A DNA stretch of 48,748 nucleotides from Hyphococcus sp. (GTDB lineage: Bacteria > Pseudomonadota > Alphaproteobacteria > Caulobacterales > Parvularculaceae). The position numbers were made by a program, and so were the translations under genes. Each line of letters starts with the position of its first letter. The stretch's first letter is position 1. Location of the stretch: the NCBI GenBank assembly GCA_021776345.1, contig JAJFGC010000091.1, positions 1 through 48,748 of the forward strand. The letters are read 5' to 3'. The notes below the pieces were generated by a model. It saw nothing but the letters and a program-made list of their open reading frames with translations, was not told the origin of the DNA and ran no database searches. Shown piece after piece: positions 1 through 48,748 of the stretch.

Positions 1-444
1 TGTTGGGCACATCAAAATTGTGCTAATATGATCCGTTAGTACACGATTAATTTCTTCGGGCATCTTACGATTGAAGGATCTTAAACCAGCCTCGACATGC
101 ACAACAGGGATGTGAAGCTTTGCCGCGGCGAGCGCACCCGCAAGGGTCGAATTCGTATCGCCGAAAACGACGACGCCGTCCGGCTCTTCTTCAAGCAACG
201 TTTTTTCGATCGCTGCCAGCATACGCGCTGTCATCTCGCCATGACCGCCCCCGTGAATATCGAGGTTGTAGGCCGGGCGCGGAATGCCCAGTTCATGGAA
301 AAATATCTCTGACATGTTGTGGTCGAAATGTTGGCCGGTATGAATCGAGACTTCCTCAATGCCGTCACGATCCGCGATCGCGCGGGACAACGGCGCCGCT
401 TTCACAAACTGGGGCCGTGCGCCGATGATGGTGATTAGCCGCAT
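1..444 (-). CDS. wbpI: UDP-N-acetylglucosamine 2-epimerase family protein, WbpI-like (N-terminal part, cut by window edge)
   Basis: My own reverse-strand translation; the ORF track misses it because it has no stop inside the window. 148 codons are visible, starting at an ATG at 444. It opens with TIIGARPQFVKA and continues with HTGQHFDHNMSEIFF, GDTNSTLAGALAAAKL, HVEAGLRSFNRKMPEEINR and LTDHIS, the hallmarks of the non-hydrolysing UDP-GlcNAc 2-epimerase fold (WecB/WbpI). These enzymes epimerise C2 of a UDP-HexNAc sugar in the cytoplasm. The presence of wbpA, B, D and E in this window points to the WbpI role, making UDP-ManNAc3NAcA from UDP-GlcNAc3NAcA; that choice over WecB is inference. The C-terminal half lies outside the window, so intactness is unknown. 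A decayed C-terminal copy of such a gene lies at 19743-20030. Confidence 0.9.
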   Translation of the reverse strand, partial: MRLITIIGARPQFVKAAPLSRAIADRDGIEEVSIHTGQHFDHNMSEIFFHELGIPRPAYNLDIHGGGHGEMTARMLAAIEKTLLEEEPDGVVVFGDTNSTLAGALAAAKLHIPVVHVEAGLRSFNRKMPEEINRVLTDHISTILMCPT

Positions 445-472
445 AAAAATATCTTTCTTGGGTTCGGGAGCC

Positions 473-1528
473 TTACGATAAGCGCCTCAGGAGAGCGAAA
501 TTTATCCTTGAGCGCACATCTTGTTTTGTTTGAAATTCATCGAGCAGGAAATTAAACCCTTCTCCATGTTTCGTAATAAAAACGCGCCAGCTCTCCGGGC
601 TCCAGAAATTTATATGGTAGCGCGAAGTGTCAACGCGACCGTCAGGCACGGTGAGGACAGCGAGCCCGCCAGGCGCGACCGCATCAAGAATATTGCGCAA
701 AGCGTCGGCAGGACGCTCCAAATGTTCCAAAACTTCGGTACTCAAAACCACATCGGCTTGCGCCGGCTGCGGGTCGTAAATGTCGTGGATTTCAAAATGT
801 CCGTCCGGCATACGCTTGCGCGCCTGCTCGATGGCCACGGCCGAAAAGTCATTGCCGGCAACACTCGCCGGCGATGTTCCTTCGAGAATAGCGTTGAGTA
901 CAATCCCGGGTCCTACTCCGATATCGAGGACGGCCTTGTCGTTTAATACGACGTCGTTGTTATCGAGCATGGTTTTCACGCTGCCAGCGAGCGTAAGATA
1001 TGGCTCTTCATCTTCAATAGAAGCGAAATAGGTGTCCATTGCCTCCTTGGTATTGTGCTCCTTCGGATAAATTTCGCGGCTGTCGAACCCGATTGTTGTT
1101 TTTCGCATTTCGGCAAGAAGCCGCTCCAACTTTTCGTTACGGGCGCTCAATATCTCACGGGCGGTTTTTACGTTTTCAAGCTTATCGGTGATTTGCTCGA
1201 TCCTGGTCGACGCTTTCCCGATACGCATACGCAGGTACTGTTTCAGTTCTTGGTTCCGGATTTGCGCGTCTGTGAGGCTCGCTTTTAAGCCTGTTATGCG
1301 CATGTTTCCGGTATCGCGCGTAGCGGTTAGTTTGGCGACGAGTTCATCACGGCCCGAAACTAATGATTTAATTTTCGACCGTGATGCTGCGAGTGCTGCG
1401 GCTAAAGAGCGGTGACGTTCGCGAAGCTTGTCGGCAGCTTCGCGGGCCGCTGCAATGGTTTTGTCTTTTGTCTCAATCTTTTTTTCCGCTGCGAACAGTT
1501 CCGCGCGCCAATTTGATGCACCACTCAT
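473..1528 (-). CDS. Coiled-coil protein with C-terminal SAM-dependent methyltransferase domain
   Basis: About 351 residues. Residues 10-145 are charged, heptad-like and rich in Ala, Glu, Lys and Arg (long coiled coil). The rest is a class I methyltransferase: motif I VLDIGVGPG near residue 200, the acidic strand-2 region after AGNDFSAVAIEQAR, and VVLSTEVLEHLERP as the motif IV region, typical of Methyltransf_11/UbiG-like enzymes. I place the start at the ATG at 1528, six bases after a GAGG; the track start at 1540 adds four residues and lacks a clear Shine-Dalgarno. It lies just downstream of wbpI on the same strand, inside the polysaccharide locus, so a sugar or chain-end methyl transfer is the likely job (inference). 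Substrate unknown. Confidence 0.8.
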   Translation of the reverse strand: MSGASNWRAELFAAEKKIETKDKTIAAAREAADKLRERHRSLAAALAASRSKIKSLVSGRDELVAKLTATRDTGNMRITGLKASLTDAQIRNQELKQYLRMRIGKASTRIEQITDKLENVKTAREILSARNEKLERLLAEMRKTTIGFDSREIYPKEHNTKEAMDTYFASIEDEEPYLTLAGSVKTMLDNNDVVLNDKAVLDIGVGPGIVLNAILEGTSPASVAGNDFSAVAIEQARKRMPDGHFEIHDIYDPQPAQADVVLSTEVLEHLERPADALRNILDAVAPGGLAVLTVPDGRVDTSRYHINFWSPESWRVFITKHGEGFNFLLDEFQTKQDVRSRINFALLRRLS

Positions 1529-1540
1529 CTTAAACCTCAT

Positions 1541-2023
1541 CTCGGCGATACCGTGGCCGGCCTGGGCCGCGCCGTTAACTCCAGGTGTTTAACATCGCTT
1601 CAACCGCTACGTAATGTGCGCTGCAGACGAAATGAAGAAGACGTCACACAATGGGCGGCCGCCGAATCCCGTAAAACAATGCTAAAGGTAATCAATCCAT
1701 TGTAAAGGCTGAGAAAACTTGGCGGCGCCAGTGACAAATCGCCGTAGCTCAAGGTCGTGCAGGCGCCGTTTTCAAAGCATGAAAAGACGAGTGAATGCGC
1801 TGCTGCCTTGCAGAAAAAGGCCAGCATCGCCCTGACAATTAATAAAACCATGAATCTTAGCCAGCAAAAAGCAAATAGGGTTTGCGGGCCTCAATTTCTG
1901 TTTGCATCAGCAAAGGACCTTCACATCAGAGGTTGCAAAGCCTAAGAAATGACGGTTAGGACGCTATACGATGGCGCTGCATCGTCAGTCAGCGTCTGAA
2001 AAGATAACACCGGAATTAATAAG
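1541..2023. other. Intergenic gap, no gene recognised
   Basis: About 480 bases between the methyltransferase gene (reading left) and the LpxD-like gene (reading right). Small ORFs on both strands (for example 1600-1851 minus) show no domain-like composition. The gap probably holds the divergent promoters of the two flanking genes, but no clear -35/-10 pair stood out. Confidence 0.4.
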
Positions 2024-2941
2024 TTGCCCTTTAACACCGCCCTCAATGTCAAGCTCTCTGAATTCGAACGGATATTTACCGACATTGTTCGCGACGGCGC
2101 TTTTTATTCTATAGGAAAAATTCCAACCCGCCTGCCTGGCAGAGTAGTTCCGGTCGGCGCGGAGAAATACTTAGCCGAAATTCAAGATGCGCCGAACGGC
2201 CTGGTCGGCGTGATATGCACGCCCGCCCTCGCGTCTGCGATCCCGGAAAGTCTCGCCTGCGCGGTAGCGGAAAACCCAATGGTGGCGGCTATGGCCGTCC
2301 ATACGCAGCTAACGGAAAGGGCCGATCAATTCTGGACGACGTTTCCTTCTCGGATTGCTGAGGGCGCGCAAATACATGAGACCGCGTATATTGCTCCCAA
2401 GAACGTGGTGATTGGCAAAAACGCCGTCATTGGACCCAACGCGACAATCATGGAGCGAGCCATAATCGGCGATCATTTCTCGCTCGGCGCGAATTCAGTT
2501 GTCGGATCTGACGCCTATGAAGTGCGGACCGTAGATGGCGTGCCAAAAATCTTACCGCAAGCCGGGGGCGTTAAGATTGGCGACAGCGTTTCAATTCTTT
2601 CTGGTACGACCGTGGCTAGAAGCATTTTTCCGCTCTTCACGGAGATCGGCGATGCATGCACGTTCGACAATCTCGTCCACGTCGCGCATGACTGTATCCT
2701 GGGCAAACGGGTGAAGATGGCGGCCACGGCAATGCTTTGCGGTCGCGTCATGCTGAAAGACGATGTTTTCATCGCTCCGAACGCAACAATCTCCAACGGC
2801 GTTACCATTGGCGAGCGCGGTTTCGTCACACTGGGCGCCGTCGTCGTGGAAGATGTCCCAGAGGGCGGCCGGGTCACAGGAAATTTTGCGGTCGATCATG
2901 CGCAATTCACAAAACTGAGAACACGGGACTCTGCGTTCTAG
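2024..2941 (+). CDS. LpxD-like left-handed beta-helix acyltransferase
   Basis: 305 residues with a TTG start. Residues 115-285 carry hexapeptide repeats of a left-handed beta-helix (IHETAYIAPKNVVIGKNAVI, NATISNGVTIGERGFVTLGA). A central DNLVHVAHDCILG resembles the catalytic His loop of LpxD (N-acyltransferase on UDP-3-O-acyl-glucosamine). The first 110 residues form a separate domain as in LpxD. Because it sits in a polysaccharide locus rather than beside lpxA/fabZ, it more likely acylates a nucleotide-linked amino sugar for the surface glycan than serving lipid A synthesis (inference). The gene runs opposite to wbpI and the methyltransferase, and is followed after 31 bases by the 902-residue glycosyltransferase, with which it likely forms an operon. 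The TTG start is uncertain; no ATG lies closer to the conserved part. Confidence 0.75.
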   Translation: MPFNTALNVKLSEFERIFTDIVRDGAFYSIGKIPTRLPGRVVPVGAEKYLAEIQDAPNGLVGVICTPALASAIPESLACAVAENPMVAAMAVHTQLTERADQFWTTFPSRIAEGAQIHETAYIAPKNVVIGKNAVIGPNATIMERAIIGDHFSLGANSVVGSDAYEVRTVDGVPKILPQAGGVKIGDSVSILSGTTVARSIFPLFTEIGDACTFDNLVHVAHDCILGKRVKMAATAMLCGRVMLKDDVFIAPNATISNGVTIGERGFVTLGAVVVEDVPEGGRVTGNFAVDHAQFTKLRTRDSAF

Positions 2942-2972
2942 TTTCGAAACTTCAAGAAAGTTCATAAAAGCA

Positions 2973-5681
2973 ATGAAGACAGTCCTTAATATTGTCCTGA
3001 ACCATGCGATTCAGGATGCGCGCGTACTGAAATCGGCTATGGCTGCACGAGATGCGGGATGGCGCGCCGCGGTTATCGGGTTTTCGAAAACTAAAGAAAC
3101 TGAAATACATGATGTAGATGGCGTCGAGGTGATCCTGACGCCAAACGCACGCTGGATATTGGAAGCAGGGGGGACCTGGGAAAGAGATGTAGAGCAAAGA
3201 GATATGGAGCGGTTTGTCGAGGTTACTGCCGAGCTATTCGCTCCCCATGCTGAACGCCTCGATGCTGATCTTATTCACTCACATGACATGTATGGCCTTG
3301 GCGCCGGCGCCTATCTCGTACGGGAGCTGGCGCGTCGAGCCATGACGCCGGCATGGATTCACGATGCTCACGAATATACACGCGGCGCGACAAACATTTC
3401 GCGTAATCTTCAACACCAGGCGATGAAACAGCACCATCGCTTTATCCGTGAACCGGACGGCCTTATCACGGTCAGCGACATGATTGCGGACAACCTTGTC
3501 GCAGAAGATAGCCTGGAGATCCGGCCAACGGTAGTCCTGAACGCCCCCCGCAAGAACACCGGTCGATCTGACGACGATATCCGAAGCTCAATCGGGCTCG
3601 GCGACGATGTCCCTTTGATCGTTTATAGCGGGTCAATTGCCTCCAAGCAGCGCGGGGTAGCCACGCTAATAGAGGCAATGGCTGACATGCCCGACGTCCA
3701 TGTAGCTGTCATCTGTAATCGGCAGGTTGCATTCGATCAACTACGCGACATCGCCGCTGCGAAAGGGGTAGCCGATCGTCTGCATCAGCACGATTACGTT
3801 CCCATAGACGAAGTCACAAATTTCTTGCGCACCGCAACGTTGGGGTGCCACCCCATGCTGCATTTCGGTAATGGCGAAGTCGCTATGCCGAATAAATTAT
3901 TCGAGTACATTCATTCCGGGATCCCGCTTCTTGTAAGCGATGTGAAATCGATGGCTGCATTTGTGCGGAGTCATGAGATTGGTGAGGTTTTTATTGCCGA
4001 AGATGCAGAGAGCCTTGCTGAGCAAGCTATGCGAATTATCTGTAATCGCAACGACTACGCTACAAATATTACCGAGGAGCTGATTGATACGCATTCCTGG
4101 GAGACGCAGGCCCCAAAGATCCTTCACATGTATGACGAGGCGATGGCGCGCAGTGCGCCATCGACTGAAGGTCATATGCGCGTTCTCCACGGCGTAACCG
4201 GGGCTGCAGGGCAACCATGGCAGGCAAGCCGCGCTTTACGCGCCATAGGCGTCGATGCTGACGCCATCCGGGTCTTTGCTGAAAAAACAAAAGCAAACTT
4301 TCGCGTTGACCATGTTTTTGATCACCGAATGAAAGCTGACGCACATCTTTCATTCGCGCGACTGGCTCCGCGATACGATGTTTTCCATTTTTATGCGCGT
4401 AGCTTTTTAGCAAAGCGCCCAAGTTATATTTATCCTAGCGCACAAGACCTTTTGCTTCTACGCGCGGCTGGTAAAGCTGTTGTCTTTAATTTCCGAGGCT
4501 CAGAGGCGCGTATTCCGAGCCTGTTCCGTGAAAAATGTCCTTATCACTGGCTGCCTGAAACCGCCAATGACGAGGAACGCGAACTTGAAAACGTTCAGCG
4601 TGAATTTATTGATTTTGTGCAGGCGATCGGTTGCAAACCGGTCGTCATAGATCCTGAAGTTCAAACCTACGTCCCCGGCGCCGAGATCATTCCCAGAGCG
4701 ATTGACCTTGATGCATGGGCGTATTCAGATCCGCCGGATAATGCCACTCCACGCATTCTTCACGCGCCGACAAATCGAGAGATTAAGGGAACCGATATTA
4801 TCCTTTCTGCCCTTGAGGCGCTCAAGTCTGAAGGCGTTAAATTTGATCTTGAACTGGTTGAAGGTATGACCCACGCCGAAGCTCGTGACGCTTACGCCAG
4901 ATCAGATATCATTATCGATCAGGTCCGCGGCGGGTGGCATGGCGTGCTTGCTCTCGAAGCCATGGCTCTTGGCCGACCGGTGATGGCCTATATTCGTGAT
5001 GATCTTGTGAGCCACTTCCCAGACCCGTCACCAATCGCTCTCACTCGGCCTGAAACGCTCAAGGATGACATTAAACGGCTGCTGGCGAATGCAGACGAAC
5101 GCCGCGCGTTAGCGCGGCGAGGCCGTGAATATGTGGAGCGAGTTCATGACAGCAAAAAAATCGCTAAAAGTTACAAAGTTCTGTACGAGCGCATCCTGAA
5201 AGAACCGCCTGCCGGCGATCTTCTAAAAGCAACCCCGTTTCTATTGCGCCAGCTCGATACATACCAGTTAGAGGCTGCTTGCATCGCGCAAATCACCAGA
5301 AAAACTGATGCAGGCACATTGATGGAACTTTTAGAAAATCTCGAATCTGGACAAACCTTAGTTGTTCCGGCATCAGCTCCAGGCCACAAGCGATATCATG
5401 CGGCTCTAGATCGCGTCCATGCTCGCTTCGAAAATCGTGAGGAACAGTTTAGAGCCGCTATCGAGCGGCAAAGGGCGGCGAAAAACAAGCTTCGCAACGC
5501 TTATGAATCAGCCCGAGCAGCGAAGGCGCGGTTACAAAAGCGCAATGAGGAACTGATTGCTCTTCTCGCGAATGGTAATAAAGACCTCGCCAGTCAATTC
5601 GCTCAGCTTCAGCGCGCCCATAAACGCGGGGGCGTGCGCGCTATTGCCGGCGCCATTGGCCGTAAGATCCGCTGGTTTTGA
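2973..5681 (+). CDS. Tandem two-domain GT4-type glycosyltransferase with C-terminal coiled coil
   Basis: 902 residues, about twice a normal GT4 enzyme. Residues 1-395 form a GT-B glycosyltransferase: N-terminal QDARVLKSA, HSHDMYGLG, WIHDAHEY, then LIVYSGSI and the nucleotide-sugar region MPNKLFEYIHSGIPLL. Residues 405-745 form a second GT-B unit beginning MRVLHGVTGAAGQP, with FNFRGSEAR, HAPTNREIKGTD and LALEAMALGRPV. Residues 820-890 are a charged coiled coil. The same architecture occurs in the gene at 8796-12434, so the two are paralogues. It probably adds two sugars during repeat-unit assembly at the inner membrane face; donor and acceptor are unknown. No transmembrane segment is evident. 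Confidence 0.85.
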   Translation: MKTVLNIVLNHAIQDARVLKSAMAARDAGWRAAVIGFSKTKETEIHDVDGVEVILTPNARWILEAGGTWERDVEQRDMERFVEVTAELFAPHAERLDADLIHSHDMYGLGAGAYLVRELARRAMTPAWIHDAHEYTRGATNISRNLQHQAMKQHHRFIREPDGLITVSDMIADNLVAEDSLEIRPTVVLNAPRKNTGRSDDDIRSSIGLGDDVPLIVYSGSIASKQRGVATLIEAMADMPDVHVAVICNRQVAFDQLRDIAAAKGVADRLHQHDYVPIDEVTNFLRTATLGCHPMLHFGNGEVAMPNKLFEYIHSGIPLLVSDVKSMAAFVRSHEIGEVFIAEDAESLAEQAMRIICNRNDYATNITEELIDTHSWETQAPKILHMYDEAMARSAPSTEGHMRVLHGVTGAAGQPWQASRALRAIGVDADAIRVFAEKTKANFRVDHVFDHRMKADAHLSFARLAPRYDVFHFYARSFLAKRPSYIYPSAQDLLLLRAAGKAVVFNFRGSEARIPSLFREKCPYHWLPETANDEERELENVQREFIDFVQAIGCKPVVIDPEVQTYVPGAEIIPRAIDLDAWAYSDPPDNATPRILHAPTNREIKGTDIILSALEALKSEGVKFDLELVEGMTHAEARDAYARSDIIIDQVRGGWHGVLALEAMALGRPVMAYIRDDLVSHFPDPSPIALTRPETLKDDIKRLLANADERRALARRGREYVERVHDSKKIAKSYKVLYERILKEPPAGDLLKATPFLLRQLDTYQLEAACIAQITRKTDAGTLMELLENLESGQTLVVPASAPGHKRYHAALDRVHARFENREEQFRAAIERQRAAKNKLRNAYESARAAKARLQKRNEELIALLANGNKDLASQFAQLQRAHKRGGVRAIAGAIGRKIRWF

Positions 5682-6017
5682 AACCCATCGCGGGTATCTT
5701 GGCGCATTTGACGGTGGATAGCAGTCTATGTCGATAAACCCCTTGGCCTTCACTCCTGACAATGGCCAGTTGAATCCCGATACCTGCAACAGCTGGCCTT
5801 ATCGTGAAGGTCGGCCAGATGCTGCATGCAGTACCACCCTGCTTTCTAAGCTCTGTGCATTGTGGTCAATGGCGGGTTGATCCGCATTTTGGCAATGAAG
5901 ATTTAATATCGGCAAAGGATGCGCGCGAAAGAGAACCGCCAGGAAAGTCAACGAACGCCCCAAAACATCCAGTGACGTTGCCGCCCATCTGCTTAAAATA
6001 TTGCAACCGAATGGCCC
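5682..6017. other. Intergenic gap between convergent genes
   Basis: About 335 bases between the two-domain glycosyltransferase (reading right) and wbpD (reading left). Several short open stretches exist (for example 5804-6031 plus), broken by stops and without a recognisable match. Given the decayed genes elsewhere in this locus it may be gene debris, but I cannot identify a parent family. Confidence 0.3.
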
Positions 6018-6599
6018 TCACTCACCGATGAGGAAAAGCGCCTCTTCACGTTCCTCATAGCATTCGTTTGTTCGTGGACAAACTAGATCCGGACCGAGCA
6101 CCTCACCAGCGCGGCTTACCCAGCCCTTTCGCCGGGCAGGGGCGCCGACCATCAGCGCGTAAGGTTTTACATCCCGGGTAACGACAGCGCCTGCGGCCAC
6201 GAAACAATATTCGCCGAGCTCAGTTGCTCCGTCAGATGGTCCGCATACAATCGTCGCATTCGCGCCGATTGTAGCGCCGCGTCGCGCGATGATTTCTCCG
6301 AATTCCGCCTTGCGGCTAACAAAAGCTCGTGGGGTCAGAACATTCGTAAAAACACAGGAGGGGCCGCAAAATACTCCCTCTTCCAGTGTCACGCCTTCGT
6401 AAATAGAAACGTTGTTTTGAATTTTGCAGCCGTCCGAAATGTTCACATTCGGGCCGATCGCAACATTTTGGCCGATGGATACATTCCGGCCGATCTGCGA
6501 ATCTGACAGGATGTGGGAAAAGTGCCAGATTTTTGTGCCTTCGCCGATAGTGCACCTATCGTCGATAACGGCGGTTTCGTGTATTTGTGGCGGCGTCAT
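6018..6599 (-). CDS. wbpD: UDP-2-acetamido-3-amino-2,3-dideoxy-glucuronate N-acetyltransferase, WbpD/WlbB-like
   Basis: 193 residues, the usual WbpD length. It is a left-handed beta-helix acetyltransferase starting [20 protein letters not shown] and containing [39 protein letters not shown] and [15 protein letters not shown], all diagnostic of the WbpD/WlbB subfamily. It uses acetyl-CoA to acetylate the 3-amino group made by the WbpB/WbpE pair. The partner genes lie about 9-13 kb away on the same strand, and a decayed second wbpD copy lies at 14400-14722. The gene is divergent from a decayed GT4 gene at 6676, and the spacer resembles that at 14325-14399. Confidence 0.9.
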
Positions 6600-6675
6600 G
6601 ATTATCTTTCCGATTACGGTTCACTGATTGCTAAAATCACGACGGCGGGAAAGCAAGCGGTAACGGCGTGGGGCT

Positions 6676-7237
6676 TGCAAAACCTGCGCTTCTTCTTCCG
6701 TGGTCGTGAGTCGCTAACAATCCATGCGTCCGCTATGGGCGATACGCTTGCAGCCATGGGTTCGATGGCGCGATTGGCGCGTCGTATGGTTGGTGACGGA
6801 CATCTCCGCGCCTCCCGTGAGACAGATGCCGCCATTCCCTTTGAGCGCGGGCAGGTCGGACGGCGGTGCTGAGCCTCTTGGCGACCACTTCGCGCCGTGG
6901 CTCTTGAGGTGACAGGACCATCATTGGTGATCGACAATAATTGGCAGCGCTGCCAATCGCACTACAGGCCGTGTAGGCCCACGGCGGCGTCTATGTGCAT
7001 GACAGCCAGGAGATGGTGGTTGAACAATTTGCCGAACATCCTGCGGGGCGAACTTCACGCGGCCGAATATCGGCACAGTGGAGCATTGATACATAGCCGA
7101 CCTCGCCGTGACAACGGTCGTTTCTCAGCCCATCGCCGACTACCTTGGTCAGCAATACACCCGAAATCGCGCCAGTAAAGGCGCTGCGTAATACGCCCGC
7201 CTCTCAAGTAATAGACGTCCGTCCGAGCACGTATTCC
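6676..7237 (+). pseudogene. Decayed GT4 glycosyltransferase, degenerate copy of the gene at 12957-14324
   Basis: No long ORF survives, but translated pieces in shifting frames line up in order with the intact 455-residue glycosyltransferase. ALLLPWS followed by a stop and VANNPCVR corresponds to ALLLTWSPVADDPRVR. PSLVIDNNWQ, then LPIALQA and VYVHDSQEMVVEQFAE correspond to PMLVIANDWQ, LPIAAQA and VYVYDSHELAVEQFAQ. VTTVVSQPIADYLGQQY corresponds to VTTAVSASIAKFLSQRY, and ALRNTP to VLRNTP. Stops, frameshifts and an internal deletion of roughly 245 bases show loss of function. Homology stops near 7237, just before the 3' end of the membrane-protein gene. It is divergent from the intact wbpD, mirroring the pair at 12957-14722. 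Confidence 0.8.
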
Positions 7238-7249
7238 TCAAAAGCTTGG

Positions 7250-8419
7250 TTAGACAAACTCGGTCGTATCGTCAAAAACGTCACCGGACGAGGTTGGGGA
7301 CGGCACGGTCTCCGCTCCGCTCGCCAGCGTAATGTAGTTGGCAAAATATGGATAAAAAGATCCCGTGATCGCCAGAGCAGACATCAAAATGTTCATACCT
7401 CGTAAAAAAAAGCGCAAAAGCACGAGCGAAATGAGGAGCTTCGTGATCGAACCGACTTCGCCATTTTGAAATGCGATGAACCAAAGAACGATCACGAATA
7501 ACGCGATCGACATCGACATAGCATTGATAAACTGTGTAAACGGCGCCAGCGCAAGGCGGGCCTGATAGGCTTCAAGAAATGCGCTGTATTCCTTGTCTCC
7601 AACGACCGTGCTACGCCAGCTTCCCGGTGAGTTGTGATGCGCGGCGAGGAAACGCCTCGCGAAGAACTTCTTTGCGAGTCCAAACTCACTGCCTGCCTCC
7701 TTCATACGGCGGCTCGTTCGCGAGGAATGAATCGTAAAACGAAGGAATGCAGGTGATAGTAGAACGAGCGCAGCGACTAGCATTGCTGTCAAAGAGAAGT
7801 TCAACCAGAAAGACACCGCGAGTGCGATTGCCGCCGTTAAGGCCGCCGGGATAGCGCTTAGCAACTGAATCAGCATTCTCCCCATAAATCGCGGACTTTG
7901 ATGCAGAATCTCCGTTTCTAACTCCGCTGGAATCTCTTGTCCCTCGCGGCGCTTGCAGCGAATGAGTTCGATGGCGGCAACAAAACGTTCTGTTTCGAAA
8001 TCAGCCGCAAGACGAATTGCGTGACGGCGCGCCTTGTAGATCAACACACCGGCAAGCGAAATAAGGAAAGCGATAACGCTGGTCGCCGCGAGAACAGCGG
8101 CTTGATTCTCGGGATCGACGATCTTCGCCAGCATTGGATCGGGTGCGAACGAGATGTGAGTGACGATTTTTATTGCTGCGACTAAAGCAAAGGCTTGCAT
8201 GAACGCACCCGCAAGCTCAAGAATTGCGATCATCGCTGATCGTTTAAAAAATTGTGGCGTAAGACAGCCGAGCAACCAGACCACGCAGACTCTCAAACGA
8301 CGGACTACATCCCGTGCGAATTCGACACCACTTTCAAACCGACCGTCTGTCAAAATGAGTTTCAATTCATGTACTCCGACGATACGTCGCTGCATGTGCA
8401 TCGCAGCGAGACGTTCCAA
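7250..8419 (-). CDS. Polytopic membrane protein resembling an ABC-exporter transmembrane domain without ATPase domain
   Basis: 389 residues with about six hydrophobic segments: near residues 60-85, 108-128, 185-205, 207-230, 300-325 and 335-365. Spacing and the long charged cytoplasmic loops (YKARRHAIRLAADFETERF, SRTSRRMKEAGSEFGLAKKF) resemble the type-I ABC exporter membrane domain. There is no Walker A, signature or Walker B motif, and no nucleotide-binding subunit gene sits beside it. It may work with an ATPase encoded elsewhere, or be the surviving half of an MsbA/PglK-like flippase (inference). The first 45 residues are not hydrophobic, and a downstream start is possible. Its 3' end abuts the decayed GT4 gene, and it is divergent from the GT4 fragment at 8545. 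Confidence 0.6.
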   Translation of the reverse strand: MERLAAMHMQRRIVGVHELKLILTDGRFESGVEFARDVVRRLRVCVVWLLGCLTPQFFKRSAMIAILELAGAFMQAFALVAAIKIVTHISFAPDPMLAKIVDPENQAAVLAATSVIAFLISLAGVLIYKARRHAIRLAADFETERFVAAIELIRCKRREGQEIPAELETEILHQSPRFMGRMLIQLLSAIPAALTAAIALAVSFWLNFSLTAMLVAALVLLSPAFLRFTIHSSRTSRRMKEAGSEFGLAKKFFARRFLAAHHNSPGSWRSTVVGDKEYSAFLEAYQARLALAPFTQFINAMSMSIALFVIVLWFIAFQNGEVGSITKLLISLVLLRFFLRGMNILMSALAITGSFYPYFANYITLASGAETVPSPTSSGDVFDDTTEFV

Positions 8420-8544
8420 ACAACGGGGCCTTTCCGGTCAGCTTGGCCGTCTGTTTGGAAGCTATGCACCAAAGCCAAAATCCCGTAATCTGTAAAAATG
8501 ACAAAAAGACGCTCCCAAGCAATTCAAGAACGGTCGAAACTCTG

Positions 8545-8799
8545 ATGGCATCACTTTCTCCATACGACGCGCCAATAGACAAGGTTGCCATGCTCGTATT
8601 CAACCCTTGCGCACCGGACCACCGCGTAACGAAAGAAGCGGAATATCTCGCTTCAACCGGCAAACAGGTTAGAGTGTACTGCCTACTAAAAGAAGGACTA
8701 CCAGAACGCGAAACGATAAATGGCGTCGAATACCTGCGTTTTGGTATTAACTGGAGTAAGACCCTCAGGCGCATTCTGACCTTTCGAGACCCGTTTTAA
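8545..8799 (+). pseudogene. N-terminal fragment of a GT4 glycosyltransferase, cut off by the inversion at 8796-9870
   Basis: 84 residues from the ATG at 8545; the track start at 8443 adds an unlikely leader. KVAMLVFNPCAPDHRVTKEA, then ASTGKQVRVYCLLKEGLPER and INGVEYLRF are the first strand-helix-strand unit of a GT4 enzyme. The frame then stops (RDPF, TAA), far short of the 370-450 residues expected. The missing remainder (from KLVVTKLA, with HAHDLHTLPTG and YDSHELETHR, to the C-terminus) lies on the opposite strand as the tail of the 1,212-residue ORF. Joining base 8795 to the reverse complement of 8796-9870 gives an uninterrupted 441-residue GT4 protein. As it stands, this piece cannot be an active enzyme. 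Confidence 0.8.
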
Positions 8800-9870
8800 G
8801 CCTGTGCGGCACGGTTTTTCGCGACCAATTGGTATACATTTTCGATCGTACGGCATTGAGCGCGCCAGGCATGCTCTTCAGTCAACTGCGCCAACACCTT
8901 CGGAGACGGTTTCGCGGCGCTCCCTTTATCCAATAGTCGCTTGATTGCTGCCGAACAGGCGTTCGCGTCATAGGGCGGATAAATTTCACCAAGATCATAA
9001 CGCTCGACAAATTTTCTGATCTCCTGGAGGTCTGACGCCACGATCGGCAAACCAGCAAAAGCCATCTCAAAGAGCTTGTTCGGCATCGCGTATTCGTAGG
9101 ATAGCGTCACCGGCAAGATCGGGATCACTCCGACGTCGGCGCTTTTAATAAAACTGACGACCGTTGCCGCTGGCACGGGATCAACTAAATGGAAACGGTC
9201 GGCGACACCCAGTTTTTCCGCCTCAGCCCGCAGGGAAACGACCGTTTCTTCCCGCTGAGGCCCTACAGTCGCGAATTCAACATCCGGTAGCGAAACCAGC
9301 GCCTTCAAGACCATATCAATGCCGCGGTTGAGCGTGACGAAACCTACGTAAACAATGAGTTTCGTCTCGCGCGACAAGCCGAGACGTATGCGCAAGGTGT
9401 CTGTGCCTGTCTCAGTTTCATTCTCACCCTCACCCTCTATTACTGGTGCGTTTCTTACAACCGCCGGACGGGTGATATTGTATTTCCGCTGGAGGTGGTC
9501 GGCGATGGCGTCGCTTACTGTGATGACGGCATCGCAGTCCTTGATTGACCGCTTTTCGAGCCACTCGATTGTCTTTTGCCGGATCGGCGGCGGCGGCGGC
9601 TGGCGGTGCGTTTCAAGCTCGTGCGAATCGTAAATCAGCGCCGCACCGGTTTTCTTGGCAGTTGCGCGTCCTGTCGGTAGCGTGTGGAGATCATGAGCAT
9701 GGACCACATCGGGACGCCACTCAGCGACATCTTGCGCGACGGCGTCGCTGAACGCCGCATATTTAAGGAACTGACTGCAACGGCTAATAATGAAGCGGCT
9801 GGCTGGTTTAATTACCAGTTTGCGTGTTGCCGCCTTGGTGATAGAGGCAAGTTTCGTGACCACTAGCTTG
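8796..9870. other. Apparently inverted 1,075-bp segment carrying the C-terminal 357 codons of a GT4 gene
   Basis: Breakpoints follow from the reading frames. The left junction is CCGTT|TTAAGCC (8795/8796); the right junction, read on the minus strand, is GCGCCCTT|CAAGCTAG (9871/9870). Reversing the segment does two things. The plus-strand fragment continues in frame (RDPF then KLVVTKLA) to a 441-residue GT4 protein. The minus-strand gene gains a stop exactly at the junction (APF then TAA), giving 855 residues. The restored convergent genes share the overlap TTAA. The two junctions form a short imperfect inverted repeat (CCGTTTTAAGC versus CGCCCTTCAAGC). No recombinase gene is nearby. The sequence cannot tell whether this is a fixed scar, a reversible switch or an assembly error. 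Confidence 0.75.
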
Positions 9871-12434
9871 AAGGGCGCAAAAGGGCCATCATTACGCGCC
9901 GACTCAGCAAGCCGCTTGAGTCGCGCCGATCGGAATGGACTATACGCCGGTGCTGCTGCAGCTGAACCCGAGAGCGTCTCTTCAGCAAGCTTAAGTTCGC
10001 GCTGCAATATTGAGTTTCTTTCCCGTAGCACGTTTACCTTGCGCTCAAGCGAGCGCATTTTCACACCATTATCTCGATCGTGATGGATCGCTCGCACAAT
10101 GTAGTCGAGCGGCGTATCGAGATCGATCGACATTGGCCTCGAGTTTACTTCCTGATAAAGGTTGTGCAGTTTCTGGGCGACGACATTCGCGTCATGATGC
10201 GCCTCGCAATATGCGCGGCCCGCCTGGGACAAGCGCGCACGCTCGTTCAAGTCCAAGATCAACCGTTGCAAGACAGTGGCCACGGACTCCGGCGTGGCGA
10301 CGGCAATCGGCAACTCGCCGCCCAGATGATGTATAAGATCTTCACGCACATAGGAAACAACGGGCTTGCCAAGAGCCATCGCTTCTACTGCAAGGACGCC
10401 GTACCATCCGATACGTAGCTGGTCGACAATTATATCGGCGCGCTGATAGATTTTTCGCGCCTCGTTTTGCGGAACACCTTCGACGAGTTCAAAATCGAAG
10501 CTCACCCCATTGCGCTGCAGTCGCTCCACGGCGGCAAGCACGGCGTCGCTGCCTTTTACGCCCCGACGGCTTGGCGCATGAACAACGAGCGGTCTCGGGT
10601 TGTCGCCGAGGCCTATAAACGGCCATTTTTCAAGATTAATCGCGCGCTCAACAATGCGCGCCTCGGGCAAATAGGTTTGCAATTCCGGATCGACAACAAC
10701 GACTTCATCGGCGATTGCGCTGGCAAAATCGAGTATACGGCGTTTGGTCTCGTCATTGCCGCCGCTCTGGAGTTCACCTATCTCGCTTTCCGCATAATGA
10801 AAGGGTGTCATTGCTTTAAAGGTGCGGAAGAGTCGCGCCTCACTGCCGCGAAAATGCATGACAATCCGTTTACCGGCGGCCTTTAAGAGAAGCAGGTCGA
10901 AGCCAGCAGGAAATGCGCCGGTTGTCGGATCGATCATGAAACTGCGAGCGTGAAAATGAAAAATGTCAAAATCGTCGATCACCGCCCGCAAGGCGCCGGT
11001 CATTTCCACCGGATCGGCGGCGGATTTTACGGGATAATTGAGATCTGCCGCGTAACCGAATTTTGACGGCAAAACGTGAAGGCTCCTCGCGCTCACGCCA
11101 GGCAGTCGATCCAACGCACGGGCAAGGACCGCGGGTTGACCGGCGGATGGCGTGGGACCGTGAAGAACGCGAATTTCCTCAGCGTTGGCGTCCATCTGTG
11201 CCCCGATGATGGGGTCGATCAGCTTTTCAGGAGGGGCGCCCGCCGCCTTCGCATAGACCTCGAGCAGACGCCGCTCCTGCACTTCCCACGCAAAATTCGC
11301 GATGACCTCGCGCCGAACTTTCTGATCGCGGGCGCCTGCGGATCTATTCGACAGCAACGCATCAATGGTTTTAGCGGCGCCTGCCGGATCGTCGAAGTCG
11401 ACAACCTTGCCGGCGCCGTATTCTTTCATAAAGCCGCTCAAAGCTTTTAGAGGTGGCGCGACAACCGGAAGGCCGGCAAACACAAACTCGAACAGCTTTG
11501 TTGGCAGAGAATATTCTGTGTTTCCATAACGCTCAAATGGAATGACGCCGAGGTCAGCATCCGACAAGTATCGCCAGACTTGATCGTGAGGCGCATAAGG
11601 CAGCCAGTGAACGCGCTGCTTGACGCCGCACGCCTCTGCGGCCGCCTGGATCGCATCAACATGATCGCCTTTATTATTGGTGATAATCGCAAAGTGCGTA
11701 TCTGGCAGATGATGTAGCACAGGCATGACGCGCTCGACGCCGCGACCGGCTTTGGTCTGTCCTGCATAAACAATAAGCGGCGCCGCACCGATATCGAGGT
11801 TCGCCTTGACTGTGCCGACCGCATCATTGAGAGGCGGATAAAGCGCCGGCGCGTTGAAAATAGTCCGCATCGGCGGCAAACTGCCATATTGCTCCTTCAG
11901 AACGCCTGCAAGCCCCTCCGTCGCTGTCAGATGGTAGTCCGCATCATGAATGAATGCCGCCTCTATATCGCCGGCGAGCGTGCGGAACGCTGGTGGAATA
12001 TGGCTTGAGCCAGCGACCCATTCATGATTGTCATGAATCCAGTAAACAGGGCGGTTACTGGCATCGCGGCGGATTGCTTCGCCGAGCCCCATAAGATACA
12101 TATCGTGTGTATGCAGAACATCTGGCGCGAAGTCAGCAGCGAAACTGCGCACGTTTCGGAAGAAACATGCCATCGCCGTCAAGTGGTGGCGAAATCGAAC
12201 CTTTTCATCACTCTCGTCAGGTTTCCTTTTCGGGATCTCATCGTATTTCGAAAAGAAAAGGCAGCGGACGCCATTGTGGTATTCCTCCAAAGGGCTGTCG
12301 GCCAAGACTGCTTTCGCCGAGCGGCCAACAAGAACAAAGTCCGGAAACATTTTCCGCATTGCCGCGGCCATCTTGAGAACGCGGCTGTCGCGAACAATGT
12401 CGTTCATCACAACCATCATACCGCGGCGAGCCAT
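8796..12434 (-). CDS. Chimeric glycosyltransferase: tandem two-domain GT plus in-frame C-terminal part of a second GT4 enzyme
   Basis: 1,212 residues. Residues 1-400 form a GT4 unit (DSRVLKMAAAM, HTHDMYLMGLGE, WIHDNHEW, LIVYAGQTKAGRG, LPTKLFEFVFAGLPVV). Residues 420-760 form a second unit (EIRVLHGPTPSAGQP, MHFRGSEAR, VVHAPSRRGVKGSD, AVEAMALGKPV). A short coiled coil lies near 785-830. These parts parallel the 902-residue protein. From residue 856 the sequence becomes the back of a third GT4 enzyme (HAHDLHTLPTG, LIVYVGFVTLNRGIDM, MPNKLFEMAFAGLPIV) that lacks its first Rossmann unit. The missing piece is the fragment at 8545-8799 on the other strand, so the fusion appears to result from a 1,075-bp inversion; the original protein would be 855 residues ending APF. 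The first two domains may still be active. Confidence 0.85.
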   Translation of the reverse strand: MARRGMMVVMNDIVRDSRVLKMAAAMRKMFPDFVLVGRSAKAVLADSPLEEYHNGVRCLFFSKYDEIPKRKPDESDEKVRFRHHLTAMACFFRNVRSFAADFAPDVLHTHDMYLMGLGEAIRRDASNRPVYWIHDNHEWVAGSSHIPPAFRTLAGDIEAAFIHDADYHLTATEGLAGVLKEQYGSLPPMRTIFNAPALYPPLNDAVGTVKANLDIGAAPLIVYAGQTKAGRGVERVMPVLHHLPDTHFAIITNNKGDHVDAIQAAAEACGVKQRVHWLPYAPHDQVWRYLSDADLGVIPFERYGNTEYSLPTKLFEFVFAGLPVVAPPLKALSGFMKEYGAGKVVDFDDPAGAAKTIDALLSNRSAGARDQKVRREVIANFAWEVQERRLLEVYAKAAGAPPEKLIDPIIGAQMDANAEEIRVLHGPTPSAGQPAVLARALDRLPGVSARSLHVLPSKFGYAADLNYPVKSAADPVEMTGALRAVIDDFDIFHFHARSFMIDPTTGAFPAGFDLLLLKAAGKRIVMHFRGSEARLFRTFKAMTPFHYAESEIGELQSGGNDETKRRILDFASAIADEVVVVDPELQTYLPEARIVERAINLEKWPFIGLGDNPRPLVVHAPSRRGVKGSDAVLAAVERLQRNGVSFDFELVEGVPQNEARKIYQRADIIVDQLRIGWYGVLAVEAMALGKPVVSYVREDLIHHLGGELPIAVATPESVATVLQRLILDLNERARLSQAGRAYCEAHHDANVVAQKLHNLYQEVNSRPMSIDLDTPLDYIVRAIHHDRDNGVKMRSLERKVNVLRERNSILQRELKLAEETLSGSAAAAPAYSPFRSARLKRLAESARNDGPFAPFKLVVTKLASITKAATRKLVIKPASRFIISRCSQFLKYAAFSDAVAQDVAEWRPDVVHAHDLHTLPTGRATAKKTGAALIYDSHELETHRQPPPPPIRQKTIEWLEKRSIKDCDAVITVSDAIADHLQRKYNITRPAVVRNAPVIEGEGENETETGTDTLRIRLGLSRETKLIVYVGFVTLNRGIDMVLKALVSLPDVEFATVGPQREETVVSLRAEAEKLGVADRFHLVDPVPAATVVSFIKSADVGVIPILPVTLSYEYAMPNKLFEMAFAGLPIVASDLQEIRKFVERYDLGEIYPPYDANACSAAIKRLLDKGSAAKPSPKVLAQLTEEHAWRAQCRTIENVYQLVAKNRAAQA

Positions 12435-12582
12435 GGCGTTTATCCTTGCTTACGGCGCACGGCGCGCCATTGATAGGTTAACCCGCTTCTACGCGAGGTC
12501 GCCACGATGGGAAAGCGCTGCGTTGAAAGTCTTGTTCCTGCTAAAAACCGGAATTGATGCTTAGCTTGCATAACCTTAGCGG

Positions 12583-12890
12583 CTAAACTGTACTCAGCGT
12601 TGTTGGCACGAAAGTGTAGAGCCTCTCCAGCAGGTGATCATCGTCGGCGTAACGCGCCAAAGCTGCTTCCGCTTCGCGCGCCGCGCATTGACGGCGAATT
12701 GGAGATGTCTGGGATCGATATCACTCAATCGAGGCGCGCCAAATATATAGCCAAACCGCATAAGTCGCTCTCGCAACGCGGGAAGACCTTCCTGCGCTGT
12801 CACACGGAGGGTATCGCCTCTGGCGACTGTCTTGTTATTCCAACTGCCAGTTTTAAACGGTTATACGCTTTTGTAATCCATGGCAGGGAA
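12583..12890 (-). pseudogene. Remnant of an unidentified gene (frameshifted, with internal stop)
   Basis: On the minus strand a coherent, non-repetitive protein-like stretch can be read. It begins around TGSWNNKTVARGDTLRV, continues through QEGLPALRERLMRFGYIFG and PRLSDIDPRHLQFAVNAR, then after a +1 shift continues REAEAALARYADDDHLLERL and YTFVPTTL to a stop at 12583. An in-frame stop lies upstream, in MDYKSV followed by TAA. The composition looks like real coding sequence that has decayed, but I do not recognise the family. It lies between the chimeric glycosyltransferase and the intact GT4 gene at 12957. The rest of the 12435-12956 gap shows nothing recognisable. Confidence 0.45.
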
Positions 12891-12956
12891 GGGCGGAGAC
12901 CCTGCTGCGACAACACCGCCAGGCATCGGAGAATTTGATGAAGAATTGGCGTTGGT

Positions 12957-14324
12957 TTAGGCCGACTTGTTGTAGGATAAAGCGTTCTCATATGCTGCGA
13001 TGACAGACGGCGCCTCATTTTCCCAGTTGTGGATTTTTGCGGCTGCGAGCGCGGCGCGTCGTTGCCGGTTGAGAGCTTCAATCGAAATGCTGTTTAGAGC
13101 AACTGCGATTGCGTCAGGTGAAGTTCCAGCATAGGTGACGCCGGCGCCGGTCTCCTCGACGAGGCGGGCCATTTCCGGCAAATTGCTGACGGCAAGCAAA
13201 AGCCCAGCCATCAGATATTCAAAAAGCTTATTCGGTAACGCGTAACGTTTGTGTAAGGACAAGTCTGGCAAGGCCAGAAAACCGATGTCGAACTGGCTTG
13301 CGGCGTCAATAAGATCGTCAACCGCAACTGGCGGCAGGAAGTGTACGCGTTCCTGTATTTGGTGCAGCGCCGCGTGCGCTTCTAATTTTTGAATGTAACT
13401 TGGATGCCCGGGCCCACGTACATGAAATGACAGATGTGGTTCCCACATGCAAACACTCTCAATCGTTTCTTCTAGTCCTCGACCAGGCGCGATTACGCCT
13501 TGGTAGAGAACGCGGATCTCGTTGGCGCTTGGGCGAAAATTGATCGTCCTATAGGTCGGTGTGTTCCGCAGCACCATGGCTGGAGTCGTCAATTTATAGC
13601 GCTGGCTAAGAAACTTTGCGATCGACGCGGACACGGCGGTCGTGACAGCTGCGCCCGGAATATGTTTTTGTTCGACGGCGTCAATAATTGGCCGGGTAAA
13701 GCGAACCCAACTCAGATCCTGGGCGAATTGTTCAACGGCCAACTCATGGCTATCATAGACATAGACGCTGCCATTCATCGCAGCAGCTTGTGCAGCAATC
13801 GGCAAAGTCTGCCAGTCATTGGCGATGACAAGCATTGGACAGTCCGCGCTCTGGGCCGCTTCAATTGCTGCGTCATACATCGGGCGAAGGTGAGGGGATT
13901 GGCGCCAATAATCCTCAAGGTATCGGTCGGTCGCGCTGACGCCGGCTTGCTGGATCATACGACTGGCTTTCGCCGCCGTCTGCATTGCAAGCTCACTAAT
14001 CGGCGCATGACTCTCGCGAAGCCGCTGAGAAACTGTCGCGAATGGCGTCGCGAAGCTTGAGTTGCGCCGGCCAAGTGCTTCTGCAACCGGCGCAAGCATT
14101 TTCCCCGCCATTTGGCCGAGGGTCTGTTCGAAAGGTAGCGCTGCTCTCGGTTGGGCGCCGACCGCCGAGACGCTCGTTACAGGCCATTGTGGCGGCGCAC
14201 TCAAGCCGCCATCCAATCCAATGCCCATGACGCTCCACCCTGCAGCCGTTAGCGTATCTCCCATGCGGCGGACACGCGGATCATCTGCCACGGGAGACCA
14301 GGTCAGGAGAAGGGCATGTTTCAT
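12957..14324 (-). CDS. GT4-family glycosyltransferase
   Basis: 455 residues. The N-terminal unit begins MKHALLLTWSPVADDPRVRR, with YVYDSHELAVEQF near residues 188-200 and VTTAVSASIAKFLSQRY near 228-243. The C-terminal GT-B half starts near 268 (EIRVLYQGVIAPGRGLEETI) and contains VHFLPPVAVDDLIDAAS and the donor-site stretch ALPNKLFEYLMAGLLLAVSN. It probably transfers a sugar onto the growing lipid-linked repeat unit at the cytoplasmic membrane face; the specific sugar is unknown. A badly decayed copy lies at 6676-7237 in opposite orientation. The gene is divergent from a decayed wbpD with a 75-base spacer. Its GT4 assignment is firm; its substrate is not visible. Confidence 0.85.
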   Translation of the reverse strand: MKHALLLTWSPVADDPRVRRMGDTLTAAGWSVMGIGLDGGLSAPPQWPVTSVSAVGAQPRAALPFEQTLGQMAGKMLAPVAEALGRRNSSFATPFATVSQRLRESHAPISELAMQTAAKASRMIQQAGVSATDRYLEDYWRQSPHLRPMYDAAIEAAQSADCPMLVIANDWQTLPIAAQAAAMNGSVYVYDSHELAVEQFAQDLSWVRFTRPIIDAVEQKHIPGAAVTTAVSASIAKFLSQRYKLTTPAMVLRNTPTYRTINFRPSANEIRVLYQGVIAPGRGLEETIESVCMWEPHLSFHVRGPGHPSYIQKLEAHAALHQIQERVHFLPPVAVDDLIDAASQFDIGFLALPDLSLHKRYALPNKLFEYLMAGLLLAVSNLPEMARLVEETGAGVTYAGTSPDAIAVALNSISIEALNRQRRAALAAAKIHNWENEAPSVIAAYENALSYNKSA

Positions 14325-14399
14325 GAAAAATGAACCGATGCCGGCCTTCGTGTTGCCGGGCTTATTGGCAGTCGCAGAATGGAAATGGCAAAAGCAATC

Positions 14400-14722
14400 A
14401 TGACGTCGTTACAAATACACGAAATCAATGCAATCGACGATAACTGCCATATCGGCAAAAGGCACAAATATCCGGCGCTTTTCGCACATCTTGGTGGGGT
14501 CACGTATTGGCCACATGTTTCTGTCGGCCAAAAACGTCTCCATCGGTCTGAAAGCACCAGTCGGAGACGGCTGCAAGGTGCAAGATAGCGTTTGCGCATA
14601 TGAGGGTGTCGTGCCTGAAGACGAGGTTTCTGTAGGCCTTTTTGCCTGTCTACGAACCTCGCGACGCCGCCCGCCTTGGCGAATCGAAAATCAAGGCACG
14701 GGGAAATTATCGCTTACCGATT
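14400..14722 (+). pseudogene. Decayed wbpD copy (UDP-amino-sugar N-acetyltransferase remnant)
   Basis: Pieces in three frames match the intact WbpD at 6018-6599 in order. LQIHEINAIDDNCHIGK corresponds to [18 protein letters not shown] shifted frame gives KGTNIRRFSHILVGSRIG for [18 protein letters not shown]; shifting back gives HVSVGQK for NVSIGQN; then VGDGCKVQDSVCAYEGV for [18 protein letters not shown] further shift gives LANRKSRHGEIIA for [13 protein letters not shown]. At least three frameshifts and loss of the last third rule out function. The remnant ends against the stop of the 376-residue glycosyltransferase. It is divergent from the intact GT4 gene at 12957-14324, an inverted mirror of the arrangement at 6018-7237. 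Confidence 0.85.
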
Positions 14723-15851
14723 AATGGCCTGCATTCATAAGACCGAGAAGGCGGGCGGCGGTTTCAGCCGCGCTAGGAGGGCGTTCGCCCGCGGCTCTGA
14801 TGTCGCCCTTACGAAGCGTGCTCAATTGTAATGCCGGATCGACATCGCTGACGCGCAGGTCGCGCCGCCATGGGCCATCACCGCAAGCAATAATCGGTTT
14901 GTCGGTGGCAAGATACTCGACGATTTTGCTTGGCGGCACCTTGCTTTTAGTGGACGCAACGTAGATCAGGCCATCCGCCGCTGAAATGTAGCTGAGCGCG
15001 TCTTCGTATGATTTCACGCCATGTATTGTGATCGCAGCTGACGCACTGCTTTTCTGAAGTATGCGTGTTTCTTTATCTGTTAGTCTACCAACAAAATGTA
15101 GCATGAGGCTCGGCGTTATCTCCAGGGCCTTTTCATATAAACGCAGTATATCTTCAATGCTTGCTAAGGGATCAGAAAGCGCAATGGAGCCAGCGTGAAC
15201 GATGTTGATACTATCAGCGGGCAGGTTAGTGCGGCGTCCGAGGTTAGGCGGTGCAAAGTGCGCCAAAACCTTCGCCCGCTTCGCGCCGAGAGAGTTCAGT
15301 TCGTCGGCGACGAAATGATCGACGCAAGTAATGAGATCCATTTTTTTGATCCATTTTTTTGCAATGACGCGCTCGCCGATACGACGGTGGAAGGCCATTC
15401 TTTCACGCCGATGAGGCGCATCGAGCCAATGGTCCCGAAAGTCTGCCGCCCAGCTAACCGATGGCCACTGGCGTTTGAATGCTAGGCCGGCAGCATGGAT
15501 CGATTCCGGCGGTGAGGTCGTTAGAACCCAGTCCGGCGTGCCGTCAAGGGCCTTAATGGCGGCGCGGGCGGCGCTTGTGGTCCAGCGAATATCGGGATCG
15601 GGCCAGAGTAACCAGTTTCGTGCATGATCGCGCGGGCTCTTCCTCGCGGAAATTATCGTCGTCGCAGGGTCTCTGTTTGGGTGGGGTACTGCGAGCCCGA
15701 TTTCATCGGTAGGCAAACTCGGTGCAACAACAAAGACGTTTGAACCCTCGTTGCGTAATGCCTGTGCAAGAAGAAATGGGCGACGGGCGCCGCCAGAAGC
15801 CGCTGGTGGATAATGGCGCGTAACAAGGACAATCCGTAACTGAGGCGCCAT
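14721..15851 (-). CDS. GT4-like glycosyltransferase
   Basis: 376 residues. The N-terminus LRIVLVTRHYPPAASGGARR is the glycine-rich first loop of GT4 enzymes. Other landmarks are VLTTSPPESIHAAGLA, WAADFRDHWLDAP (as in WbuB-like enzymes), INIVHAGSI, LHFVGRLTDKETRI and KVPPSKIVEYLATDKPIIAC near residue 310, the last being the donor-binding region. Its ATG overlaps the wbpA stop by one base (TGATG), so the two are translationally coupled in the wbpB-wbpE-wbpA-GT operon. That coupling suggests it transfers the diacetamido-uronic acid made by this operon (inference). No membrane segment is visible. Confidence 0.85.
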   Translation of the reverse strand: MAPQLRIVLVTRHYPPAASGGARRPFLLAQALRNEGSNVFVVAPSLPTDEIGLAVPHPNRDPATTIISARKSPRDHARNWLLWPDPDIRWTTSAARAAIKALDGTPDWVLTTSPPESIHAAGLAFKRQWPSVSWAADFRDHWLDAPHRRERMAFHRRIGERVIAKKWIKKMDLITCVDHFVADELNSLGAKRAKVLAHFAPPNLGRRTNLPADSINIVHAGSIALSDPLASIEDILRLYEKALEITPSLMLHFVGRLTDKETRILQKSSASAAITIHGVKSYEDALSYISAADGLIYVASTKSKVPPSKIVEYLATDKPIIACGDGPWRRDLRVSDVDPALQLSTLRKGDIRAAGERPPSAAETAARLLGLMNAGH

Positions 15852-17206
15852 CAGGCTTTCAAGATTTTGTCGCCATGGCTCTCTGCAAACTTTGCGAGCG
15901 CGTTGCGCGTGTCGATGATGAGTGGGGCCGAATCCACGATCAATTCATAGTCGACATTGTCATGGTCTGTTGAGATCAGGACAGCATCGTAACCTGATAG
16001 ATTCTCACGTGTAAATTCAATCGATTTTAGACCGTTAAATTCGGGGTGGTCGCGCGTATGCGGAACAACGGGTATGTAGGGATCATAGAAATCCACCTTC
16101 GCGCCTCTTTCCTGCAACATCTCGATAAGGTGCAGCGACGGACTTTCACGCATGTCGTCAACCCCTTTTTTATAGGCGAGGCCGGAAACGAGAATACGGG
16201 AGCCGGAGATGGATTTTTGCGATTTCTGGCTGAGCCCTTGGGCGACGGTTTCGATGACAATACGCGGCATGCCCATAACAACGTCGCCGGCGAGCTCAAT
16301 GAAGCGGGTGGATTGTCGGTGCGCGCGCGCTTTCCACGTCAGGTAAAACGGGTCGATCGGTATGCAGTGTCCCCCAAGACCGGGGCCAGGGTAAAAGGCC
16401 ATATACCCAAAGGGCTTTGACTTTGCGCCTTCGATTACATCCCAGATATCGATATCCATCCCCTGAAAGACGACCTTTAGCTCATTGACGAGGGCGATGT
16501 TCACAAGCCGGAATATATTCTCCGTTAGTTTCACCGCCTCAGCCGTTTTCATATTTGGGACCATGAAAGGCGTTGTGATGGTCGCGTAAAGCGCTTTCGC
16601 CATTTGGCGTTCGGGCTCAGAATCGGCGCCCACAACCTTTGGAATGGAGCTGGTATCGAAATCAGGATTGCCGGGATCTTCCCTCTCCGGAGAATAAGCG
16701 ATGGCGAAGTCGACGCCGGCTTTTAAGCCACTTTCCTCAAGGATTGGACGAACCACTTCTTCCGACGTACCGGGATATGTGGTCGATTCAAGAATAACGA
16801 TCTGCCCTTTGCGCAAATGCTTAGCGATGGCGCGCGATGTGTGTTCCACGTAAGAAATGTCGGGTTCGCGGTGTATGTTCAGCGGCGTCGGTACGCACAT
16901 CAAGATTGCATCAGGCTCCTTAAGACGGGTTTCGTCTGTCGTCGCCTCCATGCGGCCTGTTTCATTCATCTTGGTAAGTCGGTCGTCGGTAATATGCTTG
17001 ATGTAAGTTTTGGCGTTTTTGATGGCGCCGACTTTTTCTTGGTCGACGTCATAGCCGAGCACCCGAATCCCAGCATTAATAAAGGCTTCTGCAAGCGGCA
17101 AGCCGACATAACCTAGGCCGATAATGCCTACTGTCAGGTCGCGAGACTTCGCTTTTGCTACGAAATCTTCTGCCAGCTGTTCGCTTTGCGCTATTTGATT
17201 CGTCAT
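15851..17206 (-). CDS. wbpA: UDP-N-acetyl-D-glucosamine 6-dehydrogenase, WbpA-like
   Basis: 451 residues, family-typical length. The N-terminal NAD-binding motif is VGIIGLGYVGLPLAEAF near residue 27. ILMCVPTPL and ESTTYPGTSEE follow. The catalytic Cys is in GPGLGGHCIPIDPFYL near residue 270, and the C-terminal UDP-binding part contains VSGLAYKKGVDDMRESPSL. It oxidises C6 of UDP-GlcNAc to UDP-GlcNAcA with two NAD+, the first step of the diacetamido-uronic-acid route. A Shine-Dalgarno (AAGGAT) overlaps the end of wbpE, six bases upstream in gene order. The ATG at 17206 is supported by it. All catalytic landmarks are present and the gene looks intact. Confidence 0.93.
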   Translation of the reverse strand: MTNQIAQSEQLAEDFVAKAKSRDLTVGIIGLGYVGLPLAEAFINAGIRVLGYDVDQEKVGAIKNAKTYIKHITDDRLTKMNETGRMEATTDETRLKEPDAILMCVPTPLNIHREPDISYVEHTSRAIAKHLRKGQIVILESTTYPGTSEEVVRPILEESGLKAGVDFAIAYSPEREDPGNPDFDTSSIPKVVGADSEPERQMAKALYATITTPFMVPNMKTAEAVKLTENIFRLVNIALVNELKVVFQGMDIDIWDVIEGAKSKPFGYMAFYPGPGLGGHCIPIDPFYLTWKARAHRQSTRFIELAGDVVMGMPRIVIETVAQGLSQKSQKSISGSRILVSGLAYKKGVDDMRESPSLHLIEMLQERGAKVDFYDPYIPVVPHTRDHPEFNGLKSIEFTRENLSGYDAVLISTDHDNVDYELIVDSAPLIIDTRNALAKFAESHGDKILKA

Positions 17207-17212
17207 CGACGC

Positions 17213-18376
17213 TTATCCTTTGAAAAAGTCGGCAACAGCGTTGATGATGGTGCGTTGTGTATCTTCTTCGAGATACGGATGCATGGGCAGACTGACAACC
17301 TTTCCAGCTTTATCGTTACTGACACTAAGGTCGTCCCCATTCTCGCTAATGCCCTCATAGCAGGGCTGTTGATGCAGTGGGATTGGATAGTAAACCGCGG
17401 TCGGAATCCCGTGCTTCTTCATGTGTTCCTGAAACCTGTCGCGCTCAGGCGTTTCAATTGTGTATTGAGCCCACACAGAACGGTAACCGTCCTTCACATA
17501 AGGCGTTGCATCGACAATATTATCCAAAGCGGTTGTGTAGCGCTCAGCGACCACTTGCCGCTTCTCAACCTCGGCGGAGAAGATTGCCAGCTTCTCAATA
17601 AGAATTGCAGCCTGGATAGTATCAAGCCGGCTATTAACGCCAATCCGTGTGTTCAGATATTTCGGCAGATGGTTGAATTCACGTTGCTCGATATCGCCTT
17701 TGGACGCTTTGCCGTGCACGCGCAATGAGTCGATCGTGTCTGCAAGGTCGCTGCGATTCGTGTAAACTGCGCCGCCATCGCCATAACAGCCAAGGGGTTT
17801 TGCCGGAAAGAAGCTCGTCGTTGCAATGTCGGCCCATTCCGTCGGGTGCTTCCCGTTAATTGTCCCGCCGAACCCTTGTGCGCTGTCAGCGATCAGGCTC
17901 ATCCCGTATTTTTCGGCAATCTCGGAAATCGCGGGATAATCCGCTGGTTGACCGAACAGGCAAACAGCGACGATGGTTTTGGGAGTTAGTGCGCCTTCAG
18001 TCTTTACTTTCTGAATTGCAGCCTCAAGTTTTACCGGGTCCATATTGTATGTGCGCGGATCGATATCGACAAAGATTGGCGTGGCGCGGAGGAGCGGCAA
18101 GGGCTCAGATGTCGCTGCAAAGGTGAAGCTCGGACAGAAAACCGCATCGCCCTCGCCAATGTTCAGAGCGGACATCGCGAGATGCAAGGCGTCCGTACCG
18201 TTGCCGCAGCTTAGCGCGTGCCGGGCGCCGGTATAGTCGGCGAGCTGTGCTTCGAATTCGCGCACGGGCGGACCCATCACATAGGCGCCGCTCTCAACCA
18301 CGCTGGCAATGGCTGCGTTGATTTTATCCTTGATCTGCGCGCGCTGCGCTTGAAGGTCGATAAAGGCGATGCTCAC
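17213..18376 (-). CDS. wbpE: UDP-2-acetamido-3-keto-glucuronate aminotransferase, WbpE-like
   Basis: 387 residues of the DegT/DnrJ/EryC1 PLP aminotransferase family. Landmarks are ALSCGNGTDALHLAMSAL near residue 55, the PLP-binding region IADSAQGFGG near 165, and the Schiff-base lysine in TSFFPAKPLGCYGDGGAV near 185-205. NTRIGVNSRLDTIQAAIL and PTAVYYPIPLHQQPCY follow. It aminates C3 of the 3-keto sugar made by WbpB, using glutamate. It starts at a GTG (18376) with GGAG about nine bases upstream. It sits between wbpB and wbpA on one strand, the classic order of this pathway. Both neighbours support the WbpE call over other sugar aminotransferases. Confidence 0.92.
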   Translation of the reverse strand: MSIAFIDLQAQRAQIKDKINAAIASVVESGAYVMGPPVREFEAQLADYTGARHALSCGNGTDALHLAMSALNIGEGDAVFCPSFTFAATSEPLPLLRATPIFVDIDPRTYNMDPVKLEAAIQKVKTEGALTPKTIVAVCLFGQPADYPAISEIAEKYGMSLIADSAQGFGGTINGKHPTEWADIATTSFFPAKPLGCYGDGGAVYTNRSDLADTIDSLRVHGKASKGDIEQREFNHLPKYLNTRIGVNSRLDTIQAAILIEKLAIFSAEVEKRQVVAERYTTALDNIVDATPYVKDGYRSVWAQYTIETPERDRFQEHMKKHGIPTAVYYPIPLHQQPCYEGISENGDDLSVSNDKAGKVVSLPMHPYLEEDTQRTIINAVADFFKG

Positions 18377-18465
18377 GTTTCGTTACTCCACATTGAAAAT
18401 CTGTCCATTATTAATCATCGCCCTGTTGGGCGGCGCTGCTTAGAGTGCATCCGCGCGCTTCGCAG

Positions 18466-19449
18466 TTACGCTCCTTCGGCGCGCAATAGCGCATCTAGCA
18501 CGGCCATAGCCTCGCGGCCATCGGTGCGCGGCGTCCGGCCTGTTTCGACGCACTCAAGGAAGTGGTCGCATTCGCGCCTCAAAGGTTCGTGATCCGCGTA
18601 CGGCATTGGTTCCGGGTCACTTTTTGTTGGGGCCGGGTCGCCGTCACTGGTCGTAATCTGGTGACGATATAGACGCAATTTCTGCGCAGGATCGGTGTTA
18701 GAGTCTTCGAACACAATCATCCCAGTTTCACCGACCACGACCAGGCGATGTTCTTTGAACGGATGCAGCCAGGAGGCAAAAATGTGGGCCCGACCGCCCC
18801 CGTTAAATGCCATGTCGATCCGAAATTCGTCCTCAACGCCGTCCGTAACCCAGCCGCCGCCGCTGCCGTTGACTCTTTCCGGCACGCTCCCGAACAAAGC
18901 AAGTAACATGGAAACATCATGCGGCGCGAAACTCCACAGCGCATTCTCGGCCCTTCGAAATTTACCGAGGCTGAGGCGGTGGGAATAGGCATAGCGGAGC
19001 GCGCCGATCTCGCCTTTCGCTACTGCTTCGCGTAAGGCCTCGAACGCCGGATGGTATTGTAGGAGATGCCCTACCATGAGCGTGCGGTCGGTCTCGTCTG
19101 CTGCGGCGATCATTCGCTCACCGTCTTCGCGGGTTAGGGCGAGCGGTTTTTCAACATAGACGTGCTTGCCTGCAGCGAAGGCTTTGAGGGCAAGGTCGGC
19201 GTGCATTTCGGCAGGTGCGGCAATTGCGACAGCCTTGATACTGTCGTCGTCAAGAATATCGTCAAAGGTCTTGACCTCGGTATTATTTTTGTTGGCTTCG
19301 CGCGCTGCAGTTGCCGGGTCGGGGTCGCAAATCGCTGCAAGCGCATTAAGGCTGCCGAAATTTCTCGCTAGATTTTTGCCCCAATGCCCAGCGCCAATCA
19401 CCGCCGTCGCCGGGCGTGATAAAGTCGACATAAGCTGTTCCGCTCTCAT
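18466..19449 (-). CDS. wbpB: Gfo/Idh-family UDP-GlcNAcA 3-dehydrogenase, WbpB/WlbA-like
   Basis: 327 residues. The Rossmann motif AVIGAGHWGKNLARNF is near residue 17; the Gfo/Idh signature VYVEKPLALTREDGERM near 95 contains the catalytic-region EKP. PHDVSMLLALFG near 177 is the substrate-side His region. It oxidises C3 of UDP-GlcNAcA to the 3-keto form using tightly bound NAD(H), feeding WbpE. It is the first gene of the wbpB-wbpE-wbpA-GT operon. Two starts are possible: the ATG at 19449, or an ATG at 19431 giving MSTLSRPATAVIG, six residues later. The assignment rests on family motifs plus the linked wbpA, wbpE, wbpD and wbpI. Confidence 0.9.
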   Translation of the reverse strand: MRAEQLMSTLSRPATAVIGAGHWGKNLARNFGSLNALAAICDPDPATAAREANKNNTEVKTFDDILDDDSIKAVAIAAPAEMHADLALKAFAAGKHVYVEKPLALTREDGERMIAAADETDRTLMVGHLLQYHPAFEALREAVAKGEIGALRYAYSHRLSLGKFRRAENALWSFAPHDVSMLLALFGSVPERVNGSGGGWVTDGVEDEFRIDMAFNGGGRAHIFASWLHPFKEHRLVVVGETGMIVFEDSNTDPAQKLRLYRHQITTSDGDPAPTKSDPEPMPYADHEPLRRECDHFLECVETGRTPRTDGREAMAVLDALLRAEGA

Positions 19450-19742
19450 TTATGTGGTCTTTCAGCGGTGCATCACCTGCCGATCCGCGCAAGTCAAGCC
19501 CGCTGATAAAAAAACGTCGTAATCAGTGTACGCAAGCTCAGGCGCGGCGAATTCTAAGACCAGTGGCGCTAATCAGCCAGGCAACACGCCGAGGCTGTAG
19601 GCGCCTACAAACCGATCAACCCCACCAAATAGCACTTTGTTTCTGCCAGCGACCGCTGATATCAATTCTTCGCCTCGTGCGCTCTCTCATAAGCGCCGCG
19701 AAGTTTAGCGAGTTTTTCCTCATCGCTTCGACGCTGGCGCGC

Positions 19743-20030
19743 GTAAAAGCGGCGTCGAATCCGATCTTTGAAAGCCTACAGGCGTTAGTTGCCTCGACGC
19801 GAGCAGCGCTTGTGGCGACTGATTCAGTTGGACTTCAGAAAGATGCCTATTTCAACGAGGTTCCTTGCGTGACGATGCGCGGCGAGACCGAATGGATGAA
19901 AACGATCACACACGGATGGAATCGTCTGTGGTCGGAACCGGCCTTTCAGGAGAGGCGCGCAATTACGGAATATGGCGGCGGTCAGTCGGCTGAGAAGATC
20001 ACTGACATTATTGTCAGAGGGCTCGCCTGA
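19743..20030 (+). pseudogene. C-terminal remnant of a UDP-GlcNAc 2-epimerase (wbpI/wecB type)
   Basis: The end of the 192-residue ORF in the track reads LQALVASTRAALVATDSVGL, then QKDAYFNEVPCVTMRGETEW and HGWNRLW. This is the C-terminal signature of the non-hydrolysing epimerase family (normally TDSGGLQKEAYF, VPCVTLRDETEW, GWNRL). The first 100 codons of that ORF look like noise and no N-terminal half is present, so this is a truncated remnant, not a gene. A possible further decayed piece (HAEAVGAYKPINP) lies just upstream. The key Gly of SGG is replaced (DSVG). It lies on the strand opposite to the wbpI at the left edge, like the other decayed copies in this locus. Confidence 0.75.
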
Positions 20031-20080
20031 TAACGATCAGCATCACTGAGTGACGTAACGTCGGTTTTGGTGCTGGCGCT

Positions 20081-20632
20081 TTAGAACGGCGTGTCAAAGT
20101 CGCGCCAGCCTTGTGCGGCTGCGTCTTTCTCAGAGATTTGAACGCCGCCGGCGTCCATGCCCCAATCGATATTGAGATCGGGATCGTCCCATTTGACGGT
20201 GCTGTCGCTCGCCTTGTCATAGAAGTTATCGACCTTGTAGGCGACATGGGTGTTGGCTTCGAGCGTCAAAAACCCGTGGAGGAAGCCTGCGGGCACGAAG
20301 ATTTGCACGCCATTTTCAGCGGAGAGTTTCGCCTTCACCCATTGGCCGAATGTTGGTGAGCTTTTGCGCGCATCGACAGCGACATCGACAACGGTCCCGG
20401 CGAGAACGCGGACGAGCTTCGCCTGAGCAAAGGGCGGCGCCTGAAAATGCAGCCCCCGAAGCGTGCCTTTTTGAGCGGAGAGCGACTCATTGTCCTGAAC
20501 GAAGTCGCAGGTGACGCCGGCTTCCTTAAAGCTCCGGGCATTATAGACTTCCGAAAAATAACCGCGAGCATCGCCATGGCGCTTAGGCGTGATCAGTTTA
20601 ACGTCAGGGATTTCAAGGGCTTCAACCTTCAC
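20081..20632 (-). CDS. rfbC: dTDP-4-dehydrorhamnose 3,5-epimerase
   Basis: 183 residues, standard RfbC length. Landmarks are PKRHGDARGYFSEVYNARSF, FVQDNESLSAQKGTLRGLHF (the RGLHFQ catalytic His region near residue 57-63), VDVAVDARKSSPTFGQW, IFVPAGFLHGFLTLE and VAYKVDNFYD, where the Tyr general acid sits. It epimerises C3 and C5 of dTDP-4-keto-6-deoxyglucose in dTDP-L-rhamnose synthesis. rfbA lies 5.6 kb away on the same strand; rfbB and rfbD are not in the window. The gene is convergent with the wbpI remnant at 20030. It is intact, with no truncation. Confidence 0.93.
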   Translation of the reverse strand: MKVEALEIPDVKLITPKRHGDARGYFSEVYNARSFKEAGVTCDFVQDNESLSAQKGTLRGLHFQAPPFAQAKLVRVLAGTVVDVAVDARKSSPTFGQWVKAKLSAENGVQIFVPAGFLHGFLTLEANTHVAYKVDNFYDKASDSTVKWDDPDLNIDWGMDAGGVQISEKDAAAQGWRDFDTPF

Positions 20633-20767
20633 GAGGGCTTCCTTTTAATAGTGATGGGCGTCTTATCATGCGCCTTCGGCGGACTTGCAACGACAAAGCC
20701 ATATGGCGCGGTCAGCGAATCTGCCCATAGTTTCCTTGCTCCGGCGGAATCGCCGGGGAAAAGAAAT

Positions 20768-20816
20768 AACCGCAACATCTTGCGTTATTTGCTGAATGTA
20801 TCGCAAGATAGTGTAG
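20768..20816 (+). promoter_or_regulatory. Putative pair of NrdR boxes and promoter of nrdB
   Basis: CGCAACATCTTGCG (20771-20784) is a palindrome with CGCAA/TTGCG arms and matches the general NrdR-box pattern CnCAAnATnTTGnG. A second, weaker site, CGCAAGATAGTG, starts at 20802. The box centres are 31 bases apart, the three-helical-turn spacing typical of NrdR box pairs. A possible -10 hexamer TAGAAT lies at 20814-20819 overlapping the second box, so NrdR binding would block RNA polymerase. The site is 45-90 bases upstream of nrdB. The assignment to NrdR is inference from pattern and position. Confidence 0.55.
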
Positions 20817-20859
20817 AATTTGCTGCATTATTTAACGACAAAGAAACGGGATATTTTCC

Positions 20860-21903
20860 ATGTTGGACGCCGCCGAAACGAGCCAGTCTTTGCCAGGTCT
20901 GATGACGCCTTCTCATGCCTATAAGCCTTTCCGCTATCCCTGGGCCTATGATTTCTGGAAGCGCCAGCAGCAGGTTCACTGGATGCCGGAAGAAGTGCCG
21001 CTGGGCGAAGACTGCAAGGATTGGGCAAATAATATCTCGGACGCCGAGCGCAATCTGTTGACCCAGATTTTCCGGTTCTTCACCCAGTCGGATATCGAGG
21101 TGAACGACAATTATATGGAGCGTTACGCGCGCGTCTTTAAGCCGACCGAAGTCAAGATGATGCTGTCGGCATTCTCCAATATGGAGACGATCCATATTGC
21201 GGCTTATGCGTTGCTGCTTGAAACCATCGGCATGCCGGAGTCTGAGTTTTCGGCGTTTCTGGAATATGAAGCGATGTGTGACAAGCATGATTTCATGCAA
21301 AAGTTCGGTGTAGAGACGAATGAAGATATCGCACGAACGCTGGCGATGTTTGGCGCTTTCACCGAAGGGCTGCAGCTCTTTGCGTCTTTTGCTATGTTGA
21401 TGAATTTTCCACGCTTCAACAAGATGAAGGGCATGGGGCAAATCATTACATGGTCGATCCGCGATGAATCGCTTCACTGCGAAGGCATGATCAAGATGTA
21501 TCACGCCTTCGCCAAGGAGACGGGGTGCGTCACGCAAGCGGTTGCTGACGATATTGTTGAGTGCTGCAAAACGGTTGTCGGTCTCGAAGACAAGTTCATC
21601 GATCTGGCGTTTGAGATGGGCCCGGTCGAGGGCATGACCGCGGACGATATCAAGCAATATATCCGCTACATCGCCGATTGGCGCCTCGACCAGCTTGAGC
21701 TGCCGAAAATCTACGGCGTTGAGAAGCATCCGCTGCCATGGCTTACGGAAATCCTCAACGGCGTTGAGCACGCAAACTTCTTCGAGGCGCGCGCAACTGA
21801 ATATTCCAAGGGCGCAACCCAGGGCGAATGGCACGGCGACGAAGGCGTCTGGTCAAACTTCGATCAGATGATGGAGAAGCGGAAAGTTGTGGTTGTTGAG
21901 TAA
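20860..21903 (+). CDS. nrdB: Ribonucleoside-diphosphate reductase class Ia, beta subunit
   Basis: 347 residues. It opens near PFRYPWAYDFWKRQQQVHWM, with IFRFFTQSDIEVNDNY near residue 80-95. SNMETIHIAAYALLLE near 107 contributes a Glu and His of the di-iron site and the radical Tyr region, and SIRDESLHCEGMIKMYHAF near 200 supplies the second Glu/His pair. It provides the tyrosyl radical for NrdA, reducing ribonucleotides to deoxyribonucleotides. nrdA is not in this window, so the subunits are not adjacent here. A probable NrdR-box pair lies upstream. The 349-residue antisense ORF over this gene is a shadow. Confidence 0.93.
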   Translation: MLDAAETSQSLPGLMTPSHAYKPFRYPWAYDFWKRQQQVHWMPEEVPLGEDCKDWANNISDAERNLLTQIFRFFTQSDIEVNDNYMERYARVFKPTEVKMMLSAFSNMETIHIAAYALLLETIGMPESEFSAFLEYEAMCDKHDFMQKFGVETNEDIARTLAMFGAFTEGLQLFASFAMLMNFPRFNKMKGMGQIITWSIRDESLHCEGMIKMYHAFAKETGCVTQAVADDIVECCKTVVGLEDKFIDLAFEMGPVEGMTADDIKQYIRYIADWRLDQLELPKIYGVEKHPLPWLTEILNGVEHANFFEARATEYSKGATQGEWHGDEGVWSNFDQMMEKRKVVVVE

Positions 21904-22669
21904 CCCGAACCCAACCACTGATAGCACAAGCTACACTGGTGAATATTTTACACCTCTTAGTCAAATCCAATTTCGAGGGTTTGATAGGCAGGGCGTCTTG
22001 GTGGTTGATGGAATGGGCGGTCGACGTGGCGTCGAAATTGATCCAATTCCAAAACGGCTTTTCAAATACCTAAAAGCGGAACATATTTCTTTTTATAAAG
22101 ATAAAAATAGCCTCCGGTTTGGTAGTCAAAAATTCTACCGGATCGAGCATGAGGGACGATTGCTCGGCTTCAACGACCCGTATGATGGGAGCGTGCGACA
22201 ATACAATCCAACGACTAGGCAGCAATGTCACATGCCAACAAATAGTTTTGTCTTCAGCACGTCCGTCGAGTGGACACCGGACAGTCAATTCGAGTGGTGG
22301 GTAAGACAAGGATGCAATTACAATGCATGCATCGAGTTTGATGGAAAAAAGTTGATTACACAATTAGCTGAATCTACTGAATTGAAATATCCTGGTACGG
22401 GGCTTTTAATTGGGAATTCCATTTACACGCTATCAGGTGCTTGTGAGGAAGTGAAAGCATTTACAATCGACCCGTTTAAAAGCCACCTGAAAAAACGAAA
22501 AACTCTTGCGTGGGAAAAAGAATATCGATTCTGTTTATCCCACGATGATAGCTCGGAAGAGGTTCATACAACACTTGTTTGCCCAAATTTGTCGGATGCA
22601 TTCGTTCAGATATCGGTATTCGATCCATGGTTTCTGAAACAGGGAATCTTAAAAGAACTCACTCAATAA
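21887..22669 (+). CDS. DUF2971-like protein of unknown function
   Basis: Up to 260 residues. LFKYLKAEHISFYKDKNSLRFGS, FNDPYDGSVR, FVFSTSVEW, ACIEFDGKKL and LAWEKEYRFCL occur in the order and spacing of DUF2971 proteins (a FNDPFD-like box, an IEFD-like box and a late W-E-R box). The molecular function of that family is not established; several members occur in accessory or defence-type settings. The start is uncertain: the TTG at 21887 overlaps the nrdB end by 17 bases, and a later ATG at 22012 would cost 41 residues. The gene is clearly more AT-rich than nrdB and the patatin gene, which suggests acquisition by transfer. Confidence 0.6.
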   Translation: MWLLSNPNPTTDSTSYTGEYFTPLSQIQFRGFDRQGVLVVDGMGGRRGVEIDPIPKRLFKYLKAEHISFYKDKNSLRFGSQKFYRIEHEGRLLGFNDPYDGSVRQYNPTTRQQCHMPTNSFVFSTSVEWTPDSQFEWWVRQGCNYNACIEFDGKKLITQLAESTELKYPGTGLLIGNSIYTLSGACEEVKAFTIDPFKSHLKKRKTLAWEKEYRFCLSHDDSSEEVHTTLVCPNLSDAFVQISVFDPWFLKQGILKELTQ

Positions 22670-22743
22670 TCCCATTAATAAACTGGGTTCAGCAAGCAGA
22701 GCGAATTTGACCCACCCTAGATCCGTAGCGCCTCCGCGCCTCA

Positions 22744-23769
22744 TCAATAAACCGGCGCCAATCCCCGCGCCAACGCCCGCAGTTGCGGACGCATTTCTTC
22801 GACCATCTCGACCGCGCCTTGCGTCAGCCTACGCAAATTTTTCTTCGAGGAATCATCGAGTTTGTCGGAGCCGCGGCCTTTCTCTAGGCGATAGTCAAAG
22901 CGCGTATACTTCTCACCCAGAAGATATTTAAGCTGACGATTAACCGCGCGGGCCTGCCCGTCTTGAATGGCGGAGATCAGCGGCGTGCGGAATCTGCCCG
23001 TTGGCGAAATCCATTCGGAAAAGCCCCATCGCCGCGCTTTCTCAAATGGATAATTGCGCGTCTGCCGGCCAGTGCCGAGAGAAATAACGCGCAGCTCATC
23101 GCCCGGGAAAAGCCGCATGGCTTCGGCGACGGCGGCCATCGCCGGGTCGTTGATGTAAACGCCGCCGTCGATTGCTGTCCAGCTGTTGGCGCGATCTGGA
23201 CTTTCAATTTTGTGGGGCGGGAAAAAAGTCGGCGCGGCGGTCGAGCCCTGAACGGCATCGCGCACTTTGATCATGCCAAAACGGTCTCCTTCGGGCCGGG
23301 TCTCGTAAATTGGTCCGCCACGAAAGAGGACGGTGTCGCGCGGGTCGATCGAATAGGCGGGGATCATCAGATTGCGCCGGGCGCTGGCAAAGACGACGTC
23401 GCCAAAGCTCTCGGTCAGGACCGCCGCCAATCCATCTGGCCGGTAGAGCGGTCCGAAAAGTTGCGGCAGGCGCCCGATAAGGGGCAGGCGGGTGAAAAAT
23501 TTCTGCGGAAAAATCCGCCGCGCATCCGCCTCATAGCGATCCCGGATCTCTGACGGCGTCGGTCCCGTGCCGCCGTCAGGCGCGGGGAATGATAAAGCGG
23601 CCGCGATCAGCGCGCCCGACGACGTCCCGGCGATAAGATCGAAACATTCCGAAACGGTGCAGGTTTTTCCCGCCGCCTTGAATTCGCCGTCAAGCGCGTC
23701 GAGGACGATAGCCGCCACGATCCCTCGCACGCCGCCGCCATCAATCGAAAGGATATACCTGGTCGCCAT
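22744..23769 (-). CDS. Patatin-like phospholipase
   Basis: 341 residues from the ATG at 23769, which has GGAG seven bases upstream; the track start at 23814 adds 15 unlikely residues. The patatin oxyanion motif is in YILSIDGGGVRGIVA near residue 10, the nucleophile elbow is GTSSG near 55 (Ser of the Ser-Asp dyad), and the Asp is in AIDGGVYINDPA near 200. The bacterial CapV/FabD-lysophospholipase branch has this layout. It probably hydrolyses acyl ester bonds of phospholipids. No signal peptide or membrane segment is visible, and no CD-NTase is beside it, so a CBASS role is not supported here. Confidence 0.88.
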   Translation of the reverse strand: MATRYILSIDGGGVRGIVAAIVLDALDGEFKAAGKTCTVSECFDLIAGTSSGALIAAALSFPAPDGGTGPTPSEIRDRYEADARRIFPQKFFTRLPLIGRLPQLFGPLYRPDGLAAVLTESFGDVVFASARRNLMIPAYSIDPRDTVLFRGGPIYETRPEGDRFGMIKVRDAVQGSTAAPTFFPPHKIESPDRANSWTAIDGGVYINDPAMAAVAEAMRLFPGDELRVISLGTGRQTRNYPFEKARRWGFSEWISPTGRFRTPLISAIQDGQARAVNRQLKYLLGEKYTRFDYRLEKGRGSDKLDDSSKKNLRRLTQGAVEMVEEMRPQLRALARGLAPVY

Positions 23770-23888
23770 GGTTTTCTCCGTTGCCCTGTTGCATCGCAGC
23801 GCCGGTGTGGACAAGCGCGCTCTGCGCCGTCATATTCCGCTGAAAATGTGTGACAAATCAAATCACGAGCACGAAAAAGGCCTGAAAA

Positions 23889-24101
23889 ATGTCAAACGAC
23901 CCTGAACGCATCACCATTCTTGCCCGCGAGTTCACTGCTGCCGCGCTTGAGTTTCACCGTGGCCGGATGGCGGAAAAAGGCTACCGCATGGAAGGGTCGA
24001 TCACGCCAAAGACATTCAAGATGATTGAGGGCATGGATGCGCCCAAAGACCTGTTTGACGGCGAGCCGCTTTTTTCGGTGACATTTGTGAAGAAAGACTG
24101 A
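23889..24101 (+). CDS. Small conserved-looking protein of unknown function
   Basis: 70 residues (MSNDPERITILAREFTAAAL, EKGYRMEGSITPKTFKMIEG, LFSVTFVKKD), charged and soluble, with no signal peptide. The ATG at 23889 has a purine-rich stretch (AAAAAGG) 10-15 bases upstream. Codon use and GC match the neighbours, and no larger ORF competes on either strand, so I consider it a real gene. It sits upstream of the symporter gene on the same strand, after the divergent patatin gene. I do not recognise a family. FEHRG- and KGYR-like turns hint at a small alpha/beta fold, but nothing more can be said. Confidence 0.6.
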   Translation: MSNDPERITILAREFTAAALEFHRGRMAEKGYRMEGSITPKTFKMIEGMDAPKDLFDGEPLFSVTFVKKD

Positions 24102-24162
24102 TCGCTTTTTCTATAAAAATATCTAGCCGCATTTTGTCTGGTGCGGCGCGTCGCTCAATCTC

Positions 24163-25611
24163 ATGATTGCGTTCCTGAACGATCTCCTCTGGGGCAAGGT
24201 GCTGATCTTTGTTCTGATCCCGGTCGGGCTTTGGCTCACGGTCAGGTCAAACTTTGTCCAGTTCCGGCATTTCGGCCGCATGTTCGGTATTCTGGGGCAG
24301 GCGTTTCATCATGAATCGGATAAGCCGACCTCGTTTCAGGCGCTGGCGCTTTCGGTCGCAGGCCGGGTTGGGGCGGGCAATATCGCCGGTGTCGCCGTTG
24401 CTATCACGCTTGGCGGACCGGGCGCCATTTTCTGGATGTGGCTTGTTGGTCTGGTTGGCATGGCGACCAGCTTTTTCGAATGCTCTATCGCGCAGCTTTA
24501 TAAACGCCTTGAGCCTTCCGGTAATTTTCGCGGCGGGCCAGCGTTTTATATTCAGCATGGATTGAAAAAACGCCTTGGCGGCGGCGCGATTATTTTGGCG
24601 GGTGTTTATTCCGTTTTGCTCCTCGTGACGTTCGGTATTGCGTTTAACATCTTGCAAAGCTTTGCCGTTGCGACCTCGGTTGCCGACGCTTTCGGGGCGC
24701 CGCCGATTGTTACTGGCGGCGTGCTCGCAATTGCGGTTGGCGGCGTTATCTTTGGCGGTATCGGGCGCATTACCAAAGTCGTCGAGATTATCGTGCCAGT
24801 GATGGCGATCAGCTATATTGCCTTGGCGCTGTTTATCCTCGCGACGCGTGCTGGTGATCTGCCCGGTGTTCTCTCAACGATCGTCACCAGTGCGTTTGGT
24901 GTGAACCAGGCCTTCGCCGGCGGCATCGGCGCGGCGCTGACACTGGGCATTCAACGCGGGCTTTTCTCTAACGAGGCAGGGCTTGGGTCCGCCCCTAACG
25001 TCGCAGCTGTCGCCTATGTGCCGCATCCGGGCCATCAAGGCATCGTCCAGGCATTGTCCGTTTTTATCGACACCATTCTGATCTGCACATGCACTGCTTC
25101 CATCATTCTTCTGTCGGGCATTGATTTTACGGATCCTGATGTCGATGGCGTAATTCTGACCCAAACCGCGTTGCAGGATCATGTCGGCGGCTGGGCGAAC
25201 GAGTTTATCGCCGTTGCCTTGATGCTTTTTGTCTTCAGTTCGATCATGTATAATTATTTTCTTGGCGAAAACGCCCTCGACTTTTTCGTCAATGATAATC
25301 AACTGGCCTTCAACATTTTTCGTGGCGTGACCCTCGGCTTCATCGTGCTTGGGTCAACACTTGACCTCGCCGCCGCCTTTGGTTTTGCCAATGTCACCAT
25401 GGGACTTTTGGCTCTCGTCAATTTGCTTGCGCTTGTGTTGTTATTCCCGACGGGCCTTCGGATCTTGCGTGACTTTGATGGGCAACTCAAAAAAGGCGTG
25501 AACCCGGTTCTTGACGTGCGCGATTACAAAGATCTCGATATTGACGAAAAGGCCTGGGCGCTTCAGCCTGAAGATGAGAAGCGTCTCACGGCAAAACGCG
25601 GCGGCGCGTAA
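24163..25611 (+). CDS. Sodium:alanine/glycine symporter, AGCS family
   Basis: 482 residues with about eleven membrane segments. AGCS hallmarks are present: LTVRSNFVQFRHFGRMF near residue 28, SVAGRVGAGNIAGVAVAITLGGPGA near 65-90, FRGGPAFYIQHGL near 122, GIQRGLFSNEAGLGSAPNVAA near 265-285, and IMYNYFLGENALDFF near 365. These enzymes import alanine or glycine with Na+ through the inner membrane. It precedes the DsbA-like isomerase gene by about 14 bases, so they may be co-transcribed. The end is soluble and Lys/Asp-rich. Substrate within the family cannot be told from sequence. Confidence 0.9.
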   Translation: MIAFLNDLLWGKVLIFVLIPVGLWLTVRSNFVQFRHFGRMFGILGQAFHHESDKPTSFQALALSVAGRVGAGNIAGVAVAITLGGPGAIFWMWLVGLVGMATSFFECSIAQLYKRLEPSGNFRGGPAFYIQHGLKKRLGGGAIILAGVYSVLLLVTFGIAFNILQSFAVATSVADAFGAPPIVTGGVLAIAVGGVIFGGIGRITKVVEIIVPVMAISYIALALFILATRAGDLPGVLSTIVTSAFGVNQAFAGGIGAALTLGIQRGLFSNEAGLGSAPNVAAVAYVPHPGHQGIVQALSVFIDTILICTCTASIILLSGIDFTDPDVDGVILTQTALQDHVGGWANEFIAVALMLFVFSSIMYNYFLGENALDFFVNDNQLAFNIFRGVTLGFIVLGSTLDLAAAFGFANVTMGLLALVNLLALVLLFPTGLRILRDFDGQLKKGVNPVLDVRDYKDLDIDEKAWALQPEDEKRLTAKRGGA

Positions 25612-25625
25612 CTGAAGAATTGGCG

Positions 25626-26267
25626 ATGGCGAAGCTCGACATATACTGGTCCTTTCGCAGCCCTTATTCCTATTTGGCGATAGATCGCCTGATCGAGATC
25701 GCGCGTGACTATGACATTGATGTCGCGTTTCGTCCTGTTCGACCGCTGGCGATGCGCGAGCCGGATTTTTTTGAGCGCGTCCGCAAGCAATTCCTGCCTT
25801 ATCTGTTTCAGGACGCGCCGCGCGAAGCAGAACGGCTCGGTGTTGCTTTTGGCATGCCCAACCCCGATCCCATCAGTATGGATATGATAAACGGCAAGGT
25901 TGATGGCGAGCAGCCGATTATGAACAAAATTATGGGCCTCGCAATCGCCGCGTCTAAGATCGATCTCGGCTTGAAGTTTGCGCAAGCGGTGGGTCGATCG
26001 ATCTGGGGCGGTAAGGCCAACTGGCACGAGGATGCCGCTCTTGATGAGGTTTTGAAAGAGGCCGGCCTTGCGCTTAAGCCGCTCGCGGGATGGGTGGCGG
26101 TGAGCAAGCGTACGATTGAAGAAACCATTGCCGACAACGAAGCGGCGCAGCTCAAGCATCACTGGGGCGTGCCATTAATGGTGCTTGATGGTGAGCCCTT
26201 CTTTGGGCAGGATCGGATCGACGCTTTAAAGTGGCGGTTGGATCAGCTTGGTCTTCGACGCGACTGA
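25626..26267 (+). CDS. 2-hydroxychromene-2-carboxylate isomerase / DsbA-like thioredoxin-fold protein
   Basis: 213 residues from the ATG at 25626; the TTG at 25620 is an alternative. YWSFRSPYSYLAIDRLIEIA at the N-terminus is the kappa-class GST/HCCA isomerase signature, with the catalytic Ser in SFRSPYSY. The C-terminus VPLMVLDGEPFFGQDRIDALKW is the family's cis-Pro and FWGQDR box. Such enzymes isomerise hydroxychromene carboxylates in naphthalene-type degradation or act as glutathione-dependent isomerases. No aromatic pathway genes are nearby, so the substrate is open. It directly follows the symporter gene. Confidence 0.85.
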   Translation: MAKLDIYWSFRSPYSYLAIDRLIEIARDYDIDVAFRPVRPLAMREPDFFERVRKQFLPYLFQDAPREAERLGVAFGMPNPDPISMDMINGKVDGEQPIMNKIMGLAIAASKIDLGLKFAQAVGRSIWGGKANWHEDAALDEVLKEAGLALKPLAGWVAVSKRTIEETIADNEAAQLKHHWGVPLMVLDGEPFFGQDRIDALKWRLDQLGLRRD

Positions 26268-26276
26268 CGCAATCAA

Positions 26277-27149
26277 TCAGCGCTTTTCGTCAGCGACCCG
26301 TATCAGATATTGTCCGTAGCCGGTTTTTTCCAGCGGCTTTGCCAGGCGCCTGAGGGCATCTTGATCGATATAGCCAAGACGGAAAGAAATCTCTTCAAGG
26401 CAGGCGATTTTAAGACCTTGTCGTTCCTCAATCGTTTGGACGAAATGCGCCGCTTCCAATAACGAAGCATGCGTGCCGGTATCAAGCCAGGCATAGCCAC
26501 GCCCCATCATATGCGCACGAAGACTGTCATCATGCATGTACATTTCGTTGAGGGTTGTGATTTCCAATTCACCACGAGCAGAAGGGTTGACAGCGCGGGC
26601 GCGCTCGCAAACGGTTTCGTCATAAAAGTAGAGGCCGGTGGCGGCAAAGTGCGATTTTGGGGTCGTCGGCTTTTCTTCAATACCAACAACATTGCCCTTG
26701 GCGTCGAACTCTATCACACCATAACGTTCGGGATCAGCCACCTGGTAGCCAAATATTTCGGCGCCGCTTTCTAGCTTTGCGGCTCGTTGCAGCATTTCCG
26801 CGAGGCCATGGCCGTAAAAAATATTGTCGCCTAAAACGAGCGCACATTTATCGCCGGCAATAAATTCTTCACCGATGATAAATGCCTGTGCGAGGCCCTC
26901 AGGTTTTGGTTGTGCAGCGTAGTGAAAATTGACGCCGAGCTCCGCGCCGTCGCCGAGAAGTCTCTGAAACGAGCTTTGATCCTCAGGCGTTGTTATGATG
27001 AGAATGTCGCGAATGCCAGCGAGCATCAAAACGCTTAACGGATAATAGATCATCGGCTTGTCGAAGATTGGCAGCAATTGCTTCGAAACACCGCGCGTGA
27101 TCGGGTGCAGCCGTGTGCCGGAGCCTCCTGCCAGAACAATACCCTTCAT
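26277..27149 (-). CDS. rfbA: Glucose-1-phosphate thymidylyltransferase
   Basis: 290 residues from the ATG at 27149, with AGGA six bases upstream; the track start at 27155 is a [25 protein letters not shown] is the nucleotidyltransferase N-terminal signature, followed by [33 protein letters not shown] (metal-binding Asp), [18 protein letters not shown] and [14 protein letters not shown]. It makes dTDP-glucose from dTTP and glucose-1-phosphate, the first step of dTDP-rhamnose synthesis, with which rfbC at 20081 belongs. rfbB and rfbD are absent from the window, so the pathway genes are scattered. Intact. Confidence 0.93.
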
Positions 27150-27323
27150 GATCAATCCTTTTGCTGAATCCAGTCAGGACGTCCCTATCGCACATATTCT
27201 GCGTCAGGCTCAAACGCCTCCGGACCTTATAGGTGTTTTCGTCTTGATACGGGGTTAAAGCCTAGATAGACGCAAGGCTCTGATCGCCCTATGGTTACCG
27301 CCATTATCTGGAGGAGGGGTCTT

Positions 27324-27635
27324 ATGCGCCTAACGATGTTTTTTGCAGCTATGTTGTTGGTGAGCGCTTGCGCGACAGTTTCGCCACGGGCCGAGCTTGA
27401 AGACAGATTTGTTGAGTTTGGCTTGTCTGAAGAACGAGCGGCCTGTCTGGCCGATGAGCTTGACGAGCGTCTTGATCGCGATGATTTAGCGGATGTTTCC
27501 GATTATATCGCAGGGCTCAATGATGTGGACAGCGCCGGGGCTGCGCTTGATGCGCTGCTGCGAATTGAAAACCCACGCGCGGTGAGCGCGATTGGCGGGG
27601 CGAGCCTTGCTTGTGCTTTTGGCGGGCGCGACTAA
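27324..27635 (+). CDS. Small putative lipoprotein of unknown function
   Basis: 103 residues from the ATG at 27324, which has an excellent GGAGGAGGGG just upstream; the track start at 27291 ignores it. The N-terminus MRLTMFFAAMLLVSAC is a lipoprotein signal peptide with lipobox LVSAC, so Cys16 should be lipidated and the protein anchored in the envelope. The mature part is short, acidic and rich in Leu, Ala, Asp and Glu (RAACLADELDERLDRDDLAD), with two extra Cys. A short helical domain is likely. No family was recognised. It reads away from rfbA and precedes the beta-lactamase-fold gene by about 40 bases. Confidence 0.75.
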   Translation: MRLTMFFAAMLLVSACATVSPRAELEDRFVEFGLSEERAACLADELDERLDRDDLADVSDYIAGLNDVDSAGAALDALLRIENPRAVSAIGGASLACAFGGRD

Positions 27636-27678
27636 ATAACGGCTCAAGGGGCCATTTCGCCCATAGCAGGATGAGCCG

Positions 27679-28818
27679 ATGAATTGGTCAGATGGGCATG
27701 TACCGAATGCAGCTGGCGCGATCAAACAAAATTTTGATGTTGTCGGCGATGCCCTCGCCGACAATTTTGTGGATAAGCTTGAGCTGGGCGCCAGCTTTGC
27801 CGTTTGTATTGACGGCGAGCTGGTTGTCGATATTCGCGGCGGCCATGCAGACAAGGCCAAGGAACAGCCATGGACGGAAGATACTATTGCCTGCATTTAT
27901 TCCAGCGGCAAAGCAGTGCTTTCGCTCCTGATTGCACACGCAGTAAGTAATGGCAGCTTATCTTATGATGCGCCGGTTGCGGATTACTGGCCGGAATTTG
28001 CACAAGCCGGCAAAGAGGAAATTACCGTCGCACAAATGCTGTCGCATCAGGCGGGGCTCTGCGCGATTGCCGAAGAGATGCCGCCGGAGACCTGGCTCGA
28101 CTGGGGTGCGATTACAGATCGGCTCGCAGCAATGGCGCCCCTTTGGGAACCGGGAACGGCGAATGGGTATCACCCTCAAACATTCGGGTATCTTGCTGGC
28201 GAACTGTTGCGGCGCGTTAGCGGAAAGTCCGTGGGTGAGATGCTTCGAGATCTGAACGCCAGCGATGACTTGCAAATATTCTGCGGCATGAAAGAAGCCG
28301 AGATCGCGCGCGCCGCCTACATGCCAAAACCGCCGAAGGCGCCGGACCTTGGCGAGTTAAACGAGTTCACGCGTCTGGCGTTTCTGTCAAAATGGGCATC
28401 GGCGGCGCGGGTTTCCCGGGACGAATGGATGGCGGCGGAAATCCCCGCATCGAACATGCATGGCGATGCCCGGTCATTGACGCGCATTCTTCACCCTTTC
28501 GTCAATGGCGGTCAGTGGAACGGCGACCCAGTTCTCACCGAAGAGGCGATCAAGGGCGCGTTGCAAGAACGCATTCGCGGCGACGATCTTGTCCTGCCGT
28601 TCAACCTTTCCTGGTCCGCCGGGCTCATGCGTAATATCAATGGTCATTTCGGGCCGAATGAAAATGCATATGGTCATGCCGGCTTTGGCGGATCGATGGT
28701 TGTTATTGATCCGCAAAACCGGCTGACCGCCGCTTATGTGATGAACAAAATGTCACCGCATCTTGTTGGCGATCCGCGCGGCGTGCGGCTTGTCAACGCG
28801 GTTTATGATTGCCTCTAA
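27679..28818 (+). CDS. Serine hydrolase of the beta-lactamase/penicillin-binding fold (EstB-like esterase)
   Basis: 379 residues. ACIYSSGKAVLSLLIAHA near residue 75 holds the SxxK motif, with the next landmark VADYWPEFAQAGKEEITVAQM and LSHQAGL. WEPGTANGYHPQTFGYLAGEL near 155 supplies the Tyr of the YxN region, and NAYGHAGFGGSMVVIDP near 335 the C-terminal HxG box. This pattern is that of class C-type beta-lactamase-fold esterases, acting on small esters. No signal peptide is visible, so it is probably cytoplasmic and not an antibiotic-resistance enzyme. The substrate is unknown. It may be cotranscribed with the lipoprotein gene. Confidence 0.87.
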   Translation: MNWSDGHVPNAAGAIKQNFDVVGDALADNFVDKLELGASFAVCIDGELVVDIRGGHADKAKEQPWTEDTIACIYSSGKAVLSLLIAHAVSNGSLSYDAPVADYWPEFAQAGKEEITVAQMLSHQAGLCAIAEEMPPETWLDWGAITDRLAAMAPLWEPGTANGYHPQTFGYLAGELLRRVSGKSVGEMLRDLNASDDLQIFCGMKEAEIARAAYMPKPPKAPDLGELNEFTRLAFLSKWASAARVSRDEWMAAEIPASNMHGDARSLTRILHPFVNGGQWNGDPVLTEEAIKGALQERIRGDDLVLPFNLSWSAGLMRNINGHFGPNENAYGHAGFGGSMVVIDPQNRLTAAYVMNKMSPHLVGDPRGVRLVNAVYDCL

Positions 28819-28821
28819 GCG

Positions 28822-29112
28822 CTAAAACCTGACGCGGAAATCGACGCTGACAAAAGCTGGTTGCGGATAGCCCGGAAACACCTTGTCCATCGATTTGCAT
28901 TCATGGAGATAGGCTTTGCGCAATGGCGTATCTGCGCGGGCGCGTTGCGTTACCGCAAGCATTTCGATACGCCGCGCGCCTAGGCTTAGCGCAGCGATCG
29001 GCTTTGGTTGAGCTTGATGGCCGCGTATGTTGGTGAGTGTGTGGTTTTGCCCAAGCGCTGGCAGCGCGTGAAAAACAAACACGCCCGCAAGCGCTGCTGT
29101 TCTGATAAACAT
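28822..29112 (-). CDS. Small secreted or periplasmic protein of unknown function
   Basis: 96 residues from the ATG at 29112, supported by a GGAG seven bases upstream; the track start at 29133 adds seven residues ahead of the signal peptide. MFIRTAALAGVFVFHALPALGQ is a Sec signal peptide with likely cleavage after ALG. The mature part is basic (LSLGARRIEMLAVTQRARAD) and ends with alternating residues (AFVSVDFRVRF) and a terminal Phe, as in outer-membrane strands, but it is far too short for a barrel. No family was recognised. It is convergent with the serine hydrolase gene, separated by only three bases. Confidence 0.5.
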   Translation of the reverse strand: MFIRTAALAGVFVFHALPALGQNHTLTNIRGHQAQPKPIAALSLGARRIEMLAVTQRARADTPLRKAYLHECKSMDKVFPGYPQPAFVSVDFRVRF

Positions 29113-29217
29113 GTCTCGCTCCGTCCCTGACACAGAAAGGGTGGAGAGCGGAGGTGAGGATTGTTTTATCCGTAAGCCGGAATTTTGTCTAAAAACTGTC
29201 GCGGAAAGTCTGGCAAA

Positions 29218-30189
29218 TTAGACTGAAATTTTTCGTGCAATCCAATCAATCAGCAAGGCGTTTAATTCGCTTGGTTTTTCCCACATTACCCAATGGCCAC
29301 TGCCGGCAATGATGTGCTTTTCCAGATCGGGAACAATTTTTTCCATGCCGTCTGCGGTTTCCGGGGGTAGGAAAAGATCAAGATCGGCGCCGACCCAGAG
29401 GGATGGCGCGCGTATGGTTTCGTCGCGCCCTTCCATCAATTCCCAGTTTTGGTCGATGTTTCGATAGAGATTGATGCCGCCATGAAAGCCGCTGCGATTG
29501 TAGGCCTCAACGTAAACGTCAAGTATCTCTTGGCCTACAAGCAACTTGTCCTGGCTTGGCGAGGGCGCCTTTTTGAAACGGCTAGGCAGATCAAAAACCC
29601 GCGGGACCAATGACGCCCAGCGTTCTCGCGGCGCCGGTTTTTGAAACATCATCGCAACGAAACGCTCGACGTCGCTTTCAAAAAGTTTTTCTGCTGTTCC
29701 CGGTTCCTGAAATTGAACAAAGTAGTGTTGCTCGCCAAACCGCTTTCTCACAATTGTGATAGGCGGCGCAGGCGGGCGTGGTTTAACGGGCGTGCAAACG
29801 CCAATGATCCCCGCAACCCGGTCGCAGCGCCATTGCCCCATGCTCCAGACAATTGAACCGCCCCAGTCATGGCCGCAGAAAGTGGCTTTTTCAATTTTCA
29901 ACGCATCAAGGATCACCGCGAGATCAGTTGTGATGTGCTCAATGTCGTAAAGGTCAACATCCTTTGGCGCATCGGATCGGCCGAAACCTTTGAGGTCGAT
30001 AGCGATTGTCCGATAGCCGGCGCCTGCGAGCGCATGGATTTGGTTACGCCATGAAAAAGCAATTTCCGGCCAGCCATGCACCAGCAAGATCGGCGGCTTG
30101 GTTCTCTGCGGGTCGCCGTCAACTTCATAAACAGCGATATTGACGCCGTTGGCGTCAATAAAGAATGGATCAGGGAAGCTGCCAGTCAT
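29218..30189 (-). CDS. Alpha/beta hydrolase, epoxide-hydrolase-like
   Basis: 323 residues from the ATG at 30189, preferred because FPDPFFIDANGVNIAVYE then follows at a normal distance; the track start at 30216 is possible. LLVHGWPEIAFSWRNQ is the HGxP oxyanion motif, FCGHDWGGSIVWSMG the nucleophile elbow with Asp as nucleophile (typical of epoxide hydrolases and haloalkane dehalogenases). SGSGHWVMWEKP near the end carries the catalytic His, and VGADLDLFLPP the second acid. Hydrolysis of an epoxide to a diol is the likeliest reaction. No substrate clue exists in the neighbourhood. Confidence 0.85.
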   Translation of the reverse strand: MTGSFPDPFFIDANGVNIAVYEVDGDPQRTKPPILLVHGWPEIAFSWRNQIHALAGAGYRTIAIDLKGFGRSDAPKDVDLYDIEHITTDLAVILDALKIEKATFCGHDWGGSIVWSMGQWRCDRVAGIIGVCTPVKPRPPAPPITIVRKRFGEQHYFVQFQEPGTAEKLFESDVERFVAMMFQKPAPRERWASLVPRVFDLPSRFKKAPSPSQDKLLVGQEILDVYVEAYNRSGFHGGINLYRNIDQNWELMEGRDETIRAPSLWVGADLDLFLPPETADGMEKIVPDLEKHIIAGSGHWVMWEKPSELNALLIDWIARKISV

Positions 30190-30278
30190 GGCGTCAAGGT
30201 GAAAGCAAACCAGCAAAACTGCAATGGCTGACTGCAGCGCTGCTATTTTCTATTTTAATGGGCGGCACTGGCGAGTAG

Positions 30279-30713
30279 ATGCGGGTGGATGAGGAACAAA
30301 TGAATTCTCCATCGTCGCGGCCTGCGCCCCCTGGCTGGGTGTTGAAGTCTTATCCGCAAACATTCAGCGGCCGGGCTGGCCCATTCTATTTCCGGGAAGA
30401 AGGCCCAATCCCAGGTGTTGGTTTTTTCTCTGAGCCTCATCACGGAAATCTGGGAGGCATCGTTCATGGCGGCATGTTGATGACGCTCGCTGATATGGCG
30501 TTGTTTGATATTTGCTTCAGACGCGAGGGCGCCTTTAGCGCTGTTACCGTCTCGCTGAATTCAGAGTTTTTGCGGCCCGCGCCGATTGGCGACTTCATTG
30601 AGGCCAGCGGCGAAATTATGAAAGCCGGTAAGGCTATGTCTTTTGTCCGGGGCGTTGTGACCGCAAATGAAAGGCCGGTATTAAATTTCTCCGGTTCACT
30701 TATGCGGATTTGA
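30279..30713 (+). CDS. PaaI-like hotdog thioesterase
   Basis: 144 residues from the ATG at 30279; an ATG at 30300 (MNSPSSRP) is an equally good start. HHGNLGGIVHGGMLMTLADMA is the PaaI/YigI-type hotdog signature with the central helix and the HGGxL box, and VSLNSEFLRPAPIGDFIEA is the matching second strand. Such enzymes hydrolyse acyl-CoA thioesters in the cytoplasm. The gene is divergent from the epoxide-hydrolase-like gene, and its 3' end overlaps the end of the RarD-like gene by about 14 bases in convergent orientation. Confidence 0.85.
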   Translation: MRVDEEQMNSPSSRPAPPGWVLKSYPQTFSGRAGPFYFREEGPIPGVGFFSEPHHGNLGGIVHGGMLMTLADMALFDICFRREGAFSAVTVSLNSEFLRPAPIGDFIEASGEIMKAGKAMSFVRGVVTANERPVLNFSGSLMRI

Positions 30714-31632
30714 TGGCGCGTTCTTTTTGGTTCACCCGAATTGCATCAAAACTGAAGATCGCCAGCGCGGTCCAGATCAATCCAAAACAGATCGCATGGG
30801 CCGTGGTGAAAGGCTCGCCATAATAAATGCCAAGCGCGAATTGCAGTGTCGGACCGATATATTGCAGGAAGCCAACGGTCGTCAGGTTCAGCCGTCGCGC
30901 TGAAAGCGCGAACAAGACAAGCGGAATAACCGTGACCGGCCCGGCAAGGATCAGCAAGGCATCTTTGCCGCCGGACTGGTTGAGGAAGACAGCGCCGCCT
31001 GCGCTCATAAGCCAAAGCAGATAAATGACAGCTATCGGCGTGAGCAGCGTTGTTTCAATAAACAATCCCGGCATCGCACCGACAGGCGCCGTTTTGCGCA
31101 GATAACCGTACACGGTAAAGAGCAACGCAAGCCCGAGCGAGACCCAGGGGAACACCCCGGCGCCGATCGTCAAAACAGAAACGCCGAGCGCGGCAAGAGC
31201 AACGGCGATAATCTGAGCGACCCGTAATTTCTCGCCCATGATGAAGACGCCCGCGGCAACATACATCAGCGGGTTGATGTAATAGCCAAGGCTTGCTTCC
31301 AGCACGCGATCGTTGATCACCGCCCAGACATAAATCAGCCAGTTGAAAGAGATCGCGACAGCGCTGATCGCGAGCATTATTAAAACATGACGGTTAGTGA
31401 AGGCGCGGGCAACCTCGCCCCATTGTTTGCGCAGCGCAATCAGAACGGCGCCAAAGGGAACCGACCAGATGATGCGGTGGGCCAGGATTTCCATCGCAGA
31501 GACGTCATCAAGGGCCTTTAGGAAAACCGGAAATGCGCCCCATAGGGTGTAAGCGGCGACGCCGAATATGAGCCCCTCTTTAACGAGGCTGGCGTCTTTT
31601 CCGGGCGCGGGTTTATTGGAAATATTTGTCAT
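30700..31632 (-). CDS. rarD: EamA-family transporter, RarD-like
   Basis: 310 residues from the ATG at 31632; the track start at 31674 lies inside the upstream gene. About ten membrane segments form two EamA repeats. The N-terminus LIFGVAAYTLWGAFPVFLKA, then AHRIIWSVPFGAVLIAL and FNWLIYVWAVINDRVLEASL, follows with the RarD signature LGYYINPLMYVAAGVFIMGEKL near residue 110-130. Later segments include GFLQYIGPTLQFALGIYYGE. RarD proteins are drug/metabolite-superfamily permeases of the inner membrane, with uncertain substrates. Its start overlaps the end of the TPR-sulfotransferase gene by about 20 bases, so the two are co-transcribed. Confidence 0.9.
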   Translation of the reverse strand: MTNISNKPAPGKDASLVKEGLIFGVAAYTLWGAFPVFLKALDDVSAMEILAHRIIWSVPFGAVLIALRKQWGEVARAFTNRHVLIMLAISAVAISFNWLIYVWAVINDRVLEASLGYYINPLMYVAAGVFIMGEKLRVAQIIAVALAALGVSVLTIGAGVFPWVSLGLALLFTVYGYLRKTAPVGAMPGLFIETTLLTPIAVIYLLWLMSAGGAVFLNQSGGKDALLILAGPVTVIPLVLFALSARRLNLTTVGFLQYIGPTLQFALGIYYGEPFTTAHAICFGLIWTALAIFSFDAIRVNQKERAIKSA

Positions 31633-33037
31633 AAATGGGCGCCAAATGCTTTTCGTATTTTTTCCAGGCGCCAACGGCCTTTTTGTTTATGGGTTTGCGC
31701 ACTTGGGCGATGCTGGCGGTCGCAACGGCGCCGCTGTTTTCATGAAAACGGTTCCAGTGATCAGGTTTTGCGGCGCCTATATGATCAAACAGTTTCTCAG
31801 TCGCCTTCTCTGGTTCACCTACCAGAGACTCATAACTCAGCGCCATCAAGTCATCACTGTATATATCTGACCAGTGCTGACAGAGTTGATTGTGCGCCTG
31901 AATGAATTGTACGCAATGATCGAGATTATGCGCCCACCGGTTATCGGCTATGCGAGATCTAAAGCATGACCATGCGACATCTTTTGGGTCGCGCTTGCAC
32001 CAGACTACCTTCGCGTTTGGAAGAACAATACGCGCGACGCCTGCATAGTAGTGATTGATGATCGTCTTGTCGGTGTAATACCGGCTCGCCCCGAACCGGC
32101 TTCGAACTCCCTCAACATAAACTTGTGCGATGGACTGCCAGTCTTCGGTTTTAAACGTTTCCGCCTGCGCCAAATTCCTCGGTTCGAATGCGCCCAGACT
32201 TAAGGTTGCCAGACGCATGAGCCCATGCTCGCCAGTCGGCGTGATGTGCGGCGACGTCGCCAGTATTTGTTCGAGTAAAGTCGAGCCGGATCGGGCCGCG
32301 CTCACCATCAGGATGTGGTTTTCTCCGCCTTTTTCGAGGCGTCGCTCGCGAATGTAGTCGCCAGAAAAGCTTTGCTTCAGGCGATCAGCATATCCGAGCG
32401 CCCATTCGATATTGAATGGCGTTGTTTTTTCTCGCAGCGCGCCGCCGACGGAAAAAGCCGCAAAAGCTTTATCAATGTCGCCGGCATGATCGTAAGCGCG
32501 CCCAAGGGCGTAATGGAGTGGAATGATCTGCTCGGGCGCTGTTAGGCGGCGTGTCAGGGATTCCATTGTCTGGATATCCGTGTCGATATTTTCATAGGCG
32601 TTTAAGAGCCCCAGCTGCTCCCATGCCGACCCTTGGTCGGGATTCAGTTTTAACGACTGGCGGAAAAGCTCCTGCGCTTTGACAAAGTCTCCGGATTGCG
32701 CCTGGTAAACGCCCTCCAGCAGATAGCCGTCGGCTGCGGCTGAGGGCTTTGTTTGCAATTTGCGCGCAAGCTCGGCGGCTTGTTTGTTTTTGGCGACGGC
32801 GCCAAGCGCATTGATCACCGAGATAATGCGCTGCGGATCGTTTGGCTGTTGTGCTGACCAGTTCTGCGCCGCGAAAAGAGCGGATTCTTGATCGCCTAAT
32901 AATCCAGCCAGCTGCATCGCCCCCTGCCAATCAACAGCAGGCGCATCTTTAATCCGAACCAGTGCTTGCAGTTTTTTTGCAGCGAGAGCAGGGGATCGCG
33001 CGGAAATTAATGCTGATATTTCCTGTAGCGAAGTCAC
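31613..33037 (-). CDS. TPR-containing sulfotransferase family protein
   Basis: 474 residues from a GTG at 33037. Residues 1-215 are helical TPR-like repeats (LARKLQTKPSAAADGYLLEG, LFRQSLKLNPDQGSAWEQLG, LHYALGRAYDHAGDIDKAFA). Residues 240-470 form a sulfotransferase domain with the PAPS 5'-phosphosulfate loop MVSAARSGSTLLEQILATSP near 245, and the 3'-phosphate region ARIVLPNAKVVWCKRDPKDV near 335. The acceptor is unknown; this TPR-sulfotransferase arrangement is common in alphaproteobacteria. The gene starts six bases after the end of asd. A second, decayed and unrelated-type sulfotransferase lies at 34150-34576. Confidence 0.87.
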   Translation of the reverse strand: MTSLQEISALISARSPALAAKKLQALVRIKDAPAVDWQGAMQLAGLLGDQESALFAAQNWSAQQPNDPQRIISVINALGAVAKNKQAAELARKLQTKPSAAADGYLLEGVYQAQSGDFVKAQELFRQSLKLNPDQGSAWEQLGLLNAYENIDTDIQTMESLTRRLTAPEQIIPLHYALGRAYDHAGDIDKAFAAFSVGGALREKTTPFNIEWALGYADRLKQSFSGDYIRERRLEKGGENHILMVSAARSGSTLLEQILATSPHITPTGEHGLMRLATLSLGAFEPRNLAQAETFKTEDWQSIAQVYVEGVRSRFGASRYYTDKTIINHYYAGVARIVLPNAKVVWCKRDPKDVAWSCFRSRIADNRWAHNLDHCVQFIQAHNQLCQHWSDIYSDDLMALSYESLVGEPEKATEKLFDHIGAAKPDHWNRFHENSGAVATASIAQVRKPINKKAVGAWKKYEKHLAPIYDKYFQ

Positions 33038-33042
33038 TCAGA

Positions 33043-34068
33043 TCAAGCCGCCGCAGATATCAGGCGCCGGTTGAGCAACAATTCAGCAATCTGCACGGCG
33101 TTCAGCGCCGCGCCTTTGCGCAGATTGTCGGAAACACACCAGAAGGCGAGCCCATTATCAACCGTTGGATCAACGCGCAGCCGGCTGATGAAGGTGGCAA
33201 AATCACCGACGCATTCGATCGGCGTGACATAGCCGCCATCTTCGCGCTTATCGACGATCAGAATGCCTGGCGCTTCGCGCAAGATTTCCCGCGCTTCGTC
33301 ATCTGAGATCGGGTTTTCAAATTCGACATTCACCGCTTCAGCATGGCCGACAAAAGTCGGCACGCGTACACAGGTCGCCGTAAGCTTGATCTTTGTATCA
33401 AGGATTTTCTTTGTCTCCGCCATCATCTTCCACTCTTCTTTGGTGAAGCCGTCTTCCATAAAGGCGTCGATATGGGGAATGACATTGAAGGCGATCTGTT
33501 TGGTGAACTCGGTTGGCTCCGGCGCGTCTGTGACAAAGATTTGTTTGGTCTGATTCCAAAGCTCGTCCATCCCAGCTTTACCCTTGCCGGATGTCGACTG
33601 ATAGGTCGAGACGACGACGCGCTTGATCTTGGCGGCGTCATGGAGCGGCTTTAACGCGACAACCAATTGCGCGGTGGAGCAATTCGGGTTGGCGATAATG
33701 TTTTTCTTCGCGAAGCCGGCAACGTCGTCCGCGTTCACTTCCGGCACGATCAGCGGAACATCCGGGTCCATGCGGAAATGCGAGGAGTTGTCGATGACAA
33801 TGGCGCCGGCTTTGGCGGCTTTCGGCGCCCATTCTTTGGACACAGAACCGCCCGCCGCAAAGAGCGCGATATCGACTTTGGAAAAGTCGAACGTTTCCAG
33901 ATCCTGGCATTTCAACGTCTTGTCGCCAAAAGAAACTTCGCGGCCAATTGATTGGCGCGAGGCAAGTGCAAAAACTTCCTTCACCGGGAAAAGGCGTTCA
34001 TCGAGAATGGTCAGTATTTCCTGACCGACATTACCGGTGGCGCCAACGAGGGCGACGTTGATTTCCAT
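33043..34068 (-). CDS. asd: Aspartate-semialdehyde dehydrogenase
   Basis: 341 residues. VALVGATGNVGQEILTILDER is the NADP-binding N-terminus; LFAAGGSVSKEWAPKAA and VIDNSSHFRMDPDVPLIVPEVN follow. The catalytic Cys is in NPNCSTAQLVVAL near residue 130, and STYQSTSGKGKAGMDEL follows. RVPTFVGHAEAVNVEF near 245 carries the active-site His. It reduces aspartyl-phosphate to aspartate-semialdehyde, feeding lysine/diaminopimelate, threonine and methionine synthesis. Intact, family-typical length. It is followed, six bases away, by the TPR-sulfotransferase gene on the same strand. Confidence 0.95.
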   Translation of the reverse strand: MEINVALVGATGNVGQEILTILDERLFPVKEVFALASRQSIGREVSFGDKTLKCQDLETFDFSKVDIALFAAGGSVSKEWAPKAAKAGAIVIDNSSHFRMDPDVPLIVPEVNADDVAGFAKKNIIANPNCSTAQLVVALKPLHDAAKIKRVVVSTYQSTSGKGKAGMDELWNQTKQIFVTDAPEPTEFTKQIAFNVIPHIDAFMEDGFTKEEWKMMAETKKILDTKIKLTATCVRVPTFVGHAEAVNVEFENPISDDEAREILREAPGILIVDKREDGGYVTPIECVGDFATFISRLRVDPTVDNGLAFWCVSDNLRKGAALNAVQIAELLLNRRLISAAA

Positions 34069-34149
34069 GATCTGCTCCAGAGTCGAGCAGGCGAAAAACG
34101 CTCAAACGGCGTTCATGTCAACCATTCCGCCAAGCAGTAATTCTGAAGG

Positions 34150-34576
34150 GCCTGATAGAGGCTTTGCGGCGCAGGTGCTCGTGATAAAAGCCGCTCGGGG
34201 TGAGGGGTTCTACCCGCCATAAGCCAGAATTTGCGTTTGAGGCGGTAGCCAAAGGATTGCCGGCTTTTGCCGCTGTTTTTGACAGGAAAGGCTTTATTCG
34301 GAATGTCGATACCGAGGAACGGGCAGAGACTGCCCTAGCCATCGCCGGAGGCCAGCGTCATCTCGAGGAGGTCGTCTGGCCGATATTTAAAATATTCCCA
34401 AACACCAGCTTTGTGTGCTTGATAGGTCGCGATCCAATGATCTTCACGGCTGCGCGCACGGGCGTGATCACGGCCATCGGCGAACGCATGAAGCACCGTC
34501 TTCTGATGGCGAAAATGATTATCGATGGAGCGAAACCAGTCTTGCGGGTCGCGAACAGTTAGAATGAACAGCTGCG
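34150..34576 (-). pseudogene. Truncated, decayed sulfotransferase joined to the 3' end of ldcA
   Basis: In a frame different from ldcA, the minus strand reads QLFILTVRDPQDWFRSIDNH, then ATYQAHKAGVWEYFKYRPDD and LLEMTLASGDG, a stop (TAG), then GSLCPFLGIDIPNKAFPVKN. This matches the C-terminal half of bacterial sulfotransferases, where the boxes read RDPxxWxxS, HNxxVxxYF, RPDxLL and GDGWxxLCxFLG. The TAG replaces the expected Trp codon TGG in that last box (a one-base change). The N-terminal half with the PAPS loop is absent. The remnant begins exactly where ldcA changes from conserved to non-conserved sequence, suggesting a deletion junction. Confidence 0.75.
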
Positions 34577-35403
34577 CCGAAGGGCACGATCTTGTTGGCG
34601 CTGTCATGGCCGATATCGGCGCGGCCAAGATAGGGAATGCCGGCGCGGCCGCACCAATATTGCGCGATTTCTTCGTCGGTTTGGCCAAAAGGGCGGTCGT
34701 TTTCCGGGGCGTCGGAAATGCGGCCTAGCATGACCCCTGCAGCATTTTTTATTTTCGGGCTCGACATGACCGTGAACAGTGAGCGGTCAATGCGATAAAG
34801 ATATTCGCCGATATCTTCGAGCATCACGATGTGGTCGGAGAGGTCCGGCGCCCAGCCCGTCCCGATCATATGCGCCAGCACTGTGATATTAAACGCGGCA
34901 AGTTTTTTCCCGTCGCTTGCTGTCGGCTCCAATGTAGTAGCGTCGCCTTTGACCAAATAACCAAGCGCACGCTCAATTGCCGCTGCGCCGCCCTCACGTG
35001 GAAGATCGCTTGGCATTGGTCCGTGTACGGGCTTGCCGATCTTATCTTTGTAGAGCCGCGCGAGAATCATGCCGGCATCAGAATAGCCAAGATAGGTTTT
35101 CTGGCGGGCGGTCTCATTGAGCGCTGAGAAAATGGCGTCGTCGAGGCGGCAGGCGCCATAGCCGCCGCGGGCAAACCAGACGACGTCATAATTGGGATCG
35201 TTCGCAACTTCCAAAAACGCCGCGCTGCGCTCCGCGTCGGGTCCCGCGAAATGACCCGCGGTTGCAAAACATTGCCGATGGAAATGAAGCTCCACCTGCG
35301 CGCCAAAGCACGTGGACGCGATAGCGCTTACCTCATCGGCAAGCTTTTGCGTTATCGGTCCGCCGGGGCAGACAAGGGAGATATATTTTGTTTTTTTGCT
35401 CAT
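34519..35403 (-). CDS. ldcA: LD-carboxypeptidase (murein tetrapeptide carboxypeptidase), family S66
   Basis: 294 residues. ISLVCPGGPITQKLADEV at the start, the nucleophile-region FARGGYGACRLDD near residue 78-90 and LGYSDAGMILARLY near 105 are the S66 signature (normally GGYG and GxSD). EDIGEYLYRIDR near 197 supplies the catalytic Glu, and GRADIGHDSANKIVPFG the His. It trims D-Ala from the tetrapeptide released during murein recycling, in the cytoplasm. The last 15 residues (after VPFG) are not family-like and run into a sulfotransferase remnant in another frame, so the original C-terminus was probably replaced. Catalytic residues appear complete. Confidence 0.87.
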   Translation of the reverse strand: MSKKTKYISLVCPGGPITQKLADEVSAIASTCFGAQVELHFHRQCFATAGHFAGPDAERSAAFLEVANDPNYDVVWFARGGYGACRLDDAIFSALNETARQKTYLGYSDAGMILARLYKDKIGKPVHGPMPSDLPREGGAAAIERALGYLVKGDATTLEPTASDGKKLAAFNITVLAHMIGTGWAPDLSDHIVMLEDIGEYLYRIDRSLFTVMSSPKIKNAAGVMLGRISDAPENDRPFGQTDEEIAQYWCGRAGIPYLGRADIGHDSANKIVPFGAAVHSNCSRPARLVSLHR

Positions 35404-35496
35404 CGTTAAGGTTCTATCCTAGCAAGACGGCGTAAATCAGGCCCTAACCCGTTTGGTGACGCACTATAAACAAAATCAGCCTATAGCGATTTCCTG

Positions 35497-36894
35497 ATGA
35501 CTGAGAAAAAAGACTATTTCTTCTGCGGCATTGGCGGGTCGGGGATGTTGCCATTGGCGATGATCGTCAAGGCCGGGGGCCACCAAGTTGAGGGCTCGGA
35601 CCGGGCGCTGGACCAAGGGCGCACGGGCGCCAAATTCGATTATTTACGGTCTCTCGGGATTGCGCTCCACGCGCAGGATGGTTCAGGCGTTAAGCGCGGC
35701 GCCCAAATTTTGGTCGCCTCGGCGGCGGTGGAAGACACCGTGCCGGATGTTGTGGCGGCGAGGGATGTGGGCGCCGCGCGGCTTTCCCGAGCCGAATTGC
35801 TCGCCCGATTGTTTAATGACGCCGAGACGCCGATTGGCGTCGCCGGGACAAGCGGCAAGTCGACCACCACGGGCATGATCGGCTGGATACTGCATCACAC
35901 AGGCAAAGATCCGACGGTAATGAACGGCGCCGTCATGAAAAATTTTGTGTCGCCGGATGCGCTGTTTGCCAGTGCGCTGGTAGGCGAGGGCGCCGCTTTT
36001 GTCAGCGAGGTCGATGAGAGTGACGGCTCGATCGCAATGTTCGATCCAAAGATCGCCGTGTTGAACAATATCGCGCTTGACCACAAATCGATGGATGAGC
36101 TGCGGGCGCTTTTTAGCGCGTTTGTGGAGCGCGCCGAAACGGCGGTGCTCAATCTCGACAATGATGAAACACAAGCGATGGCCAGTGATCCGACACTCCA
36201 TGCGCTGACCTATAGTCTCGTCGATGAAACGGCGGACTTCATTGGCGAAAATATCGAGCCTCAACCCTTTGGCGTGGCTTTTGAGGTGAACGCCAAGACT
36301 GGAGAGACGGCGCATGTTGATCTGAAAATGCCTGGACGTCACAATGTTTCAAATGCGTTGGCTGCGATTGCCGCTTCCCATGCGGCAGGTGTTTCGCTCA
36401 AAGCGGCTGGTGAGGCCCTTGGCGCGTTCGCCGGCGTTCGCCGCCGCCTTGAATATGTCGGAGAAAAAAGCGGCGTCACCATCATCGATGATTTCGGCCA
36501 CAACCCGGATAAGATTACGGCAAGCCTTAAAACCTTGCACGAATTTCCGGGCCGGTTGCTGGTCATGTTTCAGCCCCATGGCTTCGGGCCGCTCAACAAG
36601 ATGAGAGATGAATTTATTGCGACGTTCGTCGGTAATCTCGAAGAGGACGACGTCTTACTAATGCCGGAGCCGGTCTATTTCGGCGGCACAGTTGATCGGT
36701 CGGTCTCGTCCAAAGATATCGCGGCGGGGATTGTTGCAGGTGAGCGTAATGCACGGGCGTTGCCAGATCGCGACGCTTGCGGGAAAAGCCTGCTGGCGCT
36801 GGCAAAGCCTGGCGATCGCATCGTCATTATGGGCGCGCGCGATGACACCCTCTCGGTGTTCGCAAATGATTTACTGAAACGACTGGCGGCCTAG
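35497..36894 (+). CDS. Mur ligase family protein (UDP-N-acetylmuramate ligase, MurC/Mpl-like)
   Basis: 465 residues. YFFCGIGGSGMLPLAMIVKAGG is the MurC/Mpl-type N-terminal UDP-binding domain. The ATP P-loop is GVAGTSGKSTTTGMIGWIL near residue 115; EVDESDGSIAMFDPKIAVLNNI and DHKSMDELRALF follow. The C-terminal domain has RRRLEYVGEKSGVTIIDDFGHNPDKI. Mpl attaches the recycled tripeptide (L-Ala-D-Glu-mDAP) to UDP-MurNAc, while MurC adds L-Ala. The divergent neighbour ldcA makes the tripeptide, which supports a recycling role here (inference); no mur synthesis cluster is in the window. It is convergent with, and overlaps by CTAG, the ABM monooxygenase gene. Confidence 0.8.
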   Translation: MTEKKDYFFCGIGGSGMLPLAMIVKAGGHQVEGSDRALDQGRTGAKFDYLRSLGIALHAQDGSGVKRGAQILVASAAVEDTVPDVVAARDVGAARLSRAELLARLFNDAETPIGVAGTSGKSTTTGMIGWILHHTGKDPTVMNGAVMKNFVSPDALFASALVGEGAAFVSEVDESDGSIAMFDPKIAVLNNIALDHKSMDELRALFSAFVERAETAVLNLDNDETQAMASDPTLHALTYSLVDETADFIGENIEPQPFGVAFEVNAKTGETAHVDLKMPGRHNVSNALAAIAASHAAGVSLKAAGEALGAFAGVRRRLEYVGEKSGVTIIDDFGHNPDKITASLKTLHEFPGRLLVMFQPHGFGPLNKMRDEFIATFVGNLEEDDVLLMPEPVYFGGTVDRSVSSKDIAAGIVAGERNARALPDRDACGKSLLALAKPGDRIVIMGARDDTLSVFANDLLKRLAA

Positions 36895-37196
36895 CCGAAC
36901 ATATTTCGTTCCTCGCCGGCCTCTATAAATTTGATATCGCGTTCGAGAACACCCGCGTCTCCGAGCGCTTTCATCCAGGCCGCCATATGCGGTTGCGTAA
37001 AGTGTTTTTCGAGCGCAGCCCAATTCTCCCAATACTCAACCACGACAAATGTATCGGCATCGAGCACGTCTACGCCATAAGAATAATAGATGCAGCCATC
37101 CTCCTGGCGCGTCTTGGTGATGGTTGCTTCCATGATGTCGCGCACTTTCTCGAGGGCGCCGGGTTCAACTTTTGCTTTTCCTGAAACGATGATCAT
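36891..37196 (-). CDS. Antibiotic biosynthesis monooxygenase (ABM) domain protein
   Basis: 101 residues from the ATG at 37196, which has AAGGAAG just upstream; the long track ORF from 37418 is not credible. MIIVSGKAKVEPGALEKVRD, EDGCIYYSYGVDVLDADTFV and VVEYWENWAALEKHF are the ferredoxin-like ABM fold with its W and HF box. Members are small dimers such as YgiN-like quinone or heme-related monooxygenases. The substrate is unknown. The last codons share a CTAG overlap with the convergent Mur ligase gene. Confidence 0.85.
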   Translation of the reverse strand: MIIVSGKAKVEPGALEKVRDIMEATITKTRQEDGCIYYSYGVDVLDADTFVVVEYWENWAALEKHFTQPHMAAWMKALGDAGVLERDIKFIEAGEERNMFG

Positions 37197-37275
37197 GGCA
37201 AGGCTTCCTTTCGCTGCGTGATGAGGCGAGCATGAAGCTTCGTGCGCAAACCGTCGAGTGAAAAGGGCAGTAGTA

Positions 37276-37956
37276 ATGACGACGAGTGACCTTGCAAATT
37301 GGATAATGCGCCCGCCGCCGGAATTGCCAACCGTTGAGGGGCGGCTTGTGCGCATTGAGCCGGCGCGGTTTCCGGGCGATGCGAGCGATTTATTTGAAGC
37401 GATCGGCGGGCCGGGCAATGACGACCTCTGGCGCTATATCCCGATTGGGCCATTTAAAACGGCGGATCTCTTAAGCGCGGCGATGACGGTTGTGATCGAA
37501 GCGGAAAAATGGCGAACGCATATTATCCGCGAAGTGAAAACCGGTGAGATGCTGGGTATGGCAAGTTATATGCGCGTTCGCCCGGAGGCTGGTTCTGCAG
37601 AAATCGGCTGCATCGTCTTTTCAAAGAAACTGCAGCGTACGCCTGCGGCTACCGAGGCGATGTATCTGATGGCGCGCTATCTATTCGATGATCTCAGCTA
37701 TCGCCGTTATGAATGGAAGTGCAACAACGCCAATGAGGCATCGCGGCGCGCCGCGATCCGGCTAGGCTTCACCTTTGAAGGCGTCTTCCGCAACGACATG
37801 GTCGTCAAAGGCGAGAACCGCGACACCGCGTGGTACTCGATCATCGACAGCGAATGGCCGCGGGTTAAGGCAGGGTTCGAGGCGTGGCTGGCGGCGGAGA
37901 ATTTTGATGGTGAGGGACGTCAGCGACGATCGCTTGATGAATACCGTAGCAATTGA
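37276..37956 (+). CDS. GNAT-family N-acetyltransferase, RimJ/RimL-like
   Basis: 226 residues from the ATG at 37276; the track start at 37258 is also possible. RLVRIEPARFPGDASDLFEA opens the fold, then MLGMASYMRVRPEAGSAEIG. CIVFSKKLQRTPAATEAMYL near 125 is the acetyl-CoA pyrophosphate loop (Q/R-x-x-A-type). RRYEWKCNNANEASRRAAIR LGFTFEGVFR near 155-185 is the RimJ/RimL C-terminal signature. It likely acetylates an amino group on a small molecule or protein N-terminus in the cytoplasm; the exact acceptor is unknown. It reads away from the ABM gene and towards sucC. Confidence 0.87.
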   Translation: MTTSDLANWIMRPPPELPTVEGRLVRIEPARFPGDASDLFEAIGGPGNDDLWRYIPIGPFKTADLLSAAMTVVIEAEKWRTHIIREVKTGEMLGMASYMRVRPEAGSAEIGCIVFSKKLQRTPAATEAMYLMARYLFDDLSYRRYEWKCNNANEASRRAAIRLGFTFEGVFRNDMVVKGENRDTAWYSIIDSEWPRVKAGFEAWLAAENFDGEGRQRRSLDEYRSN

Positions 37957-38027
37957 GGTAAGCGGTTGTCTAACCATTCGGCACGGCTATAACCGGATAC
38001 GCAACGCCAAACGTTCCGGGAGCCCTC

Positions 38028-39221
38028 ATGAACATCCATGAATATCAAGCCAAACGCCTGTTGAAAGAATTCGGCGCGCCGGTCTCGGAAGGCCGTGCGG
38101 TCTATCAGGCGAAGGAAGCCGAGGCTGCGGCGAAAGAATTGCCAGGCCCTCTCTATGTGGTGAAGGCGCAGATTCATGCGGGCGGGCGCGGCAAGGGCAA
38201 GTTTAAAGAAGAAAGCGCCGGCGCGGCGGGCGGCGTGCGGCTGGCGAAGTCGCCGGAAGAGGCGGCGGCTTTTACCAGGCAAATGCTCGGCGCGACGCTC
38301 GTCACCAAACAAACCGGCCCGGACGGCAAAAAGGTCGGGCGCATCTATATCGAGAATGGCTCGGACATAGAGACCGAGCTCTACCTCTCGGCGTTGGTTG
38401 ATCGCGGTACCGGCCGGATTGCGTTTATCGCCTCGACCGAAGGCGGCATGAATATCGAGGAAGTGGCCGAAGAAACGCCCGAAAAAATTGTCACCATCCA
38501 AATTGATCCCGTGACGGGGTGCATGCCGCATCATGCGCGCCGGATTGCGCAGGCGCTTGGGTTGAAAGGCGCCGCGGCCAAACAATGCGGCAAGTTGATC
38601 CCGACGCTCTACAAAGCATTTACTGAAAAAGACATGAGCATGTTGGAGATCAACCCTTTGGTCGTCACCAAGACGGGCGAACTTCTGGTGCTTGACGCCA
38701 AGGTCGGCTTCGATCCGAATGCGATGTTCCGCCATCCGAATATTTTGGAGATGCGCGACGTTACCGAAGAGGACCCGATGGAGCTCAAAGCCTCCGAGTT
38801 TGACCTTTCTTACGTCAAGCTCGACGGCAATATTGGCTGCATGGTCAACGGCGCCGGGCTAGCGATGGCGACCATGGACATCATCAAACATTATGGCGCT
38901 GAGCCAGCCAACTTTCTTGATGTCGGCGGCGGCGCGACAAAAGAAAAAGTCACCGAAGCGTTCAAGATCATCACCACCGATCCAGGCGTTAAAGGCATTC
39001 TCGTCAATATTTTTGGCGGCATCATGAAATGCGACATCATCGCCGAAGGCATCGTCGCGGCGGTAAAAGAAGTTGGCCTCGATGACCCGCTTGTTGTGCG
39101 CCTTGAAGGCACCAATGTGGAGAAGGGCAAAGAGATTCTTGCCAATTCCGGCCTGAAAATCACGCCGGCTGATGATCTTGAAGACGCGGCGCAGAAGATT
39201 GTGGCGGCGGTTCAGGGATAA
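38028..39221 (+). CDS. sucC: Succinate--CoA ligase (ADP-forming), beta subunit
   Basis: 397 residues. [20 protein letters not shown] is the ATP-grasp N-terminus; [16 protein letters not shown] near 45 and [19 protein letters not shown] follow. [21 protein letters not shown] near 205 holds the metal ligands. C-terminal [18 protein letters not shown] and [18 protein letters not shown] belong to the CoA-ligase domain. With SucD it converts succinyl-CoA to succinate with ATP/GTP formation in the TCA cycle. It is unusual that sucD begins 2.2 kb downstream, with four unrelated genes in between. Intact. Confidence 0.95.
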
Positions 39222-39249
39222 ATTAGCTTTTGCAGGGAGTGCTAGCGAA

Positions 39250-39669
39250 ATGAATTATGCTGGCTTTTGGATTCGCGTCGCCGCTACAATTATTGATACT
39301 ATTGTTTTTGCTATCTTTTTAACTCCACTGACCATATTCGTTTATGGTATTGAATATTATACAGCACCTGAGGCGTCGTTTTTCCAAGGTCCTGCTGATG
39401 TTGTTATCAGTTGGATATTGCCTCTGGTCGCAACAGTTATTTTTTGGGTTACGCTTGCAGCAACACCCGGAAAGTTAGTGCTAGGTCTTAAGGTTGTCGA
39501 TGCGAGTGCTGGCGAAAAAATCGGCGTGATAAAAGCGTTTTTGCGTTACCTTGGATATTTTGTTTCTGCAATTCCGGTGTTGATTGGTTATATTTGGGTG
39601 GCTTTCGACGCGCGTAAGCAGGGATGGCATGATAAAATTGCTGGTACGGTTGTTGTGCACGCAAAATAG
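39250..39669 (+). CDS. RDD-family membrane protein
   Basis: 139 residues from the ATG at 39250, with GGGAG about 10 bases upstream; the track start at 39172 lies inside sucC. MNYAGFWIRVAATIIDTIVF is the RDD signature (aromatic-R-x-x-A-x-x-x-D), and three hydrophobic segments follow near residues 12-35, 55-75 and 105-128. ATPGKLVLGLKVVDASAG and GWHDKIAGTVVVHAK close the fold. The function of the family is poorly known, with ion exchange proposed for some. The gene is more AT-rich than sucC and sucD, and it interrupts the sucC-sucD pair. Confidence 0.85.
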   Translation: MNYAGFWIRVAATIIDTIVFAIFLTPLTIFVYGIEYYTAPEASFFQGPADVVISWILPLVATVIFWVTLAATPGKLVLGLKVVDASAGEKIGVIKAFLRYLGYFVSAIPVLIGYIWVAFDARKQGWHDKIAGTVVVHAK

Positions 39670-39693
39670 GGTGTGGGCACACATTATTAAATA

Positions 39694-40119
39694 ATGGAAA
39701 TACAGAATTTCACCTTCTTCCATCCCCTCCGTGTGCGGTGGAATGAATGCGACGCGCACGGCATCGTCTTCAATGTAAACTATCCGCTCTATTTCGATAT
39801 TGGAATTTGGGAATACACACGGCGCCTCGGATATGCGAAAGACGCGGCGCCGGAATTCGTGACCGCGCGTCTTGAATGCGATTTCCGCGGCTCGGCGCAG
39901 TTTGACGATGAACTGGAGATCGGCGCACGGTGCGCGCGGATCGGACGCAAATCCTGCGCCTTTGCGTTTGCGGCGTTTCGCGGCGAAGAGCTGCTCGCCG
40001 AAGGTCTCAACATTTATGTCGCCGTCAAGCGCGGAACGACCGAAACCATGGCGCTCGAAACGGAATATATAGAGCGCGTCACGGCTTTTGAAAAAACCCC
40101 GCCGGAGCGCGCCCAATGA
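39694..40119 (+). CDS. Acyl-CoA thioesterase, YbgC/4HBT hotdog family
   Basis: 141 residues. LRVRWNECDAHGIVFNVNYP at residue 12-31 is the 4HBT signature, with the catalytic Asp in CDAHG and the YxxYFD/E region in YPLYFDIGIWEYTRRLG. The C-terminal strands AEGLNIYVAVKRGTTETMAL fit. Members hydrolyse short or medium acyl-CoA, and YbgC-type enzymes associate with Tol-Pal or phospholipid metabolism. No tol genes are here. The stop overlaps the start of the following cupin gene (ATGA), so they are translationally coupled. Confidence 0.87.
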   Translation: MEIQNFTFFHPLRVRWNECDAHGIVFNVNYPLYFDIGIWEYTRRLGYAKDAAPEFVTARLECDFRGSAQFDDELEIGARCARIGRKSCAFAFAAFRGEELLAEGLNIYVAVKRGTTETMALETEYIERVTAFEKTPPERAQ

Positions 40120-40475
40120 AAAAACTTTCCATCCCCGCTGCCTTCGACCGCATCACCGAATGCTGGTCGCCGCATATTGCGGCACAGGTGAACAATCAGG
40201 AAGTCCGGCTTGCGAAAATTGACGGCGCGTTTGAGTGGCATGCCCATCAAGATGCCGATGAAGCATTCTTTGTGGTCAAGGGCGCTTTTACGATGCGCTT
40301 TCGCGATCAGGATGTTGAAATGAGCGAAGGCGATTTTATTGTCGTCCCTGCTGGTATTGAGCATATGCCGGTGGCGGACGAAGAATGCTGGATCATGATG
40401 ATCGAAAACGCCGACACAGTGAACACCGGCGACAATCAATCAGAGCGAACGAAAACAGATTTGCCGAAACTCTAA
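40116..40475 (+). CDS. Cupin-domain protein
   Basis: 119 residues. WHAHQDADEAFFVVKGAFTM near residue 45 is cupin motif 1 (HxHxxxDExFxVxxG); MSEGDFIVVPAGIEHMP near 70-90 is motif 2 with its His. The metal ligands His, His, Glu and His are all present. The function may be a small dioxygenase, isomerase or sensor; nothing narrower can be read. It overlaps the thioesterase gene by four bases and is convergent with the DUF1206 gene. Confidence 0.87.
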   Translation: MKKLSIPAAFDRITECWSPHIAAQVNNQEVRLAKIDGAFEWHAHQDADEAFFVVKGAFTMRFRDQDVEMSEGDFIVVPAGIEHMPVADEECWIMMIENADTVNTGDNQSERTKTDLPKL

Positions 40476-40502
40476 GGCTTTAAAAAGGCCGTATCAGTTT
40501 TG

Positions 40503-41294
40503 TCATCTTGGCAAAATGCGATAGCGCGCGTGCACAAAACAATAGGCGGAAAACGCAACCATGCCGGCGCCGGCAAGGCCAAGGAGGGTGCGGCCGAAAG
40601 TGCGCGTCTCAAGAATGCGCAATGCCTCGCCAAGACCAGCGGCGTGTTTCGGGTCTGTCGTCCAGGCGGCCGTGGCGATAAGCCCGCCAATAATGAGAAG
40701 AACGATTCCATGCGCAACGAGGCCATAACGAATGACAGGCTCCAGCCACCGCGTTGTTTCAGTAATGCGAATGTCGTCTTTGTATGATTGCCGCCAGGCT
40801 TTGAGGAAAAGATAAATTCCCACGGCAACAGTGACCGCGCCGGCAAGTGCGATCAGCCAACGTCCAAACGGCTGACTCATGATCGCCGCGCTCCAGTTCT
40901 CGGCTGTATTGTCGCCGCTAGTTTCGGCACTGGCGCCCCGAAACATGATCGTGACGGCGGACGCCGCCAGAAAGGCGTGGGTGGCGCCGGACAAAAATTG
41001 GCCCGCCCTGGCGGCTAACCCCTCGGCGGCGTTTCCCTCATTTTCCAGGTCAAGAAATGCATCGGTAAATCGCCAAAGCGTATAGGCGAAAAGACCAGCG
41101 GCGACGACGCCCAGAAGCCCGACGCCAAAAGGCTGTTGGACAAGATATTCAAGGGCGCCGGTGGAGTCTTCCGCCTCCCCGCCATTGACAGCGGCGAAGA
41201 TGGCAATCGCGCCAACCAAAAAATACACAACGCCACGAGCGCTGTAGCCAGCGCGCATTAGCCCCTCAAGGGTATTGCTGGCTCTGTTTTTCAT
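40503..41294 (-). CDS. DUF1206 domain membrane protein
   Basis: 263 residues from the ATG at 41294; the track start at 41537 is in the sucD upstream region. Six hydrophobic segments form three repeated helix-pair units. Each unit begins with an R-x-G-x-x-A-x-G-like box: MRAGYSARGVVYFLVGAIAI near residue 13, ARAGQFLSGATHAFLAASAV near 100, and IRYGLVAHGIVLLIIGGLIA near 190. The last segment is GRTLLGLAGAGMVAFSAYCF. Function is unknown for DUF1206. It is transcribed against the sucC-to-sucD direction. Confidence 0.82.
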   Translation of the reverse strand: MKNRASNTLEGLMRAGYSARGVVYFLVGAIAIFAAVNGGEAEDSTGALEYLVQQPFGVGLLGVVAAGLFAYTLWRFTDAFLDLENEGNAAEGLAARAGQFLSGATHAFLAASAVTIMFRGASAETSGDNTAENWSAAIMSQPFGRWLIALAGAVTVAVGIYLFLKAWRQSYKDDIRITETTRWLEPVIRYGLVAHGIVLLIIGGLIATAAWTTDPKHAAGLGEALRILETRTFGRTLLGLAGAGMVAFSAYCFVHARYRILPR

Positions 41295-41463
41295 AAATTT
41301 GCGGCTTGACGGTTGATTGGATTTATAATGACAAAACACAATCCCATGATGAACGTTCCGTTGTGGAGGCGTTCGGCGCCGTTCCAGTGGCTGACGCCAT
41401 TGCGGCGGCGGCAAACCGCCGTTAGGACAGGCCCCTGAAGCCAGCACGCAAGACGGAGCCAGC
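41295..41463 (+). promoter_or_regulatory. sucD upstream region with GC-rich hairpin
   Basis: This region separates the divergent DUF1206 and sucD genes and must hold the sucD promoter. A perfect 6-bp stem CGGCGG/CCGCCG with loop CAAA lies at 41406-41421, about 43 bases before the sucD start. No T-run follows, so it is not an intrinsic terminator; it may be a mRNA-leader structure or chance in GC-rich sequence. No clear -35/-10 pair was picked out. Confidence 0.35.
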
Positions 41464-42363
41464 ATGTCCATCCTCGTCGACAAGTACACCAAAGTCATCT
41501 GCCAGGGCCTGACCGGCGACACTGGCTCATTCCACACGGAACAGGCGATCGCCTATGGCACGAAAATGGTCGGCGGAGTGACGCCGGGCAAAGGCGGGCA
41601 GACTTGGAAAGCTGGCGAGGCGGCGAAGGGCGCGAGCCTGCCGGTATTCGACACCGTCGCGGAAGCTGTTGAAAAAACCGGCGCTGACGCAACTGTGATT
41701 TATGTACCGCCGCCTTTTGCGGCTGATGCCATTCTCGAAGCGATTGCGGCGGAGATACCGCTGGCGATCTGCATTACCGAGGGTATCCCGGTGCAGGATA
41801 TGGTAAAGGTCAAGCGCGCCCTTGACGGTTCCAAGACGCGGCTTGTGGGTCCGAACTGCCCTGGCGTCATCACGCCGGACGAATGCAAGATCGGCATTAT
41901 GCCCGGCCACATTCACCGCAAAGGCCATGTTGGTGTGATCTCTCGTTCGGGAACGCTGACCTATGAAGCGGTTCATCAAACCACCGTTGCCGGGCTTGGC
42001 CAATCGACCTGCGTCGGCATTGGCGGCGATCCGGTCAAGGGCGCCGACTTCATTGAAGTCCTCGATATGTACCTGCATGATGATGAGACCCATTCGATCA
42101 TCATGATTGGTGAAATCGGCGGTTCTGCAGAGGCAGATGCGGCGAAGTTTTTGGCAAACCACAAGATCAAGAAGCCAACAGTTGGATTCATTGCCGGGGT
42201 CACCGCCCCGCCAGGGCGGCGCATGGGACATGCAGGTGCGCTCGTTTCGGGGGCGGAAGACACCGCCGAGGCGAAAATCGATGCGATGAAGACGGCTGGG
42301 ATCGCTGTCTCGCCAACACCGGCGGCGATGGGGCGAACGCTTCTCGAAATTCTTAAAAAATAA
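41464..42363 (+). CDS. sucD: Succinate--CoA ligase, alpha subunit
   Basis: 299 residues. [20 protein letters not shown] is the CoA-binding N-terminus; [20 protein letters not shown] and [15 protein letters not shown] follow. [36 protein letters not shown] and [14 protein letters not shown] are the middle boxes. The phosphohistidine is in the conserved [13 protein letters not shown] near residue 250. A GGAG-like site (GACGGAGCCAGC) precedes the ATG. It forms the enzyme with SucC. It is followed by sucA after 102 bases. Confidence 0.95.
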
Positions 42364-42465
42364 ACACCTAATGGGTAGAGTTTGCGTGAATAAGCATTGA
42401 ATCCGCGTCCCGTTGGCGTATCTAGATAGCCCAAGCGGAGTCGGCATAAAGAGTTGGAATGCGTC

Positions 42466-45438
42466 ATGCCCGAAGATGGAGCGGCGCCAAAGTTAGATCA
42501 GACGGGCCCAGATCAAAACGGATCTGCCAGCACCGTTTTGTCCGGATCAAACGCCCAGTACCTTGAGCAGCTTTATGAAAAATACGCCGCGGACCCGTCA
42601 TCGGTAAGCGAAGAATGGCGCGCTTTTTTCGAGCGGGAAGCTGGCGCGCCTAATGGCGCCCATCACGCTGATGGCCCAAGCTGGGCGCGCTCAGACTGGC
42701 CGCCGGCTCAAAATGGCGAGCTGACCGCTGCAATGGACGGCAATTGGGGCGCTGCCGAGCTAGACGTCAAAGCAAAGATCGAAAACCGTGCGCCCGCCGC
42801 CTCGGCCGAAGAAGTCCGGCAAGCGACGCAGGATTCATTGCGCGCATTGATGCTAATCCGCGCCTATCGCATTCGCGGTCATTTGATCGCCGACCTTGAT
42901 CCCCTTGGCCTGCAAGAAAAAGAGATTCACCCAGAGCTCGATCCCGCGACGCTAGGTTTCACTGACGACGATATGGACCGGCAGATCTTTATCGATCATG
43001 TGCTCGGTCTTGAAACGGCCACGCTCCGCGAAATCATGGAGATCCTCAAACGCACCTATTGTGGGACGTTTGCGGTTGAGTTCATGCATATTACGGATCC
43101 GGAGCAAAAGAGCTGGATCCAGCATCGCATCGAGGGACCGGACAAGGACATCACCTTTACGCCAGAAGGTAAAAAGGCGATCCTCAACAAATTGATCGAG
43201 GCGGAAGGCTTCGAAAATTTTCTCAATACAAAATATACGGGTACGAAGCGTTTTGGCCTTGACGGCGCTGAAGCCTTGGCGCCGGCGCTTGAACAGATCA
43301 TTAAGCGCGGCGGCGCGCTCGGCGTTGAGGACATTATTATTGGCATGCCTCACAGGGGTCGCCTCAATGTTCTGGCCGCGGTGATGGGTAAGCCCTACCA
43401 CCACATCTTCCATGAGTTTCAGGGCGGATCAGTGACGCCGGGCGACATTGGCGGATCGGGCGATGTTAAATATCATCTCGGCGCATCTTCCGACCGCGAG
43501 TTTGACGGCAACAAAGTTCATTTGTCCCTGACGGCAAACCCCTCGCATCTGGAAGCGGTCAACCCGGTGGTGCTCGGTAAGGCGCGATCCAAACAGGACC
43601 GGCTTGAGGCGCCTGACCTTGATACGCCGCGCACTCATGTGCTGCCGCTGCTTCTTCACGGGGATGCAGCGTTTGCCGGACAAGGGATTGTCGCCGAGTG
43701 TTTTGGGCTTTCCGGACTTCGCGGCTATCGCACTGGCGGCACGATCCATTTCATCGTCAATAATCAGATCGGCTTTACAACAAGCCCGAATTTTGCACGG
43801 TCATCGCCCTATCCGTCCGATGTCGCGAAGATGGTCGAGGCGCCAATTTTTCACGTGAATGGCGATGATCCGGAGGCGGTGGTTTACGCCGCCAAGGTCT
43901 CGGCCGAGTTTCGTCAGAAATTTGGCGCCGATGTCGTCATCGATATGTTTTGCTATCGCCGGTTCGGTCACAATGAAGGCGATGAACCAAGCTTTACCCA
44001 ACCGCGGATGTATAAAAAGATTCGCAATCTGGAAACGACGCGCGCGATCTACGCAAAGCGGCTGGAAGAGCAAAATGTCATCGGTTCGACCGATAGCGAA
44101 GACCAGCGCGAACGGTTTCGCAAATTCCTGGGCGATGAATTCGCTGCGGCTGAAGCATTCAAACCAAACAAGGCTGACTGGCTCGACGGGCAGTGGTCCG
44201 GATTTATTCAGCCGGTAGACGACGATCGTCGCGGCAACACGGCAGTGGGGCTTGAAAATCTAAAATCAATTGGGAAAACCCTGACGGATTATCCGGGGCG
44301 TTTCAAGATTCACAAGACCCTTGCGCGTATTCTCGACCAAAAACGTAAAACGATTGATGAGGGCGCCGGTATTGACTGGGCAACAGCGGAAGCGCTCGCA
44401 TTTGGCTCCCTCCTTCAGGATGGGTTTGGCGTGCGTCTTTCCGGTCAGGATTCTCGACGCGGAACATTTTCCCAGCGTCACGCCGTTTTTATTGATCAGG
44501 AGACGGAGCGAACCTACACCCCGCTGCGCCACCTAAAGGATTCGAACGCTACATTTGAGGCGCACGATTCAAACCTTTCCGAGTTTGCGGTGATGGGTTT
44601 TGAATATGGCTATTCTCTAGCCAATCCGAAGTTTTTGGTGATGTGGGAAGGCCAGTTCGGCGATTTTGTGAACGGCGCTCAAATCATCATCGATCAGTTT
44701 ATTTCATCGGGTGAGCGCAAATGGTTGCGCATGTGCGGGCTCGTGCTTTTGCTGCCTCATGGCTATGAAGGGCAAGGGCCGGAACACTCGTCAGCTAGGT
44801 TAGAGCGGTTTTTACAGCTTTGCGCCCAGGACAATATGCAAGTTGCTAACTGCACAACGCCGGCGAATTATTTCCATATCCTTCGCCGACAGATGCGCCG
44901 TAATTTCCGTAAACCGCTGGTGCTGATGACGCCTAAATCGCTATTGCGTCATAAGAAAGCGGTGTCAACGCTCGCCGAGATGGGGCCGGGTTCCTCGTTT
45001 CACCGGGTTTTGTGGGACGATGCTGAATACAAGCCGGGCTCAACGGTCAAGCTGGTTTCCGACGCCAAGATCAAACGCGTCGTCCTGTGCTCGGGCAAAG
45101 TCTATTACGACCTTTTGGAAGAGCGCGAAAAACGCGGCCTCGACAATGTTTATCTTATGCGAGTCGAGCAGTTTTATCCATTTCCGGCGCATTCGCTGAT
45201 CAAGGAATTGCAACGGTTCAAAAATGCCGAAATGATCTGGTGCCAGGAAGAGCCTAAAAATATGGGCGCCTGGTTCTTTATGGAGCCAAACCTTGAATGG
45301 ACGCTGAATCAGATTGGCGCAAAACACAAACGAGCGCGTTATGCCGGGCGCTCCGCCGCCGCCTCGCCGGCGACCGGACTGATGAGCCAGCACAAAAAAG
45401 AACTGAATGAATTTATGGACGATGCGCTAGAGAAGTAG
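42466..45438 (+). CDS. sucA: 2-oxoglutarate dehydrogenase E1 component
   Basis: 990 residues from the ATG at 42466; the track start at 42454 is a TTG adding four residues. The N-terminus [19 protein letters not shown] is the E2-binding helix; [19 protein letters not shown] follows. [20 protein letters not shown] near 290 and the ThDP region [20 protein letters not shown] and NNQIGFTT near 400-430 give the GDG-like box. [22 protein letters not shown] near 765 and the C-terminal [13 protein letters not shown] are standard. It decarboxylates 2-oxoglutarate and transfers succinyl to the lipoyl arm of OdhB. The operon continues with odhB and lpdA. Confidence 0.96.
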
Positions 45439-45466
45439 CGTGATCGCTCCTGATACGGAGAAAAGA

Positions 45467-46996
45467 ATGTCAACCGAAATTCGCGTGCCCGCTTTGGGAG
45501 AATCTGTGACCGAAGCGACCATCGCAAAATGGCTGAAAGCCGAGGGCGAGGCGGTCAGCGCTGATGAGCCCTTGGTCGAGCTTGAAACTGATAAGGTTTC
45601 GGTTGAAGTCCCGGCGCCGCAATCGGGCGTGCTCGCGAGCATCGCCGCACAGGAAGGCGATACGGTTGAGGTCGATGCCTTATTGGGTGCGATTGAGGCG
45701 GGCGCCGGCAAGACAGCTGAGGCGAAGCCAGCCGCCGCGGCGCCGCAAGAAACACAAGCCGCCGCAGCCACTGGCGGCGGCGAGGAAGTTGAAGTTCGCG
45801 TTCCGGCATCCGGCGAATCCGTCACTGAGGCGGACATCGGCGAATGGCTCAAAAAAGAAGGCGATGCCGTAACCGCAGATGAGCCGATTGTCAGCCTTGA
45901 GACCGACAAGGCGGCCATGGATGTGCCCGCGCCCGTATCTGGCGTGTTGAAAAAGATCGCGGCTAAACAAGGCGACACAGTTGAAGTCGGCGCTCTGCTA
46001 GCGGTTATTGAAAAAGGCGCCAGCGCCAAGGCAAACGGCGCCGCGACGCCGAGCGCAAGCTCCAGTGACAACCGCCCGAGCCCGCGTGACGTCGCTGCGT
46101 CCGGGCAAAGTGTTGCGGAAAGTCGCGACAAGCCGCTATCACCCGCTCCCCGCCGCGTTGCCGCCGAGCGCGGCGTCGATACGTCGTCAATAGCCGGAAC
46201 GGGAAAGGACGGCCGCGTTACCAAAGGCGACGTCTTGTCGGCAAAGGTAAAAACACCCGCGACGCCGTCAGCGCCATCAGCGCCGCGCGATCCCGGCGCC
46301 CGCGAAGAGCGGGTCAAGATGTCCCGATTGCGCCAGACGATTGCTCGGCGCTTGAAAGAATCTCAAGACAATGCAGCGATGCTGACGACGTTTAATGATG
46401 TCGATATGAGCGCTGTTATGGATCTCAGAAAACAGTACAAAGAGCTTTTTGAAAAGAAGCACGGCATCAAGCTTGGCTTCATGTCGCTTTTCACCAAGGC
46501 TTGCGTCCATGCGCTGAAAGAAGTGCCCGATGTCAACGCCGAAATCGACGGCGATCACATCATCTACAAAAACCACTATGACATTGGTGTCGCCGTCGGC
46601 TCGGACAAAGGCTTGGTCGTGCCGGTCATTCGCGACGCGGATCAGCTGTCGCTGGCGGAGATCGAATTGACGATCGCCGATTATGGCGAGCGCGCCCGCG
46701 CCGGCGCGTTAAAGCTTGAAGAAATGCAAGGCGGCACGTTTACGATCTCAAATGGCGGGATTTACGGATCGCTCATGTCAACGCCGATCCTGAACCTGCC
46801 GCAGTCAGGCATATTGGGCATGCACCGGATCGAAAAACGCCCGGTTGTCATCGATGACGAAGTTGTCGTCCGCCCGATGATGTATCTGGCGTTGTCCTAT
46901 GATCACCGCATCGTTGACGGCAAAGCCGCGGTGACATTCCTGGAGCGCGTCAAGGAAAACCTCGAAGACCCGCAGCGGCTGTTGCTTGATCTTTGA
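45467..46996 (+). CDS. sucB: Dihydrolipoamide succinyltransferase (E2), with two lipoyl domains
   Basis: 509 residues from the ATG at 45467, with GGAG six bases upstream; the track start at 45440 is a GTG. Two lipoyl domains occur: residues 1-78 (lipoyl Lys in ETDKVSVEV) and about 105-185 (Lys in ETDKAAMDV), each starting with a VPAxGESVTEA box. An E1/E3-binding domain follows near 215-250 ([20 protein letters not shown]). The catalytic core from 285 has the LRKQYK region, [17 protein letters not shown] and the active-site [15 protein letters not shown] near 480. Typical OdhB has one lipoyl domain and about 400 residues, so this is a longer form. Ala/Pro-rich linkers join the domains. Confidence 0.94.
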
Positions 46997-47000
46997 TTTG

Positions 47001-47435
47001 ATGTTTCTAAGGCAAGTTGAATACCGTTTATTTGATCATGAAATTGATCATATTGACCATGCTGGCGACGGTTCGCATGAGTTAGACCGAGAGCTGTGTT
47101 TGACTGATAGTGAAGATCGCCAGAAATTTATTTCTTGGCAGCAAAACAAAGACAGCTTTCACGTTGAAATTGGTGATAAGTCCTTTTTTACGAACGATGG
47201 CATAGTTCACAATGCATCGACACATAATATCTGGCGCAAAATTATAAATGAAAATGTACAGCTAAAATATCGTGATAAAGGAAAACAGGTTTTACAAATT
47301 AGTTCTGTTGATTATTCTGTTTTTGTATGTGCGTATGAAACGCAGTGGCAAACAAAAGATGGCTATTGGGGTGCAGATACACTCCACATCTGTCGCAAAC
47401 TGCCTGAAGGCTTCGAGGAAATTCTGAATGACTAA
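47001..47435 (+). CDS. Hypothetical protein between E2 and E3 genes of the 2-oxoglutarate dehydrogenase operon
   Basis: 144 residues from the ATG at 47001; the track start at 46986 overlaps sucB. The sequence is AT-rich and acidic/aromatic: FLRQVEYRLFDHEIDHIDHA, RQKFISWQQNKDSFHVEIGD, SVDYSVFVCAYETQWQTKDG. No signal peptide or membrane segment. No family was recognised. It starts four bases after the sucB stop and overlaps the lpdA start by eight bases (ATGACTAA), so it is translated within the operon. Its codon use differs clearly from sucB and lpdA, which suggests insertion into the operon by transfer. A role in the complex is not supported by sequence. Confidence 0.65.
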   Translation: MFLRQVEYRLFDHEIDHIDHAGDGSHELDRELCLTDSEDRQKFISWQQNKDSFHVEIGDKSFFTNDGIVHNASTHNIWRKIINENVQLKYRDKGKQVLQISSVDYSVFVCAYETQWQTKDGYWGADTLHICRKLPEGFEEILND

Positions 47436-48748
47436 TCAATACGACGTCATCATCATCGGCGCCGGTCCTGGCGGCTACAATGCTGCAATTCGCGCAGGGC
47501 AGCTTGGGCTTAAGACGGCGATTATCGAAAAGCGCGACAATAAAAAGCTTGGCGGCACCTGTCTGAATGTGGGCTGCATTCCGTCAAAGGCGCTGCTGCA
47601 TGCGTCCGAGCTTTATGAGTCGGCGGAAAAGGATTTCCAGGGCCTTGGCATCAAGACCGACGGATTGTCGCTTGATTTGCCGCAAATGCTGAAACAGAAA
47701 GACGACGCCGTCGACGGCCTGACCAAAGGCGTCGCGTTCTTGATGAAGAAGAACAAGGTCGAGACGTTTCTCGGCACTGGCGAAATCATTGCGCCAGGCA
47801 AAGTACGGGTCAATGGCGACAAACCGGTGGAGCTCAGCACTAAAAATATCGTCATTGCGACCGGTTCTGAGGTCACGCCTTTGCCGGGTGTCGAGATCGA
47901 TGAAAAACAGATCGTCTCATCGACCGGTGCGCTCGATTTTGCATCCGTTCCGAACCATCTCGTCGTTATCGGCGGCGGCGTTATCGGGCTTGAGCTGGGA
48001 TCAGTCTGGCGCCGGCTTGGCTCAAAGGTGACCGTGGTAGAATATCTTGACCGCATCCTGCCGGGCATGGACGGTGAGGTCTCAAAACAATTCCAGCGTA
48101 TTCTCAAAAAACAGGGCGTCACGTTCAAACTGTCCTCCAAAGTGACCGGTGCGGAAAAGCTCAAAACCAAAGTCAAGCTTACCGTTGAGCCTGCCGCTGG
48201 CGGCGATTCGGAGCAGATCGAGGCTGACGCTGTGTTGCTCGCGATCGGTCGCCGTCCTCATATAGAAGGGTTGGGGTTGGAAACTGTTGGCGTTAAAACA
48301 GACAAACGCGGCATTATCGAAACCAACCACTTCAAAACAAGCGTCGATGGCATTTGGGCGATAGGCGACTGCATTGACGGGCCAATGCTGGCCCACAAAG
48401 CAGAAGACGACGGCGTCGCTTGCATTGAGCTTATCGCCGGCAAGGCTGGGCATGTGAATTATGAGACGGTGCCGGGCGTTGTTTATACCTATCCGGAGGT
48501 TGCCTATGTCGGAAAAACCGAAGAGGAGCTGAAAGAGGCGGGTATTGACTACAAAATCGGCAAGTTTCCTTTCGCCGCCAACAGCCGCGCCAAAACCAAC
48601 CATGAAACGGATGGTTTTGTAAAAGTGCTGGCGGATGCGAAAACCGACCGGGTGTTAGGCTGTCATATTATCGGTCGGGAGGCCGGCGAGTTGATTGCCG
48701 AGGCCGTCAGCGTCATGGAATTTGGCGGCGCCTCGGAAGATATTGCCC
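47428..48748 (+). CDS. lpdA: Dihydrolipoyl dehydrogenase (E3), cut by right window edge
   Basis: My own translation; the track gives only antisense pieces because no stop lies in the window. From the ATG at 47428 the protein reads YDVIIIGAGPGGYNAAIRAG (FAD-binding), LGGTCLNVGCIPSKALLHAS (redox-active disulfide Cys-x4-Cys), then HLVVIGGGVIGLELGSVWRR (NAD-binding) near residue 175, and AIGDCIDGPMLAHKAEDDG (second FAD motif) near 310. The dimerisation domain follows to the edge; roughly 25 residues including the C-terminal His-Glu pair are missing. It reoxidises the dihydrolipoyl groups of OdhB. It overlaps the preceding small ORF by eight bases. Confidence 0.96.
   Translation, partial: MTNQYDVIIIGAGPGGYNAAIRAGQLGLKTAIIEKRDNKKLGGTCLNVGCIPSKALLHASELYESAEKDFQGLGIKTDGLSLDLPQMLKQKDDAVDGLTKGVAFLMKKNKVETFLGTGEIIAPGKVRVNGDKPVELSTKNIVIATGSEVTPLPGVEIDEKQIVSSTGALDFASVPNHLVVIGGGVIGLELGSVWRRLGSKVTVVEYLDRILPGMDGEVSKQFQRILKKQGVTFKLSSKVTGAEKLKTKVKLTVEPAAGGDSEQIEADAVLLAIGRRPHIEGLGLETVGVKTDKRGIIETNHFKTSVDGIWAIGDCIDGPMLAHKAEDDGVACIELIAGKAGHVNYETVPGVVYTYPEVAYVGKTEEELKEAGIDYKIGKFPFAANSRAKTNHETDGFVKVLADAKTDRVLGCHIIGREAGELIAEAVSVMEFGGASEDIA

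Follow-up and report, generated by a model that had tools for sequence, protein, structure and literature searches.

A short inversion appears to have swapped 3' ends between two convergent glycosyltransferase genes in a Hyphococcus surface-polysaccharide locus

The window, that is, the whole stretch of 48,748 nucleotides that we analyzed, is one entire contig (C284) of a draft Hyphococcus genome of 3.64 Mb in 293 contigs. In the list of open reading frames (ORFs), a minus-strand ORF of 1,212 aa occupies positions 8796–12434. Its upstream part (9870–12434, minus strand) encodes a two-domain glycosyltransferase (GT) with both GT domains complete, 855 residues long up to the breakpoint discussed below and 868 with what we take to be its own tail. 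The remaining ~357 residues (8796–9869, minus strand), now the tail of the ORF, contain the rest of an N-terminal domain and the C-terminal domain of a GT4 enzyme, with matches to the Pfam families PF13439, PF00534 and PF13692. On the plus strand, an ORF extends from ATG 8545 to TAA 8799, although the ORF list starts the same frame at an upstream TTG at 8443. The first ~71 residues of this ORF (8545–8757) form the N-terminal piece of a GT4 enzyme, a first Rossmann-type unit (..NPCAPDHRV..) severed from the rest of its gene, and are followed by 13 codons (KTLRRILTFRDPF) and TAA at 8758–8799. Neither of the present pieces thus contains both halves of the GT4 N-terminal domain.

The neighboring genes are presumably those of an acetyltransferase, a nucleotide-sugar dehydrogenase, a DegT aminotransferase and dTDP-rhamnose synthesis, and this gene set points to a surface-polysaccharide cluster. 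Several of the cluster genes also occur near homologues of the GT4 gene. The locus is flanked by a diverged inverted duplication (6286–7202 and 13553–14713; 63–64% identity over 471 and 280 bp) whose two arms have decayed reciprocally: the left arm has an intact acetyltransferase (6018–6599, minus strand) and a decayed GT4 (about 6680–7228, plus strand), and the right arm an intact GT4 (12957–14324, minus strand) and a frameshifted acetyltransferase remnant (about 14399–14720, plus strand). Beside the GT4 fragment lies an ORF of 389 aa with hydrophobic stretches (7250–8419, minus strand) that matches no Pfam or NCBIfam family. Farther along the contig, an ORF of 518 aa (45440–46996) contains a direct repeat (45476–45674 and 45791–45989; 68% identity); judging from its sequence, the ORF would be a dihydrolipoamide succinyltransferase and the repeat its tandem lipoyl domains, which would be ordinary.

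A first-pass annotation of the window had read the plus-strand ORF as the first Rossmann unit of a GT4 enzyme and the end of the 1,212-aa ORF as a GT4 back half lacking that unit. We searched the plus-strand fragment and the C-terminal part of the 1,212-aa ORF separately, such that no junction was assumed. The plus-strand fragment alone matched residues ~1–68 of five full-length GT4 homologues (L023, L026, L027, L029 and L032; E-values from 6e-11 to 3e-8), while the C-terminal part alone matched the remainder of the same homologues from about residue 53–101 onward, with the best match (E = 3e-77) covering residues 76–402 of L023. As the fragments match complementary stretches of the same full-length proteins, the split reflects true homology and not a chance effect of reading frames, and the annotation's reading of the two ORFs was borne out. 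The two pieces, one on the plus strand and the other making up the final ~357 residues of the 1,212-aa ORF, are thus halves of one GT4 gene.

The reconstructed protein, used as a query against a large set of bacterial genomes, gave ten relatives, and five of the top-scoring ones were collinear with it over almost the full length (residues ~11–440; 33–37% identity) and came from diverse bacteria, namely Alteromonadaceae, Plasticicumulans, Beijerinckiaceae, Sulfurovum and Candidatus Megaira. Rejoined as a gene of 428 aa, the pieces encode a complete GT-B protein with an N-terminal acceptor domain and a Glycos_transf_1 domain (match over positions 4–403 of the 404 in the homologue profile; 362 bits). 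The reconstruction resembles GT4 (GT-B fold) enzymes of polysaccharide loci, whose homologues of 402–421 aa are collinear with it, but differs from them in that the gene is here split, with its parts on opposite strands. Among solved structures, the 428-aa protein matched distant GT-B relatives only, which aligned with its C-terminal parts and did not help in placing the N-terminal fragment.

The exact breakpoints were less evident. In the first-pass annotation, flipping positions 8796–9870 was proposed to restore genes of 441 and 855 codons; we reproduced both lengths, but the breakpoints were off by ~38 bases on one side. The 441-aa version has a loop 13–15 residues longer than that of close homologues, whereas flipping 8758–9869 (1,112 bp) gives a GT4 of 428 aa with a loop of the length found in homologues. 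We built a profile from seven GT4 homologues and scored all 953 in-frame breakpoint pairs that yield a GT4-sized product in the scanned area. The 441-aa version scored 352.5 bits and the 428-aa version 362.0 bits, placing the pair 8796/9870 881st and the pair 8758/9869 213th. The top score of 366.1 bits was obtained with 8757/9864, and the profile alone left the GT4-side breakpoint loose over ~20 bp; it thus favors a shorter loop but does not settle the precise base.

The other gene places the breakpoint better than the GT4 profile. Before the breakpoint the two-domain GT ends in ..FAPF, and appending the 13 residues KTLRRILTFRDPF, which are surplus to the GT4 family, extends the reading to ..APFKTLRRILTFRDPF. 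With the flip of 8758–9869, the two-domain GT thereby becomes 868 aa long and ends in APF-KTLRRILTFRDPF, resembling its relatives in Psychrobacter (APFRVLRKLGLKK / APFRIMKKLGIKK), two proteins of 930 and 898 aa with the C-termini ..NAPFRIMKKLGIKK and ..KAPFRVLRKLGLKK. Against these two tails, KTLRRILTFRDPF reached a summed BLOSUM62 score of 12 in what is its best in-frame register, a score reached by 1.9% of the peptides in the window; the residues now read after the breakpoint in the 1,212-aa ORF (KLVVTKLASI) scored –18. Both tails come from Psychrobacter and are related to each other, and the support from these two homologues counts as one line of evidence. The refined segment of 8758–9869 is bounded by AAG at 8758–8760 and CTT at 9867–9869, with the exchange point of each gene at an AAG codon of equal phase, and flipping it yields genes of 428 and 868 aa that both match homologues.

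These breakpoints also assign a different place to the shared stop. The two restored genes are convergent and overlap in a TTAA containing both stops, as the first-pass annotation had proposed, but the motif, now at 8796–8799, lies at 9828–9831 in the restored layout. The plus-strand fragment ends at this TTAA because it now carries the tail of its partner, the TTAA being the native overlap inside the inverted piece. The annotation had further argued that both frames and both stops working out at one pair of breakpoints is hard to explain by chance. The frames do work out, but the argument is weaker than it was made to be: equal phase has a probability of 1/3, 953 in-frame pairs are available in the scanned area, and a crossing at equal codon phase opens both chimeras, with the stops requiring no additional coincidence. 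What is convincing is the homology of the GT4 halves combined with the reciprocal exchange of tails, rather than the coincidence of frames.

For the direction of change, we considered relatives of both genes. The two-domain GT shows 32% identity over ~780 residues to the Psychrobacter proteins of 930 and 898 aa and 34% identity to a 902-aa paralogue in the opposite orientation on the same contig (2973–5681, plus strand). In Psychrobacter fozii and Psychrobacter sp. NG25, the homologues of the GT4 and the two-domain GT are separate adjacent genes, in tandem on one strand. The spacing between the two homologues in two Psychrobacter genomes is 8 bp (L028:9734–13752 and L030:9983–13905), and the tandem adjacency in two genomes of the genus suggests that the two enzymes cooperate. 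Homologues of the chimera were absent from 60 sampled relatives searched with the GT4 query and 100 searched with the two-domain query, as well as from 385 genomes of the class, 399 genomes of the phylum, and plasmids. Close relatives carrying the locus were absent from the genus, family and order samples, the best match to the GT4 within the genus having 35% identity (G013). An alignment to L031 (521 aa) extends across the point of fusion in the 1,212-aa ORF; we did not accept it as a fusion homologue, as its upstream part is probably due to coiled-coil similarity. Because full-length collinear GT4 homologues are spread over diverse bacteria, the homologues of both genes occur separately, side by side in Psychrobacter, and the samples searched gave no counterpart of the chimera, the layout with two genes appears to be the older state.

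The opposite polarity, with the 1,212-aa protein as the ancestral three-part form and the plus-strand fragment as an unrelated remnant, would agree with the existence of multidomain GTs in the order (1,224 aa in G043, L060). The G043 protein was rejected as a natural three-domain homologue as its domains are in another order and the similarity is weak. The third unit of the 1,212-aa ORF lacks exactly the part that is present in the plus-strand fragment, and the samples searched gave no relative with the same fusion. We consider this polarity to have next to no probability.

Comparison with homologues shows the anatomy of the rearrangement, and a reciprocal exchange of 3' ends is what a single inversion predicts. 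We consider it likely that a one-off inversion of 1,112 bp, illegitimate or mediated by microhomology, swapped the 3' ends of two convergent GT genes and broke the GT4. The starting state would have been a GT4 of 428 aa on the plus strand and a two-domain GT of 868 aa on the minus strand, placed tail to tail at the TTAA stop overlap. A single inversion with breakpoints at a same-phase AAG lysine codon in each gene would then have left the GT4 with ~71 residues and its partner's 13-residue tail, and this product should be inactive. The two-domain GT would in return have traded its 13-residue tail for 357 residues of an incomplete GT4; both of its catalytic domains are intact, its predicted activity has probably been kept, and the extension would be useless.

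Exact inverted identity amounts to 3 bp at 8758/9869 and to 2 bp at the pair 8796/9870. With a background of random site pairs drawn from the 48.7-kb window only, an identity of at least 3 bp was reached by 5.7% of pairs. As at most 3 bp of inverted identity would have been used in the joining, the best reading is that illegitimate recombination or microhomology-mediated repair took place, probably a single time. The genome yielded no Ku gene, making classical bacterial nonhomologous end joining unavailable; we rejected that route, and the joining would have required template switching or alternative end joining. The confirmed cases of spontaneous inversion in Salmonella (PMC3411829) are similar in being small, having short inverted identity at their ends and being able to create new gene joints, but they have at least 12 bp of homology at their junctions in comparison with 3 bp here, and the junction being on the short side counts against our preferred explanation. 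Neither half contains a stop or a frameshift, which indicates an inversion that is evolutionarily recent, or else reversible.

Reversibility had been raised in the first-pass annotation, according to which a DNA switch might alternate between two enzymes and a chimera plus a fragment and so vary the surface glycan. A surface-polysaccharide cluster is a usual place for invertons (PMC11892184), and the reading frames are open in both orientations. In-frame chimeric genes also arise from inversions in Ureaplasma, where, as here, inversions (mba/UU172) with an endpoint inside a gene join surface-related genes (PMC3047005). Those systems show repeats and demonstrated switching, whereas the present locus has no repeat, no recombinase nearby and no sign of the other orientation in the assembly. 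The inversion switches compared use repeats of roughly 12–51 nt (PMC3047005), and the 3 bp at these breakpoints fall below both the ~12–21 bp or more of such switches and the ~12 bp or more expected for an inverton. The short imperfect inverted repeat reported in the first-pass annotation proved no better than chance: within 40 bp of the junctions proposed there, the highest-scoring inverted match reached 5, below most random pairs, and the 26-bp registered similarity was equalled by 30% of random pairs. Around the junctions, no inverted repeats above chance were found.

The search for a serine or tyrosine invertase that the annotation had suggested did locate recombinases in the genome, two large serine ones (ORFs of ~550 aa, differing from small Hin-type invertases) and four clear tyrosine ones, but all are on other contigs and have no known link to the locus. 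The 48.7-kb contig has no match to PF00239, PF00589 or PF01548, the genome has no IS110/Piv-type transposase, and no copy in the opposite orientation occurs elsewhere in the assembly. In one orientation the GT4 is reduced to a dead fragment, and no other complete enzyme takes its place. A recombinase-driven switch of the inverton or shufflon type is therefore very improbable, and so is a switch between the same two states by a recombinase with almost no requirement for site sequence. The inversion could also be an artefact of assembly or sample preparation, absent from the organism or present in a minority only. The draft is in 293 contigs and a junction identity of 2–3 bp is what chimeric molecules are expected to show; such a molecule normally gives one junction, however, whereas here both are present in a clean reciprocal exchange with no base evidently lost from either protein. 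Any inverted repeats at this spot are too short to mislead an assembler, and the assembly lacks a second copy in the other orientation, leaving us to consider an artefact unlikely.

The sequence as given does contain the inversion, now with better-defined breakpoints than in the first-pass annotation, and most likely it is an ordinary loss-of-function rearrangement. A short inversion where two convergent genes meet can in a single step swap their 3' ends, break one enzyme and make a larger chimera. The setting is a locus for cell-surface sugars, where such losses alter what phages and neighbors see. If a "three-domain glycosyltransferase" of 1,212 residues were annotated in this genome, it would not represent a natural family.
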